A stretch of 64,000 bases of DNA from Armatimonadota bacterium (GTDB lineage Bacteria > Armatimonadota > Zipacnadia > Zipacnadales > JABUFB01). Both the position numbers and the translations under genes were made by a program. Below, one piece after another: positions 1-64,000 of this stretch; the stretch's first letter is position 1; the number at the start of each line of letters is the position of its first letter. The stretch is from contig JABUFB010000008.1 in assembly GCA_013314775.1 (NCBI GenBank), forward strand, positions 372,001-436,000. The letters run 5' to 3'. Below the pieces are notes generated by a model. That model was given only the letters and a program-made list of their open reading frames with translations, did no database searches and was not told the DNA's origin.

Positions 1-1144
1 CACATGCATCGCCCAGTTCGGGGGCCTGCGCTGAGACCAGCCGGTACCCCAGCCCCACCAGATAGTCCCCCACATTGATGGCCAATGCAGTGCCGTGTCG
101 CCGGTGAAGGGCCGGCTCTCCATATCGGTAATCGTCCCGGTCCTCAATGTCATCATGCGCCAGCGAAGCTTTGTGAAGGGCCTCAATCGCCACTGCGATC
201 TTGCCCACGGCGGCTGGGATCAGACTTTGGAGGTCAGTGTTCACATCGAGCGCTCGGTCACCGTGACGGGCAACAGCGTAGGCAGCCAATGTGACGAAAG
301 GTCGCATGCGCTTCCCGCCAAGAATCAGCCAGTCAAAGGCAATCTCCCGGGTGCGCGCAAGCGGATGGCCGGGACGCGCGCTGGACGCGCCCAGATCCGG
401 CAGACCTGCGAACAGCGCGGCAAGAGCATCATGGGCGAAAAGTTCGGCAGTGTGTCGCAGGAGAGGCAGGTAACAGTGTTTCACACCCTCGCCGGCCGGC
501 GCAGTGGCATTCATCAGCGCACGTACCAGATCAGGTTCGGCTTCGGTGTCGCGACACCCATCGCGAAGGAGTGGGACCGCCTGGTGTGGGATGCCCAGTT
601 CGGCGATGCCCTCGAAGGACTTCTCCAGCGAGTCCAGACAGGCAACCCCGAGGATCGCGTCCGCCTCGCCCTCGAGCACTTTTAAGATCACCGAAGACGT
701 GCCCTCGGCAACCACAACCTGATAGCCGAGGGATTCGGCTTCAGACTTCAGGCCGCCGATCTCGCAGCAACCACAACCGGTGCAGTGCAGGCCAACGGAA
801 TCGATCTCGGCAGCGCACTTGGCCGGATCATTGAGGCACTTGGGCAGGAGCAGCAATCGCCGGCGGAAGGGCACAGCGCGGTAAGCGTCGTGCCAGAACG
901 CATTGTCCACGCAAACCATTGCGAAGCCCTGGAAACCCGAAGGCAGCCCCAGGTCCGCGAGGGCAGCATCAGCGGCCTGCTCCAGTTCCTTGCGCCCAGG
1001 CGGGCGGTCGCGGACCAGGAGGGCCGCTTCTCGCGCCGCCCTCGTCCTGACCTCAAAGCGCAGCCGGGGGTCTGCGGGGACTAGCCTGATGCTGTCCGCG
1101 GTTCCCGCCTGATGCGATGCCTGTGTTCCTGTGTTCAAGCTCAT
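1..1144 (-). CDS. DUF116 / polyprenyl synthase fusion protein (3' end cut by window edge)
   Basis: I translated this frame by hand from the ATG at 1142-1144; a GAGG lies 9 bases upstream of it. The frame stays open to base 1, so the C-terminus lies outside the window. Residues about 30-240 match DUF116: a cysteine-rich HCTGCGCCEIGG segment near residue 120, followed by GVACLDSLEK and PLLRDGC. From about residue 255 it becomes an all-alpha polyprenyl synthase, with GGKRMRP near residue 275 and the first aspartate-rich motif as DDIED near residue 330, followed by a GDYL segment. The family condenses isopentenyl diphosphate with allylic diphosphates; DUF116 has no established function. It is the last visible gene of a leftward operon with a terpenoid cyclase, which suggests that it supplies the prenyl chain. 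The second DDxxD and the chain-length region cannot be seen. Confidence 0.85.
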   Translation of the reverse strand, partial: MSLNTGTQASHQAGTADSIRLVPADPRLRFEVRTRAAREAALLVRDRPPGRKELEQAADAALADLGLPSGFQGFAMVCVDNAFWHDAYRAVPFRRRLLLLPKCLNDPAKCAAEIDSVGLHCTGCGCCEIGGLKSEAESLGYQVVVAEGTSSVILKVLEGEADAILGVACLDSLEKSFEGIAELGIPHQAVPLLRDGCRDTEAEPDLVRALMNATAPAGEGVKHCYLPLLRHTAELFAHDALAALFAGLPDLGASSARPGHPLARTREIAFDWLILGGKRMRPFVTLAAYAVARHGDRALDVNTDLQSLIPAAVGKIAVAIEALHKASLAHDDIEDRDDYRYGEPALHRRHGTALAINVGDYLVGLGYRLVSAQAPELGDAC

Positions 1145-1196
1145 CCGCGGCGTCCTCAAGCGAGTAGTGCGCTCTCAAGTGGGCCTTGTCCGACGG

Positions 1197-2591
1197 CTAC
1201 CCCTCGCCAACCGGGGCAAGGCAATACAGGTTGTTCAGCCCGCGGATATAACACTTGTCGCCGATGAACACCGGGCAACAGCGGAATGGCTCAAGCTCGT
1301 TCATGGCGACTTGTTCGAAAGTCCGTCCTGGCTTGATGACCGCGGTCTTCCCATTATCGGAACTCACGTACAGATAGTCGCCGGCCATGGTCACACTGGG
1401 GTAGATCGTCCCCTTACCGAACTCCAGATTTCGCTCATAGACGACCTCCCCCGTCGCGGCATCGATGGCGCTGAAGACGCTGACCTGGTTGATCGCATAG
1501 ACCAGTCCGTCATGGATCACGGGCGACGCGTAGTAGCGCTCCTTCTTCGGCTGTGTCTGCCAGAGCTGCTCGGCAGTCAGAGCCTCGCCGTCTTCAGTGA
1601 GCGACAGGCGGAACGCCTTTCCACCGTTTTGGATGAAGTAGACCACGTCGCCCTCGACCACCGGGCTGTTGTACTCCAGCCGGAACAGCTTCTGGGCCAT
1701 CACCTTGCCATCGCTGACGCGGATCACCGTGCCGGAACCGTCGATGGCTACGATCGTGTCACCCAGCGGCATAAGAGCCGGCGTGCCCCAGTTCCACTCA
1801 CTTGCCGGGCTGTAGCGTGTCTCACCCGTAAGTTTGTCCAGCCCGAAGAGGTGGTGGATGTGGATCAGCACAATGTCGTCCACCACAACGGGTGATGAGC
1901 ACGACCCCCACGTGATGTTCGGCTTTTCCACCATGCGCCGCCAGATCAGGTTACCGTCCAGGTCATAGCAGGCCACAATACCGGTGGCGAAAGACACCCA
2001 GACATGCTCCCCGTCAGTGGCGGGGGTTGCACTTGAATATCCGTTTACAGGGTGGACATCGGGCATGCTGTACCAAAGCTTGTCATATTCCGCCAGAAGG
2101 CCGTCAATCTCCTTCTGCCGGGCCTGGGCCTCCTCAAGCTGTTTCTTCAGGTCAGCGTTGTCGGGGTCGTCCTGCACCGCGGTCTTGAGCTTGCGGACCT
2201 TGCCCCACAGGCCACCGCGCTCTCGGCGCAGATCACGGGCTTCCTGGTTCTTCGCAGCCATCTGGGCAGCTTCTTCAGGTGTGGCCATGTCCTCGAATCT
2301 GGTGTCGGCCTCCCAGATCACCTCGCCGTTGTTGGCATCGACGCAGATCAGCTTCATCGGCTCGGCGGTGACGAACAGCTTGTCACCTACCAGAACGGGC
2401 GTAGCGTTGGAGGCTGAGGGCATCGGGGTCTTCCACAGGACGTTGGTCGTCGGGCCCCAGACTGTCAGCGGCGCAGCGGACGGGTACTTCCCGGTACCAT
2501 CGGTGCGCCACCCGACAAACTGGGCTGTTGCGGTCCCTGAAACAAGTACACAAACGGCGAGCATCAGCGCGGTCGGGATCCATCGGAACAT
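1197..2591 (-). CDS. Secreted PQQ-type beta-propeller protein with coiled-coil insert
   Basis: 464 residues with a clear signal peptide (hydrophobic 8-19, cleavage after ATA near 23) and AAAGGA 9 bases upstream of the ATG. The body is made of propeller repeats of the PQQ-like type, such as LICVDANNGEVIWEAD, IVACYDLDGNLIWRR and VFSAIDAATGEVVYERN. An acidic/basic heptad-like stretch at about 104-172 looks like a coiled coil inserted between blades, which is odd for the fold. I see no haem-binding CxxCH and no quinoprotein dehydrogenase catalytic signature, so it is probably a scaffold or binding protein rather than an alcohol dehydrogenase. It lies 26 bases after the cyclase gene and 52 bases before the DUF116-prenyl synthase gene. 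Its periplasmic location inside a terpenoid operon, and the propellers in the divergent operon, suggest a shared role. Ligand unknown. Confidence 0.85.
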   Translation of the reverse strand: MFRWIPTALMLAVCVLVSGTATAQFVGWRTDGTGKYPSAAPLTVWGPTTNVLWKTPMPSASNATPVLVGDKLFVTAEPMKLICVDANNGEVIWEADTRFEDMATPEEAAQMAAKNQEARDLRRERGGLWGKVRKLKTAVQDDPDNADLKKQLEEAQARQKEIDGLLAEYDKLWYSMPDVHPVNGYSSATPATDGEHVWVSFATGIVACYDLDGNLIWRRMVEKPNITWGSCSSPVVVDDIVLIHIHHLFGLDKLTGETRYSPASEWNWGTPALMPLGDTIVAIDGSGTVIRVSDGKVMAQKLFRLEYNSPVVEGDVVYFIQNGGKAFRLSLTEDGEALTAEQLWQTQPKKERYYASPVIHDGLVYAINQVSVFSAIDAATGEVVYERNLEFGKGTIYPSVTMAGDYLYVSSDNGKTAVIKPGRTFEQVAMNELEPFRCCPVFIGDKCYIRGLNNLYCLAPVGEG

Positions 2592-2617
2592 GTTCCGTGT
2601 CCTTTCTTCCTTCTTAG

Positions 2618-4336
2618 TTAACCCTGTTGCTCTCGAGCAATGTCCAGTTTTGACCGGATCCGCCCCAGAGCTTCAACTGTCCAGACGACAGGGTAGAGCT
2701 TCTCGGAGTACCATAGACGTGAAAAGTAGAGACCCACTGGCGAAGGCCGCGTCCATGAATCGTCTTCGATGCGGCTCAACAGGTAAGAGACGCCCGCGGC
2801 CAGTGCAAGTTCTGATTCTTCGGGCTGGAGGGCAAGGGCGTTGACGGCGAGCGCGGTCTCCTCGATCGAAGATGCCACTCCCGGCGCCCCTCCCCATCCC
2901 CCGTCGGGATTCTGCGAGTTGCGCAGGAATGTCCTGGCTTCCGCTGCAAGCGGGCCTTCGGGCAAGGCCGGGAGGACCCGCGCCGTTCCCACCACCGGGT
3001 TGCGCATGCCGGGTGCGGCCTGGTTGCCGAACCATAGTGGGTCCCAGGAGCCGTCCGAATTGCGCGACGCAGCGAGATAGGCCAGTCCGCGCTCCATTGC
3101 CCGCTCGGCTCGACCACTCCTCGGAATTCCCCGGGATTTCAGCGCTCTCATGGTGTGCGCAGTGATGTCCGGGCAGCTCTGGTCGAAGGGAAGCCTGCCC
3201 CACCCGCGACAGAAAGTGGGCCAGCCGCCGTCAGCATTCTGAAGCTCAAGGAGCCAGCGGACCGCACTCTCTCGCGCATCCGGTTCCAGACGGTCCGCCA
3301 GCGCCAGCAGTGCGCCCGAGGTATCGTCGGCGTCCGGCACTCCTCCGGACAGATCGGTCCAGGCCCAACCGCCGGGTGCCGCCCCGGTATACGGATGCAC
3401 AGCACGCCATTGCTGCCCGGCCACCCAGTCGCGTGCACTGGACACGTCGGCTTCCGGCGCCGCAACTTCAAGGGCATTGAGCGCGAGTGTCGTGACCCAC
3501 GTGCTCAGGTTGGTGTCAATCGGCCAGCTTCCATCGACTCTGGCCGAGGCGCGCAGGAACCAAAGGCAACGCTGAAGGACGGGGTCTCCCGCGCCGAAAG
3601 CATCCGCGAGGCTCATCGCGACAAACGCTGTCAGCGGTGTAGCCTCCAGGAACCCACCGCTCTGGGGCTGCAGTGTCGCAAGCTTGCTCCGCAGAGCGGG
3701 GGTCAGCGCCCGTCGCAATGATGACCACGCTGCCCCGGCCTGGTGGTGCCGACTGATGACAAGTCCCACCGCAATCAGAGCCGGCAGGGCGTAGCTTACG
3801 ACTTGTAGTCTGACGCCCTTGTAGAAAGCTCTTGGCAAAGCCGCGAGTTCGAAGGGCAAGCCCGGAACATCCTCCCACGCCACAAGACCCGCCAGCGCGC
3901 AGTTCATGAGGATCGGCACTGCAAAGGTCCTGTCCGCGCCGTAGATATCCCTCACTGCCTGGGCGATGGTCTTCCCAGGCGCGCAGCGCTCGACAAACTG
4001 CATGGCGCGAGCGGGCACTGAGGGTGGGACAGCCTGATCTCTGGCAAGGCGCAACGCGGATAGCACCAGCAGCGTAGTCGAGAGGTTCCCCGGGCTGTCG
4101 GGGGTGTCGCCCCAACTCCCGTCAGGTAGTTGCTGGATGTCAAGCCAGTCGACTCCGCGGCGGATCAGGGCCGCATCCTCGGACTCTCCGGCCACAGCGA
4201 GTGCACTGACAGCGGTTGCGGTTGCCAACGCCGACGACGACAAGCGGCCTTCCCACCAGCCACCCGCGACCCGCTCAGCGAGCAAGCGGTCGCAGGCAAT
4301 GCGCAGCCCTCGTTCCAGCCTTCCCCGATCAACCAC
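2618..4336 (-). CDS. Squalene-hopene-cyclase-like terpenoid cyclase
   Basis: 572 residues of alpha/alpha-barrel repeats typical of class II terpene cyclases. QW-type repeats are visible as DGSWG near 72, DGSW near 268, QNADGGW at 366-372, SDGSW near 427 and QNPDGGW at 475-481. The proton-donating DxDD motif is present as DADDT at 335-339, so it is likely to be catalytic rather than a degenerate relative. It is shorter than usual squalene-hopene cyclases (about 630 residues), so the substrate could be squalene or another polyprenyl compound. The GTG start overlaps the end of the radical SAM gene by 8 bases, which means translational coupling. With a prenyl synthase downstream and two Fe-S enzymes upstream, it probably performs the cyclisation step of a dedicated terpenoid pathway. 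The product is not predictable from sequence. Confidence 0.85.
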   Translation of the reverse strand: MVDRGRLERGLRIACDRLLAERVAGGWWEGRLSSSALATATAVSALAVAGESEDAALIRRGVDWLDIQQLPDGSWGDTPDSPGNLSTTLLVLSALRLARDQAVPPSVPARAMQFVERCAPGKTIAQAVRDIYGADRTFAVPILMNCALAGLVAWEDVPGLPFELAALPRAFYKGVRLQVVSYALPALIAVGLVISRHHQAGAAWSSLRRALTPALRSKLATLQPQSGGFLEATPLTAFVAMSLADAFGAGDPVLQRCLWFLRASARVDGSWPIDTNLSTWVTTLALNALEVAAPEADVSSARDWVAGQQWRAVHPYTGAAPGGWAWTDLSGGVPDADDTSGALLALADRLEPDARESAVRWLLELQNADGGWPTFCRGWGRLPFDQSCPDITAHTMRALKSRGIPRSGRAERAMERGLAYLAASRNSDGSWDPLWFGNQAAPGMRNPVVGTARVLPALPEGPLAAEARTFLRNSQNPDGGWGGAPGVASSIEETALAVNALALQPEESELALAAGVSYLLSRIEDDSWTRPSPVGLYFSRLWYSEKLYPVVWTVEALGRIRSKLDIAREQQG

Positions 4337-5846
4337 GGGCCGACCTCCGCTCCAGCCGCGTCAACAGGTGGCGCCAGAGCGCGACCTGTCCACGCCCCAT
4401 CAGCTGAAGTGCCGCACGGCGCCACCACGTGACACCTGCACCCAACTGGTTATCCGCATACAAGACCGGTACCCGCCTGAAGTTGAGCTCGTATGATTCT
4501 CGCACCAGCCGCCAGTGAAGTGGAGTCAGGTCATCCCTGGTGATGGGATCAGCGCCGTCCACCGGAGCGTAGAGCACCGGAAAAACGGTGACATCGAGCG
4601 CTGATATGGACTTCACCCACTCGCGAGTGGCCGCGATATCCTCCTGTGTCTCGCCGGGAATACCCAACAGGAGGCTCACCATGGGCGAGAACCCTGCGCT
4701 GCACAGTCGTGCGAGTTGTTCGGCGCACTGCATCGGCCAGTCCTCGTCGGAAATGTCCACCATTTTGCCGCCCCCGCCGGCCTTTCGCAGCAGCGCTCCG
4801 CTGGCACTCTCCACCCCCACATTCACCCACGGATGTCGGGCGCCGGTATCTCCGCACATGAGTCCATGGACCGCGCGAAGCTGATCATCGCTGAAATGCC
4901 GGATGCTCGCAATGTTGGCGTGGTCAGCCTGGATGAGCCGCATACCCGGGATTGCACGCAGGTCAGACAGCAAACGCAGGAGCGCGTCCGGCTCTGGGTG
5001 GACCCCGGTGCCTCCGTAGCGGAAGATATCCTCGCTCAGCACCCCAATGCTGGTGACCCCGCCCTCCACATTGGTTCGGGCGTCGGCAAGAATCGTCTCT
5101 GGGGGCAGGTGTTGCATGGGGATGCGGCCGATGGTACAGAATCCGCAGCCAAGGCCGCAGCCGCGGCTAATCTCGATGACGCCCATGGTTGACGGGGCGG
5201 CAATCCGGGGAATGTCCTGGGCGGCAGGGCCCTCGGCGCTTATCAAGCGCGGTACATCCTGCCCCGAAACCAGTGCCCTGAACAGGGACGGCGTGGCAGT
5301 CTCGGCATATCCGACGACCACATGATCCACGCCGTGTTGCGCCGCAGTGTCCGGGCTGGACACATATTGCCAGGCACCCGGGCCACCCATCACGATTCTG
5401 GCAGTCGGGCAACGGCTCGCAACAAGATATCGAATCTTGTGCAGGAGGTTTTGGAACAGAATCTGCGGGTAGATGCAGCCACCGGCGATACCGGCCATGG
5501 TGGTGCTGCTCATGCCGATACCGGTGGGTTCGCCGGACGCAATCCCCACGACCCGGGTGTCGGGGCCAATCGCGGTGCCGATGTGGGCATCATCCACGAC
5601 CGCGATGTCCTCAGGGTGAAAGCCGTCCGCGACCAGAGCCGCCTGAATCCTGCGCAGTCCGAGAGGGGCAACCTTCGCAGAGCCGCCGGGATGTGGGCAA
5701 CGCGGTGCAAGCAGGTGGCTGACCACCGGCCAGGGAGTGGTGGTGGTCTGACTGCTGGCCATCATGCCGTCCAGGAGAACCCCGTAGTCGGCCATGAGGG
5801 TGCGGTCGGCGGTCAGGACGATGAGGGCTCCCCGGTGCCAGGCCAC
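4329..5846 (-). CDS. Radical SAM enzyme
   Basis: 505 residues. The [4Fe-4S]-SAM motif is C230-x3-C234-x2-C237 (GCGLGCGFC). The N-terminal about 200 residues resemble the Rossmann-like domain that precedes many radical SAM cores (GVDHVVVGYAE), but I see no DxHxxG cobalamin motif, so B12 binding is not supported. The GTG start abuts the TGA of the ferredoxin gene, and the stop overlaps the cyclase start, so all three are co-translated. The hydrophobic, arginine-rich C-terminus could contact the membrane. In an operon with a prenyl synthase and a cyclase, a role in modifying a terpenoid or its precursor (methylation, oxidation or ring chemistry) is the simplest inference. The reaction is unknown. 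The family assignment is firm and the function is not. Confidence 0.85.
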   Translation of the reverse strand: MAWHRGALIVLTADRTLMADYGVLLDGMMASSQTTTTPWPVVSHLLAPRCPHPGGSAKVAPLGLRRIQAALVADGFHPEDIAVVDDAHIGTAIGPDTRVVGIASGEPTGIGMSSTTMAGIAGGCIYPQILFQNLLHKIRYLVASRCPTARIVMGGPGAWQYVSSPDTAAQHGVDHVVVGYAETATPSLFRALVSGQDVPRLISAEGPAAQDIPRIAAPSTMGVIEISRGCGLGCGFCTIGRIPMQHLPPETILADARTNVEGGVTSIGVLSEDIFRYGGTGVHPEPDALLRLLSDLRAIPGMRLIQADHANIASIRHFSDDQLRAVHGLMCGDTGARHPWVNVGVESASGALLRKAGGGGKMVDISDEDWPMQCAEQLARLCSAGFSPMVSLLLGIPGETQEDIAATREWVKSISALDVTVFPVLYAPVDGADPITRDDLTPLHWRLVRESYELNFRRVPVLYADNQLGAGVTWWRRAALQLMGRGQVALWRHLLTRLERRSARG

Positions 5847-6695
5847 TCAGACGCTCCCGTCCTGGAGTTTCTCCAGATCATCTATCAGCGAATCGATCTC
5901 AGACATCACAGGGCCGGCCTCGAGAATCGGCGACAGCGGAATGGCTGCTCTGCGCCCACACTCGGAACATGGCTCGCCGCGGTTGCCCGCTCTCGGCCTG
6001 CCCGACTGGCCGCAGACCGGGCAGGCGATCCCGGTGCGCAGGTAGTACATTCTCCGGGCGGATGCGTCGAGTTCCACAAACTGGCCGGGTGCGCCGCAGA
6101 TTGCCGGATCATCCAAGTACTCCGGGAAGATAATGGCCCCCTGTGGACAGATCCTTGCGCACGCCGGACACCCGTCCTTGCAGGCGTCGGGATTTGCCAC
6201 GGCGACCTCCCCCGTCTCTTTTCTGCTCCAGACACCGAAAAGACAGAACTGGACGCAGTGGCCACAGTGAGTGCAGCGTGAAGCATCCTTCACCGGATAC
6301 CAGCGTGACGGCGGGTCATGCCAGCGCGTTACAACTACTGGCGGGGTCTCCGGGGCCTGATCACCTGTGATGCCCGCCGCTGCGAGCAGATCCTCCGCTG
6401 ACCCAAAATCATCCAGCCGGTACGCGCTTACTTCCGCGACGTCCGGCAAGTGCGCCCGCAGAACCCACTCCGCGGCCCGGCGATGTAGGCGCGTGATGAG
6501 GTTGATGGGGCCGGCTACGGTACGCAAGTCTTCCCAAATCGGCGAGCCGTGGGCGATGTGGTACAGGTCCGGCAGCATCAGAATCGTGCCCGAGCGGGCT
6601 GCAAACCCCGCTGCCAGCTTGTCGAGAGTCTGCTGGGTCTCGACATCGGCAGGTGAGATGGCGATGATCGTTGTCACGTTCGACGCTTCGGCCAT
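5847..6695 (-). CDS. 4Fe-4S dicluster ferredoxin protein with C-terminal zinc ribbon
   Basis: 282 residues from the ATG at 6693-6695. An ATG at 6746 is in frame, but it sits inside the -10 of the promoter at 6745-6774 and would not be in the mRNA, so I prefer the later start. The N-terminal 130 residues are flavodoxin/ATPase-like in texture but lack a recognisable motif. Two [4Fe-4S] motifs follow: CTHCGHCVQFC and CKDGCPACARIC with PQGAIIFP. A zinc-ribbon-like pair (CPVCG, CSECG) and an acidic tail end the protein. As first gene of the leftward operon, directly abutting the radical SAM gene, it is a likely electron donor to that enzyme. Ferredoxin assignment is confident; partner assignment is inference. 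Confidence 0.8.
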   Translation of the reverse strand: MAEASNVTTIIAISPADVETQQTLDKLAAGFAARSGTILMLPDLYHIAHGSPIWEDLRTVAGPINLITRLHRRAAEWVLRAHLPDVAEVSAYRLDDFGSAEDLLAAAGITGDQAPETPPVVVTRWHDPPSRWYPVKDASRCTHCGHCVQFCLFGVWSRKETGEVAVANPDACKDGCPACARICPQGAIIFPEYLDDPAICGAPGQFVELDASARRMYYLRTGIACPVCGQSGRPRAGNRGEPCSECGRRAAIPLSPILEAGPVMSEIDSLIDDLEKLQDGSV

Positions 6696-6744
6696 TGGCT
6701 GTCCATCGTTACCGACTTCGGGTGAGCTTGACTTACTGGTGAAC

Positions 6745-6774
6745 ATTATATAACTTGTGAATATTGAACGTCAA
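6745..6774 (-). promoter_or_regulatory. Sigma70-type promoter of the leftward terpenoid/radical SAM operon
   Basis: Read leftward: TTGACG (6774-6769), an 18-base spacer, then a perfect TATAAT (6750-6745). Transcription would begin near 6738, just upstream of the preferred ferredoxin start at 6695. The surrounding bases are markedly A+T-rich for this genome. Confidence 0.65.
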
Positions 6775-6890
6775 TGCCACCCCAGAGCAACTTCCCCCAA
6801 CGCTCCGGCGTTTAGGGTATAGTAAGGCGACAGTATACCACACTTTGCGCAGACCATGCCGCACGATGGCATGGCGCATGAGTTGACTGA
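6775..6890 (+). promoter_or_regulatory. Divergent intergenic region, rightward promoter candidate
   Basis: This region separates the two operons. The best rightward match is TTTAGG (6811-6816), 17 bases, TATACC (6834-6839). A second -10-like TATAGT lies at 6818-6823. Both are weak. No strong ribosome-binding site precedes the ATG at 6891. The promoters of the two operons are within about 100 bases of each other, so one regulator could control both. Confidence 0.3.
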
Positions 6891-8597
6891 ATGACCCAGC
6901 CGCCTGAACAGATTGTGCGAAGACCCCCAAGCTCTGTGGAAGACGAGGCCCTCCAGCCCCCTTCCACCGAGCCTCTGGTCGTACAGCCTCCAACAGAGCG
7001 CCCACTGCCCCGCTGGAAAGTGCTGGCCGTCCGCTCTACCCCCTTCCTCTTCGCACTGGCCGGGATCCTTTGCGTGGTGCTGTGGTTCCGAGTGAACCCG
7101 CCGCTGGAGGAGACCGACCCCACGCAGACTGAGCGGAGCAGTTCCGAGGCGAACGGCACGGGCAGCAGCACTGTGTCCGACGGGCTCAACCCACCCGGCT
7201 GCGGGGTCGGCGCAGAGAAGGCGGTCGAACAGGCTCAGGATGATCAAGATGCGAGCGCTCCTGCCTCCAGTACCCCTGCTGTCCCGGGCGCACCCATGTC
7301 GCCACCCGTCTTCGGGGGCGGGGCGTCGGGTGCCGCACCGTCTTTCCCTGCGCAACCATCGGCACCTGCGCCGGGCAGAACATCGCCTGTGACCCCGGTC
7401 TCCGTGCCCTCGCTTCCCGGCTCGTGGGCACGGTACCGAGGCGCGGACTTCAGTAACATTGCCCGGAACGTCTCCGGCCTTGCTCGCTCATGGGGCCCCG
7501 GGGGGCCGCAAAAGCTCTGGAGTGTGGAACTCGGCGAGGGCCATGCAGGCCCCGCGGTAGCGAACGGGAAAGTGTATGTGCTGGACTACGACACCCGGGC
7601 CAGGGCCGATGCACTTCGATGCTTTTCGCTGGCCGACGGGAAGCTGCTGTGGACCCAGTCCTATCCTGTGGAAGTGAAGCGCAATCACGGGATGTCCCGT
7701 ACAGTTCCGGCCGTGAGCGGGAAGTATGTGCTCACACTGGGCCCCAAGTGTCACGTGATGTGCACCGACGCGGACACCGGCAAGCCCTACTGGAAGATGG
7801 ATCTGGTGGCGAAGTATGGGACGAAAGTGCCCCAATGGTATGCAGGACAATGCCCCCTGATCGACGGCAATAAGGCAATCATCGCGCCGGGTGGCAAAGC
7901 GCTCATGATTGCGGCCGATATCGGCTCCGGCAAGGTGCTGTGGTCCACGCCCAACCCGAAGGGCTGGGACATGACCCATTCGTCTATTATACCTATGACT
8001 TATGCAGGCAAGAAGATGTACCTGTACTGCGCCAGCGGCGGGGTCGTGGGTGTATCCGCGTCCGACGGTTCTGTCCTGTTTGAGAGCAGCGACTGGACCG
8101 TGAGTACTGCGAACATCCCGGTGCCATTGCCTATCGGCGATGGCCGCATATTCTTGTGCGGCGGGTACAACGCAGGGGCGATGATGATCCGCCTCAAGGG
8201 CTCGGGGCCATTCACCGTGGAGAAACTGTGGCAGGTGAACGCCAGAACCTTCGGCTCGGACCAACAGAGCCCGATCCTGTACAATGGATACATCTACGGG
8301 GTCATTCCCGGTGGCGAACTCGCCTGCCTGTCGCTGGAGGGCAAGCAGCTTTGGAGGAGCGGCAGCACCCACCGCTTCGGCCTCGGGCCGTACATGATGG
8401 CCGGGGACCTCATGTATCTTCTAAGCGACAAAGGCGACCTGTCCCTGGTTCAGCCCAATCCGTCGGGTTACAAGGAACTGGCGAAAGCAAAGATCCTGAC
8501 CCACGGGGAGGCCTGGGCGCCGCTGGCTCTCGCCGGGACCCGCTTGCTGGCGCGGGACGTGACCACCATGGTCTGTCTCGACGTGGGTGCCCGCTGA
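6891..8597 (+). CDS. Membrane-anchored PQQ-type beta-propeller protein
   Basis: 568 residues. There is a proline-rich cytoplasmic head (1-45), a single membrane helix at about 50-66, then a Ser/Pro/Ala-rich linker to about 175 that probably spans the cell wall or periplasm. The propeller domain follows to the end, with blades such as DALRCFSLADGKLLWTQS, HVMCTDADTGKPYWKMD and GGVVGVSASDGSVLFESS. It opens the rightward operon; the next gene starts 1 base after its stop. No catalytic or haem motif is visible. The predicted topology places the propeller outside the membrane, as for the collagen-stalk propeller later in the same operon. Likely a binding or structural component of an extracytoplasmic complex; ligand unknown. 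Confidence 0.85.
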   Translation: MTQPPEQIVRRPPSSVEDEALQPPSTEPLVVQPPTERPLPRWKVLAVRSTPFLFALAGILCVVLWFRVNPPLEETDPTQTERSSSEANGTGSSTVSDGLNPPGCGVGAEKAVEQAQDDQDASAPASSTPAVPGAPMSPPVFGGGASGAAPSFPAQPSAPAPGRTSPVTPVSVPSLPGSWARYRGADFSNIARNVSGLARSWGPGGPQKLWSVELGEGHAGPAVANGKVYVLDYDTRARADALRCFSLADGKLLWTQSYPVEVKRNHGMSRTVPAVSGKYVLTLGPKCHVMCTDADTGKPYWKMDLVAKYGTKVPQWYAGQCPLIDGNKAIIAPGGKALMIAADIGSGKVLWSTPNPKGWDMTHSSIIPMTYAGKKMYLYCASGGVVGVSASDGSVLFESSDWTVSTANIPVPLPIGDGRIFLCGGYNAGAMMIRLKGSGPFTVEKLWQVNARTFGSDQQSPILYNGYIYGVIPGGELACLSLEGKQLWRSGSTHRFGLGPYMMAGDLMYLLSDKGDLSLVQPNPSGYKELAKAKILTHGEAWAPLALAGTRLLARDVTTMVCLDVGAR

Positions 8598-8598
8598 C

Positions 8599-9615
8599 AT
8601 GAGACATCCACCGGGACAGCGATCATCCTGGGTTGTGACGGGGCTTTTTATCGCCTGCCTCGCAGCAGGCGGATTGCTGCTGCACCAGCAACTGCAGACT
8701 GGCCGGAAGCTCTCGGCCCAGGGGGAAGGCAGGGCGAGTGCTACCCGCGAGCATTTCGATCGCCGGCGCACTGTGGACGACCAACTGGTACGCTGGCGCC
8801 AGGTGGAGGAAATCCCCTGCGATGCTGAGGGCCTGCGTGGGATCGCGCTGGGCTCTGATGGTTCGCTCTATGTCGCCGCGAATACCGGCATTCTCGTCAT
8901 CGAGCCGGGCAAGGCACCGTCTGTCCTGGCCACTCCCGGCGGGCCCGCGCGATGCGTAGCGGTGTATGAGGATGCCGGCGGCCGCAAGGTGCTGGTAGGC
9001 ATCGGCGGACGCGTGGTGGTGATCGGGTCCGGCAAGCCCCTGCAGTCCTGGGCCGCTTCCAATGGGACAGGGCTGGTCACCAGCATCTCGACGGGCAAAG
9101 ACACCGTTTGGGCGGCGGATGCGGCAAACCGGATCGTGGTGGCCTTCGACTGGGATGGTCACGAGAAGGCGCGCCTGGGGCAGCCCGACCCGGACAGCGG
9201 TGATACCGGCTTGATCGTTCCCAGTCCCTTCCTGGATGTGGCTCAGACGCCGGATGGCGGCGTGGTCATCAACAATCCCGGACGCCACAGAATTGTGACG
9301 TATGACACACGGGGCAAGCGCGTGAACTCCTGGGGCAGAGGGTCGTCGGAGACAGAGGGGTTCTGCGGCTGCTGCAACCCGGTTCACATCTGTCTTCTGC
9401 CCGACGGGCGCATCGTAACGGCGGAAAAAGGCATTCCGCGGGTGAAGGCGTACAGGCCGGACGGAACGCTCGAGTCTGTTGTCGCGCCACCGGAGGCGCT
9501 CTCGCGGTATGCGGAAGGCCTCGATTTGGCTGCGGACGGGCAGGGGCGCGTGTACGTTCTCGACCCGCCGGCGCGGGTCGTTCGCGTGTTCGACGAGATA
9601 AATGGGCCGGAATAA
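8599..9615 (+). CDS. NHL-repeat beta-propeller protein with N-terminal membrane anchor
   Basis: 338 residues from the ATG at 8599; an in-frame GTG at 8587 lies inside the previous gene and is less likely. A membrane anchor or uncleaved signal spans about 12-29. Six-bladed NHL-type repeats follow, including GLRGIALGSDGSLYVAA, FLDVAQTPDGGVVINNPGRHRIV and HICLLPDGRIVTAEKGIPRVKAY. A conspicuous FCGCCNP motif with three cysteines sits at 255-261 and could bind a metal or Fe-S cluster or form disulfides. The start lies immediately after the previous stop and 23 bases before the small Tat protein, so the three are co-expressed. NHL folds bind proteins, RNA or carbohydrate; here an exported partner of the Fe-S proteins is the likely role. 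Confidence 0.85.
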   Translation: MRHPPGQRSSWVVTGLFIACLAAGGLLLHQQLQTGRKLSAQGEGRASATREHFDRRRTVDDQLVRWRQVEEIPCDAEGLRGIALGSDGSLYVAANTGILVIEPGKAPSVLATPGGPARCVAVYEDAGGRKVLVGIGGRVVVIGSGKPLQSWAASNGTGLVTSISTGKDTVWAADAANRIVVAFDWDGHEKARLGQPDPDSGDTGLIVPSPFLDVAQTPDGGVVINNPGRHRIVTYDTRGKRVNSWGRGSSETEGFCGCCNPVHICLLPDGRIVTAEKGIPRVKAYRPDGTLESVVAPPEALSRYAEGLDLAADGQGRVYVLDPPARVVRVFDEINGPE

Positions 9616-9638
9616 GGGTCCCGACTGGAGAGTGTCGG

Positions 9639-9854
9639 ATGAATAGGCCGGAACGCACCGACAGGCGCGGGTTCCTGGGCGATCTGGGCCGACTGCTCCT
9701 CGCCGGCGGGCTGGGAGCGGGCGCTGTGTATCTCGCATCTCGCGGCAGAGAGTGTGACCTGCCAGGTGCCTGCCAGGGCTGCTCGTCCTTTGCGCAGTGC
9801 GACTTGCCACGGGCCGCAGAGGCACGCAGGGAGAAGGTGAACAGTCTTGGCTGA
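9639..9854 (+). CDS. Small Tat-exported four-cysteine protein
   Basis: 71 residues. A twin-arginine signal (RRGFLG at 9-14) is followed by a Gly/Ala/Leu hydrophobic stretch to about 33. The mature part is only some 35 residues and holds exactly four cysteines (39, 45, 48, 54) spaced C-x5-C-x2-C-x5-C. Tat export of such a short protein suggests that it folds around a cofactor in the cytoplasm, such as an Fe-S cluster or metal, or that it travels with a partner. Its end overlaps the next ferredoxin gene by 8 bases, so the two are coupled. I do not recognise a named family. It could be a tiny electron-transfer subunit paired with the Tat ferredoxin. Confidence 0.75.
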   Translation: MNRPERTDRRGFLGDLGRLLLAGGLGAGAVYLASRGRECDLPGACQGCSSFAQCDLPRAAEARREKVNSLG

Positions 9855-10419
9855 CGAACCCGGTAAGCTCACTCGACGCGAACTCATCGCCCGCGGCGTA
9901 AGGGGCGCGGGATTGCTCTGCGCGGCCGGTGGACTGGGCGCCTTGGTCACCCGTGGCCAGGCGGAGAATCTGGTCTGGCAGATCGACCCAAAGAAGTGCA
10001 TCGCCTGCGGAAAATGCGCCACCGAATGTGTGCTCAACCCGTCGGCAGTGAAATGCGTCCACGAGCACGAGATCTGCGGATACTGTGAACTGTGTTTCGG
10101 GTATTACGTGGATCAGCGCCTGGATGACCAGGAGACCGCCGAGAACCGGCGCTGCCCCACCGACGCAATACGCCGCGCGCCGGTGGAGGACCCGTATTAC
10201 CAGTACATCATCGAGGAAGACAAGTGCATCGGATGCGCGCTATGTGTCGAGGGCTGCCAGCAGTTCGGGAATGGCTCGCTGATCATGCAAGTGCGCCACG
10301 ACCGGTGCCTCAACTGCAACCAGTGCGCCATTGCCAGTGCCTGCCCTGCCGACGCGTTCCGTCGAGTTCCTGCCTCTGATCCGTACCTGCTGAGGCTCAA
10401 GAAGCAAGGGAACGCATGA
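9847..10419 (+). CDS. Tat-exported polyferredoxin, up to four 4Fe-4S clusters
   Basis: 190 residues from a TTG start that overlaps the small Tat gene by 8 bases. A twin-arginine signal (TRREL at 9-13) and hydrophobic segment end near 40. Cysteine sets: 51/54/57/61, 77/80/83 with 103, 127/130/133/137, and 154/157/160/166. The last two are classical ferredoxin motifs and the first two look like NapG/NrfC-type variants. The family passes electrons between a membrane quinol or ferredoxin module and a periplasmic partner. The stop overlaps the NapH-like gene (ATGA), matching the napG-napH pairing known in nitrate respiration, though no Nap reductase is present here. Export across the membrane is inferred from the Tat signal. 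Confidence 0.85.
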   Translation: MADEPGKLTRRELIARGVRGAGLLCAAGGLGALVTRGQAENLVWQIDPKKCIACGKCATECVLNPSAVKCVHEHEICGYCELCFGYYVDQRLDDQETAENRRCPTDAIRRAPVEDPYYQYIIEEDKCIGCALCVEGCQQFGNGSLIMQVRHDRCLNCNQCAIASACPADAFRRVPASDPYLLRLKKQGNA

Positions 10420-11720
10420 ACAGTTTGCCCCTGCTCGTTACCGCCCTGTTAGCCGCTCCCCGGCATCTCCTGGCCGAGGAGCAGTTCAACTTTCCACCAC
10501 CCGAGTTCTCGCGACCGTACGTGTTTCCAGACACTCCTACCCCCGCGCCAAGGCCCGAGTGGCTGGGGGTTGCGGATGTGGTCGTGCTTGCCGTGGCACT
10601 TGCCTTGGCCGCGTATTTCGGGTTACGGACTCGGTCGCGACGGCACCTGGTCGTGCTCACCGGTTTCTCTTTGCTCTACTTCGGTTTTTACAAGAAGGGC
10701 TGCGTATGTGCAGTGGGGGCCGTGCAGAATGTGGCAATGGCGCTGGGCCCCGAGCAGTACGCCCTGCCCCTGGTAGTGGGCCTGTTCTTCATCCTGCCCC
10801 TTGTCTTCGCACTCTTCTGGGGCCGAGCCTTCTGCTCGTCAGTATGCCCCCTGGGTGCAGTGCAGGAACTGGTGCTGCTACGGCCGCTGAAGGTCCCCGT
10901 GTGGCTGAACAGCGCTTTGGCGCTTCTTCCAGCGCTCTATCTGGGCCTCGGCGTGCTTTTCGCTGCTGCAGGCAGCACTTTCATCATCTGCCGCTACGAC
11001 CCGTTTGTGCAGGTTTTCCGGTTCGGCGGCGGCACGCTCATGGTGTTCATTGGTATCGCTGTGATCCTGTTGTCAGTGGTTGTCGGCCGACCGTATTGCA
11101 GGTATGCTTGCCCCTACGGGTTTCTGCTGGGCTTACTTTCGCCGTTCTCGCGAGAGAAAGTGCGCATCACCACAGGCGACTGCATCAACTGTCACCTGTG
11201 CGCCGATGCCTGTCCTTACGGGGCAATTCAGCCGCCCACTCCGGCGCCGCAATACCTCCCGCGGGCTGCGGAACGCAAGCGATTGGGCCTGCTGATCGCA
11301 CTCCTCCCGGTGCTGGTAATTGTAGGTGGCGGGCTGGTTCGACTGGCAAGCCCTCTACTTGCCAGGGCAGACTACCGGGTCAGGCTCGCGGCCCAGGTCT
11401 GGCAGGAGGAACAGGGCAAGCTCACCGATCCCACCGATGAGACGGAGGCCTTCGCAAAGCGAGGCGTGCCCACCAGCGACGCTTACGTCGCGGCGCTCCA
11501 AGTCCATCGCCGATACGCCACAGGAAGCTGGTTTCTTGGCGGATGGCTGGGGCTTGTGCTGGGACTTCGGCTGGTGTCGGGTTCGGTGCGCCGCCACCGG
11601 AGCATCTATCAGATCAACCAGTCCGCCTGCGTCGTCTGCGGGCGGTGTTACCACTACTGTCCGCTGGATCGTCAGCGAGGCCTTTCTCTGACGGACGCAC
11701 CACAGGAGGACCAGTCATGA
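10416..11720 (+). CDS. NapH/NosR-like polytopic membrane 4Fe-4S protein
   Basis: 434 residues: an N-terminal signal-like segment, a proline-rich periplasmic stretch (about 22-48), and several membrane helices (about 52-68, 78-92, 117-136, 163-186, 206-223, 291-311, 375-390). Family cysteine pairs are C96/C98, C140/C144 and C228/C232 ([26 protein letters not shown]). Two canonical 4Fe-4S sites are C256/259/262/266 and, near the C-terminus, C405/408/411/415. This family relays electrons across or along the membrane in NapGH, NosR and related systems. ATGA overlap with the ferredoxin gene before it and with the collagen-propeller gene after it shows tight coupling. It is the likely membrane hub of this operon. 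The electron acceptor is unknown. Confidence 0.88.
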
Positions 11721-13864
11721 CGGACGAGGTGCAGACCCCGTCCCCGCAGGACGCGCGCATGCATATGTATCGCCAGGCAGCGCTGGCCACGGCGGCCGTG
11801 GCCTTCGTCTTCTGTCTGGTGGTTCTCGGCCTGCTCGCGGCGAACATGATTCAGGCGCGGGGCAGCGATCCGCGGGAGCCCGCGAAGATCCACAGTCTCA
11901 AGAGCCAGCTCGCTCGAGAGCCGGAGAACATGAAGATTCGCAACGAGATCCGGGAGCTCGACCGGCAGGTGCGGGTCACATATCTTCGCACTCGTGCTCG
12001 GGCATTTCTGGGCATGTACCTGCTGTTGGCGGGCGTTGTGGTTCTGCTGGGTTCCCTCCATGCAGCCACCCGATTCACCGAAAGGCTGCCGCAGCCTGAC
12101 GCCGCCGGGCCTGCCAAAGCCTGGACTGAAGCGGCGATGGGGCGGCGATCGGTGGTCGTGTTGGGGATCGTGCTGGCCTGCGCGTTCATTGTTCTGGCCA
12201 CACTGGGCCGGCATGACCCGGTATCGGAGTACGTGCGCGCCGCCGAGAAGGCGAAAGCGAACGAACAGGAGGCGGCCCTTCGCGGAAACCCGGAGACCAA
12301 CCCCACACTCATCGCGGGAGCGGGGAATCCAGCCGTTCCGCAGACTGGTGCATCAGCTCCCACGGGCGTTCCCGGTCCTCCCGGACCGGCAGGGCCGCCC
12401 GGAACACCCGGACCGCCCGGAGCCGCGGGCTACCCCGGTCCGCCAGGCGCTCCCGGTGCTGCAGGGCCCCCCGGACCCCCGGGCCCGGCCGGGCCACCGG
12501 GACCAGCCGGTCCCCCCGGTCCCCCCGGACCGCCGGGACCGCCCGGCAAGCCCAGTCCTGACGTTCCCGCCGCGTCCGGGGAGAATGGCCCATCGACCAA
12601 CGGTGGAGCTGGACTCACGCCCGGATTGCCCGGAGGCGCAAGCGGCAGTCAGCCCGCACAGGCGGCTTTCACCGCAGACTTCCAGCGCAACTGGCCCCTT
12701 TTCCGTGGGCCGGGCACTGGGCGCCGCGCTTCCGGCGAGTTCATCACCGAGTGGGACGCCTCTTCAGGCAAAGGTATCCTATGGAAGACGCCGGTGCCGT
12801 TACCCGGGAAGAACTCCCCGGTTGTCTGGGGAGACAGGGTGTTCCTGGCCGGCGCCACAGAGAAGGCCCGCGAGGTCTACTGCTTCAGTGCCACAGACGG
12901 CAAGCTCCTGTGGAAGCAGCCGGTTGTCATCGAGATGAGCAAGAACGAAGCCCCGCCCGAGGTCATGGAGGACACCGGCTACTCCGCGCCGACCATGACC
13001 ACCGACGGTGAGCGCGCTTACGCGATCTTCGCGAACGGGGATGTCGCCGCGTTCAACTTTGACGGCGTGCTTGAGTGGTCCAAGGCCCTCGGGCGGCCCG
13101 AAAACATTTACGGGCATGCCTCGTCGCTTGTCTGTTACGGCGGGAAGGTCATCATCCAGTTTGACCAAGGCTCATCCGAGGAAGACGGGATGTCGGAGCT
13201 GATCGCTCTCGATGCCGAGACCGGTAAAGAGGCCTGGAGCACTCCGCGACCCGTCCCCAACTCCTGGGCCAGCCCGGCACTGATCATCAACGCGGGTCGC
13301 GTGGAAGTCATCACTTGTGCGAACCCATTCGTCATCAGCTACGACCCTGCAACCGGAAAGGAGCTCTGGCGCGTGGAGTGCCTGAGTGGCGACGTAGCTC
13401 CGAGCCCGGCCTACGCCGGCGGGATGGTGTACGTCTGCCAGGACGGCGCGGGCGTGTTCGCCATCAAGCCCCCGGCACCCGGCACGAACGACAAACCCAC
13501 AAAGGTCTGGAAGTCCGACGTGGGCGCGACAGACACCACCAGCCCGGCCTGCAACGGGGAGATCGTGATCCTCGCGGCGAGCTATGGCACTGTCACCTGC
13601 CTCGATGCGAAAAACGGCAAGCTGCTGTGGGAAGAGGACCTGAAGGTCTCTTTCACCGCGTCACCGATTATCGCTGGGAACAAGGTATACCTGACAGACA
13701 CCGACGGCACCACTCACGTCATCGAGGCTGCCACCAAGTACAAGTTCATCGTGCGCAGCAAATTGGGCGAAAAGACTGTGGCCACCCCGGCGCTGGTTGA
13801 CGGCCGCATATTCATGCGCACAGAGAAGCGACTCTTCTGCATTGGCAAGTCCCAGAAGCAATGA
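11717..13864 (+). CDS. Membrane protein with collagen-like stalk and PQQ-type beta-propeller
   Basis: 715 residues from the ATG at 11717, preceded by AGGAGGA; the frame is open upstream to 11543, but that lies inside the previous gene. There are three predicted membrane helices (about 19-43, 97-116, 144-164) with a charged, probably helical loop at 50-90. Residues 217-279 form 21 uninterrupted Gly-X-Y triplets, mostly Gly-Pro-Pro. A Gly/Ser/Pro linker leads to a propeller at about 320-715 (blades such as [30 protein letters not shown]). Collagen-like segments trimerise, so a trimeric stalk carrying three propellers outside the membrane is plausible. The stop overlaps the NuoE-NuoF start (ATGA). 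No catalytic motif is visible in the propeller. The combination with a redox operon is unusual. Confidence 0.88.
12365..12553 (+). repeat. Collagen-like Gly-X-Y coding repeat (21 triplets)
   Basis: 189 bases encode 21 consecutive Gly-X-Y triplets, with Pro at most X and Y positions. The DNA is correspondingly a GGN-CCN-CCN repeat and extremely G+C-rich. Such tracts often vary in copy number between strains and can misassemble. Confidence 0.9.
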
Positions 13865-16308
13865 CACCCGAAACACAGGCCCCACCCACAATTGAAGACA
13901 ACGCGCAAAATGAAGCGTCGGGGACTGAGGCCGTCTGCGCCTGCGAATCGTGCCCGGCCGCCGGCATTGATCTGGCTGATGTGGACGCAATCGTAGAGCG
14001 TCTTGGCCGGCAGGCTGACGCCCTGATTCCGATTCTGCAGGCCATCCAGAAACGCTACCGATACCTTCCCCGCGAGGCCCTGCGCCGCGTCAGTGAGATC
14101 ACGGACATCTCCCCCGCGACCATCGAGGGCGTGTCCACCTTCTACTCCAAGTTCCGTCACCAGCCCGTGGGTAAGCACGTGATCAGCGTCTGCCACGGAA
14201 CCGCTTGTCACGTGAAAGGCGCGGGGTTGGTGACGGAGGCGCTGCGCCGGCATCTGAAGCTTGAAGGCGCAACAGACACCACCCAGGACAGACTGTTCAC
14301 CCTCAGCCGCGTGGACTGTCTGGGCTGCTGTACGCTTGCGCCGGTGGTCCAGATCGACGGTATCACTTACGGGCATGTAACGCCGGATAGCGTGCCGGAC
14401 ATGCTCGGCGACTTCCTGCGTGACGTGGATCGCGCCGAGAAGCGCCTTGCTCTGCTGCCCGGTCACTCTCCTACCGAAGGCATGGCGGAGATACGCATCG
14501 GGGTGGGCTCGTGTTGCATCGCCGGTGGGAGCATGGATGTACGCACAGCGCTGGAGGAAGCTGTCCGCGAACTCCGGGCTCCCGTTGTAGTGAAACCCGT
14601 TGGATGCGTGGGCATGTGCCACCAGACTCCGCTGGTTGAAGTGCATGTCCCGGGTCAGCCACCGGCAATTTACGCGAAGATGCGCGCGGCGGACGCACGG
14701 GCTGTGGTCCGGCGGCATTTCCAGCCCAAAGGGCTGGTGCCGAAAATCCGGTCACTGGTGACCGAGACGCTGGACCAGATACTGACCGACGAGGCCTGGG
14801 AGCCGGTGACCCGCTATTCAATCGACACCCGTGACGGTCCGGTCTGTGCATTTCTGGGCCCGCAGAAGCACATCGCCACTGAGCTGTACGGCGTCGCCGA
14901 CCCGCTGGATCTCGATGACTACCTGGCGCACGACGGATTCGAGGCCCTGCGTCGGTGTGTTACCGGGATGACGCAGGAGGACGTGATCCACGAGATCAGC
15001 CGCTCCGGACTGCGTGGGCGCGGCGGGGCAGGGTTCCCCACCGGGCGCAAGTGGTCGCTGGTGCACAGTTTCGAACGCGAACCGAAGTATGTCATCTGCA
15101 ACGGCGACGAGGGCGACCCGGGCGCGTTCATGGACCGCATGCTCCTTGAATCGTACCCATACCGGGTTCTCGAGGGGCTTGCCATTGCAGCCTACGCGGT
15201 GGGAGCGCGCGAAGGCGTCCTATACATCCGCGCCGAGTACCCCCTCGCGGTGCGGCGAATCTGGCAGGCCATTCAGAAGTGCGAGGAACGCGGCTTACTT
15301 GGCGACAATGTCCTCGGCACAGACTTCAGCTTGCGCCTCGCCATCATGGAAGGCGCAGGGGCCTTCGTCTGCGGCGAAGAGACCGGGCTGATCGCGTCCC
15401 TCGAGGGACGTCGCGGATCGCCCCGTCTGCGGCCGCCTTTCCCCGCCGACAAAGGCCTCTGGGGCCAGCCAACCCTCGTGAACAATGTGGAGACCCTCGC
15501 CCTCGCGCCGTGGATCATCCGCAATGGCGCCGAAGCGTTCGCGGCCCTGGGAACCGATCAGAGCAAGGGCACCAAGGTCTTCTCGCTCACCGGGAAAACC
15601 AACCGGGGCGGGCTTATTGAGGTGCCGATGGGCATCACGATCCGTCAGATCGTGGAGGAGATTGGCGGCGGGGTGGCCGAGGGCCGGAAGTTCAAGGCGG
15701 TGCAAATCGGCGGGCCATCCGGGGGCTGTATCCCCGAGGCGCTGGCCGACATCACCGTGGACTACGAAGCCCTGCACAAGGCCGGGGCCATCATGGGTTC
15801 GGGCGGCCTGGTGGTCATGGACGACCGTGACTGCATGGTGGATGTGGCCCGATACTTCCTGGAGTTCACCCAGCGTGAATCCTGTGGCAAATGTACCTTC
15901 TGTCGCATCGGAACCCGCCGGATGCTGGATATACTCGACCGCCTGTGCACGGGCAAGGGCAAGGCCGGCGATATAGAGCGCCTGTCCGAACTCGCCGAGA
16001 GCGTGAAGCGTGCCAGTCTCTGCGGCCTGGGGCAGACCGCGCCCAATCCAGTGCTCACCACGATCCGGTATTTCCGAGATGAGTATGAGGCCCACATCGA
16101 GGGTCGCTGTCCGGCCGGCAAGTGTGCGGCGCTCATCACCTACAGCGTGAATGACAGGTGCATCGGTTGCACGCGGTGTGCGCAGGAATGCCCGGCGAAC
16201 GCCATCAAGATCGCGCCATACCAGCGCCACGAAATCGACGTGGAGAAGTGCATCCGCTGCGACACCTGCCGACAGCTCTGCCCGGTAGACGCCATTGTCG
16301 TGACGTAG
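13861..16308 (+). CDS. NuoE-NuoF fusion (HndC/HoxF-like NADH dehydrogenase subunit) with extra 4Fe-4S domain
   Basis: 815 residues in four parts. NuoE-like thioredoxin fold with [2Fe-2S] ligands C111, C116, C153 and C157. A second [2Fe-2S] thioredoxin-like domain (C219, C249, C253 region). NuoF-like flavoprotein with the NADH motif [13 protein letters not shown] at 386-398, the FMN/NADH segment [14 protein letters not shown], and the 4Fe-4S ligands C675, C678, C681 and C721. C-terminal 2x[4Fe-4S] ferredoxin (C767/770/773/777 and C797/800/803/807). Related fusions oxidise or reduce NAD(P)H in bidirectional, bifurcating or NADP-reducing hydrogenases and formate dehydrogenases. No hydrogenase or formate dehydrogenase subunit is nearby. 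It ends the operon, coupled by ATGA to the collagen propeller gene. Likely the cytoplasmic NADH entry point to the membrane ferredoxin chain. Confidence 0.92.
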
Positions 16309-16333
16309 CACCCGGTGTCACTGGCCTGCCGAA

Positions 16334-16549
16334 TTAGAGGCACCCCGGACTGAGAGCCGGATCGTCGACCGCCGACCGCGGTCTGCAATCACCGCTGGGG
16401 AGCCCTCGAATACGGACGCCAGACAGATTTGCGCCGATCGTTAGCCGAACGCCCAGGACGATGACGCGCGACACGTACAGGTTGACCTCGACCTGCGCGG
16501 CCTGGATACGCACGGCAGAGATGACGGCAAGAATCGTGAGCAGTTGCAT
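16334..16549 (-). CDS. Possible small secreted protein
   Basis: 71 codons reading leftward in an otherwise empty 375-base gap. The ATG is preceded by AGGGGG with a 5-base spacer. The first 18 residues are hydrophobic and end in Ala-Ala, like a short signal peptide, and a valine-rich stretch follows. No family is recognised and the C-terminal half is of low complexity, so this may be spurious. The rest of the gap (16550-16683) shows no other feature apart from the sequence before the next start. Confidence 0.3.
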   Translation of the reverse strand: MQLLTILAVISAVRIQAAQVEVNLYVSRVIVLGVRLTIGANLSGVRIRGLPSGDCRPRSAVDDPALSPGCL

Positions 16550-16683
16550 GGCGGCCCCCTGAATGCGTGTCGCACCTGGGTTCGCTCAGACGCCATTGCG
16601 CGCCTTTTGCTCGCATGGATGAAGGGCATCCTGGCGACGTTGAGAATAGGTGCGCATAGATTGCGTCCCCGGAGAGGTGGACC

Positions 16684-18993
16684 ATGCCCGCTCTGCTTCT
16701 GGCTATTCTGGTTACGCTTGGCTGCGCTCACGCACAGGACAACCTGGTTGCTAACCCGAGCTTCGAGATTGCTGATGAGGATGGGAAGGCGCCGGCGGCA
16801 TGGATCATGCCCACGCTAGCGGGCGCCGAGTTCGCATGGGATGACACGGTCGCGCATTCGGGACGCCGCTCGGCCCGTGTCACTGGAACAGACCCCGATG
16901 CGCAGAGTAGCTTCGTCCAGGCCTGGCGTCAGAACGTGGGCAAACTTCCGGGCGGGCGGCTCTGGGTCTCATCCTGGGTGAAGGCTGATAGCGTCAAAGG
17001 GCGCATCGGAGTCTTGCACCGTGACGAGAACGGCCGGGTGCTGCGCAATCAACTGATCGCCGACATCAGCGGCACCTACGACTGGCGTGAGTTTGGCGCT
17101 TCGCTGGACCCCGAACCGGGGACGGTGGAGCTGCAGCTTGTGCTGGGTCTCGCCAAGTCCGCCGGTTCGCTTTGGTTCGATGATGTCACCGTAACCGCCT
17201 TCGCCGGCGCGGGGGCCATGTTTGGCACGCTGAGCATGTCCCCTGACACGCCGGGGGTTGCGGGAGAGATCACGCCGGCTGAGTTCACCGTGCGCATCGG
17301 AGAGAAGGGCCTGCGGCCCGGCGGGTCAATCAAGCTGCGGTTCGAGGCCTGGCGCCCTGCGCGAGAGTTCAAGCTCGCCGGATTCCGGGCAGACACCGGG
17401 GATCCCGCCCAGGCATTCGAGATCACTATTCCGCCGCCCAAGCGCAGTTGGCCACCGACCCCCCAGCCGGTGGCAGGGATCATCACCCTGAAGGACGGCC
17501 CGGCCCTCGGGGCTGGAGATACCGTCACAATCCGAGCTGATCTGACCTATACGGCTTTCACGAATGTCATCGCCCAATTGGGCGGTCTGCTCAGCCCGGA
17601 CGCGAATTCGGGAGACTTCCCCCTCGAGGGCACTTTTCGCCTGACCGCAACCGGCGGGGAAGGGAAGCAGATCTTCTGCACTGCGGAGGCGCGTCCCATC
17701 GAGGGCACGCCCGGCCGGGTGACGGTGGCAGTCACTGACGCCCACGGCAACCCGTGCGAGGGTTTCCGGGGCACCGTCAGCCTGGAGTGTTCCACTGGCG
17801 CGGTGATGCCGGAGCCCTACACATTCACCGCGGCCGACCGCGGCAGCCACGAGTTCCGGGTGACCGTTCCGGCCGACCGTGTCAGCCGCATCACGGCATC
17901 CTGCGGCGCGATGAAGGCGATCAGTAATCCAATCCTGCCGCGAAAGCCGCAAGAACCGGGGATCTATTTCGGCGATATCCACTCACATTGCGAGATTTCC
18001 GCGGACGCTGTGGGCGACCCGGACCTGGCGTACGAGTACGCCCGGCGGTTCTTCGGCATGGATTTCGCGTGCCTGAGCGACCACTCACCCCGGGGGAAGC
18101 ACTGGCAGCGGAACATTGAGGTGACCAACCGGCACAATGTGGATGGGCAGTTCGTGACCTTCCTGGGCTTTGAGTGGAGTGACGGCCGGCGCGGACACAG
18201 GAATGCTTACTACCGCGGGGAATCCGGCCCCGAGCAGCCCAGCGACCTGCCGGACAATATGGAGAGCTGGTGGGCGCGCTATGATGAGACAGGCGACCGG
18301 GTACTCACCGTTCCGCATCACCCAAACACCGATTCCGGTGTACGGCTTGACAACGGGGAACTGGTCTGGGGACCGGTGGATTGGTCAGTCATCAACCACA
18401 AATACCAGCGCATCGTGGAGATCTGCCAGGTGCGCGGGGCGTTCGAAGTGCCCGGGCCGGACCCGGAACTTCGCGCGAACCGCCCCGATGTGGGAGCGAG
18501 CGTGCAGACTGCACTGGCGAAGGGGCACCGATTGGGGTTCATTGGCTCCACGGATACCCATTCAGGCAGGCCCGGCAATGGAGACGCGCGGGCAGCCATT
18601 ATGAGCACGGAGTTTACGCGAGCCGGTCTGTGGGATGCCATGCACGCCCGCACCTGCTATGCCACAACCGGCCCGCACATGCTCATCTTCTTCCGCGTGA
18701 ACAGCCAGCCGATGGGATCGGAGATCGTCCTCGGCGCCGCCGATGCTTCCAGGACCATCGACTGGCGCGTGGTAGGCACCGGACCGATCAAGCGCGTTGA
18801 TCTGGTTCGCAACAACCAAGTGGTGCAGTCCTGGGAGAGCGAGTCGGCGGATGACATGAGTGGCAGTTTCGTCCGCACGGACGCCCTCACCGGTACAGAA
18901 TGGTGGTACCTGCGGGTGATCCAGCAAGACAGCCATCTCGGCTGGTCGAGCCCGGTCTGGGTGGACCCGCCGGAAGCAGCGCGGGTGCAGTAG
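16684..18993 (+). CDS. Secreted DUF3604 / PHP-type metallohydrolase (CehA-McbA-like)
   Basis: 769 residues, RBS GGAGAGGTGG just upstream. A signal peptide ends near 17. The N-terminus begins NLVANPSFE, the usual opening of a carbohydrate-binding-like jelly-roll domain. Middle beta-sandwich regions lead to the PHP metal site: GDIHSHCE near 430, CLSDHS near 460, FLGFEWSD near 493, HHPN near 547 and GSTDTHSG near 621. The His/Asp set fits a two- or three-metal centre. The DUF3604 family is linked to CehA/McbA-like carbamate or phosphoester hydrolysis, but the true substrate here is unknown. It lies 44 bases before a sulfatase in the same direction, so the pair may act on a sulfated or phosphorylated polymer outside the cell. 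Confidence 0.85.
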   Translation: MPALLLAILVTLGCAHAQDNLVANPSFEIADEDGKAPAAWIMPTLAGAEFAWDDTVAHSGRRSARVTGTDPDAQSSFVQAWRQNVGKLPGGRLWVSSWVKADSVKGRIGVLHRDENGRVLRNQLIADISGTYDWREFGASLDPEPGTVELQLVLGLAKSAGSLWFDDVTVTAFAGAGAMFGTLSMSPDTPGVAGEITPAEFTVRIGEKGLRPGGSIKLRFEAWRPAREFKLAGFRADTGDPAQAFEITIPPPKRSWPPTPQPVAGIITLKDGPALGAGDTVTIRADLTYTAFTNVIAQLGGLLSPDANSGDFPLEGTFRLTATGGEGKQIFCTAEARPIEGTPGRVTVAVTDAHGNPCEGFRGTVSLECSTGAVMPEPYTFTAADRGSHEFRVTVPADRVSRITASCGAMKAISNPILPRKPQEPGIYFGDIHSHCEISADAVGDPDLAYEYARRFFGMDFACLSDHSPRGKHWQRNIEVTNRHNVDGQFVTFLGFEWSDGRRGHRNAYYRGESGPEQPSDLPDNMESWWARYDETGDRVLTVPHHPNTDSGVRLDNGELVWGPVDWSVINHKYQRIVEICQVRGAFEVPGPDPELRANRPDVGASVQTALAKGHRLGFIGSTDTHSGRPGNGDARAAIMSTEFTRAGLWDAMHARTCYATTGPHMLIFFRVNSQPMGSEIVLGAADASRTIDWRVVGTGPIKRVDLVRNNQVVQSWESESADDMSGSFVRTDALTGTEWWYLRVIQQDSHLGWSSPVWVDPPEAARVQ

Positions 18994-19037
18994 ACGCAGC
19001 GCGTCATCCGCATCAAGCAAAGGGATGCGAGAAGCCC

Positions 19038-20543
19038 ATGGCACGCCAACCTAATATCCTTCTGATCATGACCGACCAGCAGCGCGCGGACACCATCCAC
19101 GCCCTGGGGAATCCGCGTATCCAGACCCCAGCCCAGGATCGTCTCGTGCGCGAGGGAACCAGCTTCATATCGGCGTACTGCGCGTCCCCGGTCTGCCAGG
19201 CATCGCGCTGCAGCCTGCTTCTGGGCGAATACGCGCACACGACAGGGTGCGTCAGCAACCTGCCAATGCCCCAGGAACGCACCTCGCTCATGGAGATGCT
19301 TCAGGGCGCCGGATACCAGACCCACGGCGTCGGGAAGATGCATTTCGGGCCTGACAGCAGGTACCTTTGGGGGTTCGACAGCCGCGACTACAGCGAAGAG
19401 GGGGGCATGCGCGACGGTGACGATTTCTGCGACTTTCTGAAAGCCCACGGGTATGAGCACATCGTTGACCCGAGCGGGATGCGCAGCGAGTTCTACTACG
19501 TCCCCCAGCCCTCGCAACTTCCCGCGCGGCTGCACAATACCCAGTGGGCTGGCGACCGCTCCCTGGAGTTCTTGCAGCGTCGGGACCGTAGCCGACCTTT
19601 CTTCCTGTGGAGCAGCTACATCAAGCCCCACCCACCCTTCGAAAACCCCGTGCCCTGGAGCCGGCTTTACCGCCCGGTGGAGATGCCTTTCCCCCACCTC
19701 CCGTGGGGCTGGGAAGAGATGACGACCTTCTGGAACCGCGTCCAGAACCGCTACAAGTACCGTGACCAGGGCTTTGATGGGAACCTGGTACGTCTCATTC
19801 GCGCAGCCTACTTCGCCTGCGTGTCCTTCGTAGATTACCAGATCGGCAGACTGCTAAGTTACCTCGAAGAGCAGGGTGAGCTCGACAACACGCTGATCAT
19901 CCACACCAGCGACCACGGTGAGCTGCTGGGCGACTTTGGCAGCTGGGGCAAGCGCAGCATCCTTGACGCCGCGGCGAGGGTTCCCTGCCTGGTGCGTTAC
20001 CCGGAGCGCTTCACGGCCGGGCAGGTCTGCGAAACCCCGGCAAGTCTCGTGGACATCCTCCCCACTTGCCTGTCGGCGGCGGGTATCGACACTCAGGCGC
20101 AGCACGCCGGACACGACCTCGCGCAGTTGGCGGCCGGCGCTTGCGACCGCGAGGGCGTGATCTGCCAGTTCCAGCAGGGCGACCGCGGCCTCTACGGGTA
20201 CATCACCGGCGGGTTCAAATACGTGTACTCCGCAGCGGATGACCGCGAGTGGCTGTTTCCGAGGGTCGCCGGTGAGCCCGAGACTCGCGACGTAGCCGGC
20301 AATCCGGCGTATATGAAGGTCCTGGCGCAACATCGTGAGGCTTTGATCGCCCGCTTCCGCGCGGATGGGTACGAGTTGCCGCTGGATGGAGACACCTGGC
20401 GCAGGCACCCGCGTCTGGATGTGCCCACAACGCCGGATGCGTGGCAGCTTTACCAGGATGGCGGGCGAATCGCCGACCTGTTCCCGCCCGGTTACAGACC
20501 GCAGGTAGAACCTTCGGGAGGGTTGCCAGTTAGCGGAATATGA
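19038..20543 (+). CDS. Sulfatase (Cys-type, CxAxR)
   Basis: 501 residues from the ATG at 19038. The N-terminal PNILLIMTDQQRAD metal-binding motif is standard for the alkaline-phosphatase/sulfatase superfamily. The modification site reads C53-Gln-Ala-Ser-Arg57, so the catalytic formylglycine would form from Cys53; proline at the third position is replaced by alanine, a tolerated variant. A second metal motif (TSDHGELLGDFG) is present near 290. No signal peptide is visible, so it may be cytoplasmic or exported by another route. It follows the DUF3604 gene by 44 bases. Maturation needs a formylglycine-generating enzyme or anaerobic radical SAM sulfatase-maturating enzyme, which I do not see in the window. 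Substrate unknown. Confidence 0.9.
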   Translation: MARQPNILLIMTDQQRADTIHALGNPRIQTPAQDRLVREGTSFISAYCASPVCQASRCSLLLGEYAHTTGCVSNLPMPQERTSLMEMLQGAGYQTHGVGKMHFGPDSRYLWGFDSRDYSEEGGMRDGDDFCDFLKAHGYEHIVDPSGMRSEFYYVPQPSQLPARLHNTQWAGDRSLEFLQRRDRSRPFFLWSSYIKPHPPFENPVPWSRLYRPVEMPFPHLPWGWEEMTTFWNRVQNRYKYRDQGFDGNLVRLIRAAYFACVSFVDYQIGRLLSYLEEQGELDNTLIIHTSDHGELLGDFGSWGKRSILDAAARVPCLVRYPERFTAGQVCETPASLVDILPTCLSAAGIDTQAQHAGHDLAQLAAGACDREGVICQFQQGDRGLYGYITGGFKYVYSAADDREWLFPRVAGEPETRDVAGNPAYMKVLAQHREALIARFRADGYELPLDGDTWRRHPRLDVPTTPDAWQLYQDGGRIADLFPPGYRPQVEPSGGLPVSGI

Positions 20544-20562
20544 TAGCAACCTCAACGATGCC

Positions 20563-20591
20563 TTGAGCGAATCGTTCAGAAAACATAGAAT
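20563..20591 (+). promoter_or_regulatory. Promoter candidate for transketolase
   Basis: TTGAGC (20563-20568), a 17-base spacer, TAGAAT (20586-20591), 41 bases before the tkt start. Found by eye. Confidence 0.45.
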
Positions 20592-20632
20592 TGCCAGGTT
20601 CCGTACGCCAAACGACTCTGGGAGTGTGACCC

Positions 20633-22621
20633 ATGGCCGCCTTGTCCAAGATCGATGAACTCGCTGTGAACACTATCCGCATGCTGTCTGCTGATGCGGT
20701 GCAACAGGCGAACTCTGGTCACCCCGGTATGCCCATGGGCATGGCCGACGTGGCCTACGTGTTGTGGACCCGGTTCCTCAGGTACAATCCGCGCGACCCG
20801 AAATGGGCCAATCGCGACCGCTTCGTACTGTCGGCTGGACACGGGTCGATGCTGCTGTATTCCATGCTCCACCTTTCGGGCTATGACGTCTCCATCGATG
20901 ATCTGAGGAACTTCCGGCAGCTCGGAAGCATCACTCCCGGGCACCCTGAAGTCGGGCTGACCCCCGGGGTGGAATGCACCACGGGTCCCCTGGGCCAGGG
21001 CTTTGCGAACGGCGTGGGAATGGCCATCGCTTCGCAGGTTGCGGCGGCACGTTTCAACTCCGGCGACCGCAAGCTCATCGATCACTACGTATACGCGATC
21101 GTGAGCGATGGCGACCTCATGGAAGGAATAAGCTCGGAAGCCGCCTCCATCGCCGGCCACCTGGGTCTGGGCAACATCATTTACTTGTATGACAATAACC
21201 ACATCACCATCGAGGGCGACACAGGCCTGGCGTTCTCGGAAGACGTTGCCAAGCGATTCGATGCCTACGGTTGGCAGACCATCGAAGTCGACGCGCACAA
21301 CCACGAGCAGATTGCCCAGGCGATCGAAATGGGCCAGGCGGACACGCTCCGCCCAACGCTGATTCTCTGTCGCTCCCACATCGGTTTTGGCAGCCCCAAC
21401 AAGCAGGACACTCCGGGCGTGCATGGCGAGCCTCTGGGCAACGATGAACTCGAAGCCACCAAGCGGAACCTGGGCTGGCCATCTGAGCCCCGTTTCCTGG
21501 TACCGGACGAGGTGCGCGAGCTCTTCGCAAAGCGTGCCGAAGCCCTTCTTCCTCAGTACGAACAATGGCAGGCGATGTTCGCCCAGTTCCGCGCCGAGAA
21601 TGCCGATCTGGCTGCCATCTGGGATGCCATGTGGAACCGCACCGTGCCCGACGACCTGTACCCGAAGTTGCTGGAGGCTGTCGGCGACAAGGAGGACGCA
21701 ACACGCAATCACGGCGGTGCGGTGATTCAGGTGGTGAGCGAACACGTGCCGGCTCTGCTGGGTGGGTCGGCTGATCTGGCACCTTCCACCAAGACCCTGA
21801 TCAAGAGCAGCGGGGACATCGCCCGATTCCAGTTCGACCAGAAGAACCTGCGGTTCGGCGTTCGCGAACATGCCATGGGCGCTATCTGCAATGGGATGGC
21901 CCTGTACGGATGTATCCTGCCCTACGGCAGCACATTCCTGGTCTTCAGCGACTACATGCGCCCGTCTATTCGCGTCGCAGCGATCTCCAAGCTCCCGAAC
22001 GTCCTGGTGTTCACCCATGACAGCATTTTCGTGGGTGAAGATGGCCCGACCCATGAACCCATCGAGCACCTGGCATCTTTCCGCGCGATGCCAAACGTCA
22101 CGGTTATTCGCCCCGCCGATGGCCCCGAAACTGCCGCGGCCTGGATGAACGCTCTCGAGCGCACGACTGGGCCGACGCTGCTGTGCCTCACGCGCCAGAA
22201 ACTGCCGACCATCTCCGCCGGTCTGGACCCGATGCTCCTCAAACGCGGCGCATACGTGGCGCTGGACTGTGAAGGCGATCCGAGTCTCATCATCATCGGC
22301 ACCGGTTCCGAGGCCCATCTCGCGGTGGCTGCCGCGAAAGAGCTGCAGTCTCGCGGTCTGGCCGCTCGTGCAGTCAGCATGCCCAGCTGGGAGGTCTTTG
22401 AGGAGCAGCCGCAGGAGTACCGATTATCCGTACTTCCCGACGACACCCGGCGGGTGGCCATCGAGGCCGGCAGTCCCATGGGTTGGGAGAAGTACGTGGG
22501 CCGCTGTGGTCTCATCATCGGCATGAATCGTTTCGGCGAGTCCGCTCCGTATCAAGCCCTCGCGGACCACTTCGGGTTCACGCCCGAAAAGGTCATCGCG
22601 GCTATTGACGCCTGGCTTTAG
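20633..22621 (+). CDS. tkt: Transketolase
   Basis: 662 residues, the normal full length. GGGAG lies 8 bases before the ATG. Thiamine diphosphate site: [24 protein letters not shown] with a DNNHIT segment. Substrate-binding histidines in SGHPGMPMG and TPGHPE, and the Pyr-domain motif [14 protein letters not shown] followed by [14 protein letters not shown]. It transfers two-carbon ketol units in the pentose phosphate pathway. It is monocistronic, with its own promoter candidate and a strong hairpin 22 bases after the stop. Confidence 0.97.
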
Positions 22622-22642
22622 CGACGAAGTAAGAAACGCTCG

Positions 22643-22669
22643 TTCCCGGCGGTTGACAGCCGCCGGGAA
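22643..22669 (+). terminator. Hairpin downstream of tkt
   Basis: Perfect 10-base stem (22643-22652 with 22660-22669) and a 7-base loop. There is no T-run, so termination may be Rho-assisted or weak. The loop contains the -35 hexamer of the next promoter. Confidence 0.5.
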
Positions 22670-22681
22670 TGGGCATATCAT
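22653..22681 (+). promoter_or_regulatory. Promoter of the cobalamin-riboswitch operon
   Basis: Perfect TTGACA (22653-22658), a 17-base spacer, TATCAT (22676-22681). The start would fall near 22688, directly at the 5' edge of the riboswitch. Confidence 0.65.
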
Positions 22682-22689
22682 CCCTCACA

Positions 22690-22816
22690 CACAACCAGCG
22701 TACCGGCGGCGATCCGCCGCCCACGGGAAGCCGGTGCAAGTCCGGCGCTGCCCCGCAACTGTAACCCGGCATGGAAGCTGTCTCCAGCCCACCGGGAAGT
22801 CAGGATACCGTGAAAG
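22690..22816 (+). ncRNA. Cobalamin riboswitch
   Basis: The conserved core is clear: GGGAAGCCGGTGCAAGTCCGG at about 22725-22745, the B12-box-type GCTGCCCCGCAACTGTAA from about 22747, and the distal GGGAAGTCAGGATACCG ending near 22810. These match the cobalamin aptamer in order and spacing. It precedes an intrinsic terminator and a homocysteine methyltransferase plus B12 transporter operon, so bound cobalamin should reduce expression of the downstream genes by premature termination. Ends are approximate. Confidence 0.93.
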
Positions 22817-22859
22817 ACCATGGCTCCTCGAGGGCGGGCGCCAGGGTTCACCGCGCATG

Positions 22860-22887
22860 AAGACCGCTCTCATCGAGCGGTCTTTTT
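22860..22887 (+). terminator. Intrinsic terminator of the cobalamin riboswitch
   Basis: Perfect 10-base stem (22860-22869 with 22875-22884), 5-base loop, then a T-run to 22887. It lies about 45 bases after the aptamer and 35 before the first start codon, as expected for the expression platform. Confidence 0.85.
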
Positions 22888-22921
22888 CGTGCCGCCTGAA
22901 GCCAACCGGGGAGTGACTGCA

Positions 22922-23794
22922 ATGAGACTGGCTGACCTGCTTGGACAACCCGGACGCACCATCCTTGCTGACGGCGCATGGGGTACGCAGCTCTCGGCAA
23001 GCGGCCTGAGCGGTGGCGTGCCCGACGCCTGGAGCCTGACACACCCGGACGCCGTGGCCAATGTGGCCGCCTGCTACGCAGCCGCGGGAGCCGATCTCGT
23101 GCTCACCAACACATTCGGGGCATCGCCGATCAAGCTTGCAAAGGCAGGCATCACCGAATGGCGCGAGATCAACCGCCGAGGAATCGAACTGAGCCGCCAG
23201 GGAGCCGGTCCGGACGTTCTTGTCTTCGGCTCAATCGGGCCCACGGGCGAACTGGTTGGTCTCACCAGTACTCTCACCGAACAGGACCTCGAGGATTCCT
23301 TCAGGCAGCAAGCCGAGGCCATGCTGGAGGGCGGTCCAGATGGTTTTGTGCTGGAGACCTTTGCAGACCTCACGGAGATTCGCGCGGCACTCAATGCTGT
23401 CCGCTCTGTTTCCGATCTGCCGGTTGCCGCCTGTCTGACCTATGACGACGGCGCGCGCGGCCCCGCAACGATGATGGGTGTCCGCCCGGACGTCGCCGCT
23501 GAAACCCTCACCGAAGAGGGGGCGACACTCATCGGCGCTAACTGCGGCCGCCTGAGCAATGAAGGCTGGCGTGCTGTGGTCGAAGCGACGGTGGCAGCCA
23601 CCAGTCTGCCGGTCTGGGCCAAGTTCAACGCGGGCATTCCGCAGCTTGTGGAAGGCAGGAGCGTCTTCCCCATGAACCCGGACGCCTTCGCAGATCTCGG
23701 GCTTGATCTCGTCGCCGCCGGCGCGCGAGTTGTGGGCGGCTGCTGCGGAACATCGCCCGATCACATCGCCGCACTCTCTGCCCGACTGGGCTGA
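22922..23794 (+). CDS. Stand-alone homocysteine S-methyltransferase domain protein
   Basis: 290 residues from the ATG at 22922, with GGGGAG 8 bases upstream. It is a TIM-barrel of the homocysteine methyltransferase family: DGAWGTQL near the N-terminus, and zinc-ligand cysteines in GANCG and the C-terminal GGCCGT. The same fold forms the first module of MetH and also BHMT/MmuM enzymes that use other methyl donors. The B12-, methyltetrahydrofolate- and reactivation domains of MetH are absent. It is first in an operon switched by a cobalamin riboswitch and followed by the B12 transporter. Expression at low B12 suggests either a B12-independent methionine route or one module of a split MetH. The methyl donor cannot be told from sequence. 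Confidence 0.88.
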   Translation: MRLADLLGQPGRTILADGAWGTQLSASGLSGGVPDAWSLTHPDAVANVAACYAAAGADLVLTNTFGASPIKLAKAGITEWREINRRGIELSRQGAGPDVLVFGSIGPTGELVGLTSTLTEQDLEDSFRQQAEAMLEGGPDGFVLETFADLTEIRAALNAVRSVSDLPVAACLTYDDGARGPATMMGVRPDVAAETLTEEGATLIGANCGRLSNEGWRAVVEATVAATSLPVWAKFNAGIPQLVEGRSVFPMNPDAFADLGLDLVAAGARVVGGCCGTSPDHIAALSARLG

Positions 23795-23817
23795 ACTCCT
23801 AAGGGGAATTGCTGACC

Positions 23818-24849
23818 GTGACAGCCAGGATCGCTCGTATTTTCGTGGCTCTCGTTGTGACACTCATTTCTCTCTGGCAGTCCGGATGCGGCAGATCCGC
23901 GGATCCAGTTGCCGAAACCGCAGCACCTGCACCTCCTGCCGAGGTCGCGTCCGAACCCGATGCTTCGTACCCGCTCACACTCAAGGATGACTTGGGCGCC
24001 GAGGTCACGATCAAGGCTGCCCCACAACGTATCGTTTCCCTCAGCCCGCCAATCACCGAAACGCTGTTCGCGCTTGGCCTGAGCGACCGGATTGTGGGCG
24101 TCACCAGCTTCTGCGACTACCCGCCGGAGGCAAAGGACAAGGAGAAGGTCGGCGGGATCATCGACCCAAGCGAGGAGAAAGTCGTCGCACTCCAACCTGA
24201 CCTGGTGCTGGCCACGGTGGGCAATCCCAAGCCCGTCCTGGAAGCCTTCGCACGCAACGGGATCACTGTCTACGCGGTGGATGCCGGGCGCTACGACAAG
24301 GTCGTCGAGAACGTCCGCATTCTCGCACGTATCTGCAATGTCCCGGAGGCCGGCGAGAGGGTTGCCGGTGAAATGGAGACCGCCGCCGAAAAGATCCGAG
24401 CCAAAGTCAGTGGCATCGCGGAAGACAAGCGTCCCCGCGCCCTGTTCGTTATCTGGCTCGACCCGCTCCACGTTGCAGGCCCCGGTACGTATCTGGACGA
24501 CATGATGACGGTCTGCGCCGCCCGCAACGTGGCGGCCGAAACGGAGAATCCGTGGAAGCAGTACTCCGTTGAGATGGCAGTGTCGGCGGACCCCGACGTG
24601 CTGGTGATTGGCGCGCACCAGTCCGTCGCTCCGGAAGATCAGGAAGGCTACATCGCCGAGCTCAAGGCCAACCCCCAGTGGGCTACGGTGAGCGCGGTTA
24701 GATCTGGTCGGATCGGCTTCATCCACAGCGACCTGGTGTCGCGCACCGGTCCACGTCTGGCCGAAGGCTTGCGGCAATTGGCCGCCATCCTTCACCCCGA
24801 GCTGTTCCCAGCCGATGAGTCCGAGGCGGCCAAGAATGACCGGCCCTGA
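23818..24849 (+). CDS. btuF: Vitamin B12 ABC transporter, substrate-binding lipoprotein
   Basis: 343 residues from the GTG at 23818, chosen because AAGGGGA lies 10 bases upstream; a TTG at 23809 is too close to it. Hydrophobic signal followed by a cysteine (QSGC), probably a lipoprotein, although the lipobox is not canonical. The class III binding-protein fold is clear (PQRIVSLSPPITETLFALGLSDRIVGVTSFCDYP, ALQPDLVLA). The family binds cobalamin or ferric siderophores; the cobalamin riboswitch upstream points to cobalamin. Its end overlaps the ATPase gene by 14 bases. Confidence 0.87.
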   Translation: MTARIARIFVALVVTLISLWQSGCGRSADPVAETAAPAPPAEVASEPDASYPLTLKDDLGAEVTIKAAPQRIVSLSPPITETLFALGLSDRIVGVTSFCDYPPEAKDKEKVGGIIDPSEEKVVALQPDLVLATVGNPKPVLEAFARNGITVYAVDAGRYDKVVENVRILARICNVPEAGERVAGEMETAAEKIRAKVSGIAEDKRPRALFVIWLDPLHVAGPGTYLDDMMTVCAARNVAAETENPWKQYSVEMAVSADPDVLVIGAHQSVAPEDQEGYIAELKANPQWATVSAVRSGRIGFIHSDLVSRTGPRLAEGLRQLAAILHPELFPADESEAAKNDRP

Positions 24850-25645
24850 ACCGCCGTTCTTTGAGTGCCGCGACCTGCACATGGCCTACGACGGCGTGGA
24901 GGTACTCTGCGGTGTGAGCCTGAGCCTGTACTCCGGCGAGTTCGTGGGTGTCATCGGCCCTAACGGTTCCGGGAAGAGTACTCTCCTGCGCGCACTCAGC
25001 GGCACGCTGCATCCTGCTTCCGGGCAAGTTCTGCTGACGGGGCGCCCTGTGCACCGGATGCGGGTACGCGACCGCGCCCGTCTGGTCGGCGTGGTTCAGC
25101 AACACTCTCCCTTCAGCTTTGCCTTCAGCGTGCGGGACATGGTGGCGATGGGACGTCACGCACACCTCGGTCTTATCCAGGGACTTGGCGCCCATGACCG
25201 TGAGGCGGTGGCCTGGGCGCTGGAGCGCACCGACTGTATGGAGCTCGCGGATCGACCGGTAACCGAACTGAGTGGGGGTGAACTTCAGCGAGTGGTCATC
25301 GCGCGCGCCCTCGCTCAAGAGCCGCGGGCACTGCTTCTCGATGAACCCACCAATCACCTGGACATCAACCACCAGCTGGAGATCGGTCGCCTTCTCCTCT
25401 CTCTGAACTCCGAGCGAGGCATGACGGTCATCTGGGTCTCCCACGATCTGAACCTGGCGGCTGAGTTCTGCCGTCGCATCTTACTCGTCTCGGAAGGGTT
25501 CATCGTGGGCGACGGCGCGCCCGAAGACGTCATCACCGAAGACCGCCTGACTGAATTGTATGGCACTCACGTTCCCGTGCGCGCAAACCCCCTCACAGGC
25601 CGCCCGCATGTTGTCCTCACGGCGCAGGAGGTCGGCGTCAAATGA
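24836..25645 (+). CDS. btuD: Vitamin B12 ABC transporter, ATP-binding protein
   Basis: 269 residues from the ATG at 24836. Walker A GPNGSGKST, Q-loop VVQQHSPF, signature LSGGE, Walker B LLLDEPTNHLD and H-loop VSHDL are all present in order. It belongs to the FecE/BtuD group. It starts inside the end of btuF and its stop overlaps the btuC start (ATGA), so the three are translationally coupled. It powers import by the BtuC dimer at the cytoplasmic face. Confidence 0.9.
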   Translation: MTGPEPPFFECRDLHMAYDGVEVLCGVSLSLYSGEFVGVIGPNGSGKSTLLRALSGTLHPASGQVLLTGRPVHRMRVRDRARLVGVVQQHSPFSFAFSVRDMVAMGRHAHLGLIQGLGAHDREAVAWALERTDCMELADRPVTELSGGELQRVVIARALAQEPRALLLDEPTNHLDINHQLEIGRLLLSLNSERGMTVIWVSHDLNLAAEFCRRILLVSEGFIVGDGAPEDVITEDRLTELYGTHVPVRANPLTGRPHVVLTAQEVGVK

Positions 25646-26694
25646 CGAGCCTGCGTCGACGACGACGGGTGTTCTATTGCTTCGTCGCTCTGGTGATTGC
25701 GCTTGGGACTGTTGCGGGGGGCATCGTCGCCGTTGTGGTCGGGCCTTCCGGGCAGCCGCTGCCGGTTGTTCTCGACGCGCTGGGCGATGGCGCGCGCAAC
25801 GTGGTCTTCGGGGAGAGCTACCCGCGTGACCCGGCCCACACCATCGTGCTCGATATCCGCCTGCCCCGGGTCTTGCTGGGGTGCCTGGTCGGTGCGAGTC
25901 TCGCGCTTGCCGGAGCGGTGATGCAGGCGCTCTTCCAGAACGCCATGGCGGACCCATATATCGTTGGTGTGTCCGGCGGCGCGGCGCTGGGCGCGGTTGC
26001 GGCGATGATGCTCAACATCCAGCTGCGCATCGCCGGGTTCACAGCGGTTCCGATTCTCGCTTTCGTGGGCGCGCTGGCTACCACCGTCACCGTCTATGTG
26101 CTCGCCCAGCGCGGCGGGCGCGTGCATACAGCCACGCTCCTGCTCACGGGGATCGCCATCGGTTCGCTGGTCTCGGCGGTGACTTCCTTTCTCATGCTGA
26201 GCCGCGACGAACTGCAGCCGGGGGTCATCTTCTGGCTCCTGGGCAGCCTGTCTGGGAGAAGCTGGCTACACGTCTACGCGCTGGTTCCGCAACTGGTAAT
26301 GGGACTGGTGGTGGCGGTGGTGATGGCAAGGCCGCTCAATGTGCTGGTTCTGGGCGATGAGGCCGCACTGAACCTGGGGCTCGACGTGCAGCGCACCAAA
26401 CGCTGGCTGCTGGGCCTGTCGGCGCTGCTTGCAGCGTCGGCGGTCGCGGTGAGTGGCATCATTGGCTTCGTCGGGCTCATCGTCCCCCACGTCTGCCGTC
26501 TCATCGTAGGGCCCGATCACCGCGTCCTCTTGCCCATATCCGCGCTTGCAGGTGCGCTGTTGTTGGTGTTGGCGGACATTCCGGCGCGCATGGCGCTGGC
26601 ACCCACCGAGTTGCCAATCGGCATCATCACGAGCCTGCTCGGATGCCCCTTCTTCCTGTATCTTCTCCATCGCCAGGGCACTCGGGGCTTGTGA
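25642..26694 (+). CDS. btuC: Vitamin B12 ABC transporter, permease
   Basis: 350 residues with about ten membrane helices of the FecCD/BtuC type. Family segments include RLPRVLLGCLVGASLALAG, QALFQNAMADPYIVGVSGGAALG and IIGFVGLIVPHVCRLIVGPDHR. It is coupled to btuD by an ATGA overlap and ends the riboswitch operon. The stop lies only 2 bases from the convergent FAD oxidoreductase stop, so no separate terminator fits between them. Confidence 0.9.
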   Translation: MTSLRRRRRVFYCFVALVIALGTVAGGIVAVVVGPSGQPLPVVLDALGDGARNVVFGESYPRDPAHTIVLDIRLPRVLLGCLVGASLALAGAVMQALFQNAMADPYIVGVSGGAALGAVAAMMLNIQLRIAGFTAVPILAFVGALATTVTVYVLAQRGGRVHTATLLLTGIAIGSLVSAVTSFLMLSRDELQPGVIFWLLGSLSGRSWLHVYALVPQLVMGLVVAVVMARPLNVLVLGDEAALNLGLDVQRTKRWLLGLSALLAASAVAVSGIIGFVGLIVPHVCRLIVGPDHRVLLPISALAGALLLVLADIPARMALAPTELPIGIITSLLGCPFFLYLLHRQGTRGL

Positions 26695-26695
26695 A

Positions 26696-28015
26696 TCAGA
26701 AATTCCAGTGGTCTGGCGGCGGCACCGGGTTCTCTCCCACGGCTGCCCTCCCGGCTGCCACGCCAATCTCGATCATCGTCCTTTGAAGACGCGCCGCGCT
26801 GGCCGCGAGGTGCGAGAAAGACGCTCCCCGGCAGGCCACCAGCAGGTTGTCCAGTTCGTTGGTCTGAAGGCACCGGAAAGGGATTCCGAAGGGCCCGTTG
26901 GGGGCCTCCAGGCAGTAACTTTTCGCGCCGTGGGTGTCCATCGCATGACTGGTGACAGCCACAATGTCTTCGTGTCGCTGCCCCTTCATGCCCGCCCGGA
27001 TATCGTGCTCGGTAAGCACGTACCTCCCCACAATGCGTGGGCCCTCCCGCAGCCCCAGGCGCGGCGCCACCCAGACGATGTTATAGCCTTCGAGCCCGTA
27101 GTTCGCCCTCGTGAGGTCCCAGTAGAGCCAGATCCGTCGGGACAGCACTTCGTATGCGCGGTCCAGGCCCATGGCGTAAGCCTCGTCCCCGGAGATCATG
27201 AAGCAGTTGTTCACCGAGAACCGGCCGCCCGGAAGCTCCGCGATATCGGCCGATCCGTGGATCGATCCGCCGCGGTACCCCTCACAATCCTCGGGCCGTG
27301 CAAGCCCGGGCTCTTTTCCGATGGCGTACATAAGTGTGACCCCGTTGAGACGAGGCGATTCTTCTTCCGGAGCGCCGGGTTCGTCATACAGGCTCTTCGG
27401 GTCTTCCCCGCAGCGCGTTGCCACACCGGCCATCCGGGCGACTTCCACATCCCCCGTGCAGTCCACGAACTGATGCGCGCTGATGGACAGCGTATCGATG
27501 CCACGCCTTGCGATGACCTGCGTCAACTTACCTGGAAGGCCGACCTCGACACCGGTGACGGTGGCCCGGTCCAGCACGCGGCAGTTCCCTGTCTCATCGA
27601 GCATCTCGCGTATGGTTGCGTCGAACCCCGCGGGATCGAACCCGATCACGTAACCATTGCAGAACTGGGGGGTCCAGGGGACCATTCGCGTGAAGGTGTA
27701 GCAGTACACTGCCGCTGGATCGTCGCGTTTCACCGGCATGGCGGCGCCGGGCCTGAGACCGGCGCGCGCAAGTGTGGATACGCCCTGAGCACGCGTGCGG
27801 TCGAAAATCTCGCGGCACAGCAGGTCGCAACAAACGCTGGGCTGCCAGACGCTCACCCCGCCGTTGGTGGTTGTGCCTCCCAGCCACGCATCGCGCTCGA
27901 TGAGAACCACTCGCGCACCCAGGCGAGCAGCGGTAATCGCGGCCCCAATGCCCCCGCTTCCGCCTCCGATAACGCAGACGTCGGTCTCAAGTCTCTGGTG
28001 CGCCAAGACGGCCAT
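26696..28015 (-). CDS. FAD-dependent oxidoreductase
   Basis: 439 residues from the ATG at 28013-28015, preceded by AAGGAGAGG. N-terminal Rossmann motif CVIGGGSGGIGAA with GARVVLIER, then GGTTTNGGVSVWQ, and a C-terminal FAD contact (PFRCLQTNELDNLLVACRGAS). This is the FAD-dependent oxidoreductase group common in polysaccharide-degrading or PVC-type bacteria. The family has no agreed substrate, and no signal peptide is visible. It is monocistronic, divergent from purN and convergent with btuC. Function beyond a flavin redox enzyme is unknown. Confidence 0.85.
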   Translation of the reverse strand: MAVLAHQRLETDVCVIGGGSGGIGAAITAARLGARVVLIERDAWLGGTTTNGGVSVWQPSVCCDLLCREIFDRTRAQGVSTLARAGLRPGAAMPVKRDDPAAVYCYTFTRMVPWTPQFCNGYVIGFDPAGFDATIREMLDETGNCRVLDRATVTGVEVGLPGKLTQVIARRGIDTLSISAHQFVDCTGDVEVARMAGVATRCGEDPKSLYDEPGAPEEESPRLNGVTLMYAIGKEPGLARPEDCEGYRGGSIHGSADIAELPGGRFSVNNCFMISGDEAYAMGLDRAYEVLSRRIWLYWDLTRANYGLEGYNIVWVAPRLGLREGPRIVGRYVLTEHDIRAGMKGQRHEDIVAVTSHAMDTHGAKSYCLEAPNGPFGIPFRCLQTNELDNLLVACRGASFSHLAASAARLQRTMIEIGVAAGRAAVGENPVPPPDHWNF

Positions 28016-28056
28016 CCTCTCCTTGCGAGCGCCCCCCAATACTGAAAGAGGGCGTC

Positions 28057-28085
28057 TTGCCTGCCCGGCCAAGGTATGCGACAAT
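28057..28085 (+). promoter_or_regulatory. Promoter candidate for purN
   Basis: TTGCCT (28057-28062), 17-base spacer, GACAAT (28080-28085), between the divergent oxidoreductase and purN. Confidence 0.4.
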
Positions 28086-28101
28086 GCACCCCGTCGTTCG
28101 C

Positions 28102-28132
28102 CGGCCCCGCGGCAGAATCCTTGTCGGGGCCG
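28102..28132 (+). other. Hairpin in the purN 5' leader
   Basis: 8-base perfect stem (28102-28109 with 28125-28132) and a 15-base loop, ending 10 bases before the purN ribosome-binding site. It resembles no riboswitch that I know. Confidence 0.35.
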
Positions 28133-28152
28133 ACTGGATTCCGGAGGGCAAC

Positions 28153-28824
28153 ATGGCAAGCGGCATCAGAATCGGCGTGCTCGCATCGGGCTCAGGCACC
28201 AATCTGCAGGCGATCATCGATCGTTGCGAGTCAGGCGCGATTGACGGCCGAGTGGTGGTGGTGATCAGCGATGTGGCTGATGCGGGGTGCCTTGACCGGG
28301 CCCGCCGACACGGGATCGATGCAGTACACGTACACGTGCCGCGCACCGGCACTCCTGAGTGGGAGGAGGCCAACCGGAATATTGTTGAGGCGCTCAGTAG
28401 CCGCAACGTGGATCTGGTGGTGATGGCCGGATACATGCGGAAGATATCTCCCGACCTGCTCGCCGCATTTCCGGGGGCTGTGATGAACATCCACCCGGCC
28501 CTCCTCCCCTCGTTCCCGGGCACTCATGGCCAGCGAGATGCGGCTGAATACGGTGTGCGGATTGCGGGCGCGACGGTGCATTTCGCAGACGAGGAGTTCG
28601 ACCGGGGACCGATCATCATTCAGGCCGCAGTTCCCGTGCTGGAAGGCGACGACGCCGACTCGCTGGCGGCAAGGATTCTCGCACAGGAGCATCGGATCTA
28701 TGCGCAGGCAATCCAGTGGTTCTGCCAGGGCCGGCTGAGAGTGGTCGGGCGGCGCGTGGAGATTGACGGCGTTCCGCGGTCAACGGACGCCGCGCTGATC
28801 TGGCCGCCGCTGGAGATGGACTGA
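28153..28824 (+). CDS. purN: Phosphoribosylglycinamide formyltransferase
   Basis: 223 residues from the ATG at 28153 with GGAGGG 4 bases upstream. GVLASGSGTNLQAIID binds the GAR phosphate. The formyl-transfer site NIHPALLPSFPGTHG gives the catalytic Asn and His, and the Asp is in the VHFADEEFDRGP segment. It transfers formyl from 10-formyltetrahydrofolate to GAR in purine synthesis. It is slightly longer than E. coli PurN (212). It stands alone here, far from purA. Confidence 0.95.
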   Translation: MASGIRIGVLASGSGTNLQAIIDRCESGAIDGRVVVVISDVADAGCLDRARRHGIDAVHVHVPRTGTPEWEEANRNIVEALSSRNVDLVVMAGYMRKISPDLLAAFPGAVMNIHPALLPSFPGTHGQRDAAEYGVRIAGATVHFADEEFDRGPIIIQAAVPVLEGDDADSLAARILAQEHRIYAQAIQWFCQGRLRVVGRRVEIDGVPRSTDAALIWPPLEMD

Positions 28825-28841
28825 ACGCCCAGAGCGCCTGC

Positions 28842-29885
28842 TTACGGCGCTTCCAGGTTGAGCAGCACTTTGAGTACATTCCGACCGCCTTTCGAGGCGG
28901 TCGCAAAGGCTTCGGCATACTGTCCGAGCGTATACTCGTGGCTGATAAGCGGCGCGAGTTGCAGCCGGCCGTCGCGGACCATAGCGATGGTCTCCGGCCA
29001 CACTCCGGGACTGCCGCGCACGCCGATGATGGACAGCTCGACGCCGATGACCTTCGCCAGAGAGTGGGCATACGCCTCGTCGTCAGCGTAACCCACAACG
29101 GCGATGCGACCACGGGGCGCGGCCAGAGCAAGGCAATCATCCAGCGCAGCGCTGGTCCCGGCGGCTTCGATTGCAACAGTGAACAGGTGGCCGAGCGTGA
29201 GTTCCTGAGCGCGCTGCCGGGCGTCTGCCTGGGCGGCGTCGATGGCTGCATCAGCCCCAAGGCGCACGGCGAGATCGAGTTTCTCAGGGCTGCGCGAGGT
29301 GACCACGACCTGCTGTGCGCCCATTGCTCTGGCGGCTTGGGCGCACAGCTGCCCGATGCTCCCTCCACCACAGACCAGTACACGGTCGCCCGGCCCGACG
29401 CCGGCCCTCCGACAAGCATAGACACCCACCGAGGCTGGCTCAACCAGCGCCCCGATTCGCGGAGTCAGCCCGTCGATTCTGTGGGTGAATCGCGCCGGGT
29501 GCAGATGGTACTCGCGCATGCCGCCGTCGCGGTTGATGATCCCCGTCTCCACAACGTCCGGGCAGCAGTTGTACGCGCCCGACAGGCAAAGCCGGCAGCG
29601 CATGCAGCCGATACCCGTCTCGCCTGTCACCACGTCACCAGGCGTGAAGCCTACCACTCCCTCGCCCACGGCGGCCACGCGCCCAGCCCATTCGTGCCCG
29701 GGTGCAATCGGGTATCTGCCCCACCCAGACAAATAAGCCTCGTGATTGCCCCTGAGAACCTCGATATCCGTGAAGCAAATCCCCGCGAAGCCTACTCGCA
29801 CAAGGACCTCGCCCGGGCCCGGTTCGGGAATCGGCATTTCGACGAGCCGCAGATCCCCCGCGGTCTCAATGCGCAGCGCCCTCAT
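28842..29885 (-). CDS. Zinc-dependent MDR alcohol/polyol dehydrogenase
   Basis: 347 residues from the ATG at 29883-29885, with GAGG 8 bases upstream; a GTG at 29894 overlaps that site. The catalytic zinc region is GICFTDIE with GHEWAGRV. Structural zinc cysteines lie in GCMRCRLCLSGAYNC. The NAD(P)-binding motif is VLVCGGGSIGQLCAQAARAMGA. This is the MDR family near sorbitol/threonine/galactitol dehydrogenases, acting on an alcohol or polyol. It follows the metallophosphoesterase gene by 48 bases on the same strand, so they may be cotranscribed. Substrate unknown. Confidence 0.9.
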   Translation of the reverse strand: MRALRIETAGDLRLVEMPIPEPGPGEVLVRVGFAGICFTDIEVLRGNHEAYLSGWGRYPIAPGHEWAGRVAAVGEGVVGFTPGDVVTGETGIGCMRCRLCLSGAYNCCPDVVETGIINRDGGMREYHLHPARFTHRIDGLTPRIGALVEPASVGVYACRRAGVGPGDRVLVCGGGSIGQLCAQAARAMGAQQVVVTSRSPEKLDLAVRLGADAAIDAAQADARQRAQELTLGHLFTVAIEAAGTSAALDDCLALAAPRGRIAVVGYADDEAYAHSLAKVIGVELSIIGVRGSPGVWPETIAMVRDGRLQLAPLISHEYTLGQYAEAFATASKGGRNVLKVLLNLEAP

Positions 29886-29933
29886 GCATTTCACCTCGGG
29901 ATGAAATCACCGCGTCCCTGCCGCCGGTGCCGG

Positions 29934-31664
29934 TTAGCGTACCGGGTATGTCAGATCGATCCAAAGCGGCGAGGTGGTGGGTTGCCTGCCATTCAGCGTG
30001 GCCTGGGCACCGGCGAAGGTCCTTGGGTCGCGGTACTTCGCTTCACCGTACTGCAACGTCACACGCTCGGCGGTGAAGTCGTCGAAGGTCTTCCCATCGG
30101 CCAGCAGCGCACTCTCAAACTCGATGCGGTTCAGGCGTCGCAGCAGTCGCGCCGGGACCTCCATCTTGAATGCCGCCCCTGCTGCCGGATCGGTGGGTGT
30201 GGTCCCGATCTGCTCCCCATTGACCTTGATGACGTTCTCGGCATCCACCTTGCGGAGAATCGCCGTGAGAGTTGCGGATGCGGTGGGTGTGAATTCCTCC
30301 ACGTTGCCGGATGTCACGAGTCGGGGCTGGCTCTCCACCCACGGTTCGCCCTCGCCCTGCATGGTGATGAGCAGGTCATGGAAGCCCTCCGGCGCCGCAG
30401 AGAGGTCGAGGGTAGCTGTAGCGACGCGGTAGAGGCCCTCCTGCGCGAACTCGGTCACATCTTGCGCTGCGCCGCCAAGCTCAATCCGGGCGCGTCTGAT
30501 CTGGTTCGCGAGATCAAGGATCTGCGCCTTCACCGAAACCTGGCCGGCTAGTGACTGGTACACGGTGGGCTGGGCGAAGGTGACCGAGTACTTCTCCTGT
30601 GCGTTGCCGAAACCGCTGTCGAATCCGTCCTCATTGATCCGGACCACGTGATAGCCCATAGCATCCAGAGCGGGGATCGCACCGTGCCACGCCCACGACA
30701 CCGCACCGCCGATGATCTCAGGCGCACCTGCGAAGCTTGAGCGCGTAGTAGTGTGCCAGTGGCCGGACAGGGACACCACGATCTTTCGCCCTGCCAGAAT
30801 CTGCTCGAGCTGCGCCTTCTGCGGCAGTGAGAACAGCGGCTCGTGGCAGAGAAGCACCAGTCGGTCTTCCATTGGGACGCGCTCCAGGTAGGCCTTCAGC
30901 CATTCGATGCATCCTGCCGGCATGCTGTACTGCAGTTTCCCGTCGAAATAGTCGGTTCCGTCGAGGGCGATGAAACGCACGCCCGCGTAGTTGAATGCAT
31001 AGTGCATTGGGCCGAACATTTCGCGGTAGAGTTTCTTGCCCACACCGGGCGCGTCCGGGTCGAAAGTGGACCGGTACCAGGACACATGCTCGTGATTCCC
31101 TGCAAGATTGAAAAGGGGAGGCTGCAGGTCAGCCATCTGTTCCTGGTACACCCTGAAGAGCAGGCGTCCGCCGGAGCTCTCTCCAGCCGCGGCATCCACG
31201 ACGAGATCCCCCGTGTGCACCACGAAAGAGACCGGCACCGGAAGATTGTTGAGCGTGTCCACGTATTGGGCCATCTGCTCGCCAACATCCGGCCGGGTGT
31301 GCATGTCGGTACCGTGCACGAAGTAGAACGGGAGGTCCTGCTCCTGCGCAGCCAAGGGGAAATCGGCAGTACCTGTTCCCGTCTCCAGATAGCGCCAGAA
31401 ACCCCGTGTGGGCCAGGTCTGCGCGGGATTGTCCACGAAAACCACCTGGGCAGCATCCGGACACTCAAGCTCGTAGCGACCATCCGTTCCGGTGGTGACG
31501 ATCGCCACGCCGTCGCTCACCAGGACCCCGGCGCAGGCGCGATCGGTGGCCTGCCAAAGCCCGTCATCATTGATGTCAATGAACACGCGGCCGGAGATCG
31601 TCCCGGCCAGGCATGAGGTTACGCACAGAGCAGCGAAAACGTTGAGCATGCATCGAATGCGCAT
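29934..31664 (-). CDS. Secreted calcineurin-like metallophosphoesterase
   Basis: 576 residues. A signal peptide ends near 20. An N-terminal SdrD/prealbumin-like domain opens with SGRVFIDINDDGLWQ, the metallophosphoesterase N-terminal domain. The catalytic motifs follow in order: GTDMH, HTGDLV, GNHEH, LCHEPL and SGHWHT. A C-terminal beta-sandwich domain lies after about 385. Two-metal phosphodiester hydrolysis is expected, outside the cytoplasm. The first gene upstream is the DUF362 gene, 160 bases away on the same strand. The substrate is unknown; phosphodiester-linked cell-wall polymers or nucleotides are possible. Confidence 0.87.
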   Translation of the reverse strand: MRIRCMLNVFAALCVTSCLAGTISGRVFIDINDDGLWQATDRACAGVLVSDGVAIVTTGTDGRYELECPDAAQVVFVDNPAQTWPTRGFWRYLETGTGTADFPLAAQEQDLPFYFVHGTDMHTRPDVGEQMAQYVDTLNNLPVPVSFVVHTGDLVVDAAAGESSGGRLLFRVYQEQMADLQPPLFNLAGNHEHVSWYRSTFDPDAPGVGKKLYREMFGPMHYAFNYAGVRFIALDGTDYFDGKLQYSMPAGCIEWLKAYLERVPMEDRLVLLCHEPLFSLPQKAQLEQILAGRKIVVSLSGHWHTTTRSSFAGAPEIIGGAVSWAWHGAIPALDAMGYHVVRINEDGFDSGFGNAQEKYSVTFAQPTVYQSLAGQVSVKAQILDLANQIRRARIELGGAAQDVTEFAQEGLYRVATATLDLSAAPEGFHDLLITMQGEGEPWVESQPRLVTSGNVEEFTPTASATLTAILRKVDAENVIKVNGEQIGTTPTDPAAGAAFKMEVPARLLRRLNRIEFESALLADGKTFDDFTAERVTLQYGEAKYRDPRTFAGAQATLNGRQPTTSPLWIDLTYPVR

Positions 31665-31824
31665 GAGATGTCCCTCATTATGACTTCATTCTGCTCAGGC
31701 AAAAGGGTGTCGGGAACCTGCCCGGGGGAGTATTCCAGCCGCGCTCCGGGATGCCCTCCCCCGCGTTGCAGGGAGGCGTGGGGAAACTGTCGGGACGCGG
31801 TCCTGTCTCGGTCTCACGGGGCGA

Positions 31825-32841
31825 TCAGATCTTGCCGCTGCCCAGTTCGCGCACCACGAGGTCGATGCGCGCACGGTCGTTGGTCCCCAGATCGTTCTGT
31901 GCGGCCTCAGCGATGTGGCGCGGCGGGTTCTTCTGCATCATCAGCGATTCCATGCCGTTCTTCCGCCTGCACATCTCGATGATCTCCATAGCGATGGTGT
32001 CCAAGGCCACGGGGTCGGTCGAAACAAGCAGTGCGTAGTAGGGCTGGAGGAACTGGGGTTTGAACGAAGGCCCACCATTGTACTGAACGGCGCGTGCGTC
32101 GCAGATGATGAGGCGCTGCTTGTTGAGGATGTTTGGATCACGATTCACGTCCACAATAGCGGGGCTGCAACTGCTGATCTTGTGGAACTGATTTGGGTTG
32201 TCAATGCACCCAAAGTGGTTCTTGAGCGCGCAGGTCAATCCGGCGTAGGAATGATCCTTGATGACGGGCACATTGATCAGCGCCGTGCACTGCCGGGAAA
32301 CGATCCGGCTGAGGTGATAGGCCGTATCGCGGCGGAAAGTCTGTCGGTCCTCGTAGCCGATGAAGCCGCTCCCCGGGGGCCCCACAGTTCCGTAGCACTG
32401 GATGTCATTGCCTCCACGGTTGATCGTAAAGCCACTCATCGCCAGGTCGCGATCTTCCTTGTCGAATACGATCACGTTGCCGGCGGTGATGCCGCAGAAT
32501 GAAGCGCCTTCAGCGATGGCGTCTGCGAAAGCGGGGTGCGTGGTCATAGGTGGGGCGATCCCATTGATCTTCACGCCCACAACGTCGCCGGGCTTGAGGA
32601 ACTTCCGCCAGGCTTCCTCACGGGTCACGTCACCGCCAACCAGGGCCCGGACGCCCTCATGGACCATCTCGGCCAACATTCGTTTGATGGCCGGGTCCTC
32701 GGTTGTGGTGGCCATGTCCACGTTCCGGACCACCACAACGCGGGAGTTTCCGGTCTGCCCCCAGACGCGAAGCGGAAGGGAGCTGGCCCCGGCGATGAGT
32801 GTCGCCGATGCCGTAGCGCGCAGGAAGTGTCTGCGATCCAT
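31825..32841 (-). CDS. Tat-exported DUF362 protein
   Basis: 338 residues with a twin-arginine signal (MDRRHFLRA) and AGGAG 8 bases before the ATG. The DUF362 domain spans the mature part: GVKINGIAPPMTTHPAFADA, VPVIKDHSYAGLTCALKNHFG and YALLVSTDPVALDTIAMEII. I see no 4Fe-4S ferredoxin motif, although many DUF362 proteins carry one. The gene lies 42 bases downstream of the radical SAM gene and probably in one operon with it. The DUF362 function is unknown. A cofactor-binding exported redox protein is one possible reading of the Tat signal. Confidence 0.87.
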   Translation of the reverse strand: MDRRHFLRATASATLIAGASSLPLRVWGQTGNSRVVVVRNVDMATTTEDPAIKRMLAEMVHEGVRALVGGDVTREEAWRKFLKPGDVVGVKINGIAPPMTTHPAFADAIAEGASFCGITAGNVIVFDKEDRDLAMSGFTINRGGNDIQCYGTVGPPGSGFIGYEDRQTFRRDTAYHLSRIVSRQCTALINVPVIKDHSYAGLTCALKNHFGCIDNPNQFHKISSCSPAIVDVNRDPNILNKQRLIICDARAVQYNGGPSFKPQFLQPYYALLVSTDPVALDTIAMEIIEMCRRKNGMESLMMQKNPPRHIAEAAQNDLGTNDRARIDLVVRELGSGKI

Positions 32842-32883
32842 GCGTCGTCTCCTGGCCGAACTTTGGCTTCGCCCGTGCAGCGC

Positions 32884-34047
32884 TTATGCCCACACGCCCG
32901 GGATCTGCAGCCCGCACCTCATGCAGATGCCGGTCTTGGGGTTGAACTCGTTGAAGGACACATCATAGCCGACCCGGCTGATGATCTTCACACCGCACTT
33001 GGGGCAGTAGGTACTCTCCCCGGGGTCTCCCGGCATGTTCCCGACATACACGTAGCGCATGCCCAGGCCATACGCGACCTTGCGCAGGTTCTTGATGGTG
33101 TCATTCGGCGTCGGCGGCAAATTGCGGAACTTGTACTGCGGGAAGAACTTGCTCACGTGCAGAGGCGTATCTGCGCCGCAGTTGGCGATGATCCACTGAC
33201 ACATTCGCCTGAAGTCTGCCTCGCCATCGTTGTAGCCGGGCACAACAAGATTTGTCAGCTCCAGCCACAGGTGGCTGAACTTGCGCACCCGCCTGATATT
33301 GTCGAGAACGGGTGCCAGAGAACCGCCGGTGACGCGCTTGTAGAAGTCCTCAGTGAAGCCCTTGAGATCGATGTTGATGCAGTCGATCACGCTGCACATG
33401 TCTTCGAAAGGCTTTGGCAGGAAGTGTGCGGCTGTGTGGACCGCGACTTTTATGCCCTTCGCCCGGGCGAGCTGCGCGGCCTCGAGGACATACTCGATGG
33501 CCTGCATGGGCTCGCTGTAGGTGAATGTAAGAGAGCGGTACTTGTACTTGACCATCTGCTCGACGAGCCCTTTCGCCGAGAGGGTCTTGTTGTCCGTCGC
33601 CTCGGGACGAGCCTTAGCGAAGGACGCGCTTTGGCAGTACTTGCAGTCCAGATTGCAGCCCGCGAAGCCCAGCGCGAGGGTCTGGGTACCCGGAAGGACG
33701 TGGAGGAAAGGCCCCTTTTCCATGGCGTCCGCGCGGATCTCGCAGGGACGAGCATAAATCATCGAGGTGTAGTAGCCGTTGATATTCTCGCGGACGCCAC
33801 AGGTGCCGCGCTCGCCCGGCTGGATCTCGCAGCGGCTCGGACACAGGTCGCAGACCGTCTCCTTACCTTCCTTCACGTGCCAGTACATGGCTTTCTGTTG
33901 CGAGACATTGCCCAACGCCGTGACGTTGGCCCCGGCGCTCAGACGTGCCAGGAGATCGGTTCCCCCGAGGGTAGCCAGCCCCATGCATGCGCCCCCGCGG
34001 GCCAGTGTCTCCACGAAGTCCCGGCGATTCAGATTGTCGCTCCTCAC
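32884..34047 (-). CDS. AmmeMemoRadiSam-type radical SAM protein with Tat signal
   Basis: 387 residues from the GTG at 34045-34047, chosen for the GGAGG upstream and because it starts directly before a Tat motif (NRRDFVETLA). The frame stays open further upstream. An N-terminal cysteine set (C66, C69, C73, C83) is followed by the radical SAM motif C131-x3-C135-x2-C138 (GCNLDCKYC). C-terminal zinc-ribbon-like CPKCG and CMRCG pairs are present. This fits the PflA-like AmmeMemoRadiSam (AmrS) family. Its usual AmmeMemo and Memo partners are not in the window. A Tat signal on a SAM-dependent radical enzyme is odd, since SAM is cytoplasmic; either it is not cleaved or exported, or the enzyme acts in a new context. 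Confidence 0.85.
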   Translation of the reverse strand: MRSDNLNRRDFVETLARGGACMGLATLGGTDLLARLSAGANVTALGNVSQQKAMYWHVKEGKETVCDLCPSRCEIQPGERGTCGVRENINGYYTSMIYARPCEIRADAMEKGPFLHVLPGTQTLALGFAGCNLDCKYCQSASFAKARPEATDNKTLSAKGLVEQMVKYKYRSLTFTYSEPMQAIEYVLEAAQLARAKGIKVAVHTAAHFLPKPFEDMCSVIDCINIDLKGFTEDFYKRVTGGSLAPVLDNIRRVRKFSHLWLELTNLVVPGYNDGEADFRRMCQWIIANCGADTPLHVSKFFPQYKFRNLPPTPNDTIKNLRKVAYGLGMRYVYVGNMPGDPGESTYCPKCGVKIISRVGYDVSFNEFNPKTGICMRCGLQIPGVWA

Positions 34048-34139
34048 TCTTGCTGTCCTCCATTGCCGACCGCAGTTTCCCCCTGAAATCGGCCCGGCTG
34101 GAGCTTCACAGTTTGCATCGCTCCAGCCCCAAACTACAA

Positions 34140-34169
34140 GGAGGGCGAGGCCTGCTCTCCTCGCCCTCC
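34140..34169 (-). terminator. Intrinsic terminator downstream of the TPR gene
   Basis: Perfect 11-base stem (34140-34150 with 34159-34169) and 8-base loop. Read leftward it is followed by TTGTAGTTT. It starts 24 bases after the stop of the leftward TPR gene. Confidence 0.65.
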
Positions 34170-34192
34170 ACCAGTCCATGCGACAGGTCGGC

Positions 34193-36952
34193 CTACCTGA
34201 CCATCCCGATCTTGACTTCGCTCCCCTGGGAACTGGCCTCCACAGTGGTCACCGGCAGACGCCAGTCCTTGAGCTGCTGATCGCAACCGTCGCCAAACGT
34301 GGCCTTGACCGCTTTGGCGAAAGCCTCGCGGCTCGAGCCCTTTGCGGGGACGTCGCGCAGGGCCGCGAAGAACGAACGGTAAGGCTCGCGGTCGATCATT
34401 CGCGATTTGCTGAACCCGTTGCTGTCCAGGAGTGCATACAGCATCCCTGCGACGACATTGCGGTCCAGCGAAGCGTCCTCGCCCTGGATGACGTACTCAT
34501 CCAGTGACTTCAGCGCGCGCTCGCGAGCTCGAACGACTTCCTCCTGCGGTAGCTTGACTGCGGCCGCACTGCCGATAGCATCTCGGGTCTCCGTCACGAG
34601 ATCGTACTGGAGGGATGCGGCCGCGAACTCCGCTACTCCCCCAAGAAGGTCCGGGTTCTCGCGCAGGAACGGGACGGCCTCACCGAGCACATTCGACGCG
34701 ATGTTCACCAGCCCCATACCCCATTGCGGCGGGTCCTTGATCTGGCAACCCGGCACCTTGAACGGATTGCCCTGGGTGCTCGCACATCCGCGGTCCACAA
34801 CGATGACCACGCGTTCAGCTTTGTCCGCCCCGGTCCAATCCTTGAGCACCCGCTGCGCCTCATCCCAGATATTCGGCATGTTGTACATGCGCATGAGCGG
34901 CGCTCGCGTGAACGGCGCCAGCACTACGCAGCCATCGCCGATGAACACGTCCATATTGGCCGGGACTATCTCGAACTGCTCGTACACCTTCCTGGTGATC
35001 TCGGTCATGTCATACTTGTCGGGATTGGTGGCGGCGTCCTGGAACTGCTCCCAGCAGATACGGGCATCGTCTGCGAGACCACAATCTTTGAAGTCGATAG
35101 CCAGCGACTCGAAAGCCGCCTGGGCCTCATCCCACAGGCCCAGGCGTATCTTGGCCTGAGCGTAAAGGTACAGAGCGGGAGCCGCAAGATCATGGCCCTG
35201 CATCTCCGTGATGGGAGCAAGCAATTCCGCCGCCCGGGCATATTCGCCTTGGCCCATGAGCATCGCGGCCTGGAAGTAGTGGGCCTCCGGAATCAGGTCG
35301 GAGACGCCGATGGCATATTTGATGTGGTGGTTGATCTCGGAGTAGGCGAAGCTGACTTTGAGATTGTACAGCTTCATCAACTCGTAGAACGCGTCCTTAT
35401 CCTGCTCAAGGCCGACCGGGAAAACGCCCGGGTACTCGGCCGAAAGCTCCGGATATATCTCCCGCGCCGTCTCCCAGTTCTTCTCATCCGCGTAGAAACT
35501 GATCAGCTTGCAGAATGAGAAAACCGGCACCGCACCATCTGTGAAGAAAGGCAGCCGCGTCGAGTTGAAGGGGAAGTGGATCACGATTTCCTGGTGGGTG
35601 TACGCAGCATCACCGGTGACCGGGCCGGTGTCGATGTCCCCGTAGGGCGTGTAGCAGCGGGCCACCATGCCGAGGGCATTGCACTGCAAAGAACTCCCCC
35701 TGAGGTTATTTGCGATGTACGCGAAAGCCTCGGTCGCTTTGTCGAGCGCGCTCAGCGAGCCGTCCGTCGGTATGGGGCCGGCATCGCCGGTGGACGCCTG
35801 GTAGTCCTCCTTCAGCCGATCAAGGTCCTCCGGGCCCGTTGCCTTATTGATCTCATTGAACAGGAATTCCTGGCGCAGGTAAGTCTGACCGATCTCGTAC
35901 CAGGCGTCGTCCCAAAGATCATTGCCGGGGAACCTCTCAATAAACTCGCGGAACTTCGCGACAGCCATCTCATGCATCCCGTTGTTCTGGTAGTGCTTGG
36001 CCTCGCCGTTCCACAGCTCCTTGGCGTCCTTCGCGGGGTTCCACGCCAGCGGGTCGTAAAGGTCCAATTCCTCGGGAGCACGCCCAGGATTCAGGCGCTG
36101 GACAATGTTGTTGGCCTCGCGCATGGCCTGGTTTGTGAGGTCGCTGCCGTACCAGTCCTTGATCAGCCTCTCATAGGCCTCCAACGCCTCCGGGAGTTTG
36201 TTCATCAGCCGGTAGCATTCCGCGATCCGCATCTGTGCATCATCAGCGCAATCGCAGTAGCGGAAGTCCCGAATCAGGTCGCTGCATGCGTTAATCGCCG
36301 ATGGATAATCCTGTATCTCCATGTACTTCTGGGACAGGATCGTCAGAGCGCGGGGGCAAAACTCACTCTTCGGATAGTTGTACGCCAACTGGTTCAGAGC
36401 GTCGAGGGCCTCGCGCGTCGCTTCGATGTGAGTGTACTCCTCCACAAGCGCCATGAGCGCATCGTCCGCCCACGTACTCTGGGGCCACTGCTGCACGATA
36501 TGTTCGTAGACCTTGATGGCACGCTCGTGGTCATAGTCCTTGCGGTAGAGATTCCCCAGCATCCACGCCCCGTCGTCCGCGAGGTCGCTGTCGGGGAACA
36601 TCTGCACCAGGCAGCGGTAGCCCCATTCCTCATTGCGGAAAGACTCGGGCCTGAAGGATGACACATACGCATAGTGCATATACGTGTCATCGGCGTACGG
36701 GGTGCCCGCGAAGCGGTTCAGGAATGCAGCATTGGCAACGATGGCCGCCTGGATTTCCTTCTCCTGGCGCACCTTGCAGCAGGTGTAGCTGGCCGTGGCT
36801 GCGTCTTCGTGCTGGTTGTAGTAAGTCAGGCGAGTGGGGAGAAGAGCGAGGTCTCGAAAGGATGATGTGAGGGTCGCGCCGATGTCAAAGTCCTGCGCCT
36901 GTGCTACCGACGCAATCGCGAGCACTCCGATCAGAATGAGGCCTTTACGCAT
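34193..36952 (-). CDS. Secreted long TPR protein
   Basis: 919 residues from the ATG at 36950-36952 with AGGAGGGG upstream. A signal peptide ends in AQAQ near 20. Multiple TPR-type repeats run from about 75 to 660, for example ERAIKVYEHIVQQWPQSTWADDALM and EALEAYERLIKDWYGSDL. They resemble the YbgF/BamD-type outer membrane lipoprotein repeats. The last 250 residues contain VERVVIVVDRG-like and GGVAEFAAASL segments that recall a degenerate gluzincin peptidase, but no HExxH is present, so I do not call a protease. It is flanked by its own promoter candidate and terminator. Function unknown; a periplasmic assembly or scaffold role is an inference. Confidence 0.8.
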   Translation of the reverse strand: MRKGLILIGVLAIASVAQAQDFDIGATLTSSFRDLALLPTRLTYYNQHEDAATASYTCCKVRQEKEIQAAIVANAAFLNRFAGTPYADDTYMHYAYVSSFRPESFRNEEWGYRCLVQMFPDSDLADDGAWMLGNLYRKDYDHERAIKVYEHIVQQWPQSTWADDALMALVEEYTHIEATREALDALNQLAYNYPKSEFCPRALTILSQKYMEIQDYPSAINACSDLIRDFRYCDCADDAQMRIAECYRLMNKLPEALEAYERLIKDWYGSDLTNQAMREANNIVQRLNPGRAPEELDLYDPLAWNPAKDAKELWNGEAKHYQNNGMHEMAVAKFREFIERFPGNDLWDDAWYEIGQTYLRQEFLFNEINKATGPEDLDRLKEDYQASTGDAGPIPTDGSLSALDKATEAFAYIANNLRGSSLQCNALGMVARCYTPYGDIDTGPVTGDAAYTHQEIVIHFPFNSTRLPFFTDGAVPVFSFCKLISFYADEKNWETAREIYPELSAEYPGVFPVGLEQDKDAFYELMKLYNLKVSFAYSEINHHIKYAIGVSDLIPEAHYFQAAMLMGQGEYARAAELLAPITEMQGHDLAAPALYLYAQAKIRLGLWDEAQAAFESLAIDFKDCGLADDARICWEQFQDAATNPDKYDMTEITRKVYEQFEIVPANMDVFIGDGCVVLAPFTRAPLMRMYNMPNIWDEAQRVLKDWTGADKAERVVIVVDRGCASTQGNPFKVPGCQIKDPPQWGMGLVNIASNVLGEAVPFLRENPDLLGGVAEFAAASLQYDLVTETRDAIGSAAAVKLPQEEVVRARERALKSLDEYVIQGEDASLDRNVVAGMLYALLDSNGFSKSRMIDREPYRSFFAALRDVPAKGSSREAFAKAVKATFGDGCDQQLKDWRLPVTTVEASSQGSEVKIGMVR

Positions 36953-37032
36953 GCCGTTGCCCCTCCTGGAGAGCAGCAGTATGGGCGCCATCGGACATGG
37001 ACTGGCTCAATCTATCCATTTTGCCCGGATAT

Positions 37033-37061
37033 ATCTTAACCATCGGCCAGAGCCGATACAA
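37033..37061 (-). promoter_or_regulatory. Promoter candidate for the TPR gene
   Basis: Read leftward: TTGTAT (37061-37056), 17-base spacer, TAAGAT (37038-37033), in an A+T-richer patch about 80 bases before the start codon. Confidence 0.4.
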
Positions 37062-37083
37062 GACGGAAACTGGAATTTGCACC

Positions 37084-40000
37084 CTATCGCCCCATCGCGC
37101 GTCTCGTCAAACCCTCGATCTCCTTTGCCACGGCCTCCCGGTGCCGCAGCATCGCGTCTGGATCCCTGCTGAAATGGGTGTAGTCCCGGGATATTTCCTC
37201 CCCGACCCGCAAGAGAGTGTGCCCCGGGCTGAGTTCCCGGAGAATCCAGAGGTATTCATAGTCTTCGATGCCGTCGCGAACGGTCTCCAGGCGGATGGAC
37301 GACAGGGGCTCGAAGTTCCGGCCGGGATAGAGCAGCCAACCATCGCCGTTCACCTTGAACTCCTTGTAGGTCGCAAGGTCCCGGCAGTCCCAGTCGGCCT
37401 CATCCGGCCAGCGCTGTCCCTCGGCTTTGTCTGGCAGCAATCCAAACCAGTAGTTGACGCGCCAGTACAGGAAGCCCGTGCAATCCTTTTGCCAGGTTTG
37501 CCAGAAGAGCACCCGATGGTCGATTGCGGGCTGATCGATGAAGAAATTGGCGAACGGAGGCTTCGGCCCGCAGCAGACATAGAGCCACGTGACATCGCCT
37601 TCGGCGCGGCGAGCTTCGAAGAATGCGTCGTCCTGGTTGGCCGTCAATGCGCACCAGATGCGCACCGTTTCGTTGAGCTCAGCGGGCGTCCGGTTGGTGT
37701 AGTAGGTCTGCATGATGGGCGCGTCGGGCTCGAGTTCCAGCACCCTGCGGTAGGCAGCGCTCACCGCCTCGTACTCATCGGGACGCGCCTCGTCCCATCC
37801 GTACACATGCCCGTAGGGCAGCCAGCCCTTCTCTCGCCAGTGGTCAATCTGTTGCCCGACCCGCTTCTGGATCTCCACGACCTCGGTTCTCAGTTCGAAG
37901 TCGTCAATCACAACGTCCTTACCCTCGCACTCGGCTACGAGATCATCAATGTAAATGCGCAGGGGGCGGTCTTTGTTGTCGATCACGAACTGGAAGTTAT
38001 CGCAGGCCGCCAAAGTGTCCAGATCAAGGGCAACCCCAGTCTGATTGTGGCGGTACTGCGAGACAGGGATGCGGACTTCATGCCAGCCCTCTTCGGCGAT
38101 CGTGAACGTTGTGATCCACCGGTCCGGAAATCTGTTCACGAAGGCGACGATGCGCTCGCCGACCATGTCCGCGGTCTCGGGCTTCACCCAGAAGCGGAAT
38201 GCCTTGCAGCCGGCTCTGCTCAACTCGCGCCCTTCCATGGGGCGGCTCAGTGAGGCCCAGGAGTCAATCTTCGGCCACTTCATCAACCCCGCGCGTTCCC
38301 CGGAATGCACCACGTCTCGCACGTACTCCATCCCTTGCGCGTTCGCAGCGTGCCAGCCGAAGTGGCCCACGCTTGCCATGCTCACCCCCAGAGGTGGCAG
38401 GCGGTCGACAATAGCCTCCATACACGCGTCGCTGACCGTGTAGTCCGGGGCGAGGGTACCATCTCCGCGGACCACCTCGCCGACATACGACTGGCCTACC
38501 GCAGTCGGTGTGACCCGGTAATCCAGGAGGAACTGATTCCAGCGAGTGAATACATCAGGCGGCAGATTTGCTTTGTAGTCGCTGCTGCCCGTGTACCAGC
38601 GGGATATTTCGGCAGCTGAGCAACCGAAGGGCGTGGCGAGATGCTGCCTGCGGGGCAGGTCGAATCCGAAGACCCGCAGTCTCAGGGACATTTCGCAGCG
38701 TTCCTCCCCCGCCGACACGCTGACGGTACCTGTGTACTCGCCCTTCGGCGTGCCCGGGGGAATGTAGAGGCGCAACCAGATGGGCTGAAGCTCGCCGGCG
38801 CGCAAGGTAAAGGGCGCGTCCGGCAGGAGCGGGTCAGGCCAGGCGCCCACGCGGAGGGTGGCATAGCCCGGCTCCCCTGTTTCGATATAACCCACGCGGC
38901 TGACCTTGATATTGTCGCGGGAGATCGTGTTCCCCTCGCCATCCGCCAGGTCGCTCACAGCCACGCGGCACCCCTCAATATCCTTTTCTGAAAGAGACAC
39001 CGCAACTATCTGTGCGCTCTCGTACTCGTTTCCGGCCGCGGAGACTTCCAGCGACCGGGACACTTCCCCCTGGAACCCCTGACCGTCGCGGAACACTTTC
39101 TCGAGAGGAGACGCCACCGCCAGCCCGAAGGAAGGCTGCCTGCCTCCTTTGGACCACTCCGTCCACACTCGGAGCCTGAGAGTTGCCGCCGCAAGCTCGG
39201 AGACTTTCGCATTCAGCGCCGCGATGCGTCCCGTGAGTTGCGGCCAGGTATTCGCGGCGACCGTCTCGGGCGCTGCCAGCAGGCGCTCCAGCGCCTCCAG
39301 CTCTGCTTTGGCTTCCGGCAGGAGAGCGGGAACTGCGCCGGCGAGGGCCGTGGGCACACCGTCCAGGCTCAGCGCCCCGGCCAGAGACCGGAGCCGCTCT
39401 GCAAGGGGTGCCAGCCGGTCGTTCGCGATCCGCGCCAGCCGCGGGGTGAGGTTCGCCGGGACATCTTCAAGCGCCCCGAGGCGCGCGGGATTGTGGAAGC
39501 TGCCAAAAGTGCAGGACCACGAACTCGCCTGTCCGGATGCCTTATCCGCACGGCCCAGATTGATGAACCAGCGGTTCCCGGCGCCAAGCTCAAGGGGCAA
39601 TTCGCGGACCGGGATGGCCATCTCGACGGTCCAGGCATCCGAGGTCTCCTGCGCTGCGGCAGTCCAACCCGCATTCCAGGATGCGTCCGTGCGCTGCGAG
39701 TCATACCGTGTACCCAGGGAGTTGACCACGAACTGGCAGTAATCTCCGCGCGCGGGGCCGGTTGATATGAAGACTTCCACATCATCGTCCATCCAGACCG
39801 GGCCGTCCCGCTCTGTGACCGTCTTGACCAGGGGCACGCCGGGCTTGCGGGGGCAGTGGAAGGCGACATAGAGGCTTTCGCTATCTCCTGCCACCCACGC
39901 GCGGGTATCCAGGTCTGGAACGGAGCCGTCGTTCACGCGGAAACCGGACAGCGCCCTGCCCGCGTCCCAGCAGGCTTCGGAGAGCAAGCCGTCGATTTCG

Positions 40001-40587
40001 GGCGGGGCTTCCACAGTTGAGCAGGTCACCGTCGGTGTCCCGTATGCCGCAATATCATCGAACCAGACCGTGCCCGTGCCCCGGAGAAGTGGTACAAGGC
40101 AAATGTGGTCGACACCCTCGGGGACGGTGAATCGGTGGGTCTCCTTGCGCCAGTCGAAGGTGCCCGTCCAATTGGCTGTTGCTCGACCGCCCACAATCTC
40201 TTGGACGCCCTCTCGCAACTGCACGTCCATCCCGCAAGAGCCTTCGACCCCTTCGGCCTTGATCCAGAACTCCACCACGATCTCCTGCCCCGGCTCCACG
40301 GGTGTGGCGGGATGGTGCCAGGTGCAGATGCCGTCGAAGGTCGGGTCAGTGATGCGCAGGCGGCCGCTGAACAGGCCGGAATGGTGCTCCTCCGCATCCA
40401 TTTCGCTCGAGACACCATCGTGTGCGTTGCGCGGAGGCCAGATGCCCCAGTCTGCGGCGGCTGGAGGCACGCCCTGCTCGAACCCGCCATTGCGCACCAG
40501 GTCGGGAGTAGCCCCGTTGTCACCCAGGCATTGGGGGGCAAGGAGGAGGATCGTCAAGAGATGGAGAGATTGTATCGTTCGGGGCAT
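37084..40587 (-). CDS. Large secreted DUF4091 protein with carbohydrate-binding-like domains
   Basis: 1167 residues from the ATG at 40585-40587 with a GAGG 9 bases upstream. A signal peptide ends near 22. The N-terminus has a jelly-roll region (NGGFEQGVP, WFDDIAAYG), then a CBM9/DOMON-like domain (PEIDGLLSEACWD, WMDDDVEVFISTGP). A middle Ig-like domain with linkers (PKGEYTGTVSVSAG) precedes a glycoside-hydrolase-like barrel. The C-terminal DUF4091 signature is visible in GRNFEPLSSIRLETVRDGIEDYEYLWIL. DUF4091 is related to GH123-type enzymes, but no activity is established here. The gene lies between purA and the TPR gene, same strand. The likely role is polysaccharide or glycan breakdown outside the cell; catalytic residues not assigned. 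Confidence 0.88.
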   Translation of the reverse strand: MPRTIQSLHLLTILLLAPQCLGDNGATPDLVRNGGFEQGVPPAAADWGIWPPRNAHDGVSSEMDAEEHHSGLFSGRLRITDPTFDGICTWHHPATPVEPGQEIVVEFWIKAEGVEGSCGMDVQLREGVQEIVGGRATANWTGTFDWRKETHRFTVPEGVDHICLVPLLRGTGTVWFDDIAAYGTPTVTCSTVEAPPEIDGLLSEACWDAGRALSGFRVNDGSVPDLDTRAWVAGDSESLYVAFHCPRKPGVPLVKTVTERDGPVWMDDDVEVFISTGPARGDYCQFVVNSLGTRYDSQRTDASWNAGWTAAAQETSDAWTVEMAIPVRELPLELGAGNRWFINLGRADKASGQASSWSCTFGSFHNPARLGALEDVPANLTPRLARIANDRLAPLAERLRSLAGALSLDGVPTALAGAVPALLPEAKAELEALERLLAAPETVAANTWPQLTGRIAALNAKVSELAAATLRLRVWTEWSKGGRQPSFGLAVASPLEKVFRDGQGFQGEVSRSLEVSAAGNEYESAQIVAVSLSEKDIEGCRVAVSDLADGEGNTISRDNIKVSRVGYIETGEPGYATLRVGAWPDPLLPDAPFTLRAGELQPIWLRLYIPPGTPKGEYTGTVSVSAGEERCEMSLRLRVFGFDLPRRQHLATPFGCSAAEISRWYTGSSDYKANLPPDVFTRWNQFLLDYRVTPTAVGQSYVGEVVRGDGTLAPDYTVSDACMEAIVDRLPPLGVSMASVGHFGWHAANAQGMEYVRDVVHSGERAGLMKWPKIDSWASLSRPMEGRELSRAGCKAFRFWVKPETADMVGERIVAFVNRFPDRWITTFTIAEEGWHEVRIPVSQYRHNQTGVALDLDTLAACDNFQFVIDNKDRPLRIYIDDLVAECEGKDVVIDDFELRTEVVEIQKRVGQQIDHWREKGWLPYGHVYGWDEARPDEYEAVSAAYRRVLELEPDAPIMQTYYTNRTPAELNETVRIWCALTANQDDAFFEARRAEGDVTWLYVCCGPKPPFANFFIDQPAIDHRVLFWQTWQKDCTGFLYWRVNYWFGLLPDKAEGQRWPDEADWDCRDLATYKEFKVNGDGWLLYPGRNFEPLSSIRLETVRDGIEDYEYLWILRELSPGHTLLRVGEEISRDYTHFSRDPDAMLRHREAVAKEIEGLTRRAMGR

Positions 40588-40734
40588 CGCCAAGACCTCG
40601 CGGATCGCGTCTCGTCGGGAAGCTTCACCGTCCTCGTTCTCCGCATGCAGCGCCCATTCCTGCCGCACCAAAAGCAATGGCGGCAGGGTAGACCCGCCGC
40701 CGCGCACTACTCTCCGAAGGTCGGTTCGGTTTCG

Positions 40735-42015
40735 TCAGGCCCGTATGATCGTCTGGTCCCGCGCCGGCCCCACCGAAACCATGCCCACGGGGATCCCCGT
40801 GATCTCTTCGATGAACTCCACGTACCTCCGAGCGTTCTCGGGCAGGTCCTCGTATCTGCGGCACCCCGAGATGTCCGTCTTCCAGCCATCCAGCATTTCG
40901 TAGATCGGCTTCGCTTCGCTCATCAAGTCTACGTTGCTAGGGACCATCTCGTGGCGCCGGCCAGCTATATCGTATGCCACGCAGACGGGCAACTTCTCAA
41001 ACACATCGAGAACATCAAGAAGCGTGAGCGCGATGCTGGTTGCGCCGTTGAGTCGCGCGGACGTGCGCACCACCACAAGATCCGGCCACCCACAGCGGCG
41101 TGGGCGACCCGTAGTGGTTCCGTACTCATAGCCGCGTTCGCGGATGAGGTCGCCGTCCGGGCCCTTGTCTTCGGTCGGGAAAGGCCCGGCCCCGACGCGC
41201 GTGGTGTAGGCCTTGGCAACGATATAGACATCATCGATGACCGTGGGACCAATCCCCGTTCCAAGACATGCCCCACCGGCGATGGGATGCGAAGAAGTCA
41301 CGAATGGGAAGGTGCCGCAGTCGAGGTCAAGGAATGTGCCCTGTGCGCCTTCCATGACCACATTGCCGCCATTGTCCACCACCTTCATGAGCAGCGCGCG
41401 GGTGTCGCCGATGTACTCGCGCACCTCGCCGGCCACGGCCCACACCTCGTCGAAGACCTCGTCCGCCTTTAGGCCCTCATGCCCGTACAGTTCACGGAAA
41501 ATCACGTTCTTCACTGCAAGCTGCTCATCAATGCGCGCCTTGAGATCATCCGCGGACAGCAGGTCGAACATGCGAACCGGACGGGGCATGCGGGCCGTTT
41601 TGTCCGTGTAGGCCGGCCCTATTCCACGCCGTGTAGTGCCGATACTTCCTGCTCCTCGAGAATCCTCCTGGAGGCCGTCCAAGAGGCGGTGGTATGGCAT
41701 GATCACGTGGGCGCAGCCGCTGATGCGCAGCCCCTTGCAGGTGATGCCGCGCTCCTTCAGTCCGTGAATCTCTTCCACCAGGGAGGTCACGTCGATCACG
41801 GTTCCGTCGCCCATGATGGACAGGCAGCCCTCGTGGAGAATGCCGGACGGAATCAGGTGCAGCTTGAACTTCTCACCACCGACGACCACCGTGTGACCGG
41901 CATTGCTTCCACCCTGATAACGGACCACTGCATCCGCGTTCTCCGCGAGGATGTCGGTGATCTTGCCTTTGCCTTCATCGCCCCACTGGGCGCCCACCAC
42001 GACCTTGACCGCCAT
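40735..42015 (-). CDS. purA: Adenylosuccinate synthetase
   Basis: 426 residues, full length. The start is ATG at 42013-42015; AAGGAG lies 9 bases upstream. A TTG at 42024 directly abuts that RBS and is rejected. GAQWGDEGKGKITD is the GTP-binding loop with the catalytic Asp. NAGHTVVVGGEKFKLHLIPSG and the C-terminal SVGPARDQTI match the family. It catalyses the GTP-dependent step from IMP to adenylosuccinate. A hairpin terminator lies 33 bases upstream of the start. Confidence 0.96.
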   Translation of the reverse strand: MAVKVVVGAQWGDEGKGKITDILAENADAVVRYQGGSNAGHTVVVGGEKFKLHLIPSGILHEGCLSIMGDGTVIDVTSLVEEIHGLKERGITCKGLRISGCAHVIMPYHRLLDGLQEDSRGAGSIGTTRRGIGPAYTDKTARMPRPVRMFDLLSADDLKARIDEQLAVKNVIFRELYGHEGLKADEVFDEVWAVAGEVREYIGDTRALLMKVVDNGGNVVMEGAQGTFLDLDCGTFPFVTSSHPIAGGACLGTGIGPTVIDDVYIVAKAYTTRVGAGPFPTEDKGPDGDLIRERGYEYGTTTGRPRRCGWPDLVVVRTSARLNGATSIALTLLDVLDVFEKLPVCVAYDIAGRRHEMVPSNVDLMSEAKPIYEMLDGWKTDISGCRRYEDLPENARRYVEFIEEITGIPVGMVSVGPARDQTIIRA

Positions 42016-42047
42016 GCAACTCAACTCCTTCGACTCGTCGAAGCACG

Positions 42048-42077
42048 AAAAAGACCCAGGTGGAGTCCCCTGGGTCT
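42048..42077 (-). terminator. Intrinsic terminator between the hybrid kinase and purA
   Basis: Perfect 9-base stem (42052-42060 with 42069-42077), 8-base loop, and a run of T on the leftward strand (42051-42048). It is 370 bases past the kinase stop and only 33 before purA, so it may end readthrough or act in a purA leader. Confidence 0.65.
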
Positions 42078-42446
42078 AAGCACACAAAACCGCGGGATCG
42101 GGGTCCCGTACGGTGAGTTTAGCCCCGCGGGGTGTTTGTGTCAAGGCCCGCAGACGGCCCACCAAGCGACGAGCAGACGGGGTGGGCCAGCCCAAGGCCT
42201 CTTGCATCCCCGGCTCCGGGCTGAAAAGCCTCGGGTCGCTGTTGTGGCATTGGAGCCTGCCAGTGGACAAGGTGCCTACCTGCGGTTAAATCCAGGAGGG
42301 CCCCTCCGCGTTTCTCCGCCACAGCCCTGCTATAAGCGGTTGCCCGCATCGCGGCCTGTAAGCCAAACCACCGCTCGCGAGAACCGCAGACGTCCGCACC
42401 AAGAGCCAGAACGCCTTTGGGCTCCAATAGCATGCGACTGCAAGCA
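42078..42446 (-). other. Gene-free gap
   Basis: 369 bases with no convincing gene. It holds a CCCCGCGGGG palindrome at 42123-42132. If the terminator at 42048 belongs to a purA leader, its promoter would lie here. I found no clear hexamer pair and no T-box or purine-riboswitch core. Confidence 0.5.
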
Positions 42447-45400
42447 TCAATCCGGGACAGGGGCTTGCTCCGAAGCTTCCGCCAGGGTCTGCAGCACGGC
42501 GTTTATCAGGTCATCCAGCGCGAAAGGCTTAGCGAGAAGGCGCGCAGCACCCTGGGCACGCAGATCGCTCGCGAGGGCGTCTGTATCACTGCGACCGGAA
42601 ACAACGATAGCCGGCACGCCGATCTCACGAGCGCAGCGCAGAACATCGCCCCCTCCACCACCGGGCATCAAGTAGTCGGTTACCACCAGATCTACGACGC
42701 AGCTCTTCAACAGGTTCAGTGCCGACGGAGCGTCAGCCGCCACGACCACTTCAAAACCTCGCTGCTGAAGGAATGCGTCGAGAAGGCTCCGCAGGTCGGG
42801 CTCGTCTTCAGCCACCAGCAGGCGGCGGCGGGTGCGGTCGTCGAGGCGGCAGGGCATCGATTTCGTTTCCGGTTCAGGCGGCTGCTCGCCTTTTCCCTCA
42901 GCGAACCGGAGCTCAAAGACCGTGCCTTCACCCACCTCACTCGTGAGGGAAATGGTCCCCCCATGGGCTTCCACGATGCTGCGCGAAACCGACAGGCCCA
43001 GGCCGGAGCCGGGGATGTCGCTTTCGCCCAGGCGTCCCTTGGTGGTGAAGAACGGTTCGAAGACTCGGGACCGGTACTCGGGCGGGATACCGATGCCCGT
43101 ATCGGCCACTGTAACTACCACCTGCCTCTGCCCGTCGGCGCCTGTGTCGATGCGTGTCTCAATTGTCAGAGTTCCGCCGCCGGCCATTGCGTGGCAGGCA
43201 TTGATGAAGAGATTGAGGAAGACCTGTTCGAGCTGTCCGGCGTCAGCCCAAATGGTGCAGTTGCCGGCACCGTAGCGCCGCTCCACCTCAACGGATGCGT
43301 TTGCAAGCTCCCGCGAGTTCATGCGAAGAGCAGCCTCGATTGCCTCTTCGATGTTCACCGGTGCCCGGCGTGGCTCCACGGGCCGAGCGAAACTCGTCAG
43401 ATTGCGGCAGATCTCGGACCCCCGCGCCGTGCCTCGGTGCACGGCATCGATCAGTTCGTCGAAGTCCTCCGGACGACGGTAGGCCTCGGCGAGCTGGGCG
43501 CGTCCGCTCATGACCGCCAGGATGTTATTGAACTCATGGGCAACCCCGGCGGCCAGTTGTCCTACGGCGGCAAGGCGTTGGGACTCCTCGGCTTGTCGCT
43601 GCTCCGTGAGATCGGAAACGAACACGGCAACTCGCTGGACGTCCCCTGCTTCGTCCACAATCGGGTATAGAGTGATGGAATAGTGGCGCCCATCATCTGA
43701 GCCGTCGAAGCGAGCGGGCTGTCCGGTGCGAAGAGCTTGCTCGGCGTGAGGTTCGGCGGCTCTGACTAGTTGGGCAGGGATGACCGCAGCGACACGAGCT
43801 CCCACGAGCCGTTCGGTGGGTCTCCTCAACTCGGCAGCCATGGCGTCGTTGATGGCTTCGATGCGCCAGTCGCGGCTGACCAGCATAGCCATGTCGTGAG
43901 TCGCATTGAGCATGACCCAGCCGGCGCGTTCACTTGCCCGCAGAGCCTGCTCAGTGCGCTTGCGTTCCAGAATATTGCCCAGGAGAGAGCAGTAAATGGC
44001 GATGATGTCCTGGAGGTTTGGGTCAACGGGGCCGCCACTTATGGCACAGTCATTCAGGAAGAAGCCCAGAGACTTGGTTGCAGACCGGATCGGCGTATGA
44101 GCAACCCACCCGGTACCTACATCCACCATTGCGCCCTCGCGCATTTCACGCTGGGTGATAACCGGGGCATTCCAATGTTGGCTACAGGCCTCGTCTTGCA
44201 AATCCGTCAGGGTAGGCCATGCGTCCTGGCAGATGTCCCGCTCATCTGTCGTCCGGCCCTGGAGGTCAGTGCCGAAGGTTCCCTGCACCGTATCGCCATA
44301 GGCCAGATAAACCGAACACCGCTCGACACCCAGCCTCTCCCGGGGCAGTTCAACGGCCTTGCGGAGCATCTCGTCCAGGTCGTCGCATGCGATGAGTTCG
44401 TCAGCGATCGAGACCACCTGGCGCAGGCCCTGAGCCAGCCTTTCGATCCTCACCTCGCTCGCCTTGCGATCCGTTAGGTCCGTTACGATGGTCACCGCGC
44501 CGGTCACATTTCCATGGGCGTCGGTGACCGGTGCAGAATCAAGGGACACCCAGACGGTCGCAGCGCTGGTCGTCGCCTGGTAGGGCCCCTCATAGTGCCC
44601 TGGATGCCCATCCAGCGCGGCCCGGATACAGGACAAGACCCTGGTGTCTTTCAGGGTCTTCAGGTCCAGGCCTGCAAGCCGCTCGCGCGTTGTCTGGAGA
44701 ATCTCAATGAACCGGTCATTGCATTCGGTCAGGATCAGGTCAGTGTCACAATGAAAGATCCCCACCGGCGATCGCTCGAAGAGCAGGCGCCAGCGCTGCT
44801 CGCTCTGGGCCAGCTGCTCCGCGGCGCGAGCACGCTGGGTAATGTCGCGGAAAACACAGGTGCGTGGCGCCGGGCCGCTCCCGCTCCTGTCAAGCGTCGA
44901 GACCCGCACATCATACAGCCTCCCAGCGCGCTCGACAGTCGCTGTCTGGTCAGTGCTGTTCGCGGGTTCGACCAGAAGCGATAGAAGCTCGGGCCAGTCC
45001 CCGAGGGCTTCGGCGACATGTGTCCCAAGGCAGTCCGCCGCCGCCAAACCGGTGATTTCCTCTCCGGCCGGGTTCATATCGATGATGCGGCCTTGACCGT
45101 TGAGTACGATCACGCCGTCACGCATTGCCGACACGATTGCCTCACAGGCAATAGGGACGGTCTCCAGAAAGCCGTGCTTGAAGAGACCCCAGAAAATGAA
45201 GGCGCCGGTGGCCAGAAAGGCGTAGGGAGTGAGGTCCAGATTCAGACCCCGGAAGGCCCCTGCGATGAAGGCGATGTTTGCGACCCACGGCGGGGCGACC
45301 CCAGCGAGTACGATAGCCGCCTGGCCGCGGAAGAGCCGAGGGGTTTGTAGCATGGACTGGAGAAGGATAACGGTGCCGGCGAGAAGGAGCGCGTAAGCGT

Positions 45401-45860
45401 ACGCGACGGATAGGCGCCACCAGATTCCGTGCTGTAATACGGGGACGGTGAAGGGGACCGAGACTTCGGTGCCAATCTGCGCGTACATGAGCCCGTGGTA
45501 TTCATTGGTCCAGGCGAAGACAATCGCGAGAAGACCGGGAATGGAAAGCAGGGCTATCTGGCGCGGATTGGGGAACTGCGTCCTGCCGGAGTAGTGGAAG
45601 GCGAACACGAACCAGGCCACCGGAACCGTCGCAATGCCGACCCACTGAACCTTCGCCCACAGCAGGCCCGCCTCAATACTCCGGCTCAGGAGTTCCATAC
45701 CATAACCGGCTACCCAGACGGCAATGGCCACTAGGAGCAGCGCGAACGCAGCCGCGCCGGTCACCCTCGCGCGTCGGCGCCAGGCGTAGATGGCGAGCAG
45801 CAATTCGAGCCCTGCTCCCCAGAGCAAGGGCAACGCATACCAGATGGCGTGGCTCTGCAT
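42447..45860 (-). CDS. Hybrid sensor histidine kinase with 7TM, PAS, GAF and receiver domains
   Basis: 1137 residues. An N-terminal seven-helix region (1 to about 215) is of the kinase 7TM sensor type. PAS domains lie at about 225-340, 345-465 and 655-770, with a GAF-like segment (about 470-650) between them. The H-box reads VAHEFNN near 785. The ATPase part has GIGIPPEYRSRVFEPFF and GSGLGLSV. The C-terminal receiver (about 1015-1130) has EDEPD and the phosphoacceptor in TDYLMP. It senses a signal at the membrane and phosphorylates its own receiver. No response regulator gene is nearby. Its ATG has no strong Shine-Dalgarno sequence. Confidence 0.92.
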   Translation of the reverse strand: MQSHAIWYALPLLWGAGLELLLAIYAWRRRARVTGAAAFALLLVAIAVWVAGYGMELLSRSIEAGLLWAKVQWVGIATVPVAWFVFAFHYSGRTQFPNPRQIALLSIPGLLAIVFAWTNEYHGLMYAQIGTEVSVPFTVPVLQHGIWWRLSVAYAYALLLAGTVILLQSMLQTPRLFRGQAAIVLAGVAPPWVANIAFIAGAFRGLNLDLTPYAFLATGAFIFWGLFKHGFLETVPIACEAIVSAMRDGVIVLNGQGRIIDMNPAGEEITGLAAADCLGTHVAEALGDWPELLSLLVEPANSTDQTATVERAGRLYDVRVSTLDRSGSGPAPRTCVFRDITQRARAAEQLAQSEQRWRLLFERSPVGIFHCDTDLILTECNDRFIEILQTTRERLAGLDLKTLKDTRVLSCIRAALDGHPGHYEGPYQATTSAATVWVSLDSAPVTDAHGNVTGAVTIVTDLTDRKASEVRIERLAQGLRQVVSIADELIACDDLDEMLRKAVELPRERLGVERCSVYLAYGDTVQGTFGTDLQGRTTDERDICQDAWPTLTDLQDEACSQHWNAPVITQREMREGAMVDVGTGWVAHTPIRSATKSLGFFLNDCAISGGPVDPNLQDIIAIYCSLLGNILERKRTEQALRASERAGWVMLNATHDMAMLVSRDWRIEAINDAMAAELRRPTERLVGARVAAVIPAQLVRAAEPHAEQALRTGQPARFDGSDDGRHYSITLYPIVDEAGDVQRVAVFVSDLTEQRQAEESQRLAAVGQLAAGVAHEFNNILAVMSGRAQLAEAYRRPEDFDELIDAVHRGTARGSEICRNLTSFARPVEPRRAPVNIEEAIEAALRMNSRELANASVEVERRYGAGNCTIWADAGQLEQVFLNLFINACHAMAGGGTLTIETRIDTGADGQRQVVVTVADTGIGIPPEYRSRVFEPFFTTKGRLGESDIPGSGLGLSVSRSIVEAHGGTISLTSEVGEGTVFELRFAEGKGEQPPEPETKSMPCRLDDRTRRRLLVAEDEPDLRSLLDAFLQQRGFEVVVAADAPSALNLLKSCVVDLVVTDYLMPGGGGGDVLRCAREIGVPAIVVSGRSDTDALASDLRAQGAARLLAKPFALDDLINAVLQTLAEASEQAPVPD

Positions 45861-45933
45861 GGATCAACTCGTCAATGCGGCCTCTCCAGCGCGAGGCGAC
45901 GCAAAGGCCTGAATAGAAATGGTTAATGCGTTT

Positions 45934-45962
45934 ATACTACGAAATAGACCGGTGTTTGCCAA
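45934..45962 (-). promoter_or_regulatory. Promoter candidate for the hybrid kinase
   Basis: Read leftward: TTGGCA (45962-45957), 17-base spacer, TAGTAT (45939-45934), about 75 bases before the start at 45860. Confidence 0.5.
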
Positions 45963-45998
45963 GAGATTGTCACGACAAGGGCGGGGGCAAATGGCTGC

Positions 45999-46026
45999 GC
46001 CCCTGGGAACATCGGGACCCAGGGGC
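45999..46026 (-). terminator. Hairpin downstream of the TPR lipoprotein gene
   Basis: Perfect 9-base stem (45999-46007 with 46018-46026) and 10-base loop, 44 bases past the lipoprotein stop. It lacks a T-run on the leftward strand, so it is only a possible terminator. Confidence 0.4.
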
Positions 46027-46069
46027 ACTGTCTGTAGAACCAGCGCCTTGCAGGTGGCCGCTGGGCGGT

Positions 46070-46720
46070 CTACGGACCGGGGTTGTACCCGAGCTCCTCG
46101 GCCTTCCGCGAGTCGAGCCGGCTCTGCTCCGGGTCGACGTCTTCGGATGCAATCGCGCGATGGTAGTAGGCTTCCCCGTACTTTGGGTCAATCTCAATCG
46201 CGCGGGTGAAATCGGAGATCGCTTCCTGCACCTGTCCCGCATCCAGCCGCCACAGACCACGCGCGACGAACGCCGGGGCAAGGTCCGGGGCGAGCTCTAT
46301 GGCAGTCTCTATATCCGCCAGTGCGCGCTTCTTTTCAGGACCGGCGTCCGGGTCTGAGGAATCCTCGAAGGACTTCTCGCCTGCGCGGTAGCCCAAGGCC
46401 TCGCCGCGGACCAGGTAGGCTTCCGCCAGGTCGGAGCGCAGCTCAATCGCCTTGTCTGCAAGCGCGATGGCCTCGTCATACTTGCTCGCAAGCAGGGATT
46501 CCCGTGCCCGCGCAGCGTATCCGAGGGCAAGCTCCTCGCTTTTTTCAGGGTCTTCATCGGTGCTCTCGGCCGGTCCCGCTGCGTTCCCGGGCTCAGATGG
46601 CAGCCGGGTTTGTGGAGGCACAGGAGGCGGCTCTGTGGGCGGTGGAGTACGCGCGCAGCCGCCAATGCACAGGGCAAGACTTAGCATCAAAACCACAGGA
46701 CCGCATGAGGAAGCGGTCAT
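46070..46720 (-). CDS. TPR lipoprotein
   Basis: 216 residues; GGAGG lies 8 bases before the ATG. A lipobox IGGC at 19-22 marks a lipoprotein. A proline-rich stretch follows, then about three TPR units (ARESLLASKYDEAIALADKAIEL, ADIETAIELAPDLAPAFVARG, AISDFTRAIEIDPKYGEAYYHR). Likely a periplasmic or outer-membrane adaptor. It lies between the Gfo/Idh/MocA gene and the hybrid kinase, same strand, 65 bases after the oxidoreductase stop. No partner is evident. Confidence 0.83.
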   Translation of the reverse strand: MTASSCGPVVLMLSLALCIGGCARTPPPTEPPPVPPQTRLPSEPGNAAGPAESTDEDPEKSEELALGYAARARESLLASKYDEAIALADKAIELRSDLAEAYLVRGEALGYRAGEKSFEDSSDPDAGPEKKRALADIETAIELAPDLAPAFVARGLWRLDAGQVQEAISDFTRAIEIDPKYGEAYYHRAIASEDVDPEQSRLDSRKAEELGYNPGP

Positions 46721-46785
46721 CGCAGTGGCCTCCGAAGGGTACCTGGATCATGGGCCGGGTCCGTCTCGCAGACCGCCCGGCGCGA

Positions 46786-47784
46786 TCAGAGTTTCACGAT
46801 CTTGCCCGTTGCTGCCGACTTCTCCGCCGCAAGGCAAGCTTCCACCGCAGCCAGCGACTCCTCGGGTGTGATGACGCTGGGTGGCGTGCCATCCTGGATG
46901 CAGCCGGCGAAGTATTGCAGTTCTGCGGGCAGAGCCCCCATGAGCTTCCCGTGGATGGTGGGCCAATAGGTGGTGTCGGGGCAGGTCCACCCCTTCGGTC
47001 CCGCCACCGCGAGATTGGGGCTGACCTCCTGAATGCTGATCTGCCCCTTGGTGCCGATAATTTCCATGCGCTCGTCGATCTGAAACGCTGTCTGGTCAGG
47101 AAGGCACCAGATATCCTCGAGCACCGCCGACGCGCCGGTATCGAACTTGTACATGGTGACGCCAAGGTCGGGGTTGGGAAAGTCCCGGAACTGGTTGGTC
47201 TGGGCGTAAGCGCTCACGATCTTCGCGCCAGTATACCAGAGCATGAGGTCGGTGTCGTGCACCCCATCGCCCACGATCGGACCGATCTTGGGGAGGACTC
47301 CGGTGGTCACCCAGCATGGAATGTTGCGCCGCGCGTAAATGTAGAGGATATCGCCGATGGCGCCCTCCTCGATTTGGCGCTTGGCCATGGCATAGCGGGG
47401 GTTGAATCGGCAGATATGACCTACCATGAAGTACCCGCGTGCCTTCTTCGCCGCATCCACCAGGCGCCGGCAGTCTTTGACGGTGGAGGCCATGGGCTTC
47501 TCACAGAAGACGTGCTTCCCGGCCTTGAGGGCAGCCAGCGCGGGCTCCACATGCTGGTCCCACATGGTCACGATGCTCACAGACTCGAGCTCCGGGTCCG
47601 CCAGCATTTCGTGGTAGTCGGTGAACAGCTTCTTCACACCGAATCGCGCGCCGACTTCCTTCAGGCGGGACTTGGTGCGTGTACACAAGGCGTACAGCTC
47701 TGCGTTGGGGATGGACTCGATGGCCTCGCAGTGCTTTTCACCAAACCAGCCCAGACCGATAACACCGTGTTTGACCTTGTTCAC
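46786..47784 (-). CDS. Gfo/Idh/MocA family oxidoreductase
   Basis: 332 residues from the GTG at 47782-47784, with AAGGAGGAGA upstream; the open frame extends further but without an RBS. N-terminal Rossmann motif GVIGLGWFGEKHCEAI, then the family signature EKPMASTVKDC (EKP) and the HICRFNPRYAMAK segment. A C-terminal alpha/beta domain ends with SLAAVEACLAAEKSAATGK. Enzymes of this group oxidise or reduce sugars or inositol with NAD(P). It stands upstream of the TPR lipoprotein gene and 79 bases after trpF, same strand. Substrate unknown. Confidence 0.9.
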   Translation of the reverse strand: MNKVKHGVIGLGWFGEKHCEAIESIPNAELYALCTRTKSRLKEVGARFGVKKLFTDYHEMLADPELESVSIVTMWDQHVEPALAALKAGKHVFCEKPMASTVKDCRRLVDAAKKARGYFMVGHICRFNPRYAMAKRQIEEGAIGDILYIYARRNIPCWVTTGVLPKIGPIVGDGVHDTDLMLWYTGAKIVSAYAQTNQFRDFPNPDLGVTMYKFDTGASAVLEDIWCLPDQTAFQIDERMEIIGTKGQISIQEVSPNLAVAGPKGWTCPDTTYWPTIHGKLMGALPAELQYFAGCIQDGTPPSVITPEESLAAVEACLAAEKSAATGKIVKL

Positions 47785-47863
47785 GGGCTCTCCTCCTTCA
47801 GCGTAGGAGCTGGAATGCAGCGATGCGGCTTCTTGTAGCCAATGCACGTTTCTCCGCCGGGCA

Positions 47864-48520
47864 TCAGAGGGCCTCCAGTGCGCGAAACAAAGCGCGCATG
47901 CGTTCGGGTGACTTGATCCCCGGTCTCTCCTCCACTCCGCTGGACAGGTCAATGCCGGCCGGACGCACGCTCTGTGCCGCGTGGACAGCATTTTCAGGAC
48001 AAAGGCCCCCGGCAAGAATGACAGGGACATCCAGAGCCGAGACCACTCTCGCAGCGACATCCCAGTCGCAGGTCAACCCGGTGCCTCCGGACAGGCCGCC
48101 CACGGAGGCATCCAGGAGGACAGCGTCGGCGCCTGAGTGGGCAGCCATGGACGCGGTGGCAATTGTCTGCTCGAGGGCATGCGAGGCCTCCACCCCAACC
48201 ACCCGCCATATCGCCAGGTTGGGAAACTGACGCTTCAGATTCCGCATTGCGCATGCGGTCTCGGACCCGTGTAGCTGCACCGCGGCCGGGGCTGCGGTCT
48301 CGACTAGCCGGCGCAGGTCGTCGCGAGGCATGTCCACTACCACGCAGACGAGGGCTCCCGGGGCAGCTTTGGAGAGCTCGGCAGCCCGCGAAATCGTGAC
48401 CGTGCGCGGCGAGCGCGGGACATCCACCACGCAGCCGACGTACCGCGCGCCCAGCGAGAGAGCCAGCCGGATGTCTTGGGGGCGGGTCATGCCGCAGATC
48501 TTGACGAAAGGATGCTGCAT
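47864..48520 (-). CDS. trpF: Phosphoribosylanthranilate isomerase
   Basis: 218 residues from the ATG at 48518-48520. The active-site segments are VKICGMTRPQDIRLA with the catalytic Cys, VQLHGSE, LLDASVGGLSGGTG with the catalytic Asp, and LAGGLCPENA. It isomerises PRA to CdRP, the third step of tryptophan synthesis. It is divergent from the trpL-E-G-D-B-A operon, so the pathway is split between two transcripts. trpC, which uses its product, is not in the window. Confidence 0.93.
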   Translation of the reverse strand: MQHPFVKICGMTRPQDIRLALSLGARYVGCVVDVPRSPRTVTISRAAELSKAAPGALVCVVVDMPRDDLRRLVETAAPAAVQLHGSETACAMRNLKRQFPNLAIWRVVGVEASHALEQTIATASMAAHSGADAVLLDASVGGLSGGTGLTCDWDVAARVVSALDVPVILAGGLCPENAVHAAQSVRPAGIDLSSGVEERPGIKSPERMRALFRALEAL

Positions 48521-48608
48521 GAGTCCTCCAGGGGATGTCGTCTGACGCACCCGCCTAATCCGGTAGATACCCGGACGGCACACACACTCACGGTTTTACA
48601 TTTCGCTG

Positions 48609-48638
48609 TTGACTCCTGATCGCCCTCTGTGCTATCGT
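48609..48638 (+). promoter_or_regulatory. Promoter of the trp operon
   Basis: TTGACT (48609-48614), 18-base spacer, TATCGT (48633-48638). A start would fall near 48645, only a few bases before the trpL ATG, so the leader peptide mRNA may be nearly leaderless. Confidence 0.5.
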
Positions 48639-48647
48639 CCGCCTATC

Positions 48648-48707
48648 ATGCAGACGCGAGAATTGCGAACAGGACTTGGCTACTGGTGGTGGCGCTGGAA
48701 CCCCTGA
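48648..48707 (+). CDS. trpL: trp operon leader peptide (TrpL)
   Basis: 19 codons. Trp residues at 13, 14, 15 and 17 (Trp-Trp-Trp-Arg-Trp) are followed by Asn-Pro and a stop. Four Trp codons in five positions just before a hairpin are the mark of ribosome-mediated attenuation: when charged tRNA-Trp is scarce the ribosome stalls and the downstream terminator does not form. Its first half has no other significance. A segment inside the Trp codons (GGCGC, 48691-48695) can pair with 48720-48724, as expected for the 1:2 hairpin. Confidence 0.9.
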   Translation: MQTRELRTGLGYWWWRWNP

Positions 48708-48762
48708 CCCTGGGGCCCCGCGCCTGTGTCTGCATTCAGAGCATTCGAATCACACACAAAGG

Positions 48763-48797
48763 CCGTGAGCATCCCCCGGGGGAGCTCACGGTTTTTT
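48763..48797 (+). terminator. trp operon attenuator terminator
   Basis: 8-base stem (48763-48770 with 48784-48791), then six T residues (48792-48797). A CCCCC/GGGGG inner segment may extend it. It lies between trpL and trpE, 77 bases before the trpE start. Antiterminator pairing was not resolved by eye. Confidence 0.88.
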
Positions 48798-48873
48798 CGC
48801 ATCTGCGCGCGGAAACCATGAGAACCACCGGAGGGAACGGCGGCCGAACCGTCCCGAAAGGTGGACACAACTC

Positions 48874-50373
48874 ATGGTCACGCCCGAGCTTCCCGAGTTC
48901 CTCGAACGCGCCAGGCAAGGCGACCTGGTACCGGTCTACCGGGAGATCATCGCCGATCTGGAGACCCCCGTCTCGGCCTTCCTGAAGCTCCAGCAGTCCG
49001 GCAATGGCTACGCGTTCCTGCTGGAGAGTGTGGCCGGAGGTGAGAGCGTCGCCCGGTTCTCTTACCTGGCCGTCTCCCCCGCCCAGGTGTTTATCAGCAA
49101 AGGTCGCACCGCCACCATCATCCGTGACGGCGTGGCCGAAGAGCGCGCGATCCCCGAAGGCCAGGATCCCCTTCACATTCTGCGCGAGCTGCTGTCTGAG
49201 AGCACCTTCGTCCCCATCCCCGGCTGGTCGCGCTTCGACGGCGGCGCCGTCGGCTACATGGGCTACGACCTGGTGCGGTTCTTTGAGGATCTGCCGGATC
49301 AGAACCCCGACGACCTCGACCTGCCCGATTGTCAGTTCATGTTCACCGACACGCTGGTGATCTTCGATCACGTGATGCACCGCATACGGGTCCTTGCGAA
49401 TGCGAAGATCAAGGGTGATCCGCAGGAGGCTTACTGGGAGGCCAGAGAGCGGATCGACAGCGTGGTGGACCAGCTTATGCAGCCCCTGGAGCGCCCTGAC
49501 GTGCCACCTGCAAGGCATCCGATCCCCGACGATCCATCGGCGCTGCCGTCCACGATGACCAGGTCCGCCCACCGTGAGGCAGTCGCGAGGGCCAAGGAGT
49601 ACATCGTCGCGGGCGATATCATCCAGGTGGTCCTGTCGCACCGCATGAGCGCGAAGGTGGACCTCCCCCCCTTCCAGCTCTACCGGGCTCTGCGGGCCAT
49701 CAATCCATCCCCATACATGTTCTACCTGTCCTTCGGCGACCTGAAGCTCATTGGTGCGTCGCCCGAGATTCTGGTGACTGAGGAGAAAGGGCAGGTCGTC
49801 ACTCGGCCCATTGCCGGAACGCGCCGTCGCGGGAGCACCCCCGAGGAAGACGCGCGGCTCGAGGAGGAGCTTCTCGCCGACCAGAAAGAACGAGCGGAGC
49901 ATATCATGCTGGTGGACCTGCATCGCAATGACCTCGGCCGGGTCTGCGAGCCCGGAAGCGTTGTGGTGGATGACCTCATGGTCGTCGAGCGCTACAGCCA
50001 TGTGATGCATATCGTGAGCAATGTCCGCGGCAAGCTCATGCCCGACCGTGACCAGTTCGACGTACTCCGCGCAACCTTTCCGGCGGGCACACTATCGGGC
50101 GCGCCAAAGATACGGGCGATGGAGATCATCGAGGAACTGGAGCCCGTGAAACGCGGACCGTACGGCGGCGCGATCGGTTACTTTAGCTTCTCCGGGGCCA
50201 TGGACACCTGTATCACCCTACGCACAATCGTGATGAAGGGCAGTACCTGCTACTTCCAGGCCGGCGGGGGCATCGTGGCCGATTCTGAGCCAGATGCGGA
50301 GTATCAGGAGACGCTGATCAAGGCGGGGGCATTGCTGGACGCTCTGCGACTGGCACAGCGCGGGGAGTTGTAA
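48874..50373 (+). CDS. trpE: Anthranilate synthase component I
   Basis: 499 residues. The chorismate-binding core is clear: [40 protein letters not shown], then [17 protein letters not shown] and [13 protein letters not shown]. The N-terminal LLESVAGGE near 50 fits the Trp feedback site. It forms anthranilate from chorismate with ammonia from TrpG. It is the first structural gene after the attenuator, with trpG 41 bases later. Likely regulated by attenuation and by feedback inhibition. Confidence 0.97.
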
Positions 50374-50414
50374 AGCAGACTGACGGCAGAAGGAAAACGA
50401 AAGGCGGCACCGAG

Positions 50415-50993
50415 ATGATCCTGGTCATCGACAATTACGACTCATTCACCTACAACCTGGTGCAATACCTCGGCGAGTTAGGGCAGGAGTGTGCTGTCTA
50501 CCGCAATGACAAGATCACGGTGGACCAGTGCATGGAGATGGCCCCCGACAGCATTGTCATCTCGCCCGGTCCCTGCACCCCCCTGGAAGCCGGCATCTCC
50601 TGCGAACTCATCCAGGCCGCAGCGGGGAAGATCCCGCTCTTGGGAGTCTGCCTGGGCCATCAGTCCATCGGGCAGGTCTTCGGTGGCGACGTGGTGCGCG
50701 CAATGCGGCCCATGCACGGCAAGACTTCGCAGATCCAGCACGACGGTCGCGGCGTGTTCACCGGTCTCCCCAACCCATTCGAGGCGGTGCGGTATCACTC
50801 GCTCATCGTCAAACGCGAGACCCTGCCGGACTGCCTGGAGGTTTCGGCAGAGACCTTCGGGGGGGAGATCATGGGACTGCGGCACAAGGAGTACCTCGTG
50901 GAAGGCGTGCAGTTTCACCCGGAATCGATCATGACCCAGTGTGGCAAGGATCTGCTGGCCAATTTCGTGCGAATGGCCGCCGGCGCGAAATAG
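50415..50993 (+). CDS. trpG: Anthranilate synthase component II (glutamine amidotransferase)
   Basis: 192 residues. The class I amidotransferase triad is visible: [11 protein letters not shown] with the catalytic Cys, and [10 protein letters not shown] with the His and Glu. The N-terminus [22 protein letters not shown] is typical of TrpG/PabA. It supplies ammonia to TrpE and might also serve a PabB elsewhere. It is 41 bases after trpE and 108 before trpD. Confidence 0.95.
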
Positions 50994-51101
50994 CCCGTGG
51001 CCGTCGTGCAAGCCCGCGCGCCTTCCGGAGGGCGGCGCGTGTGATGGAGATCACCCGGGCTTCGCGAGCAACGGCACCCAATCAAGGAGGGTTGGCGAGC
51101 C

Positions 51102-52127
51102 ATGTTGAGCCGTTACCTGCATAAGACGGTAGACGGGCAATCCCTCACCCGGAGCGAAGCCTACGAAGCGCTGAGCGCCATCATGGAAGGCCAAGCGACG
51201 GATGTTCAGATCGCTGGATTTTTGGTTGCCCTGCGAATGAAAGGCGAGAGCCCCGACGAGGTGGCGGGCTTCGCCCAGGCAATGCGCGACCACGCGGTGA
51301 AGGTCCCCACTCGGCAGGAGGGCGTGGTGGATACCTGCGGTACAGGCGGCGATGCGCTGGACACCTTCAACATCTCCACCTGCGCCGCGTTCGTGGCGGC
51401 GGGAGCAGGCGTGCCCATCGCAAAGCATGGCAACCGGGCGGTTTCCAGCCGTTGCGGGAGCGCTGACGTTCTCCAGGCGCTCGGGGTAAACCTGGACATC
51501 ACCCCCGAACAAGTAGGGGCTTGCATTGATGAGATCGGAGTGGGCTTTCTTTTCGCCCCGAAGCTGCACCCCGCCATGCGCTACGCAGTCGGGCCACGCA
51601 AGGAGCTCGGCATGCGCACCGTCTTCAATATCCTGGGCCCGCTTACCAATCCCGCCGGCGCCACCCGGCAGGTACTTGGGGTCTTCTCGCTCCCAGCGGC
51701 GCGTCTTGTCGCGGGGGCATTGAGCGCTATGGGCACCGAGCTTGCGCTTGTGGTGCACGGGGAGGACGGGCTGGACGAGATCTCTACGGTAGGGGCCACT
51801 CATGTGCTGGAAGTACGCAGCGGACAGGTAAGCGAAAGACTGCTCACGCCGGACGAACTCGGAATCGCCCGGGCCTGCGGCGGAGATCTGGCCGGCGGGG
51901 GTCCGGAGGAATCTGCGGGCATTCTGCGCAGGGTACTTTCCGGAGACCGAGGGCCGGCGCGCGACATTACCCTCCTCAACGCCGCAGCGGCGATTTACGT
52001 GGGCGGGAAAGCCGCCGACCTGCAGGAGGGCCTGGTGCTGGCCGCTGATTCCATCGACCAGGGCAAGGCGATGGCGAAACTGGAAGGACTGGTGACGATG
52101 ACCGCCGGGATGAGCCCGGACCAATGA
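51102..52127 (+). CDS. trpD: Anthranilate phosphoribosyltransferase
   Basis: 341 residues; AAGGAGGG lies shortly before the ATG. The PRPP loop [40 protein letters not shown] is intact in three parts, with the family [22 protein letters not shown] and [14 protein letters not shown] follow. It joins anthranilate to PRPP. It is fourth in the operon after trpL, trpE and trpG, and ends just before trpB. Confidence 0.96.
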
Positions 52128-52180
52128 CGCACTCGGGCAAGACGGACAAGCATGCAGACCAAATGCGAGGATGTGACACG

Positions 52181-53374
52181 ATGCCAAACACCACGAAAGG
52201 GCGCTTCGGACGCTTTGGCGGCCAGTATGTGCCCGAGACCCTCATGGGCGTCCTGCGGGAGCTTGAGGACGCCTACGACAAGGTCAAGGACGATCCTGAG
52301 TTCCACGCGGAGTTCGAGACTATTCTCCGCCAGTACGTGGGGCGGCCCTCTCCCCTGTATCGCGCCGACCGGCTGAGCGAAAGAGTAGGCTGCAAGGTCT
52401 ATCTGAAGCGCGAAGACCTCAACCACACCGGGGCACACAAGATCAACAACACAATCGGACAGGGGCTTCTGGCAAAGCGCATGGGCAAGCGCAGGCTTAT
52501 CGCGGAGACCGGAGCCGGGCAACACGGCGTGGCCACGGCCACTGTCGCCGCGCTGTTTGGTATGGAGTGTGTGGTCTATATGGGGGAGGAAGACATCCGC
52601 AGGCAGGAGCTGAACTGTTTCAAGATGGAACTCCTGGGAGCCACCGTGTCCCCGGTGACTTCCGGTACCCGCACCCTGAAAGACGCAATCAACGAGGCCA
52701 TCCGCGACTGGATGACCAATGTGGCCGACACTTTCTACTTGTTCGGCACCGTCGCCGGTCCGCACCCCTACCCCACTATGGTCCGGGATTTCCAGTCTAT
52801 TGTGGGCCGCGAGACCCGGGCGCAGTGTTTTGACCAGGAGGGTCGTTTGCCGGACCACCTCTTCGCCTGCGTGGGCGGAGGATCCAATGCAATGGGGCTG
52901 TTCTACCCTTTCATCGAAGACGAGACGGTTCAGATGCATGGTGTCGAGGCCGCGGGCCGGGGCATCTCGACGGGCCACCATGCAGCCCCGCTCAATGACG
53001 GAAGTTTCGGAGTGCTGCACGGCGCCGCGCAGTACATGATGCAGGACGCGGACGGCCAGGTTGCCCCGGCGCATTCCGTGGCCGCGGGACTTGACTACCC
53101 GGGGGTCGGCCCGGAGCACTGCTATCTGCGCGACATCGGCCGTGCCGTCTATCATGCGGTCACGGACACGGAAGCATTGGCTGCCTTCCAGGAGCTCACT
53201 CGTCTCGAGGGGATCATCCCGGCGCTGGAAAGCTCGCACGCCGTGGCGCAAGTGCTGAAGATGGCCGGGCAATTCGAGCCGGAGGAGATCGTTGTCATCA
53301 ACCTGTCAGGGCGCGGGGATAAGGACTGTTACGAGGTCCGGCGCCTGCTCAGCGAAGGAATGGGGGAAAACTGA
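52181..53374 (+). CDS. trpB: Tryptophan synthase beta chain
   Basis: 397 residues from the ATG at 52181, with AGGA 9 bases upstream. An upstream ATG at 52124 overlaps the trpD stop by 4 bases and would add 19 residues; I prefer the later one because normal TrpB begins about here ([13 protein letters not shown]). The PLP lysine is in [15 protein letters not shown]. The glycine-rich phosphate cup is [10 protein letters not shown]. The first 5 residues overlap nothing. TrpB condenses indole with serine. Its stop overlaps the trpA start. Confidence 0.95.
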
Positions 53375-54192
53375 TGACCCTAGCACAGGCTTTCCAGAAA
53401 GCAGCGGACGAGAACCGCGCAGCCCTGATTGTGTACGTCGCCGCGGGAGACCCGGACCTGGAGCACACCGAAGCGATCGTAAAGACCCTCGCGCAATCCG
53501 GCGCAGATATCGTGGAGTTGGGTATCCCCTATTCCGACCCCATCGCCGACGGGCCCACAATTCAGGAAGCCGGGCAGCGCGCTCTCGCAGCAGGCACCAC
53601 GGTTCAGGGCGTGTTGGATTGTGCTCGCCGAGTTCGGGCGGCTACCGACATTCCCTTCGTCATCATGACCTGCTTCAACCCGGTGGTACAGTACGGACTC
53701 GAGCGCTTTGCACGGGCCGCCGTTGAGTGCGGTGTACAGGGCGTCCTTCTTTCGGACCTGCCCGTCGACGAATCCGGCGACTGGAATAAGATCGCCCGGT
53801 CTGCAGGCCTGGACACCGTCTACCTGGCTGCTCCCACCACGGAACCAGAGCGGCGCCGGCTGATCTGCCGGTCGAGCACAGGATTTGTGTACGTCATATC
53901 CCGCCCGGGCACCACGGGGGTGCGGCAGGATCTGCCCGAGGGGCTGCCTGCCTTGCTGGCCGAACTCAGACAGATCGCGACGTCCCCGATTGCCGTAGGC
54001 TTTGGCATCAGCACCCCGGCTCATGTGCGAGCCGTCGCTGAAATGGCAGACGGGGCCATAGTGGGCAGTGCGGTCGTGGATGTGATCGGCCGACACGGCA
54101 AAGGCCCCGGTCTGCTTCCCGCCATCAGCCGGCTTGTTGAACAGCTCGCCGCCGCTACGGCAAGAACCCCAGGCACGACCGCCGATCGGTGA
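53374..54192 (+). CDS. trpA: Tryptophan synthase alpha chain
   Basis: 272 residues. The catalytic Glu and Asp are in VELGIPYSDPIADGPTIQ (Glu in the VELG segment, Asp in SDP), and the phosphate-binding glycine segments GFGIS and SAVVD are near the C-terminus. It cleaves indole-glycerol phosphate to indole and G3P, which channels to TrpB. Its ATG overlaps the trpB stop (TGATG). It ends the visible operon. Confidence 0.96.
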   Translation: MTLAQAFQKAADENRAALIVYVAAGDPDLEHTEAIVKTLAQSGADIVELGIPYSDPIADGPTIQEAGQRALAAGTTVQGVLDCARRVRAATDIPFVIMTCFNPVVQYGLERFARAAVECGVQGVLLSDLPVDESGDWNKIARSAGLDTVYLAAPTTEPERRRLICRSSTGFVYVISRPGTTGVRQDLPEGLPALLAELRQIATSPIAVGFGISTPAHVRAVAEMADGAIVGSAVVDVIGRHGKGPGLLPAISRLVEQLAAATARTPGTTADR

Positions 54193-54234
54193 GCTCCTGG
54201 CGCCCACGGAGTCAGTGAGGGTGTCCCGCCGAGG

Positions 54235-54268
54235 TCAGCCCCGTAAGCCGGGATTGACCCTGGGCTGA
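54235..54268 (+). terminator. Weak terminator candidate after trpA
   Basis: 7-base stem (54235-54241 with 54262-54268) and a 20-base loop that may itself pair (GGTCA/TGACC). Only TTCCTTCT follows, so a weak or Rho-dependent end is likely. Confidence 0.35.
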
Positions 54269-54520
54269 TTCCTTCTCAATTCCGTGTGTCTTCAGGATTC
54301 ACGGTCGCGTCCGGTCAGACGTTCAAAACAAGTGCAATTTCTCAGGAAAACATGACTCATGCTTGACCTTGGACACGTCTTTCACGGCTATACTGGTACT
54401 GACACACCCTTACCTGGCGTCGCGCAACCAGTCTCCGTATGACACCGGCGACGCCCAAATCCGAAAGGTCTTCCAGAAAGGTTGGATCGCTTCCGACCGT
54501 CACGGTGGGAGGCCAAAACC
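54269..54520 (+). promoter_or_regulatory. Gap before the second kinase
   Basis: 252 bases with no gene. A perfect -10-like TATACT lies at 54389-54394, but no -35 sits at a standard distance: TTGACC at 54363 is 20 bases away. A GTGGGAGG just before the kinase start serves as its ribosome-binding site. Confidence 0.3.
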
Positions 54521-56560
54521 ATGGACTGGCGAACAGGTCAGGCGAGATTGCCCGATCTGAACAGCGGGGATGATGTCTTCCTGGGGATCAATTCACGAAT
54601 GGTAACGCCCGAGGGTGTCTGCACCGCTGTTCTGGTCAACGGGTATCATTACTGGGTGGACGGTGCCTACTGCGACCTCTTCGCCCGTACATCGCAAGAG
54701 CTACTCGGGCAGCACCTTGCGGTGCTCTTCGACCAGACGTCTGACGATCCCGCTGGTGCTGTAGCGACGATCCTGCAGAGCGCCGACACCGAAACACACC
54801 ATGAGTTCTGCACACACCGCCGCGACGGAAAGCCCATCTGGGTGAGCTTCTCCGCGCGACGGGTCCTGTTCGATGGGCGGGGAGCGATACGCCTGATGGT
54901 CAGAGACATCACAGCGCAGAAAAACACCGACGACGCGATCCGCGAGAGCGAGCGGCGTTTTCGGCAGCTGGCCGACCTCCTGCCCGAGATGGTGTTCGAG
55001 TGTGACACAAACCTGCGCATAACCTACGCGAACCGCGCTGCCTTCGAGATCCTCGGACAACGCATCGAGGCTCTCGAGGAGGGTATCTGCGTGGGTGACT
55101 TTCTTGCGCCTCGCGATGCGAAGCTAGTGGCAAGGCGTCTGGCGCGAGCAGGACAGACCAGAAAACCAACCCGGGGCACGTACGAACTGCACACCAAGGA
55201 CGGCCGGACCATCACCTGTGAGATCAACTCGGCCCCAATTACGGACGCCAACGGGGTGGTCACAGGCTTTCGGGGTCTTATCCACGACATCACCGAACGG
55301 CGTCGCCACGAGGAGGCACTTGTTGCGAGACAACGGCGATTGAAGACACAGTCCGATGCCCTCGTTGCCCTGGCTCGAGGCATGAGCGTCCAATCAGTGG
55401 ACATCCGGGAGCACCTGCTCGTCATCACGGAGACCGCGGCACAAACGCTCTGCGTAGAGCGTGCGAGCGTGTGGCTCTACGGCCCTGACGGCAGCGATCT
55501 GTACTGCGCAGATCTGTTTATGCCCGAAAACCAGCAACACACGTCCGGCGAAAGGCTTTCCCGGAACGACTTCCCCGCGTATTTCGAAGCGTTGTCCGAA
55601 GCACGGACGGTGGCCGCGGTGGACGCCCTGCATGACCCTCGCACGCACGAGCTTGCTGCCGGCTACCTGGAGCCCCGTGGAATCGTCTCCATGCTTGACG
55701 CTCCCATTCGACTGGGCGGGGAATTGGTCGGCATTGTCTGCCATGAACATACAGGGGAAATTCGGGAATGGCAGAGCGATGAGCAGAGCTTCGCAGCATC
55801 CATCGCGGACATGGTGGCGCTTTGCATCGCTACCGTCGAACGTGCGCGAACCCAGCAGCAACTTGAACAGCATGCACGCGAGCTTGAGAGGTCCAACGCG
55901 GAACTGGAACGCTTCGCAGCAGTCGCCTCCCACGACTTGAAGACGCCTCTGAGTACCATTGCCAGCTTCGTGCAGTTGATCGACCGCCGGCACCAGGACG
56001 ACGAAGTGAGCCGCCAATACATTGGGATGGTACTGCAGTCGGTGGAGCGCATGGTGTCTCTGATGGACGATTTGCTGGACTACGCCCGTGTGGGGAGCAG
56101 GCCCACCGTGCCTCAACCCACCGACATGAACCAGATCATCGAGGGCGTGACGCTTCAGTTGCGGCGGCGCATCGACGAATGCGGCGGAACTGTGGACCAT
56201 GATGACCTGCCCGTCTGCATGGTCGACCCTGGGCAGATGCACCAGTTGTTCCACAATCTCGTGACAAACTCGCTCAAGTTTCGCAGCGACCGGCCCCCAC
56301 GCGTCCATGTTCGTGCCAGGTGTGAGGGCCACCTGTGTCACCTGACGGTCAGCGACAATGGCATCGGAATACCCGAGGATCAGTGGGACAGGATCTTCCG
56401 CGTGTTCGAGCGCGGCTCACACACCACTGAGTACCCCGGTACCGGCGTTGGCCTGTCCATCTGCCAGCGGATCGTGAGCAACCACGGCGGCAAAATCTGG
56501 GTCGACTCGTCAATAGGAAATGGCGCCAACTTCCACGTACTGCTGCCCCTCGCCCGGTAA
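54521..56560 (+). CDS. Cytoplasmic PAS/GAF sensor histidine kinase
   Basis: 679 residues from the ATG at 54521, with GTGGGAGG 8 bases upstream; an in-frame TTG at 54482 lacks an RBS. There are two PAS domains (to about 270; MVRDITAQ and RGLIHDITERRRHEEAL mark their ends), a GAF domain (about 290-445), then a coiled-coil linker. H-box VASHDLKTPL near 475, N-box LVTNSLKF, and G-boxes DNGIGIPEDQWDRIFRVFER and GTGVGLSICQRIV. No membrane helix is predicted, so it senses an internal cue. The nearest regulator gene is not in the window. Monocistronic. Confidence 0.92.
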   Translation: MDWRTGQARLPDLNSGDDVFLGINSRMVTPEGVCTAVLVNGYHYWVDGAYCDLFARTSQELLGQHLAVLFDQTSDDPAGAVATILQSADTETHHEFCTHRRDGKPIWVSFSARRVLFDGRGAIRLMVRDITAQKNTDDAIRESERRFRQLADLLPEMVFECDTNLRITYANRAAFEILGQRIEALEEGICVGDFLAPRDAKLVARRLARAGQTRKPTRGTYELHTKDGRTITCEINSAPITDANGVVTGFRGLIHDITERRRHEEALVARQRRLKTQSDALVALARGMSVQSVDIREHLLVITETAAQTLCVERASVWLYGPDGSDLYCADLFMPENQQHTSGERLSRNDFPAYFEALSEARTVAAVDALHDPRTHELAAGYLEPRGIVSMLDAPIRLGGELVGIVCHEHTGEIREWQSDEQSFAASIADMVALCIATVERARTQQQLEQHARELERSNAELERFAAVASHDLKTPLSTIASFVQLIDRRHQDDEVSRQYIGMVLQSVERMVSLMDDLLDYARVGSRPTVPQPTDMNQIIEGVTLQLRRRIDECGGTVDHDDLPVCMVDPGQMHQLFHNLVTNSLKFRSDRPPRVHVRARCEGHLCHLTVSDNGIGIPEDQWDRIFRVFERGSHTTEYPGTGVGLSICQRIVSNHGGKIWVDSSIGNGANFHVLLPLAR

Positions 56561-56626
56561 CGCACGGGGCTGAGCCAATTCAAGCCGATATTGGTCCCCG
56601 AAGGTTTTCACAGGCCCGGCGAGGAA

Positions 56627-56655
56627 TTGGAGAGTGTTCGGCTGCGTTGGATAAT
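56627..56655 (+). promoter_or_regulatory. Promoter candidate for the DegT-type aminotransferase gene
   Basis: TTGGAG (56627-56632), 17-base spacer, GATAAT (56650-56655), 33 bases before the start codon. Confidence 0.5.
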
Positions 56656-56688
56656 ACCTATCGTGCTTTCTCGCAGGAGTGATCCGTA

Positions 56689-58011
56689 ATGCCTGATCAG
56701 CAGAGCCCCGGGGATTTCCGCTATTCGACCGGCGACGCCGACGTACCGTGGGCGGCGGTAGGTGAGCACCTTGGTGCCTGTGAGGCCCAGGACCTGCTGC
56801 GCTTTCTGGCCCGACCGCGTCCCGGTCAGGAAGACGAGTACAAGCGCCGCCTGGAGCAGGCGGACAGGGCCATCAGCGAGCTTTTCGAAGTGGCTGGGCC
56901 CGCGACCAAGCTGAGTCTCGGTGCCATGGTGGAGAAGTTGGAACGCGTCGCCGCGGAGTTGCTCAACTGCAAGCACACCGTGTTTCTCACCAACGCCACC
57001 CACGGCTTCGAAATCGGGTTCAAATACGCCAATCTCGGGCCGGGCGACGAAGTGATCGCTCCGTCCATCAGTTTCATCGCCACCATCGCCTATCCCCTCG
57101 GGGTTGGCGCGAAAGTGGTGTTCGCCGATCTGGACCCGGCATCAATAAACATGGACCCGGCGGACGTGGCGCGCAAGGTCACTGACAGGACTCGCGTGAT
57201 CATCCCGGTACACATCGGCGGCTACCCGGTGGACATGGATCCGATCATGGAGATCGCGCGAGAGCGCGACATCGTGGTGATCGAAGACGCTGCGCATGCT
57301 TTCGGCGGGTCTTACAAAGGGCGGATGCTCGGAACCATCGGAGACTTCGGATCTTTCAGTTTCCACGAGGTGAAGAATATCACGTCCTTCGGGGAAGGCG
57401 GGATTCTTGCTACGAACAGTGACTGGGGCGAGAACTTCAAGAAAGCCCGTTTCCTTGGGCTGGACCTGAGCCGCAAAATCGACAACTGGCTATACGACGT
57501 GATCGCGTTGCCTGGCAAGCGAGGGCCCTTCGCGACAGGGAACTACAGCTCTACCGAGATCCAGGCGGTCTGTCTGCTGAGCCAGATCGCCCGACTGGAC
57601 AGCATCATTGCCAAGCGCCGGGAGCGGGCGGAATACCTGACCGCGCGGTTCTCGGAGGTGGAAGGCCTCATCACGCCGCCGGGAGATACGGACCAAATCA
57701 AACCCACCTGGCACCTGTATCTACTGCAGGTGGATCCGGCCATCACGGGAAGCGACGTCCAGACCTTCAAGGCCAAACTGACCGAGAAGGGCATCACGAA
57801 CATTCCCCATTTTGGGCCGATGTACAAGTTCGATGTCTGCCGGCAGTTGGGGTATGACGCCGACGAAATTGCTGCGACTTGCCCGGTGACCGAAGAAGTG
57901 TTCAACCACCGTTTCACTCATCTGCCGCTCTACCCACTGACCGATGAGCAGACTGAGATGATGGCGGACCGGGTTATCGAGGTAGTGGAGGAGATGAAGC
58001 GCGGATCATAG
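56689..58011 (+). CDS. DegT/DnrJ/EryC1/StrS family aminotransferase
   Basis: 440 residues, with AGGAG just upstream. The PLP-binding region is complete: EDAAHAFGGSYKG and catalytic K229 in SFHEVKNITSFGEGG. The N-terminal HTVFLTNATHGFEIGF segment binds the phosphate group. The family transaminates nucleotide-linked keto sugars or related scaffolds in surface polysaccharide and glycoside synthesis. It stands alone, with a strong hairpin beyond its stop. Substrate unknown. Confidence 0.92.
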   Translation: MPDQQSPGDFRYSTGDADVPWAAVGEHLGACEAQDLLRFLARPRPGQEDEYKRRLEQADRAISELFEVAGPATKLSLGAMVEKLERVAAELLNCKHTVFLTNATHGFEIGFKYANLGPGDEVIAPSISFIATIAYPLGVGAKVVFADLDPASINMDPADVARKVTDRTRVIIPVHIGGYPVDMDPIMEIARERDIVVIEDAAHAFGGSYKGRMLGTIGDFGSFSFHEVKNITSFGEGGILATNSDWGENFKKARFLGLDLSRKIDNWLYDVIALPGKRGPFATGNYSSTEIQAVCLLSQIARLDSIIAKRRERAEYLTARFSEVEGLITPPGDTDQIKPTWHLYLLQVDPAITGSDVQTFKAKLTEKGITNIPHFGPMYKFDVCRQLGYDADEIAATCPVTEEVFNHRFTHLPLYPLTDEQTEMMADRVIEVVEEMKRGS

Positions 58012-58042
58012 CGGCGTCAAGGAACCGCAGACAGGAACGGAA

Positions 58043-58076
58043 GCAGGCCGTCCGGAGCAACTCCAGGGCGGCCTGC
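58043..58076. terminator. Possible bidirectional terminator
   Basis: 8-base stem (58043-58050 with 58069-58076) and an 18-base loop, between two convergent genes. There is no clear T-run on either side. Confidence 0.4.
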
Positions 58077-58102
58077 CTGATTTCCGGCCAATATGACGGG
58101 CG

Positions 58103-58465
58103 CTACAAGCCCACGGGGGAGCCCGGAGGCTGATCCGACACCGGGACCAGGCCGATGTCTCCCAACTCCACGACACCTTTGATTACATTCACGCTGACGA
58201 TGTCTCCGGGCAGGATATACCCCTGCTTGCGGATGACCATGTCCTTGCGCCCGGTGTTGATGCCCTCGATCGCGTACAGGCCCGATGCATCGGTGACGTC
58301 ATTCTCCGAGCCAATGAACACCGCCGCACCGGCGATGGGTGTGCCATCAACGGCGCTAACGATGCGGCCCTTCACGGACCCATGATCGAACTCGCTCCCA
58401 CAGCCCGTCAGGCCGATGATTCCAGCGAGTATCGCGACCAACAGGATGGTCCACGCTCTGCGCAT
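58103..58465 (-). CDS. Lipoprotein with carboxypeptidase-regulatory-like domain
   Basis: 120 residues. AAGGAGAG lies 8 bases before the ATG. Lipobox LTGC near 19-22. The body is a small Ig-like, transthyretin-fold domain (VKGRIVSAVDGTPIAGAAVFIGSE, SGLYAIEGINTG) typical of the CarboxypepD_reg group. It may be an anchor or binding partner for the neighbouring large secreted protein, whose gene lies 35 bases upstream on the same strand. Function unknown. Confidence 0.82.
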   Translation of the reverse strand: MRRAWTILLVAILAGIIGLTGCGSEFDHGSVKGRIVSAVDGTPIAGAAVFIGSENDVTDASGLYAIEGINTGRKDMVIRKQGYILPGDIVSVNVIKGVVELGDIGLVPVSDQPPGSPVGL

Positions 58466-58500
58466 CTTTGGCTCTCCTTTCGGGTGAATGAGGGACTTGT

Positions 58501-61500
58501 CTAGTGCAGCGACGCCGGGACAACCCGGCTTGCTGTTGTCCCGTCCTCACCCATGCAGGTGATGGTCACGAGATACTGACCGGCAGGTACGCGAGTGCCG
58601 CCGCTGCCGACGCCGTTCCACGAAGCGGTCTGCGCGCCTGCTTCCCGCCTCCCCAGGTCAATGGCCGCAACGGTGCGCCCCGCTATGTTCAGGATTTCAG
58701 CGCGGACGTTCCCGGGTGCAGAGAGGGTATACGCGATCTGCAGACCCGTGCCGGTCCCTGCGACGGCCGCCGCGGTTATCAGCGCTTGTCCTGACCGCGG
58801 GCAAGCTTCAATCCGCAGGCGACGTGACGCTCCCGATGCCCCAGACTGGAACACATAACCGCGTGTGGTCCGCATGTTCAGCCGCCTGCCAGTGTCTATG
58901 TCCGTAAGCGTGAGCGCCACATCGCCGGGAACCAGGGACAAGTCGTCGAAGCTGATCCGCACTGGAACATCGGCAATGTCCGTCTCGGCGACCAGGTTCC
59001 AGACGAGAGTGCGCCCAGCTGCCTGGAGTGCCACGGCATTCCGCGCTCCAGATGCGTCCACACAGTACAGGTCAACATAGCCGGCGCCGGAAGCCGGAGG
59101 ATTGGCCCCCACAACTGCAGCGCCCTGGCTCACCCCGATATAGTTCGCAGTATCCGCCGCCGCGCCGGCGGAGGCCGCAAGCTGTATTGCCCAGTCCACG
59201 GCAGGAACATCAGCCACCGTACCCGCAGGAGCCACGCCGCCAAGCGTGACGGTGCCCTCCTCCAGCGCGCGGAACCAGAAGCCCTGCCAGGCAGCGATCT
59301 CGCGCCGAGCATTGCTCAGGTTCAGGGTTGTCACCAGTTCGTAGCCGCTGCCATCACCTTTCTGCACCCAACCGAAGGGCTGGAAACGGCCTGTCGATGC
59401 GACCTGGTCCCACGGCAGAGATGCCGTGCCCGGGTTCGCGAGCAGGTTCCAGTCGCTCATCACATCGAGCGTCATTGGCGACGCGGGTGCAAACCCCTGC
59501 AGAGTCATGGTATGCGGGGCATCGTAGCGCACCCAGTAACCTGCTCCGGGACTGACATCGAACGGGCCGGCGGTGAAGTAGGCGTAGCTCTGTGAGTCCG
59601 CGTTCCACCGGGCGACGCGGGCAGTGCCGAAGACAAGGTCCGCCTGGGGATCCACGGGAGACAGGGGGACGCCTATCAGCCAAGTTCCCGCAGCGAACTG
59701 ATGGGTGGCTGTCCGAGGCTGCGGCGCGCTGGTGATCGTTTTCGTAGTGTCCGTTATCGTGGCATCGGTGGCGGATCGCACTGTCACGAACAGCTCCCAG
59801 GAGGCCGATGGACGCACACCTGGGTCAACCGCGACTTCCACGCGCATCTCAGTGGACGCGCCGGGAACGAGTTGGGCAGTGGAATAGCCGTAGCCGATGA
59901 CCGCCGCAGTGATGTCGTTGCCGCCTGTCACGGCGTCGAAATAGCGCACGGTCCAACCACTGCCGCCGGCATCTCCGGCGATGGTGAAGCTGTCGCTGAT
60001 GGTTCCGTCATTCTGCACCTTGAGGTGGTATACCGCCGGGCGGGTCCAGTCCGCCGTCTGGCTCACCGACTGGTTGGCCGCCGTACTGTTGATTACCCCG
60101 TCGCCCGTATACCAGGCATCTTTCTCGTTCTTCACCAACAGATCTGGCTGCGATGCCAGGGTAGTCTCGGTGGTGACAGCTTTGATAACGTCGATATTCG
60201 TCGCGTCGGCGCTTGAGGTCCCGCTAATCAGGGCCGTGTGGGGTGCGGTCGGGTCGACGCCCGGTTCGAGCCCGACTTCCAGCCGCAATTCCCCGTAGGC
60301 GCCGGGGGCCAGGGGACCGACGGTGAACCCGGGACCGATGACTTGCGAAGTGATGTCATTGCCACCCGCGAGGGCGTCGAAGTACCGGACCGTCCAACCC
60401 GAAGTCGGGCCGGACCCGGCGATGAGGAAGGTATCCGGAGCGGTGCCTTCATTGCGTACCTTGAGCTGGTACACGACCGGTCCAGAGCGGTCGGCGATCT
60501 GCGTGGCCGTCTGTCCCTCCGCGGTGACGTTCAGTTCTGCTACCCCGTAGTACCAGGTCTCGTCCGCATTGCGGATCATCATATTCGGCTGCGAGCCGGG
60601 GGCCTGGAAGGGATTTCGCCAGAGCGAAACGTAGACGTCCTCCCGATTGTTGGTGTCCGTGGGGATGATGTTCGTGGCCGAACTACTGAAGACCACGCGC
60701 TTGCCGTCAGCGCTGATGCTGGGCGCCCGGCTGTCGAGGTTCGCCTCTTTCCCATCTTCTGTGAGGCTCACCCGAATACACTTGCGGATGGCGCGGTCGC
60801 GGATAAAGACATCCTCGGCGCCGTTCGTATCACCCGTGACGAGATTCGTGGACGACGAAGTGAAGGCTACGAAGCGTCCATCTGAACTGATGCTCGGTTC
60901 GTAGCTGGTTCCGTTCCCGGCCTCCCCGAGAGGCCCGACGCTTACAGTTTCCGTGGCTTTCCGCAAGACGTCGTAGAGCATCACGTTCCCGTCCTGCACA
61001 AAGGCGAAGAACCTGCCGTCGCCGCTTATTGCGGGAAAGGTGCCGGCATCCGGCGTGGTAATGAGCCGGAAGTTGCTGTAGCCCACTGCGGCGTCATAGA
61101 ACAGGAATTGAAGCACCGGCACATCCGGCTTCACCTTGGACGGCGGGATGATGTTCCAGATGTAGGTGGTGTAAACCACATACCGGCCGTCCGCGCTGAT
61201 GGCGGACAATACGCTGGCCTCGTCGCCCTCTGCCAGGCCATTGGGCGTCGGGCCAATGCTGACCTGGCGCGTGACTTTCTCATCCGTGTCAGAGAAGTAG
61301 GTGCAGTGGAAGATATTGGGCAGGCCGTTGCTTCCACCGGGCACGAGGTTCGTGGCGCTGGAGGTGAAGCTGAGATAAACGATGGTCTCGTCAGCATTGC
61401 TGGCGATGGACGGAAAAGAACTGAAGGTCGTTGCCTGGGTGCCGTCCGGGGCCGTGCTGATCCTGATGGTTCTGCCGGTCTGCAGGTCGCGCAGGAAGAC

Positions 61501-61950
61501 GTCAACCACACCGTTGGTGTCGTCCGGGACGAGGTTGCTCGCCAGGGAGGCGAAGGCTACCCACCGTCCTCCCTTGCTGATGGCCGGCTGGTAGCTAATG
61601 TTATTGCCGGGGCCACCATCTTGAGCCACGGAGACCAACTCGGTCTCGTTTGTCAGCGTGTTCCTCACATACACGTCCGAGAACCCGTTCCCGTCATTCG
61701 GGACCAGGTTCTCCGCGAAGGTGGAGAATGCGACGATTGTGCCGTCAGCGCTGCTGGACAGGCCGTACAGGCTCGTTGTCGAGTGATCGTCAGCTTCCTG
61801 GTTGGGATGATCCGCTTCCGAAGTGCCGTCCCGCAGGCTGACCCGGGAGATCTGTCCCCAGGCGGGGAGCACGCTGGCGAGTGCAAAGAGCATCACGCCC
61901 GCCAGCAACAGATAGCGCGCCGACAGGTGGCTGTGGCGTGTGTGGGGCAT
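58501..61950 (-). CDS. Large secreted protein: TolB-like propeller, tandem repeat module, FlgD-like C-terminus
   Basis: 1149 residues from the ATG at 61948-61950, with GGGAGG 8 bases upstream; the open frame extends further but lacks an RBS. A signal peptide ends in AWGQ near 33. Residues about 40-440 are TolB/PD40-like propeller repeats (IVYLSFTSSATNLVPG, VVFSSSATNIIPTDTN). Two near-identical modules of about 140 residues follow, near 453-590 and 597-745, both with WTVRYFDA and GGNDIT. The last about 90 residues look FlgD-Ig-like (GGTRVPAGQYLVTI), a common surface-sorting or anchoring domain. Function unknown; an adhesin or substrate-binding surface protein is likely. Confidence 0.85.
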   Translation of the reverse strand: MPHTRHSHLSARYLLLAGVMLFALASVLPAWGQISRVSLRDGTSEADHPNQEADDHSTTSLYGLSSSADGTIVAFSTFAENLVPNDGNGFSDVYVRNTLTNETELVSVAQDGGPGNNISYQPAISKGGRWVAFASLASNLVPDDTNGVVDVFLRDLQTGRTIRISTAPDGTQATTFSSFPSIASNADETIVYLSFTSSATNLVPGGSNGLPNIFHCTYFSDTDEKVTRQVSIGPTPNGLAEGDEASVLSAISADGRYVVYTTYIWNIIPPSKVKPDVPVLQFLFYDAAVGYSNFRLITTPDAGTFPAISGDGRFFAFVQDGNVMLYDVLRKATETVSVGPLGEAGNGTSYEPSISSDGRFVAFTSSSTNLVTGDTNGAEDVFIRDRAIRKCIRVSLTEDGKEANLDSRAPSISADGKRVVFSSSATNIIPTDTNNREDVYVSLWRNPFQAPGSQPNMMIRNADETWYYGVAELNVTAEGQTATQIADRSGPVVYQLKVRNEGTAPDTFLIAGSGPTSGWTVRYFDALAGGNDITSQVIGPGFTVGPLAPGAYGELRLEVGLEPGVDPTAPHTALISGTSSADATNIDVIKAVTTETTLASQPDLLVKNEKDAWYTGDGVINSTAANQSVSQTADWTRPAVYHLKVQNDGTISDSFTIAGDAGGSGWTVRYFDAVTGGNDITAAVIGYGYSTAQLVPGASTEMRVEVAVDPGVRPSASWELFVTVRSATDATITDTTKTITSAPQPRTATHQFAAGTWLIGVPLSPVDPQADLVFGTARVARWNADSQSYAYFTAGPFDVSPGAGYWVRYDAPHTMTLQGFAPASPMTLDVMSDWNLLANPGTASLPWDQVASTGRFQPFGWVQKGDGSGYELVTTLNLSNARREIAAWQGFWFRALEEGTVTLGGVAPAGTVADVPAVDWAIQLAASAGAAADTANYIGVSQGAAVVGANPPASGAGYVDLYCVDASGARNAVALQAAGRTLVWNLVAETDIADVPVRISFDDLSLVPGDVALTLTDIDTGRRLNMRTTRGYVFQSGASGASRRLRIEACPRSGQALITAAAVAGTGTGLQIAYTLSAPGNVRAEILNIAGRTVAAIDLGRREAGAQTASWNGVGSGGTRVPAGQYLVTITCMGEDGTTASRVVPASLH

Positions 61951-62086
61951 CGTGTCGACCTCCCTGGCTGCGTCCAGTTCCGGCTCCTCAGCGAGAGTGC
62001 GGTTCGGAACTGCCTTGGGCGCGTCCATCTTCCCTCGCCTGTGGCCGCAGACTATGCCACGACCCAGGCGAGCCGAAAATGCAAAA

Positions 62087-62124
62087 GCCCCGCTGCAGGC
62101 GTACGTGAACGCCGCGCACGGGGC
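62087..62124 (-). terminator. Terminator-like hairpin before the large secreted gene
   Basis: 6-base outer stem (62087-62092 with 62119-62124) with an inner GGCGT/ACGCC stem. Read leftward it is followed by TTTT (62086-62083). It lies 137 bases upstream of the large secreted gene and 295 beyond the deacetylase stop, so it could be an attenuator or a distant terminator. Confidence 0.4.
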
Positions 62125-62178
62125 CGGTCCTCTCGGCTGTGGCAAATGCGAAGATGGATCACGTCAAGGCCTCACTGC

Positions 62179-62215
62179 TGCGATTGCCCAGTCGTTGCGC
62201 GGGGGAGCAATCGCA
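62179..62215. other. Perfect 9-base inverted repeat in a gene-free gap
   Basis: TGCGATTGC (62179-62187) pairs with GCAATCGCA (62207-62215) across a 19-base loop. It could be an operator or RNA hairpin. The gap 61951-62418 has no other gene. Confidence 0.4.
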
Positions 62216-62418
62216 CGGTGTGCTGTGTCGTTGGCTGCGAACAATGCGTCTACGGTCGGCCGATTGACTGAGGCATGTTAGCCGCGCCCAGGCAGAATTG
62301 TCAAGGGAATGCTTGCCTTCCGCGCGAACAAAACTCAAATCTGGCTCAAGATAACGAAATTACTGTAGCAGATAGGCGACCCCCTGTCGAGAGGCAACTT
62401 GCCGACAGCAGCAACCAG

Positions 62419-63177
62419 TCAACGGTATTGGGCTCGCGCTTCACGGCAGAACCGCGCAACATCCACCACGGGGGCGGTCCACACGCTCTCCCGTTCGTCG
62501 GCCAGGAAGTCCAGCAACTCGCTGAATTCGTACTCTGCAATCCCCAACCGCCCGCCCTCGATGGAGTGGAAGGCGAAAATGATCCAGTGGCCGCGCTTCA
62601 TGGCCTTGCGAACAAGCCCGATTAGTTCTGTTCCCCGGCAGTGTTCCGCGTTGTGGGACCACAGACAGTGGAGGTCGCTGTTCACCGGCGAGTTCGCAAA
62701 ACCGTATTCCCCGATGCCCCGGGCTGCCGCGAAATGCCGGGCGATCACCGGCACGTAGCTCTGTCTCGTCAGCCCCTCCCCCACATCCGTCTGGTAGCAG
62801 GGGTACGCGAAAGAGCGCTCGACGGCCGGGATGATCTCCTGGAGACGCTGCTCTGTCCGCAGGATGTCCGCTTCGATCTCGTCCAGCGTCGAACGCTCCA
62901 GCCCCTTCGCCTCCGTGTCATTGGAAAAGTTGCGGGAGCAGGTGTGGCTGAAGCTGTGGTTGCCGATCTCATGTCCCCTGTCAGCCAGATCCTTCCAGGG
63001 AAGAAGAGTCTCTACGTAGTTATCCTCACGCGCGCTGATGTAGAAGGTCCCGCGAAGACCGCGGTCCTCCATGAGCGGAACGGCGTGCTGCAATTGACTG
63101 GGGTGCCCGTCGTCGAAGGTCAGGGACACAGCAGCGACCTGTGCGCCCGGCCACACATCACGGCAGTCAATGATCAT
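62419..63177 (-). CDS. Polysaccharide deacetylase
   Basis: 252 residues, with GAGG 8 bases before the ATG. NodB-fold metal site: SLTFDDGHPSQ with the catalytic Asp pair, and the metal-binding His pair in GHEIGNHSFSHT. FAYPCYQTD and the late FAFHSIEGG complete the five family motifs. It removes N- or O-acetyl groups from a polysaccharide with a divalent metal. No signal peptide is seen. It lies 60 bases after the SGNH hydrolase stop, same strand, so they may be cotranscribed and act on the same glycan. Confidence 0.88.
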   Translation of the reverse strand: MIIDCRDVWPGAQVAAVSLTFDDGHPSQLQHAVPLMEDRGLRGTFYISAREDNYVETLLPWKDLADRGHEIGNHSFSHTCSRNFSNDTEAKGLERSTLDEIEADILRTEQRLQEIIPAVERSFAYPCYQTDVGEGLTRQSYVPVIARHFAAARGIGEYGFANSPVNSDLHCLWSHNAEHCRGTELIGLVRKAMKRGHWIIFAFHSIEGGRLGIAEYEFSELLDFLADERESVWTAPVVDVARFCREARAQYR

Positions 63178-63237
63178 CGGATGAACCTCGGCACCACATA
63201 GTTGGTAAAACTCTGGCCCGCCATATCTGCGGCTGCA

Positions 63238-64000
63238 TCAGTAGTTCGCCTGCAGCCAACTCTTGAGAATCTCGAACCCGTCACGCTGATCCCCCTCAGC
63301 GCGGGATATCCAGGGAATATCATTGCCCCGGATTACGTCCAAGGCAAAGGCTTCCGCCGCGCCTTCGGCCTCAGTCAGCTCCGGCTTGAAGACGGAGGGC
63401 AGTACCGCCACGCAGTCCCACTCCCTCTTGCCGAAACTCAGCGACCAGTTGACGATCCAGCTGTAGGAGCGGATGAACTGCTCCTCGCTGCTGCTTGTCG
63501 CAGAGGCAGGGACAGCGATGAGCACAAGGTCCGGGTTGAGGCCGCGAACGCCCCTGCCCCAGTTCTCCATGGACGCAAGCGAGCCGTCCCCCAGCGGCCA
63601 TTCGATCACATTCACCTGCGCCCGTGCATCCAGTGATGCAAGCGCCGGGGCAATGAGCGAAGCCGCGGGGGGCATCGCCACCACCTTGACGGGACTGCCG
63701 GCCTTGATGAGAGCTGCCGTTCGCGGAATGAAGGGCGGCACGGAGCTAACGTCAGCCAGCGAGATCTCGCGTCCGGAAATGGCCTTCGCGAGCATTTCTG
63801 CAAAGAGCTTGTGGCCGTGCATGCTCGGGTGAATAGTCTCGCTCATGAGGAGCATCCAGCGGCGCATGTCGGTCTTCCTGATGCGTTCGTATTCGGCGAA
63901 AAAGTCCACCACCGGCAGTCCCTGCTCCGCGGCAACCGCACGCACAATACCGGAGTACTCCGCCAGCTTTGCCATCGGGCGGCGTGGGTCCTCATCGTAG
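63238..64000 (-). CDS. SGNH/GDSL-type hydrolase (5' end outside the window)
   Basis: The frame is open to the right edge, so the N-terminus and the catalytic Ser block are missing; the ATG at 63975 is internal. At least 254 residues are visible. SETIHPSMHGHKLFAEML carries the histidine of the conserved SGNH block V, with Glu where Asp is usual three residues before it. A C-terminal beta-rich region of about 170 residues follows. Such enzymes are esterases or acylhydrolases, often on sugar or glycan acetyl groups. Its partner may be the adjacent polysaccharide deacetylase. Confidence 0.7.
   Translation of the reverse strand, partial: YDEDPRRPMAKLAEYSGIVRAVAAEQGLPVVDFFAEYERIRKTDMRRWMLLMSETIHPSMHGHKLFAEMLAKAISGREISLADVSSVPPFIPRTAALIKAGSPVKVVAMPPAASLIAPALASLDARAQVNVIEWPLGDGSLASMENWGRGVRGLNPDLVLIAVPASATSSSEEQFIRSYSWIVNWSLSFGKREWDCVAVLPSVFKPELTEAEGAAEAFALDVIRGNDIPWISRAEGDQRDGFEILKSWLQANY

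Follow-up and report, generated by a model that had tools for sequence, protein, structure and literature searches.

Position 48609–48873 in the window (the whole 64,000-nucleotide stretch of DNA that was analysed) covers the sequence from a promoter to the start codon of trpE, beyond which the genes trpEGDBA follow. The host is a member of the Armatimonadota whose genome assembly is 6.1 Mb in size and 98% complete. The question raised by this locus is whether a short tryptophan-rich reading frame and the hairpins that follow it control the operon by ribosome-mediated attenuation, and whether that reading frame is translated almost without a leader. As judged from sequence comparison and predicted folding, this stretch very probably (probability of about 0.87) controls the trpEGDBA operon as a ribosome-mediated transcription attenuator.

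The trp locus

The tryptophan genes of the window are as follows.

47864–48520, minus strand: trpF, phosphoribosylanthranilate isomerase, divergent from trpL
48874–50373, plus strand: trpE, anthranilate synthase component I (TIGR00564, 580.8 bits, above cut-off)
50415–50993, plus strand: trpG, anthranilate synthase component II (TIGR00566, above cut-off)
51102–52127, plus strand: trpD, anthranilate phosphoribosyltransferase (TIGR01245, above cut-off)
52124–53374, plus strand: trpB, tryptophan synthase beta (TIGR00263, above cut-off)
53374–54192, plus strand: trpA, tryptophan synthase alpha (TIGR00262, above cut-off)

The divergent orientation of trpF, which the first-pass annotation had pointed out, is also found in a congener (G001), and a single copy of trpF was found in the genome. 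The same annotation had reported trpC as absent; this is true of the window alone, and elsewhere in the genome the suggested search located trpC on another contig (G000:C4:31562-32302), directly 3′ of a second trpD-like gene (TIGR01245, above cut-off) with which it forms a trpD2-trpC pair (L174:6238-8366, G000:C4). A wider leader-peptide regulon was considered and is unsupported: a search ahead of trpD2-trpC gave no Trp-rich short leader, and the HisG stretch showed no His-rich one.

Promoter and leader peptide

Two features occupy the first part of the leader region.

48609–48638, plus strand: sigma-70-like promoter, TTGACT-18-TATCGT, with a predicted transcript start at about 48645–48648
48648–48707, plus strand: trpL, 19-residue leader-peptide reading frame MQTRELRTGLGYWWWRWNP, without a Shine–Dalgarno sequence

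The reading frame lies directly upstream of the trp genes, opens with ATG at 48648 and closes with TGA at 48705–48707. Its codons 13, 14, 15 and 17 are TGG (48684–48692 and 48696–48698), which bears out the earlier count of four Trp codons in five positions. The promoter is the sole sigma-70-like match in 800 bp, where 0.1 would be expected, and nine bases separate the end of its −10 hexamer from the trpL ATG. The usual distance to +1 falls on base 48645, three bases 5′ of the ATG, and this prediction agrees with the start originally proposed. Judged by promoter position alone, the 5′ end of the message would thus fall within a few bases of the start codon, with a predicted 5′ UTR of about 0–3 nt, and no Shine–Dalgarno sequence precedes trpL in the window sequence.

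The same arrangement recurs across the phylum. In 28 of 34 attenuators the trpL start that was chosen has a promoter with at least nine of 12 matches just 5′ of it, compared with 0.5% of random windows, the choice of start codon in the relatives being partly subjective. The −10 hexamer lies 6–14 bases from the trpL start in most Armatimonadota clades and 17–24 bases in others; with a start 7 bases past the −10 hexamer, most Armatimonadota trpL messages would have a predicted 5′ UTR of 0–7 bases. Since a promoter 6–14 bases before the ATG recurs in most clades, the near-leaderless trpL appears from these sequences to be a conserved design in Armatimonadota, and the earlier suggestion of such a message is well supported by anatomy as well as by phylum-wide conservation. 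It is not new in kind, having precedents in Sinorhizobium and Streptomyces: the S. meliloti rnTrpL transcript begins at the trpL ATG (PMC7298713) and S. lividans trpL1 is leaderless (PMC8079986).

The start region of trpL (AUGCAGACGCG, 48648–48658) is complementary to a segment beyond its stop codon (48720–48738). Pairing of trpL codons 1–8 with the post-stop segment gave Stouffer Z values of −5.1 and −4.4, is seen in only some members of the order and only half of it survives in the congener; it was set aside as a lead only. Such pairing might limit re-initiation at trpL.

Terminator and alternative structures

Four predicted RNA structures follow or overlap the end of trpL.

48691–48724, plus strand: putative 1:2 protector hairpin (GGCGC...GCGCC) that encloses the trpL stop codon, with a predicted energy of −19.5 kcal/mol
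48712–48776, plus strand: candidate 2:3 antiterminator of −21.7 kcal/mol, formed between GGGG, GCGCC and GUGU stretches and the terminator's 5′ arm
48758–48797, plus strand: 3:4 intrinsic terminator, hairpin GGCCGTGAGCATCCCCCGGGGGAGCTCACGG with a U6 tract, −22.6 to −25.5 kcal/mol by folding
48825–48864, plus strand: second hairpin, −18.9 kcal/mol, without a U-tract, covering the trpE Shine–Dalgarno sequence AAAGGTGG (48857–48864)

The stem with six T that had been noted after trpL is a complete intrinsic terminator between the leader reading frame and the first structural gene, with its hairpin at about 48758–48794 and its T6 at 48792–48797. It lies about 50 bases past trpL, and trpE begins 76 bases past the U6 hairpin. 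A simple terminator scan missed it, probably owing to a one-base bulge, and it was recovered by folding.

In the proposed mechanism, transcription would start at the trpL AUG or a few bases before it, as the promoter implies, and trpL would be translated without a Shine–Dalgarno sequence by a ribosome trailing the RNA polymerase. With ample charged tRNA-Trp, a ribosome at the stop codon would cover the start of segment 2, allowing the 3:4 hairpin and its U6 tract to terminate transcription before trpE. Under a shortage of Trp-tRNA, the ribosome would be expected to stall within W13–W17 and block the 1:2 hairpin; segment 2 could then pair with the terminator's 5′ arm, and the polymerase would read through. 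In the absence of translation the 1:2 and 3:4 hairpins would both form and transcription would end.

The switch itself is the least secure part of this scheme in the window. RNA folding, which the first-pass annotation had proposed as a check, was run with the region under the ribosome masked, and the 2:3 helix of −21.7 kcal/mol arises when the ribosome sits on W15 or W17; an alternative fold can thus be drawn, but it is no better than that of shuffled sequence. The gain in antiterminator pairing is about −8.7 to −8.8 kcal/mol and is matched by approximately one quarter of the shuffles (z of about −0.6), whereas the E. coli trp leader reaches z = −4.4 in the same test, so that the window's own antiterminator may be regarded as possible, not as proven. 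Once the ribosome has moved on, the gain of −8.8 kcal/mol shrinks to a value that varies with the assumed footprint, from −6.9 to −0.1 kcal/mol, and with the ribosome at the stop codon it is only partly lost. The description of the locus as a `textbook' attenuator consequently overstates the case for the window itself: anatomy and conservation in the phylum support an attenuator well, but the 2:3 pairing of the window is weak.

Conservation

A combined signature, defined as a short reading frame having three or more Trp within a run of six codons and an intrinsic terminator 20–260 bases downstream, was found in 31 of 89 sampled Armatimonadota trpE upstream regions, compared with none of 712 dinucleotide shuffles and none of the 89 reverse strands. 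The trpL–terminator matches span about 16 Armatimonadota families. No trpL was found within 1.5 kb in another member of the window's family (G003), nor was one found in several members of its order. Outside Armatimonadota, the same scan matches six named loci upstream of trpE, which belong to Poribacteria (L033), Spirochaetales (L063) and Deltaproteobacteria (L067, L085, L088 and L109).

At closer range, the segment from Gly9 of trpL to the U-tract differs between the window and the congener at three of 127 sites, compared with 53 of 600 (8.8%) in trpE (p = 0.01), while the DNA just upstream of the −35 hexamer differs at 68 of 100 sites. The promoter carries two changes in 30 positions, the terminator (48761–48798) is identical, the trpL ATG and the Trp cluster are kept, and codons 1–8 of trpL differ at ten of 24 bases. 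From these site differences, the promoter, Trp cluster and terminator have been kept and the N-terminal half of the leader peptide has not. Among close relatives, the congener alone has the same leader.

Predicted antiterminators in relatives

Strong alternative pairing is present in many relatives. Across 25 attenuators, the energy that segment 2 gains by taking up the terminator's 5′ arm exceeds that of shuffles with a Stouffer Z of −13.5, a value inflated by the non-independence of related genomes; about half of the 25 have z below −2.3, and in most the gain falls once the ribosome is moved to the stop codon. Six loci (L006, L009, L014, L023, L025 and L026) gain 18–25 kcal/mol with z below −5 and show a steep fall with the ribosome at the stop, and five others (L031, L128, L138, L167 and L169) have no significant antiterminator in the simple folding test. 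In a seven-member alignment of family f6, a 22-pair antiterminator keeps 94% of cells paired, and the whole structure tested has 95% paired compared with 32–44% for slid structures. Compensatory changes are few (three pairs, a number reached by 38 of 500 shuffles), so that the support in this family comes from conserved pairing more than from covariation.

Many members of families f3, f4 and f6 carry two hairpins after trpL, the tandem arrangement being found upstream of trpE in L006, L009, L014, L015, L016, L017, L019–L026 and L028. The 3′ arm of the first hairpin can pair with the 5′ arm of the second (4:5 pairing), with a mean of −21.2 kcal/mol compared with −17.4 kcal/mol when arms are swapped between clades. 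In some clades swapped pairs are as good as the native ones, so generic terminator sequence accounts for part of this complementarity. In f3 the 4:5 pairing is far stronger than the reverse 3:6 pairing, and among the f6 members L017, L019, L020, L021 and L024 lack a U-tract at the first hairpin. When partial transcripts of L022, L024 and L014 were folded with the ribosome stalled at the first Trp codon, 2:3 pairing appeared together with 4:5 pairing; moving the ribosome to the stop gave 3:4 pairing in L022 and L024. The picture is not uniform: by minimum energy, 4:5 pairing persists in the stop state in L020, L021 and L014.

These folds lead us to propose, tentatively and at somewhat less than even odds, that sister families of the window's order use a two-hairpin relay. 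Stalling would favour 2:3 pairing, segment 4 would be freed and would capture segment 5, the 5′ arm of the second terminator, and both terminators would fail; in one family the first hairpin, its U-tract mostly lost, would have no role other than switching the second terminator, and the window's genus would represent a single-terminator form. The simpler reading is that these are tandem terminators of similar composition. No description of the relay layout was found in the literature searched.

Alternative explanations

The weakness of the window's antiterminator (z of about −0.6), together with the several members of the order in which no trpL was found, could indicate a degenerate attenuator, in which trpL and the terminator are still present but the antiterminator has decayed in the genus, leaving a fixed level of early termination. 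We consider this unlikely given that the Trp cluster is intact and that the sequence from Gly9 to the U-tract is near invariant between congeners whose trpE genes differ by 8.8%. The hairpin at 48825–48864 could instead point to control at the level of translation: at −18.9 kcal/mol it covers AAAGGTGG, it is kept in the congener, and translation of trpL or pairing of the leader might open it to expose the trpE Shine–Dalgarno sequence. Its recurrence is known from that congener alone, however, and a complete intrinsic terminator stands between it and trpL, which makes this explanation highly improbable.

Action in trans by the terminated leader RNA or its peptide, as for rnTrpL and peTrpL of S. 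meliloti, could add to attenuation. A near-leaderless small mRNA ending at a terminator resembles the S. meliloti case (PMC7298713), and trpC is encoded apart from the operon; yet no direct evidence for such action was found, and the free variation of trpL codons 1–8 between congeners (ten of 24 bases) indicates that the peptide is unconserved in at least its N-terminal half, so we regard this as very unlikely. It is scarcely credible that TRAP, TrpR or a T-box regulates the operon with trpL as a bystander. The genome does contain T-boxes upstream of other genes, with five matches (L178–L182, G000), two of them over the gathering score, preceding genes that read from their translations as valS, ilvD, two citramalate/isopropylmalate-synthase-like genes and pheS. 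Within the sensitivity of the searches, however, profile searches of the genome gave no match for TRAP (PF02081) or TrpR (PF01371), and no T-box covariance-model match (RF00230) was obtained at the trp locus, where Rfam gave no meaningful match at either gathering or permissive thresholds. T-boxes and a putative leader-peptide attenuator therefore coexist in one genome. Elsewhere in the window, a cobalamin riboswitch (RF00174, 55.3 bits) is located at 22724–22810 on the plus strand.

Comparison with known attenuators

In E. coli, trpL is preceded by a longer 5′ UTR that contains a ribosome-binding site, and the operon carries a TrpR operator. The leader described here shares with the E. coli attenuator the tandem Trp codons, an intrinsic terminator before trpE and, as a candidate, an alternative 2:3 pairing in the same masking computation, but differs in having no Shine–Dalgarno sequence, a predicted 5′ UTR of about 0–3 nt, no TrpR gene in the genome, no Rfam match and a statistically weaker antiterminator. 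The trpLE(G) system of S. meliloti is similar in its transcript start at or beside the trpL AUG, in the absence of transcriptional repression and in its split trp genes (PMC7298713), although it belongs to another phylum and the window has trpE, G, D, B and A in one operon. The trp attenuators of S. lividans (trpL1) and other Actinobacteria are similar in that the leader peptide, which has three Trp codons, is leaderless, and in the hairpins and U-rich stretch that precede trpE (PMC8079986; PMC1262725); here the phylum and the leader-peptide sequence differ, and the S. lividans trpE is monocistronic. The gammaproteobacterial rimP-leader, with two tandem terminators of which the upstream one has a potential anti-terminator (PMC2965389), is comparable only to the tandem form of the window's relatives, and its description includes no amino-acid sensing by a leader peptide.

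According to a 2010 study, its own Firmicutes case was the first leader-peptide system to be demonstrated beyond Proteobacteria and Actinobacteria (PMC2965389), in agreement with the earlier remark that attenuators are little documented beyond those two groups. No paper naming Armatimonadota in connection with attenuation was found, which is weak evidence given that subscription literature lay mostly outside the search. The element in the window is thus a known principle in a phylum where it is little documented, and it is widespread in Armatimonadota.

If the main reading is correct, an uncultured Armatimonadota bacterium would sense its own tryptophan supply through the speed of a ribosome over four Trp codons. 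The combination of trpL, a near-leaderless promoter and a terminator recurs across a deep and mostly uncultured phylum, and the genome that carries it here also has T-boxes for other amino acids. Should the tandem-hairpin form of the relatives prove real, it would be a novel means of linking two terminators to a single sensor. Recurrence on the scale of a phylum lets one ask how often attenuators arise anew and how fast RNA switches are rebuilt.
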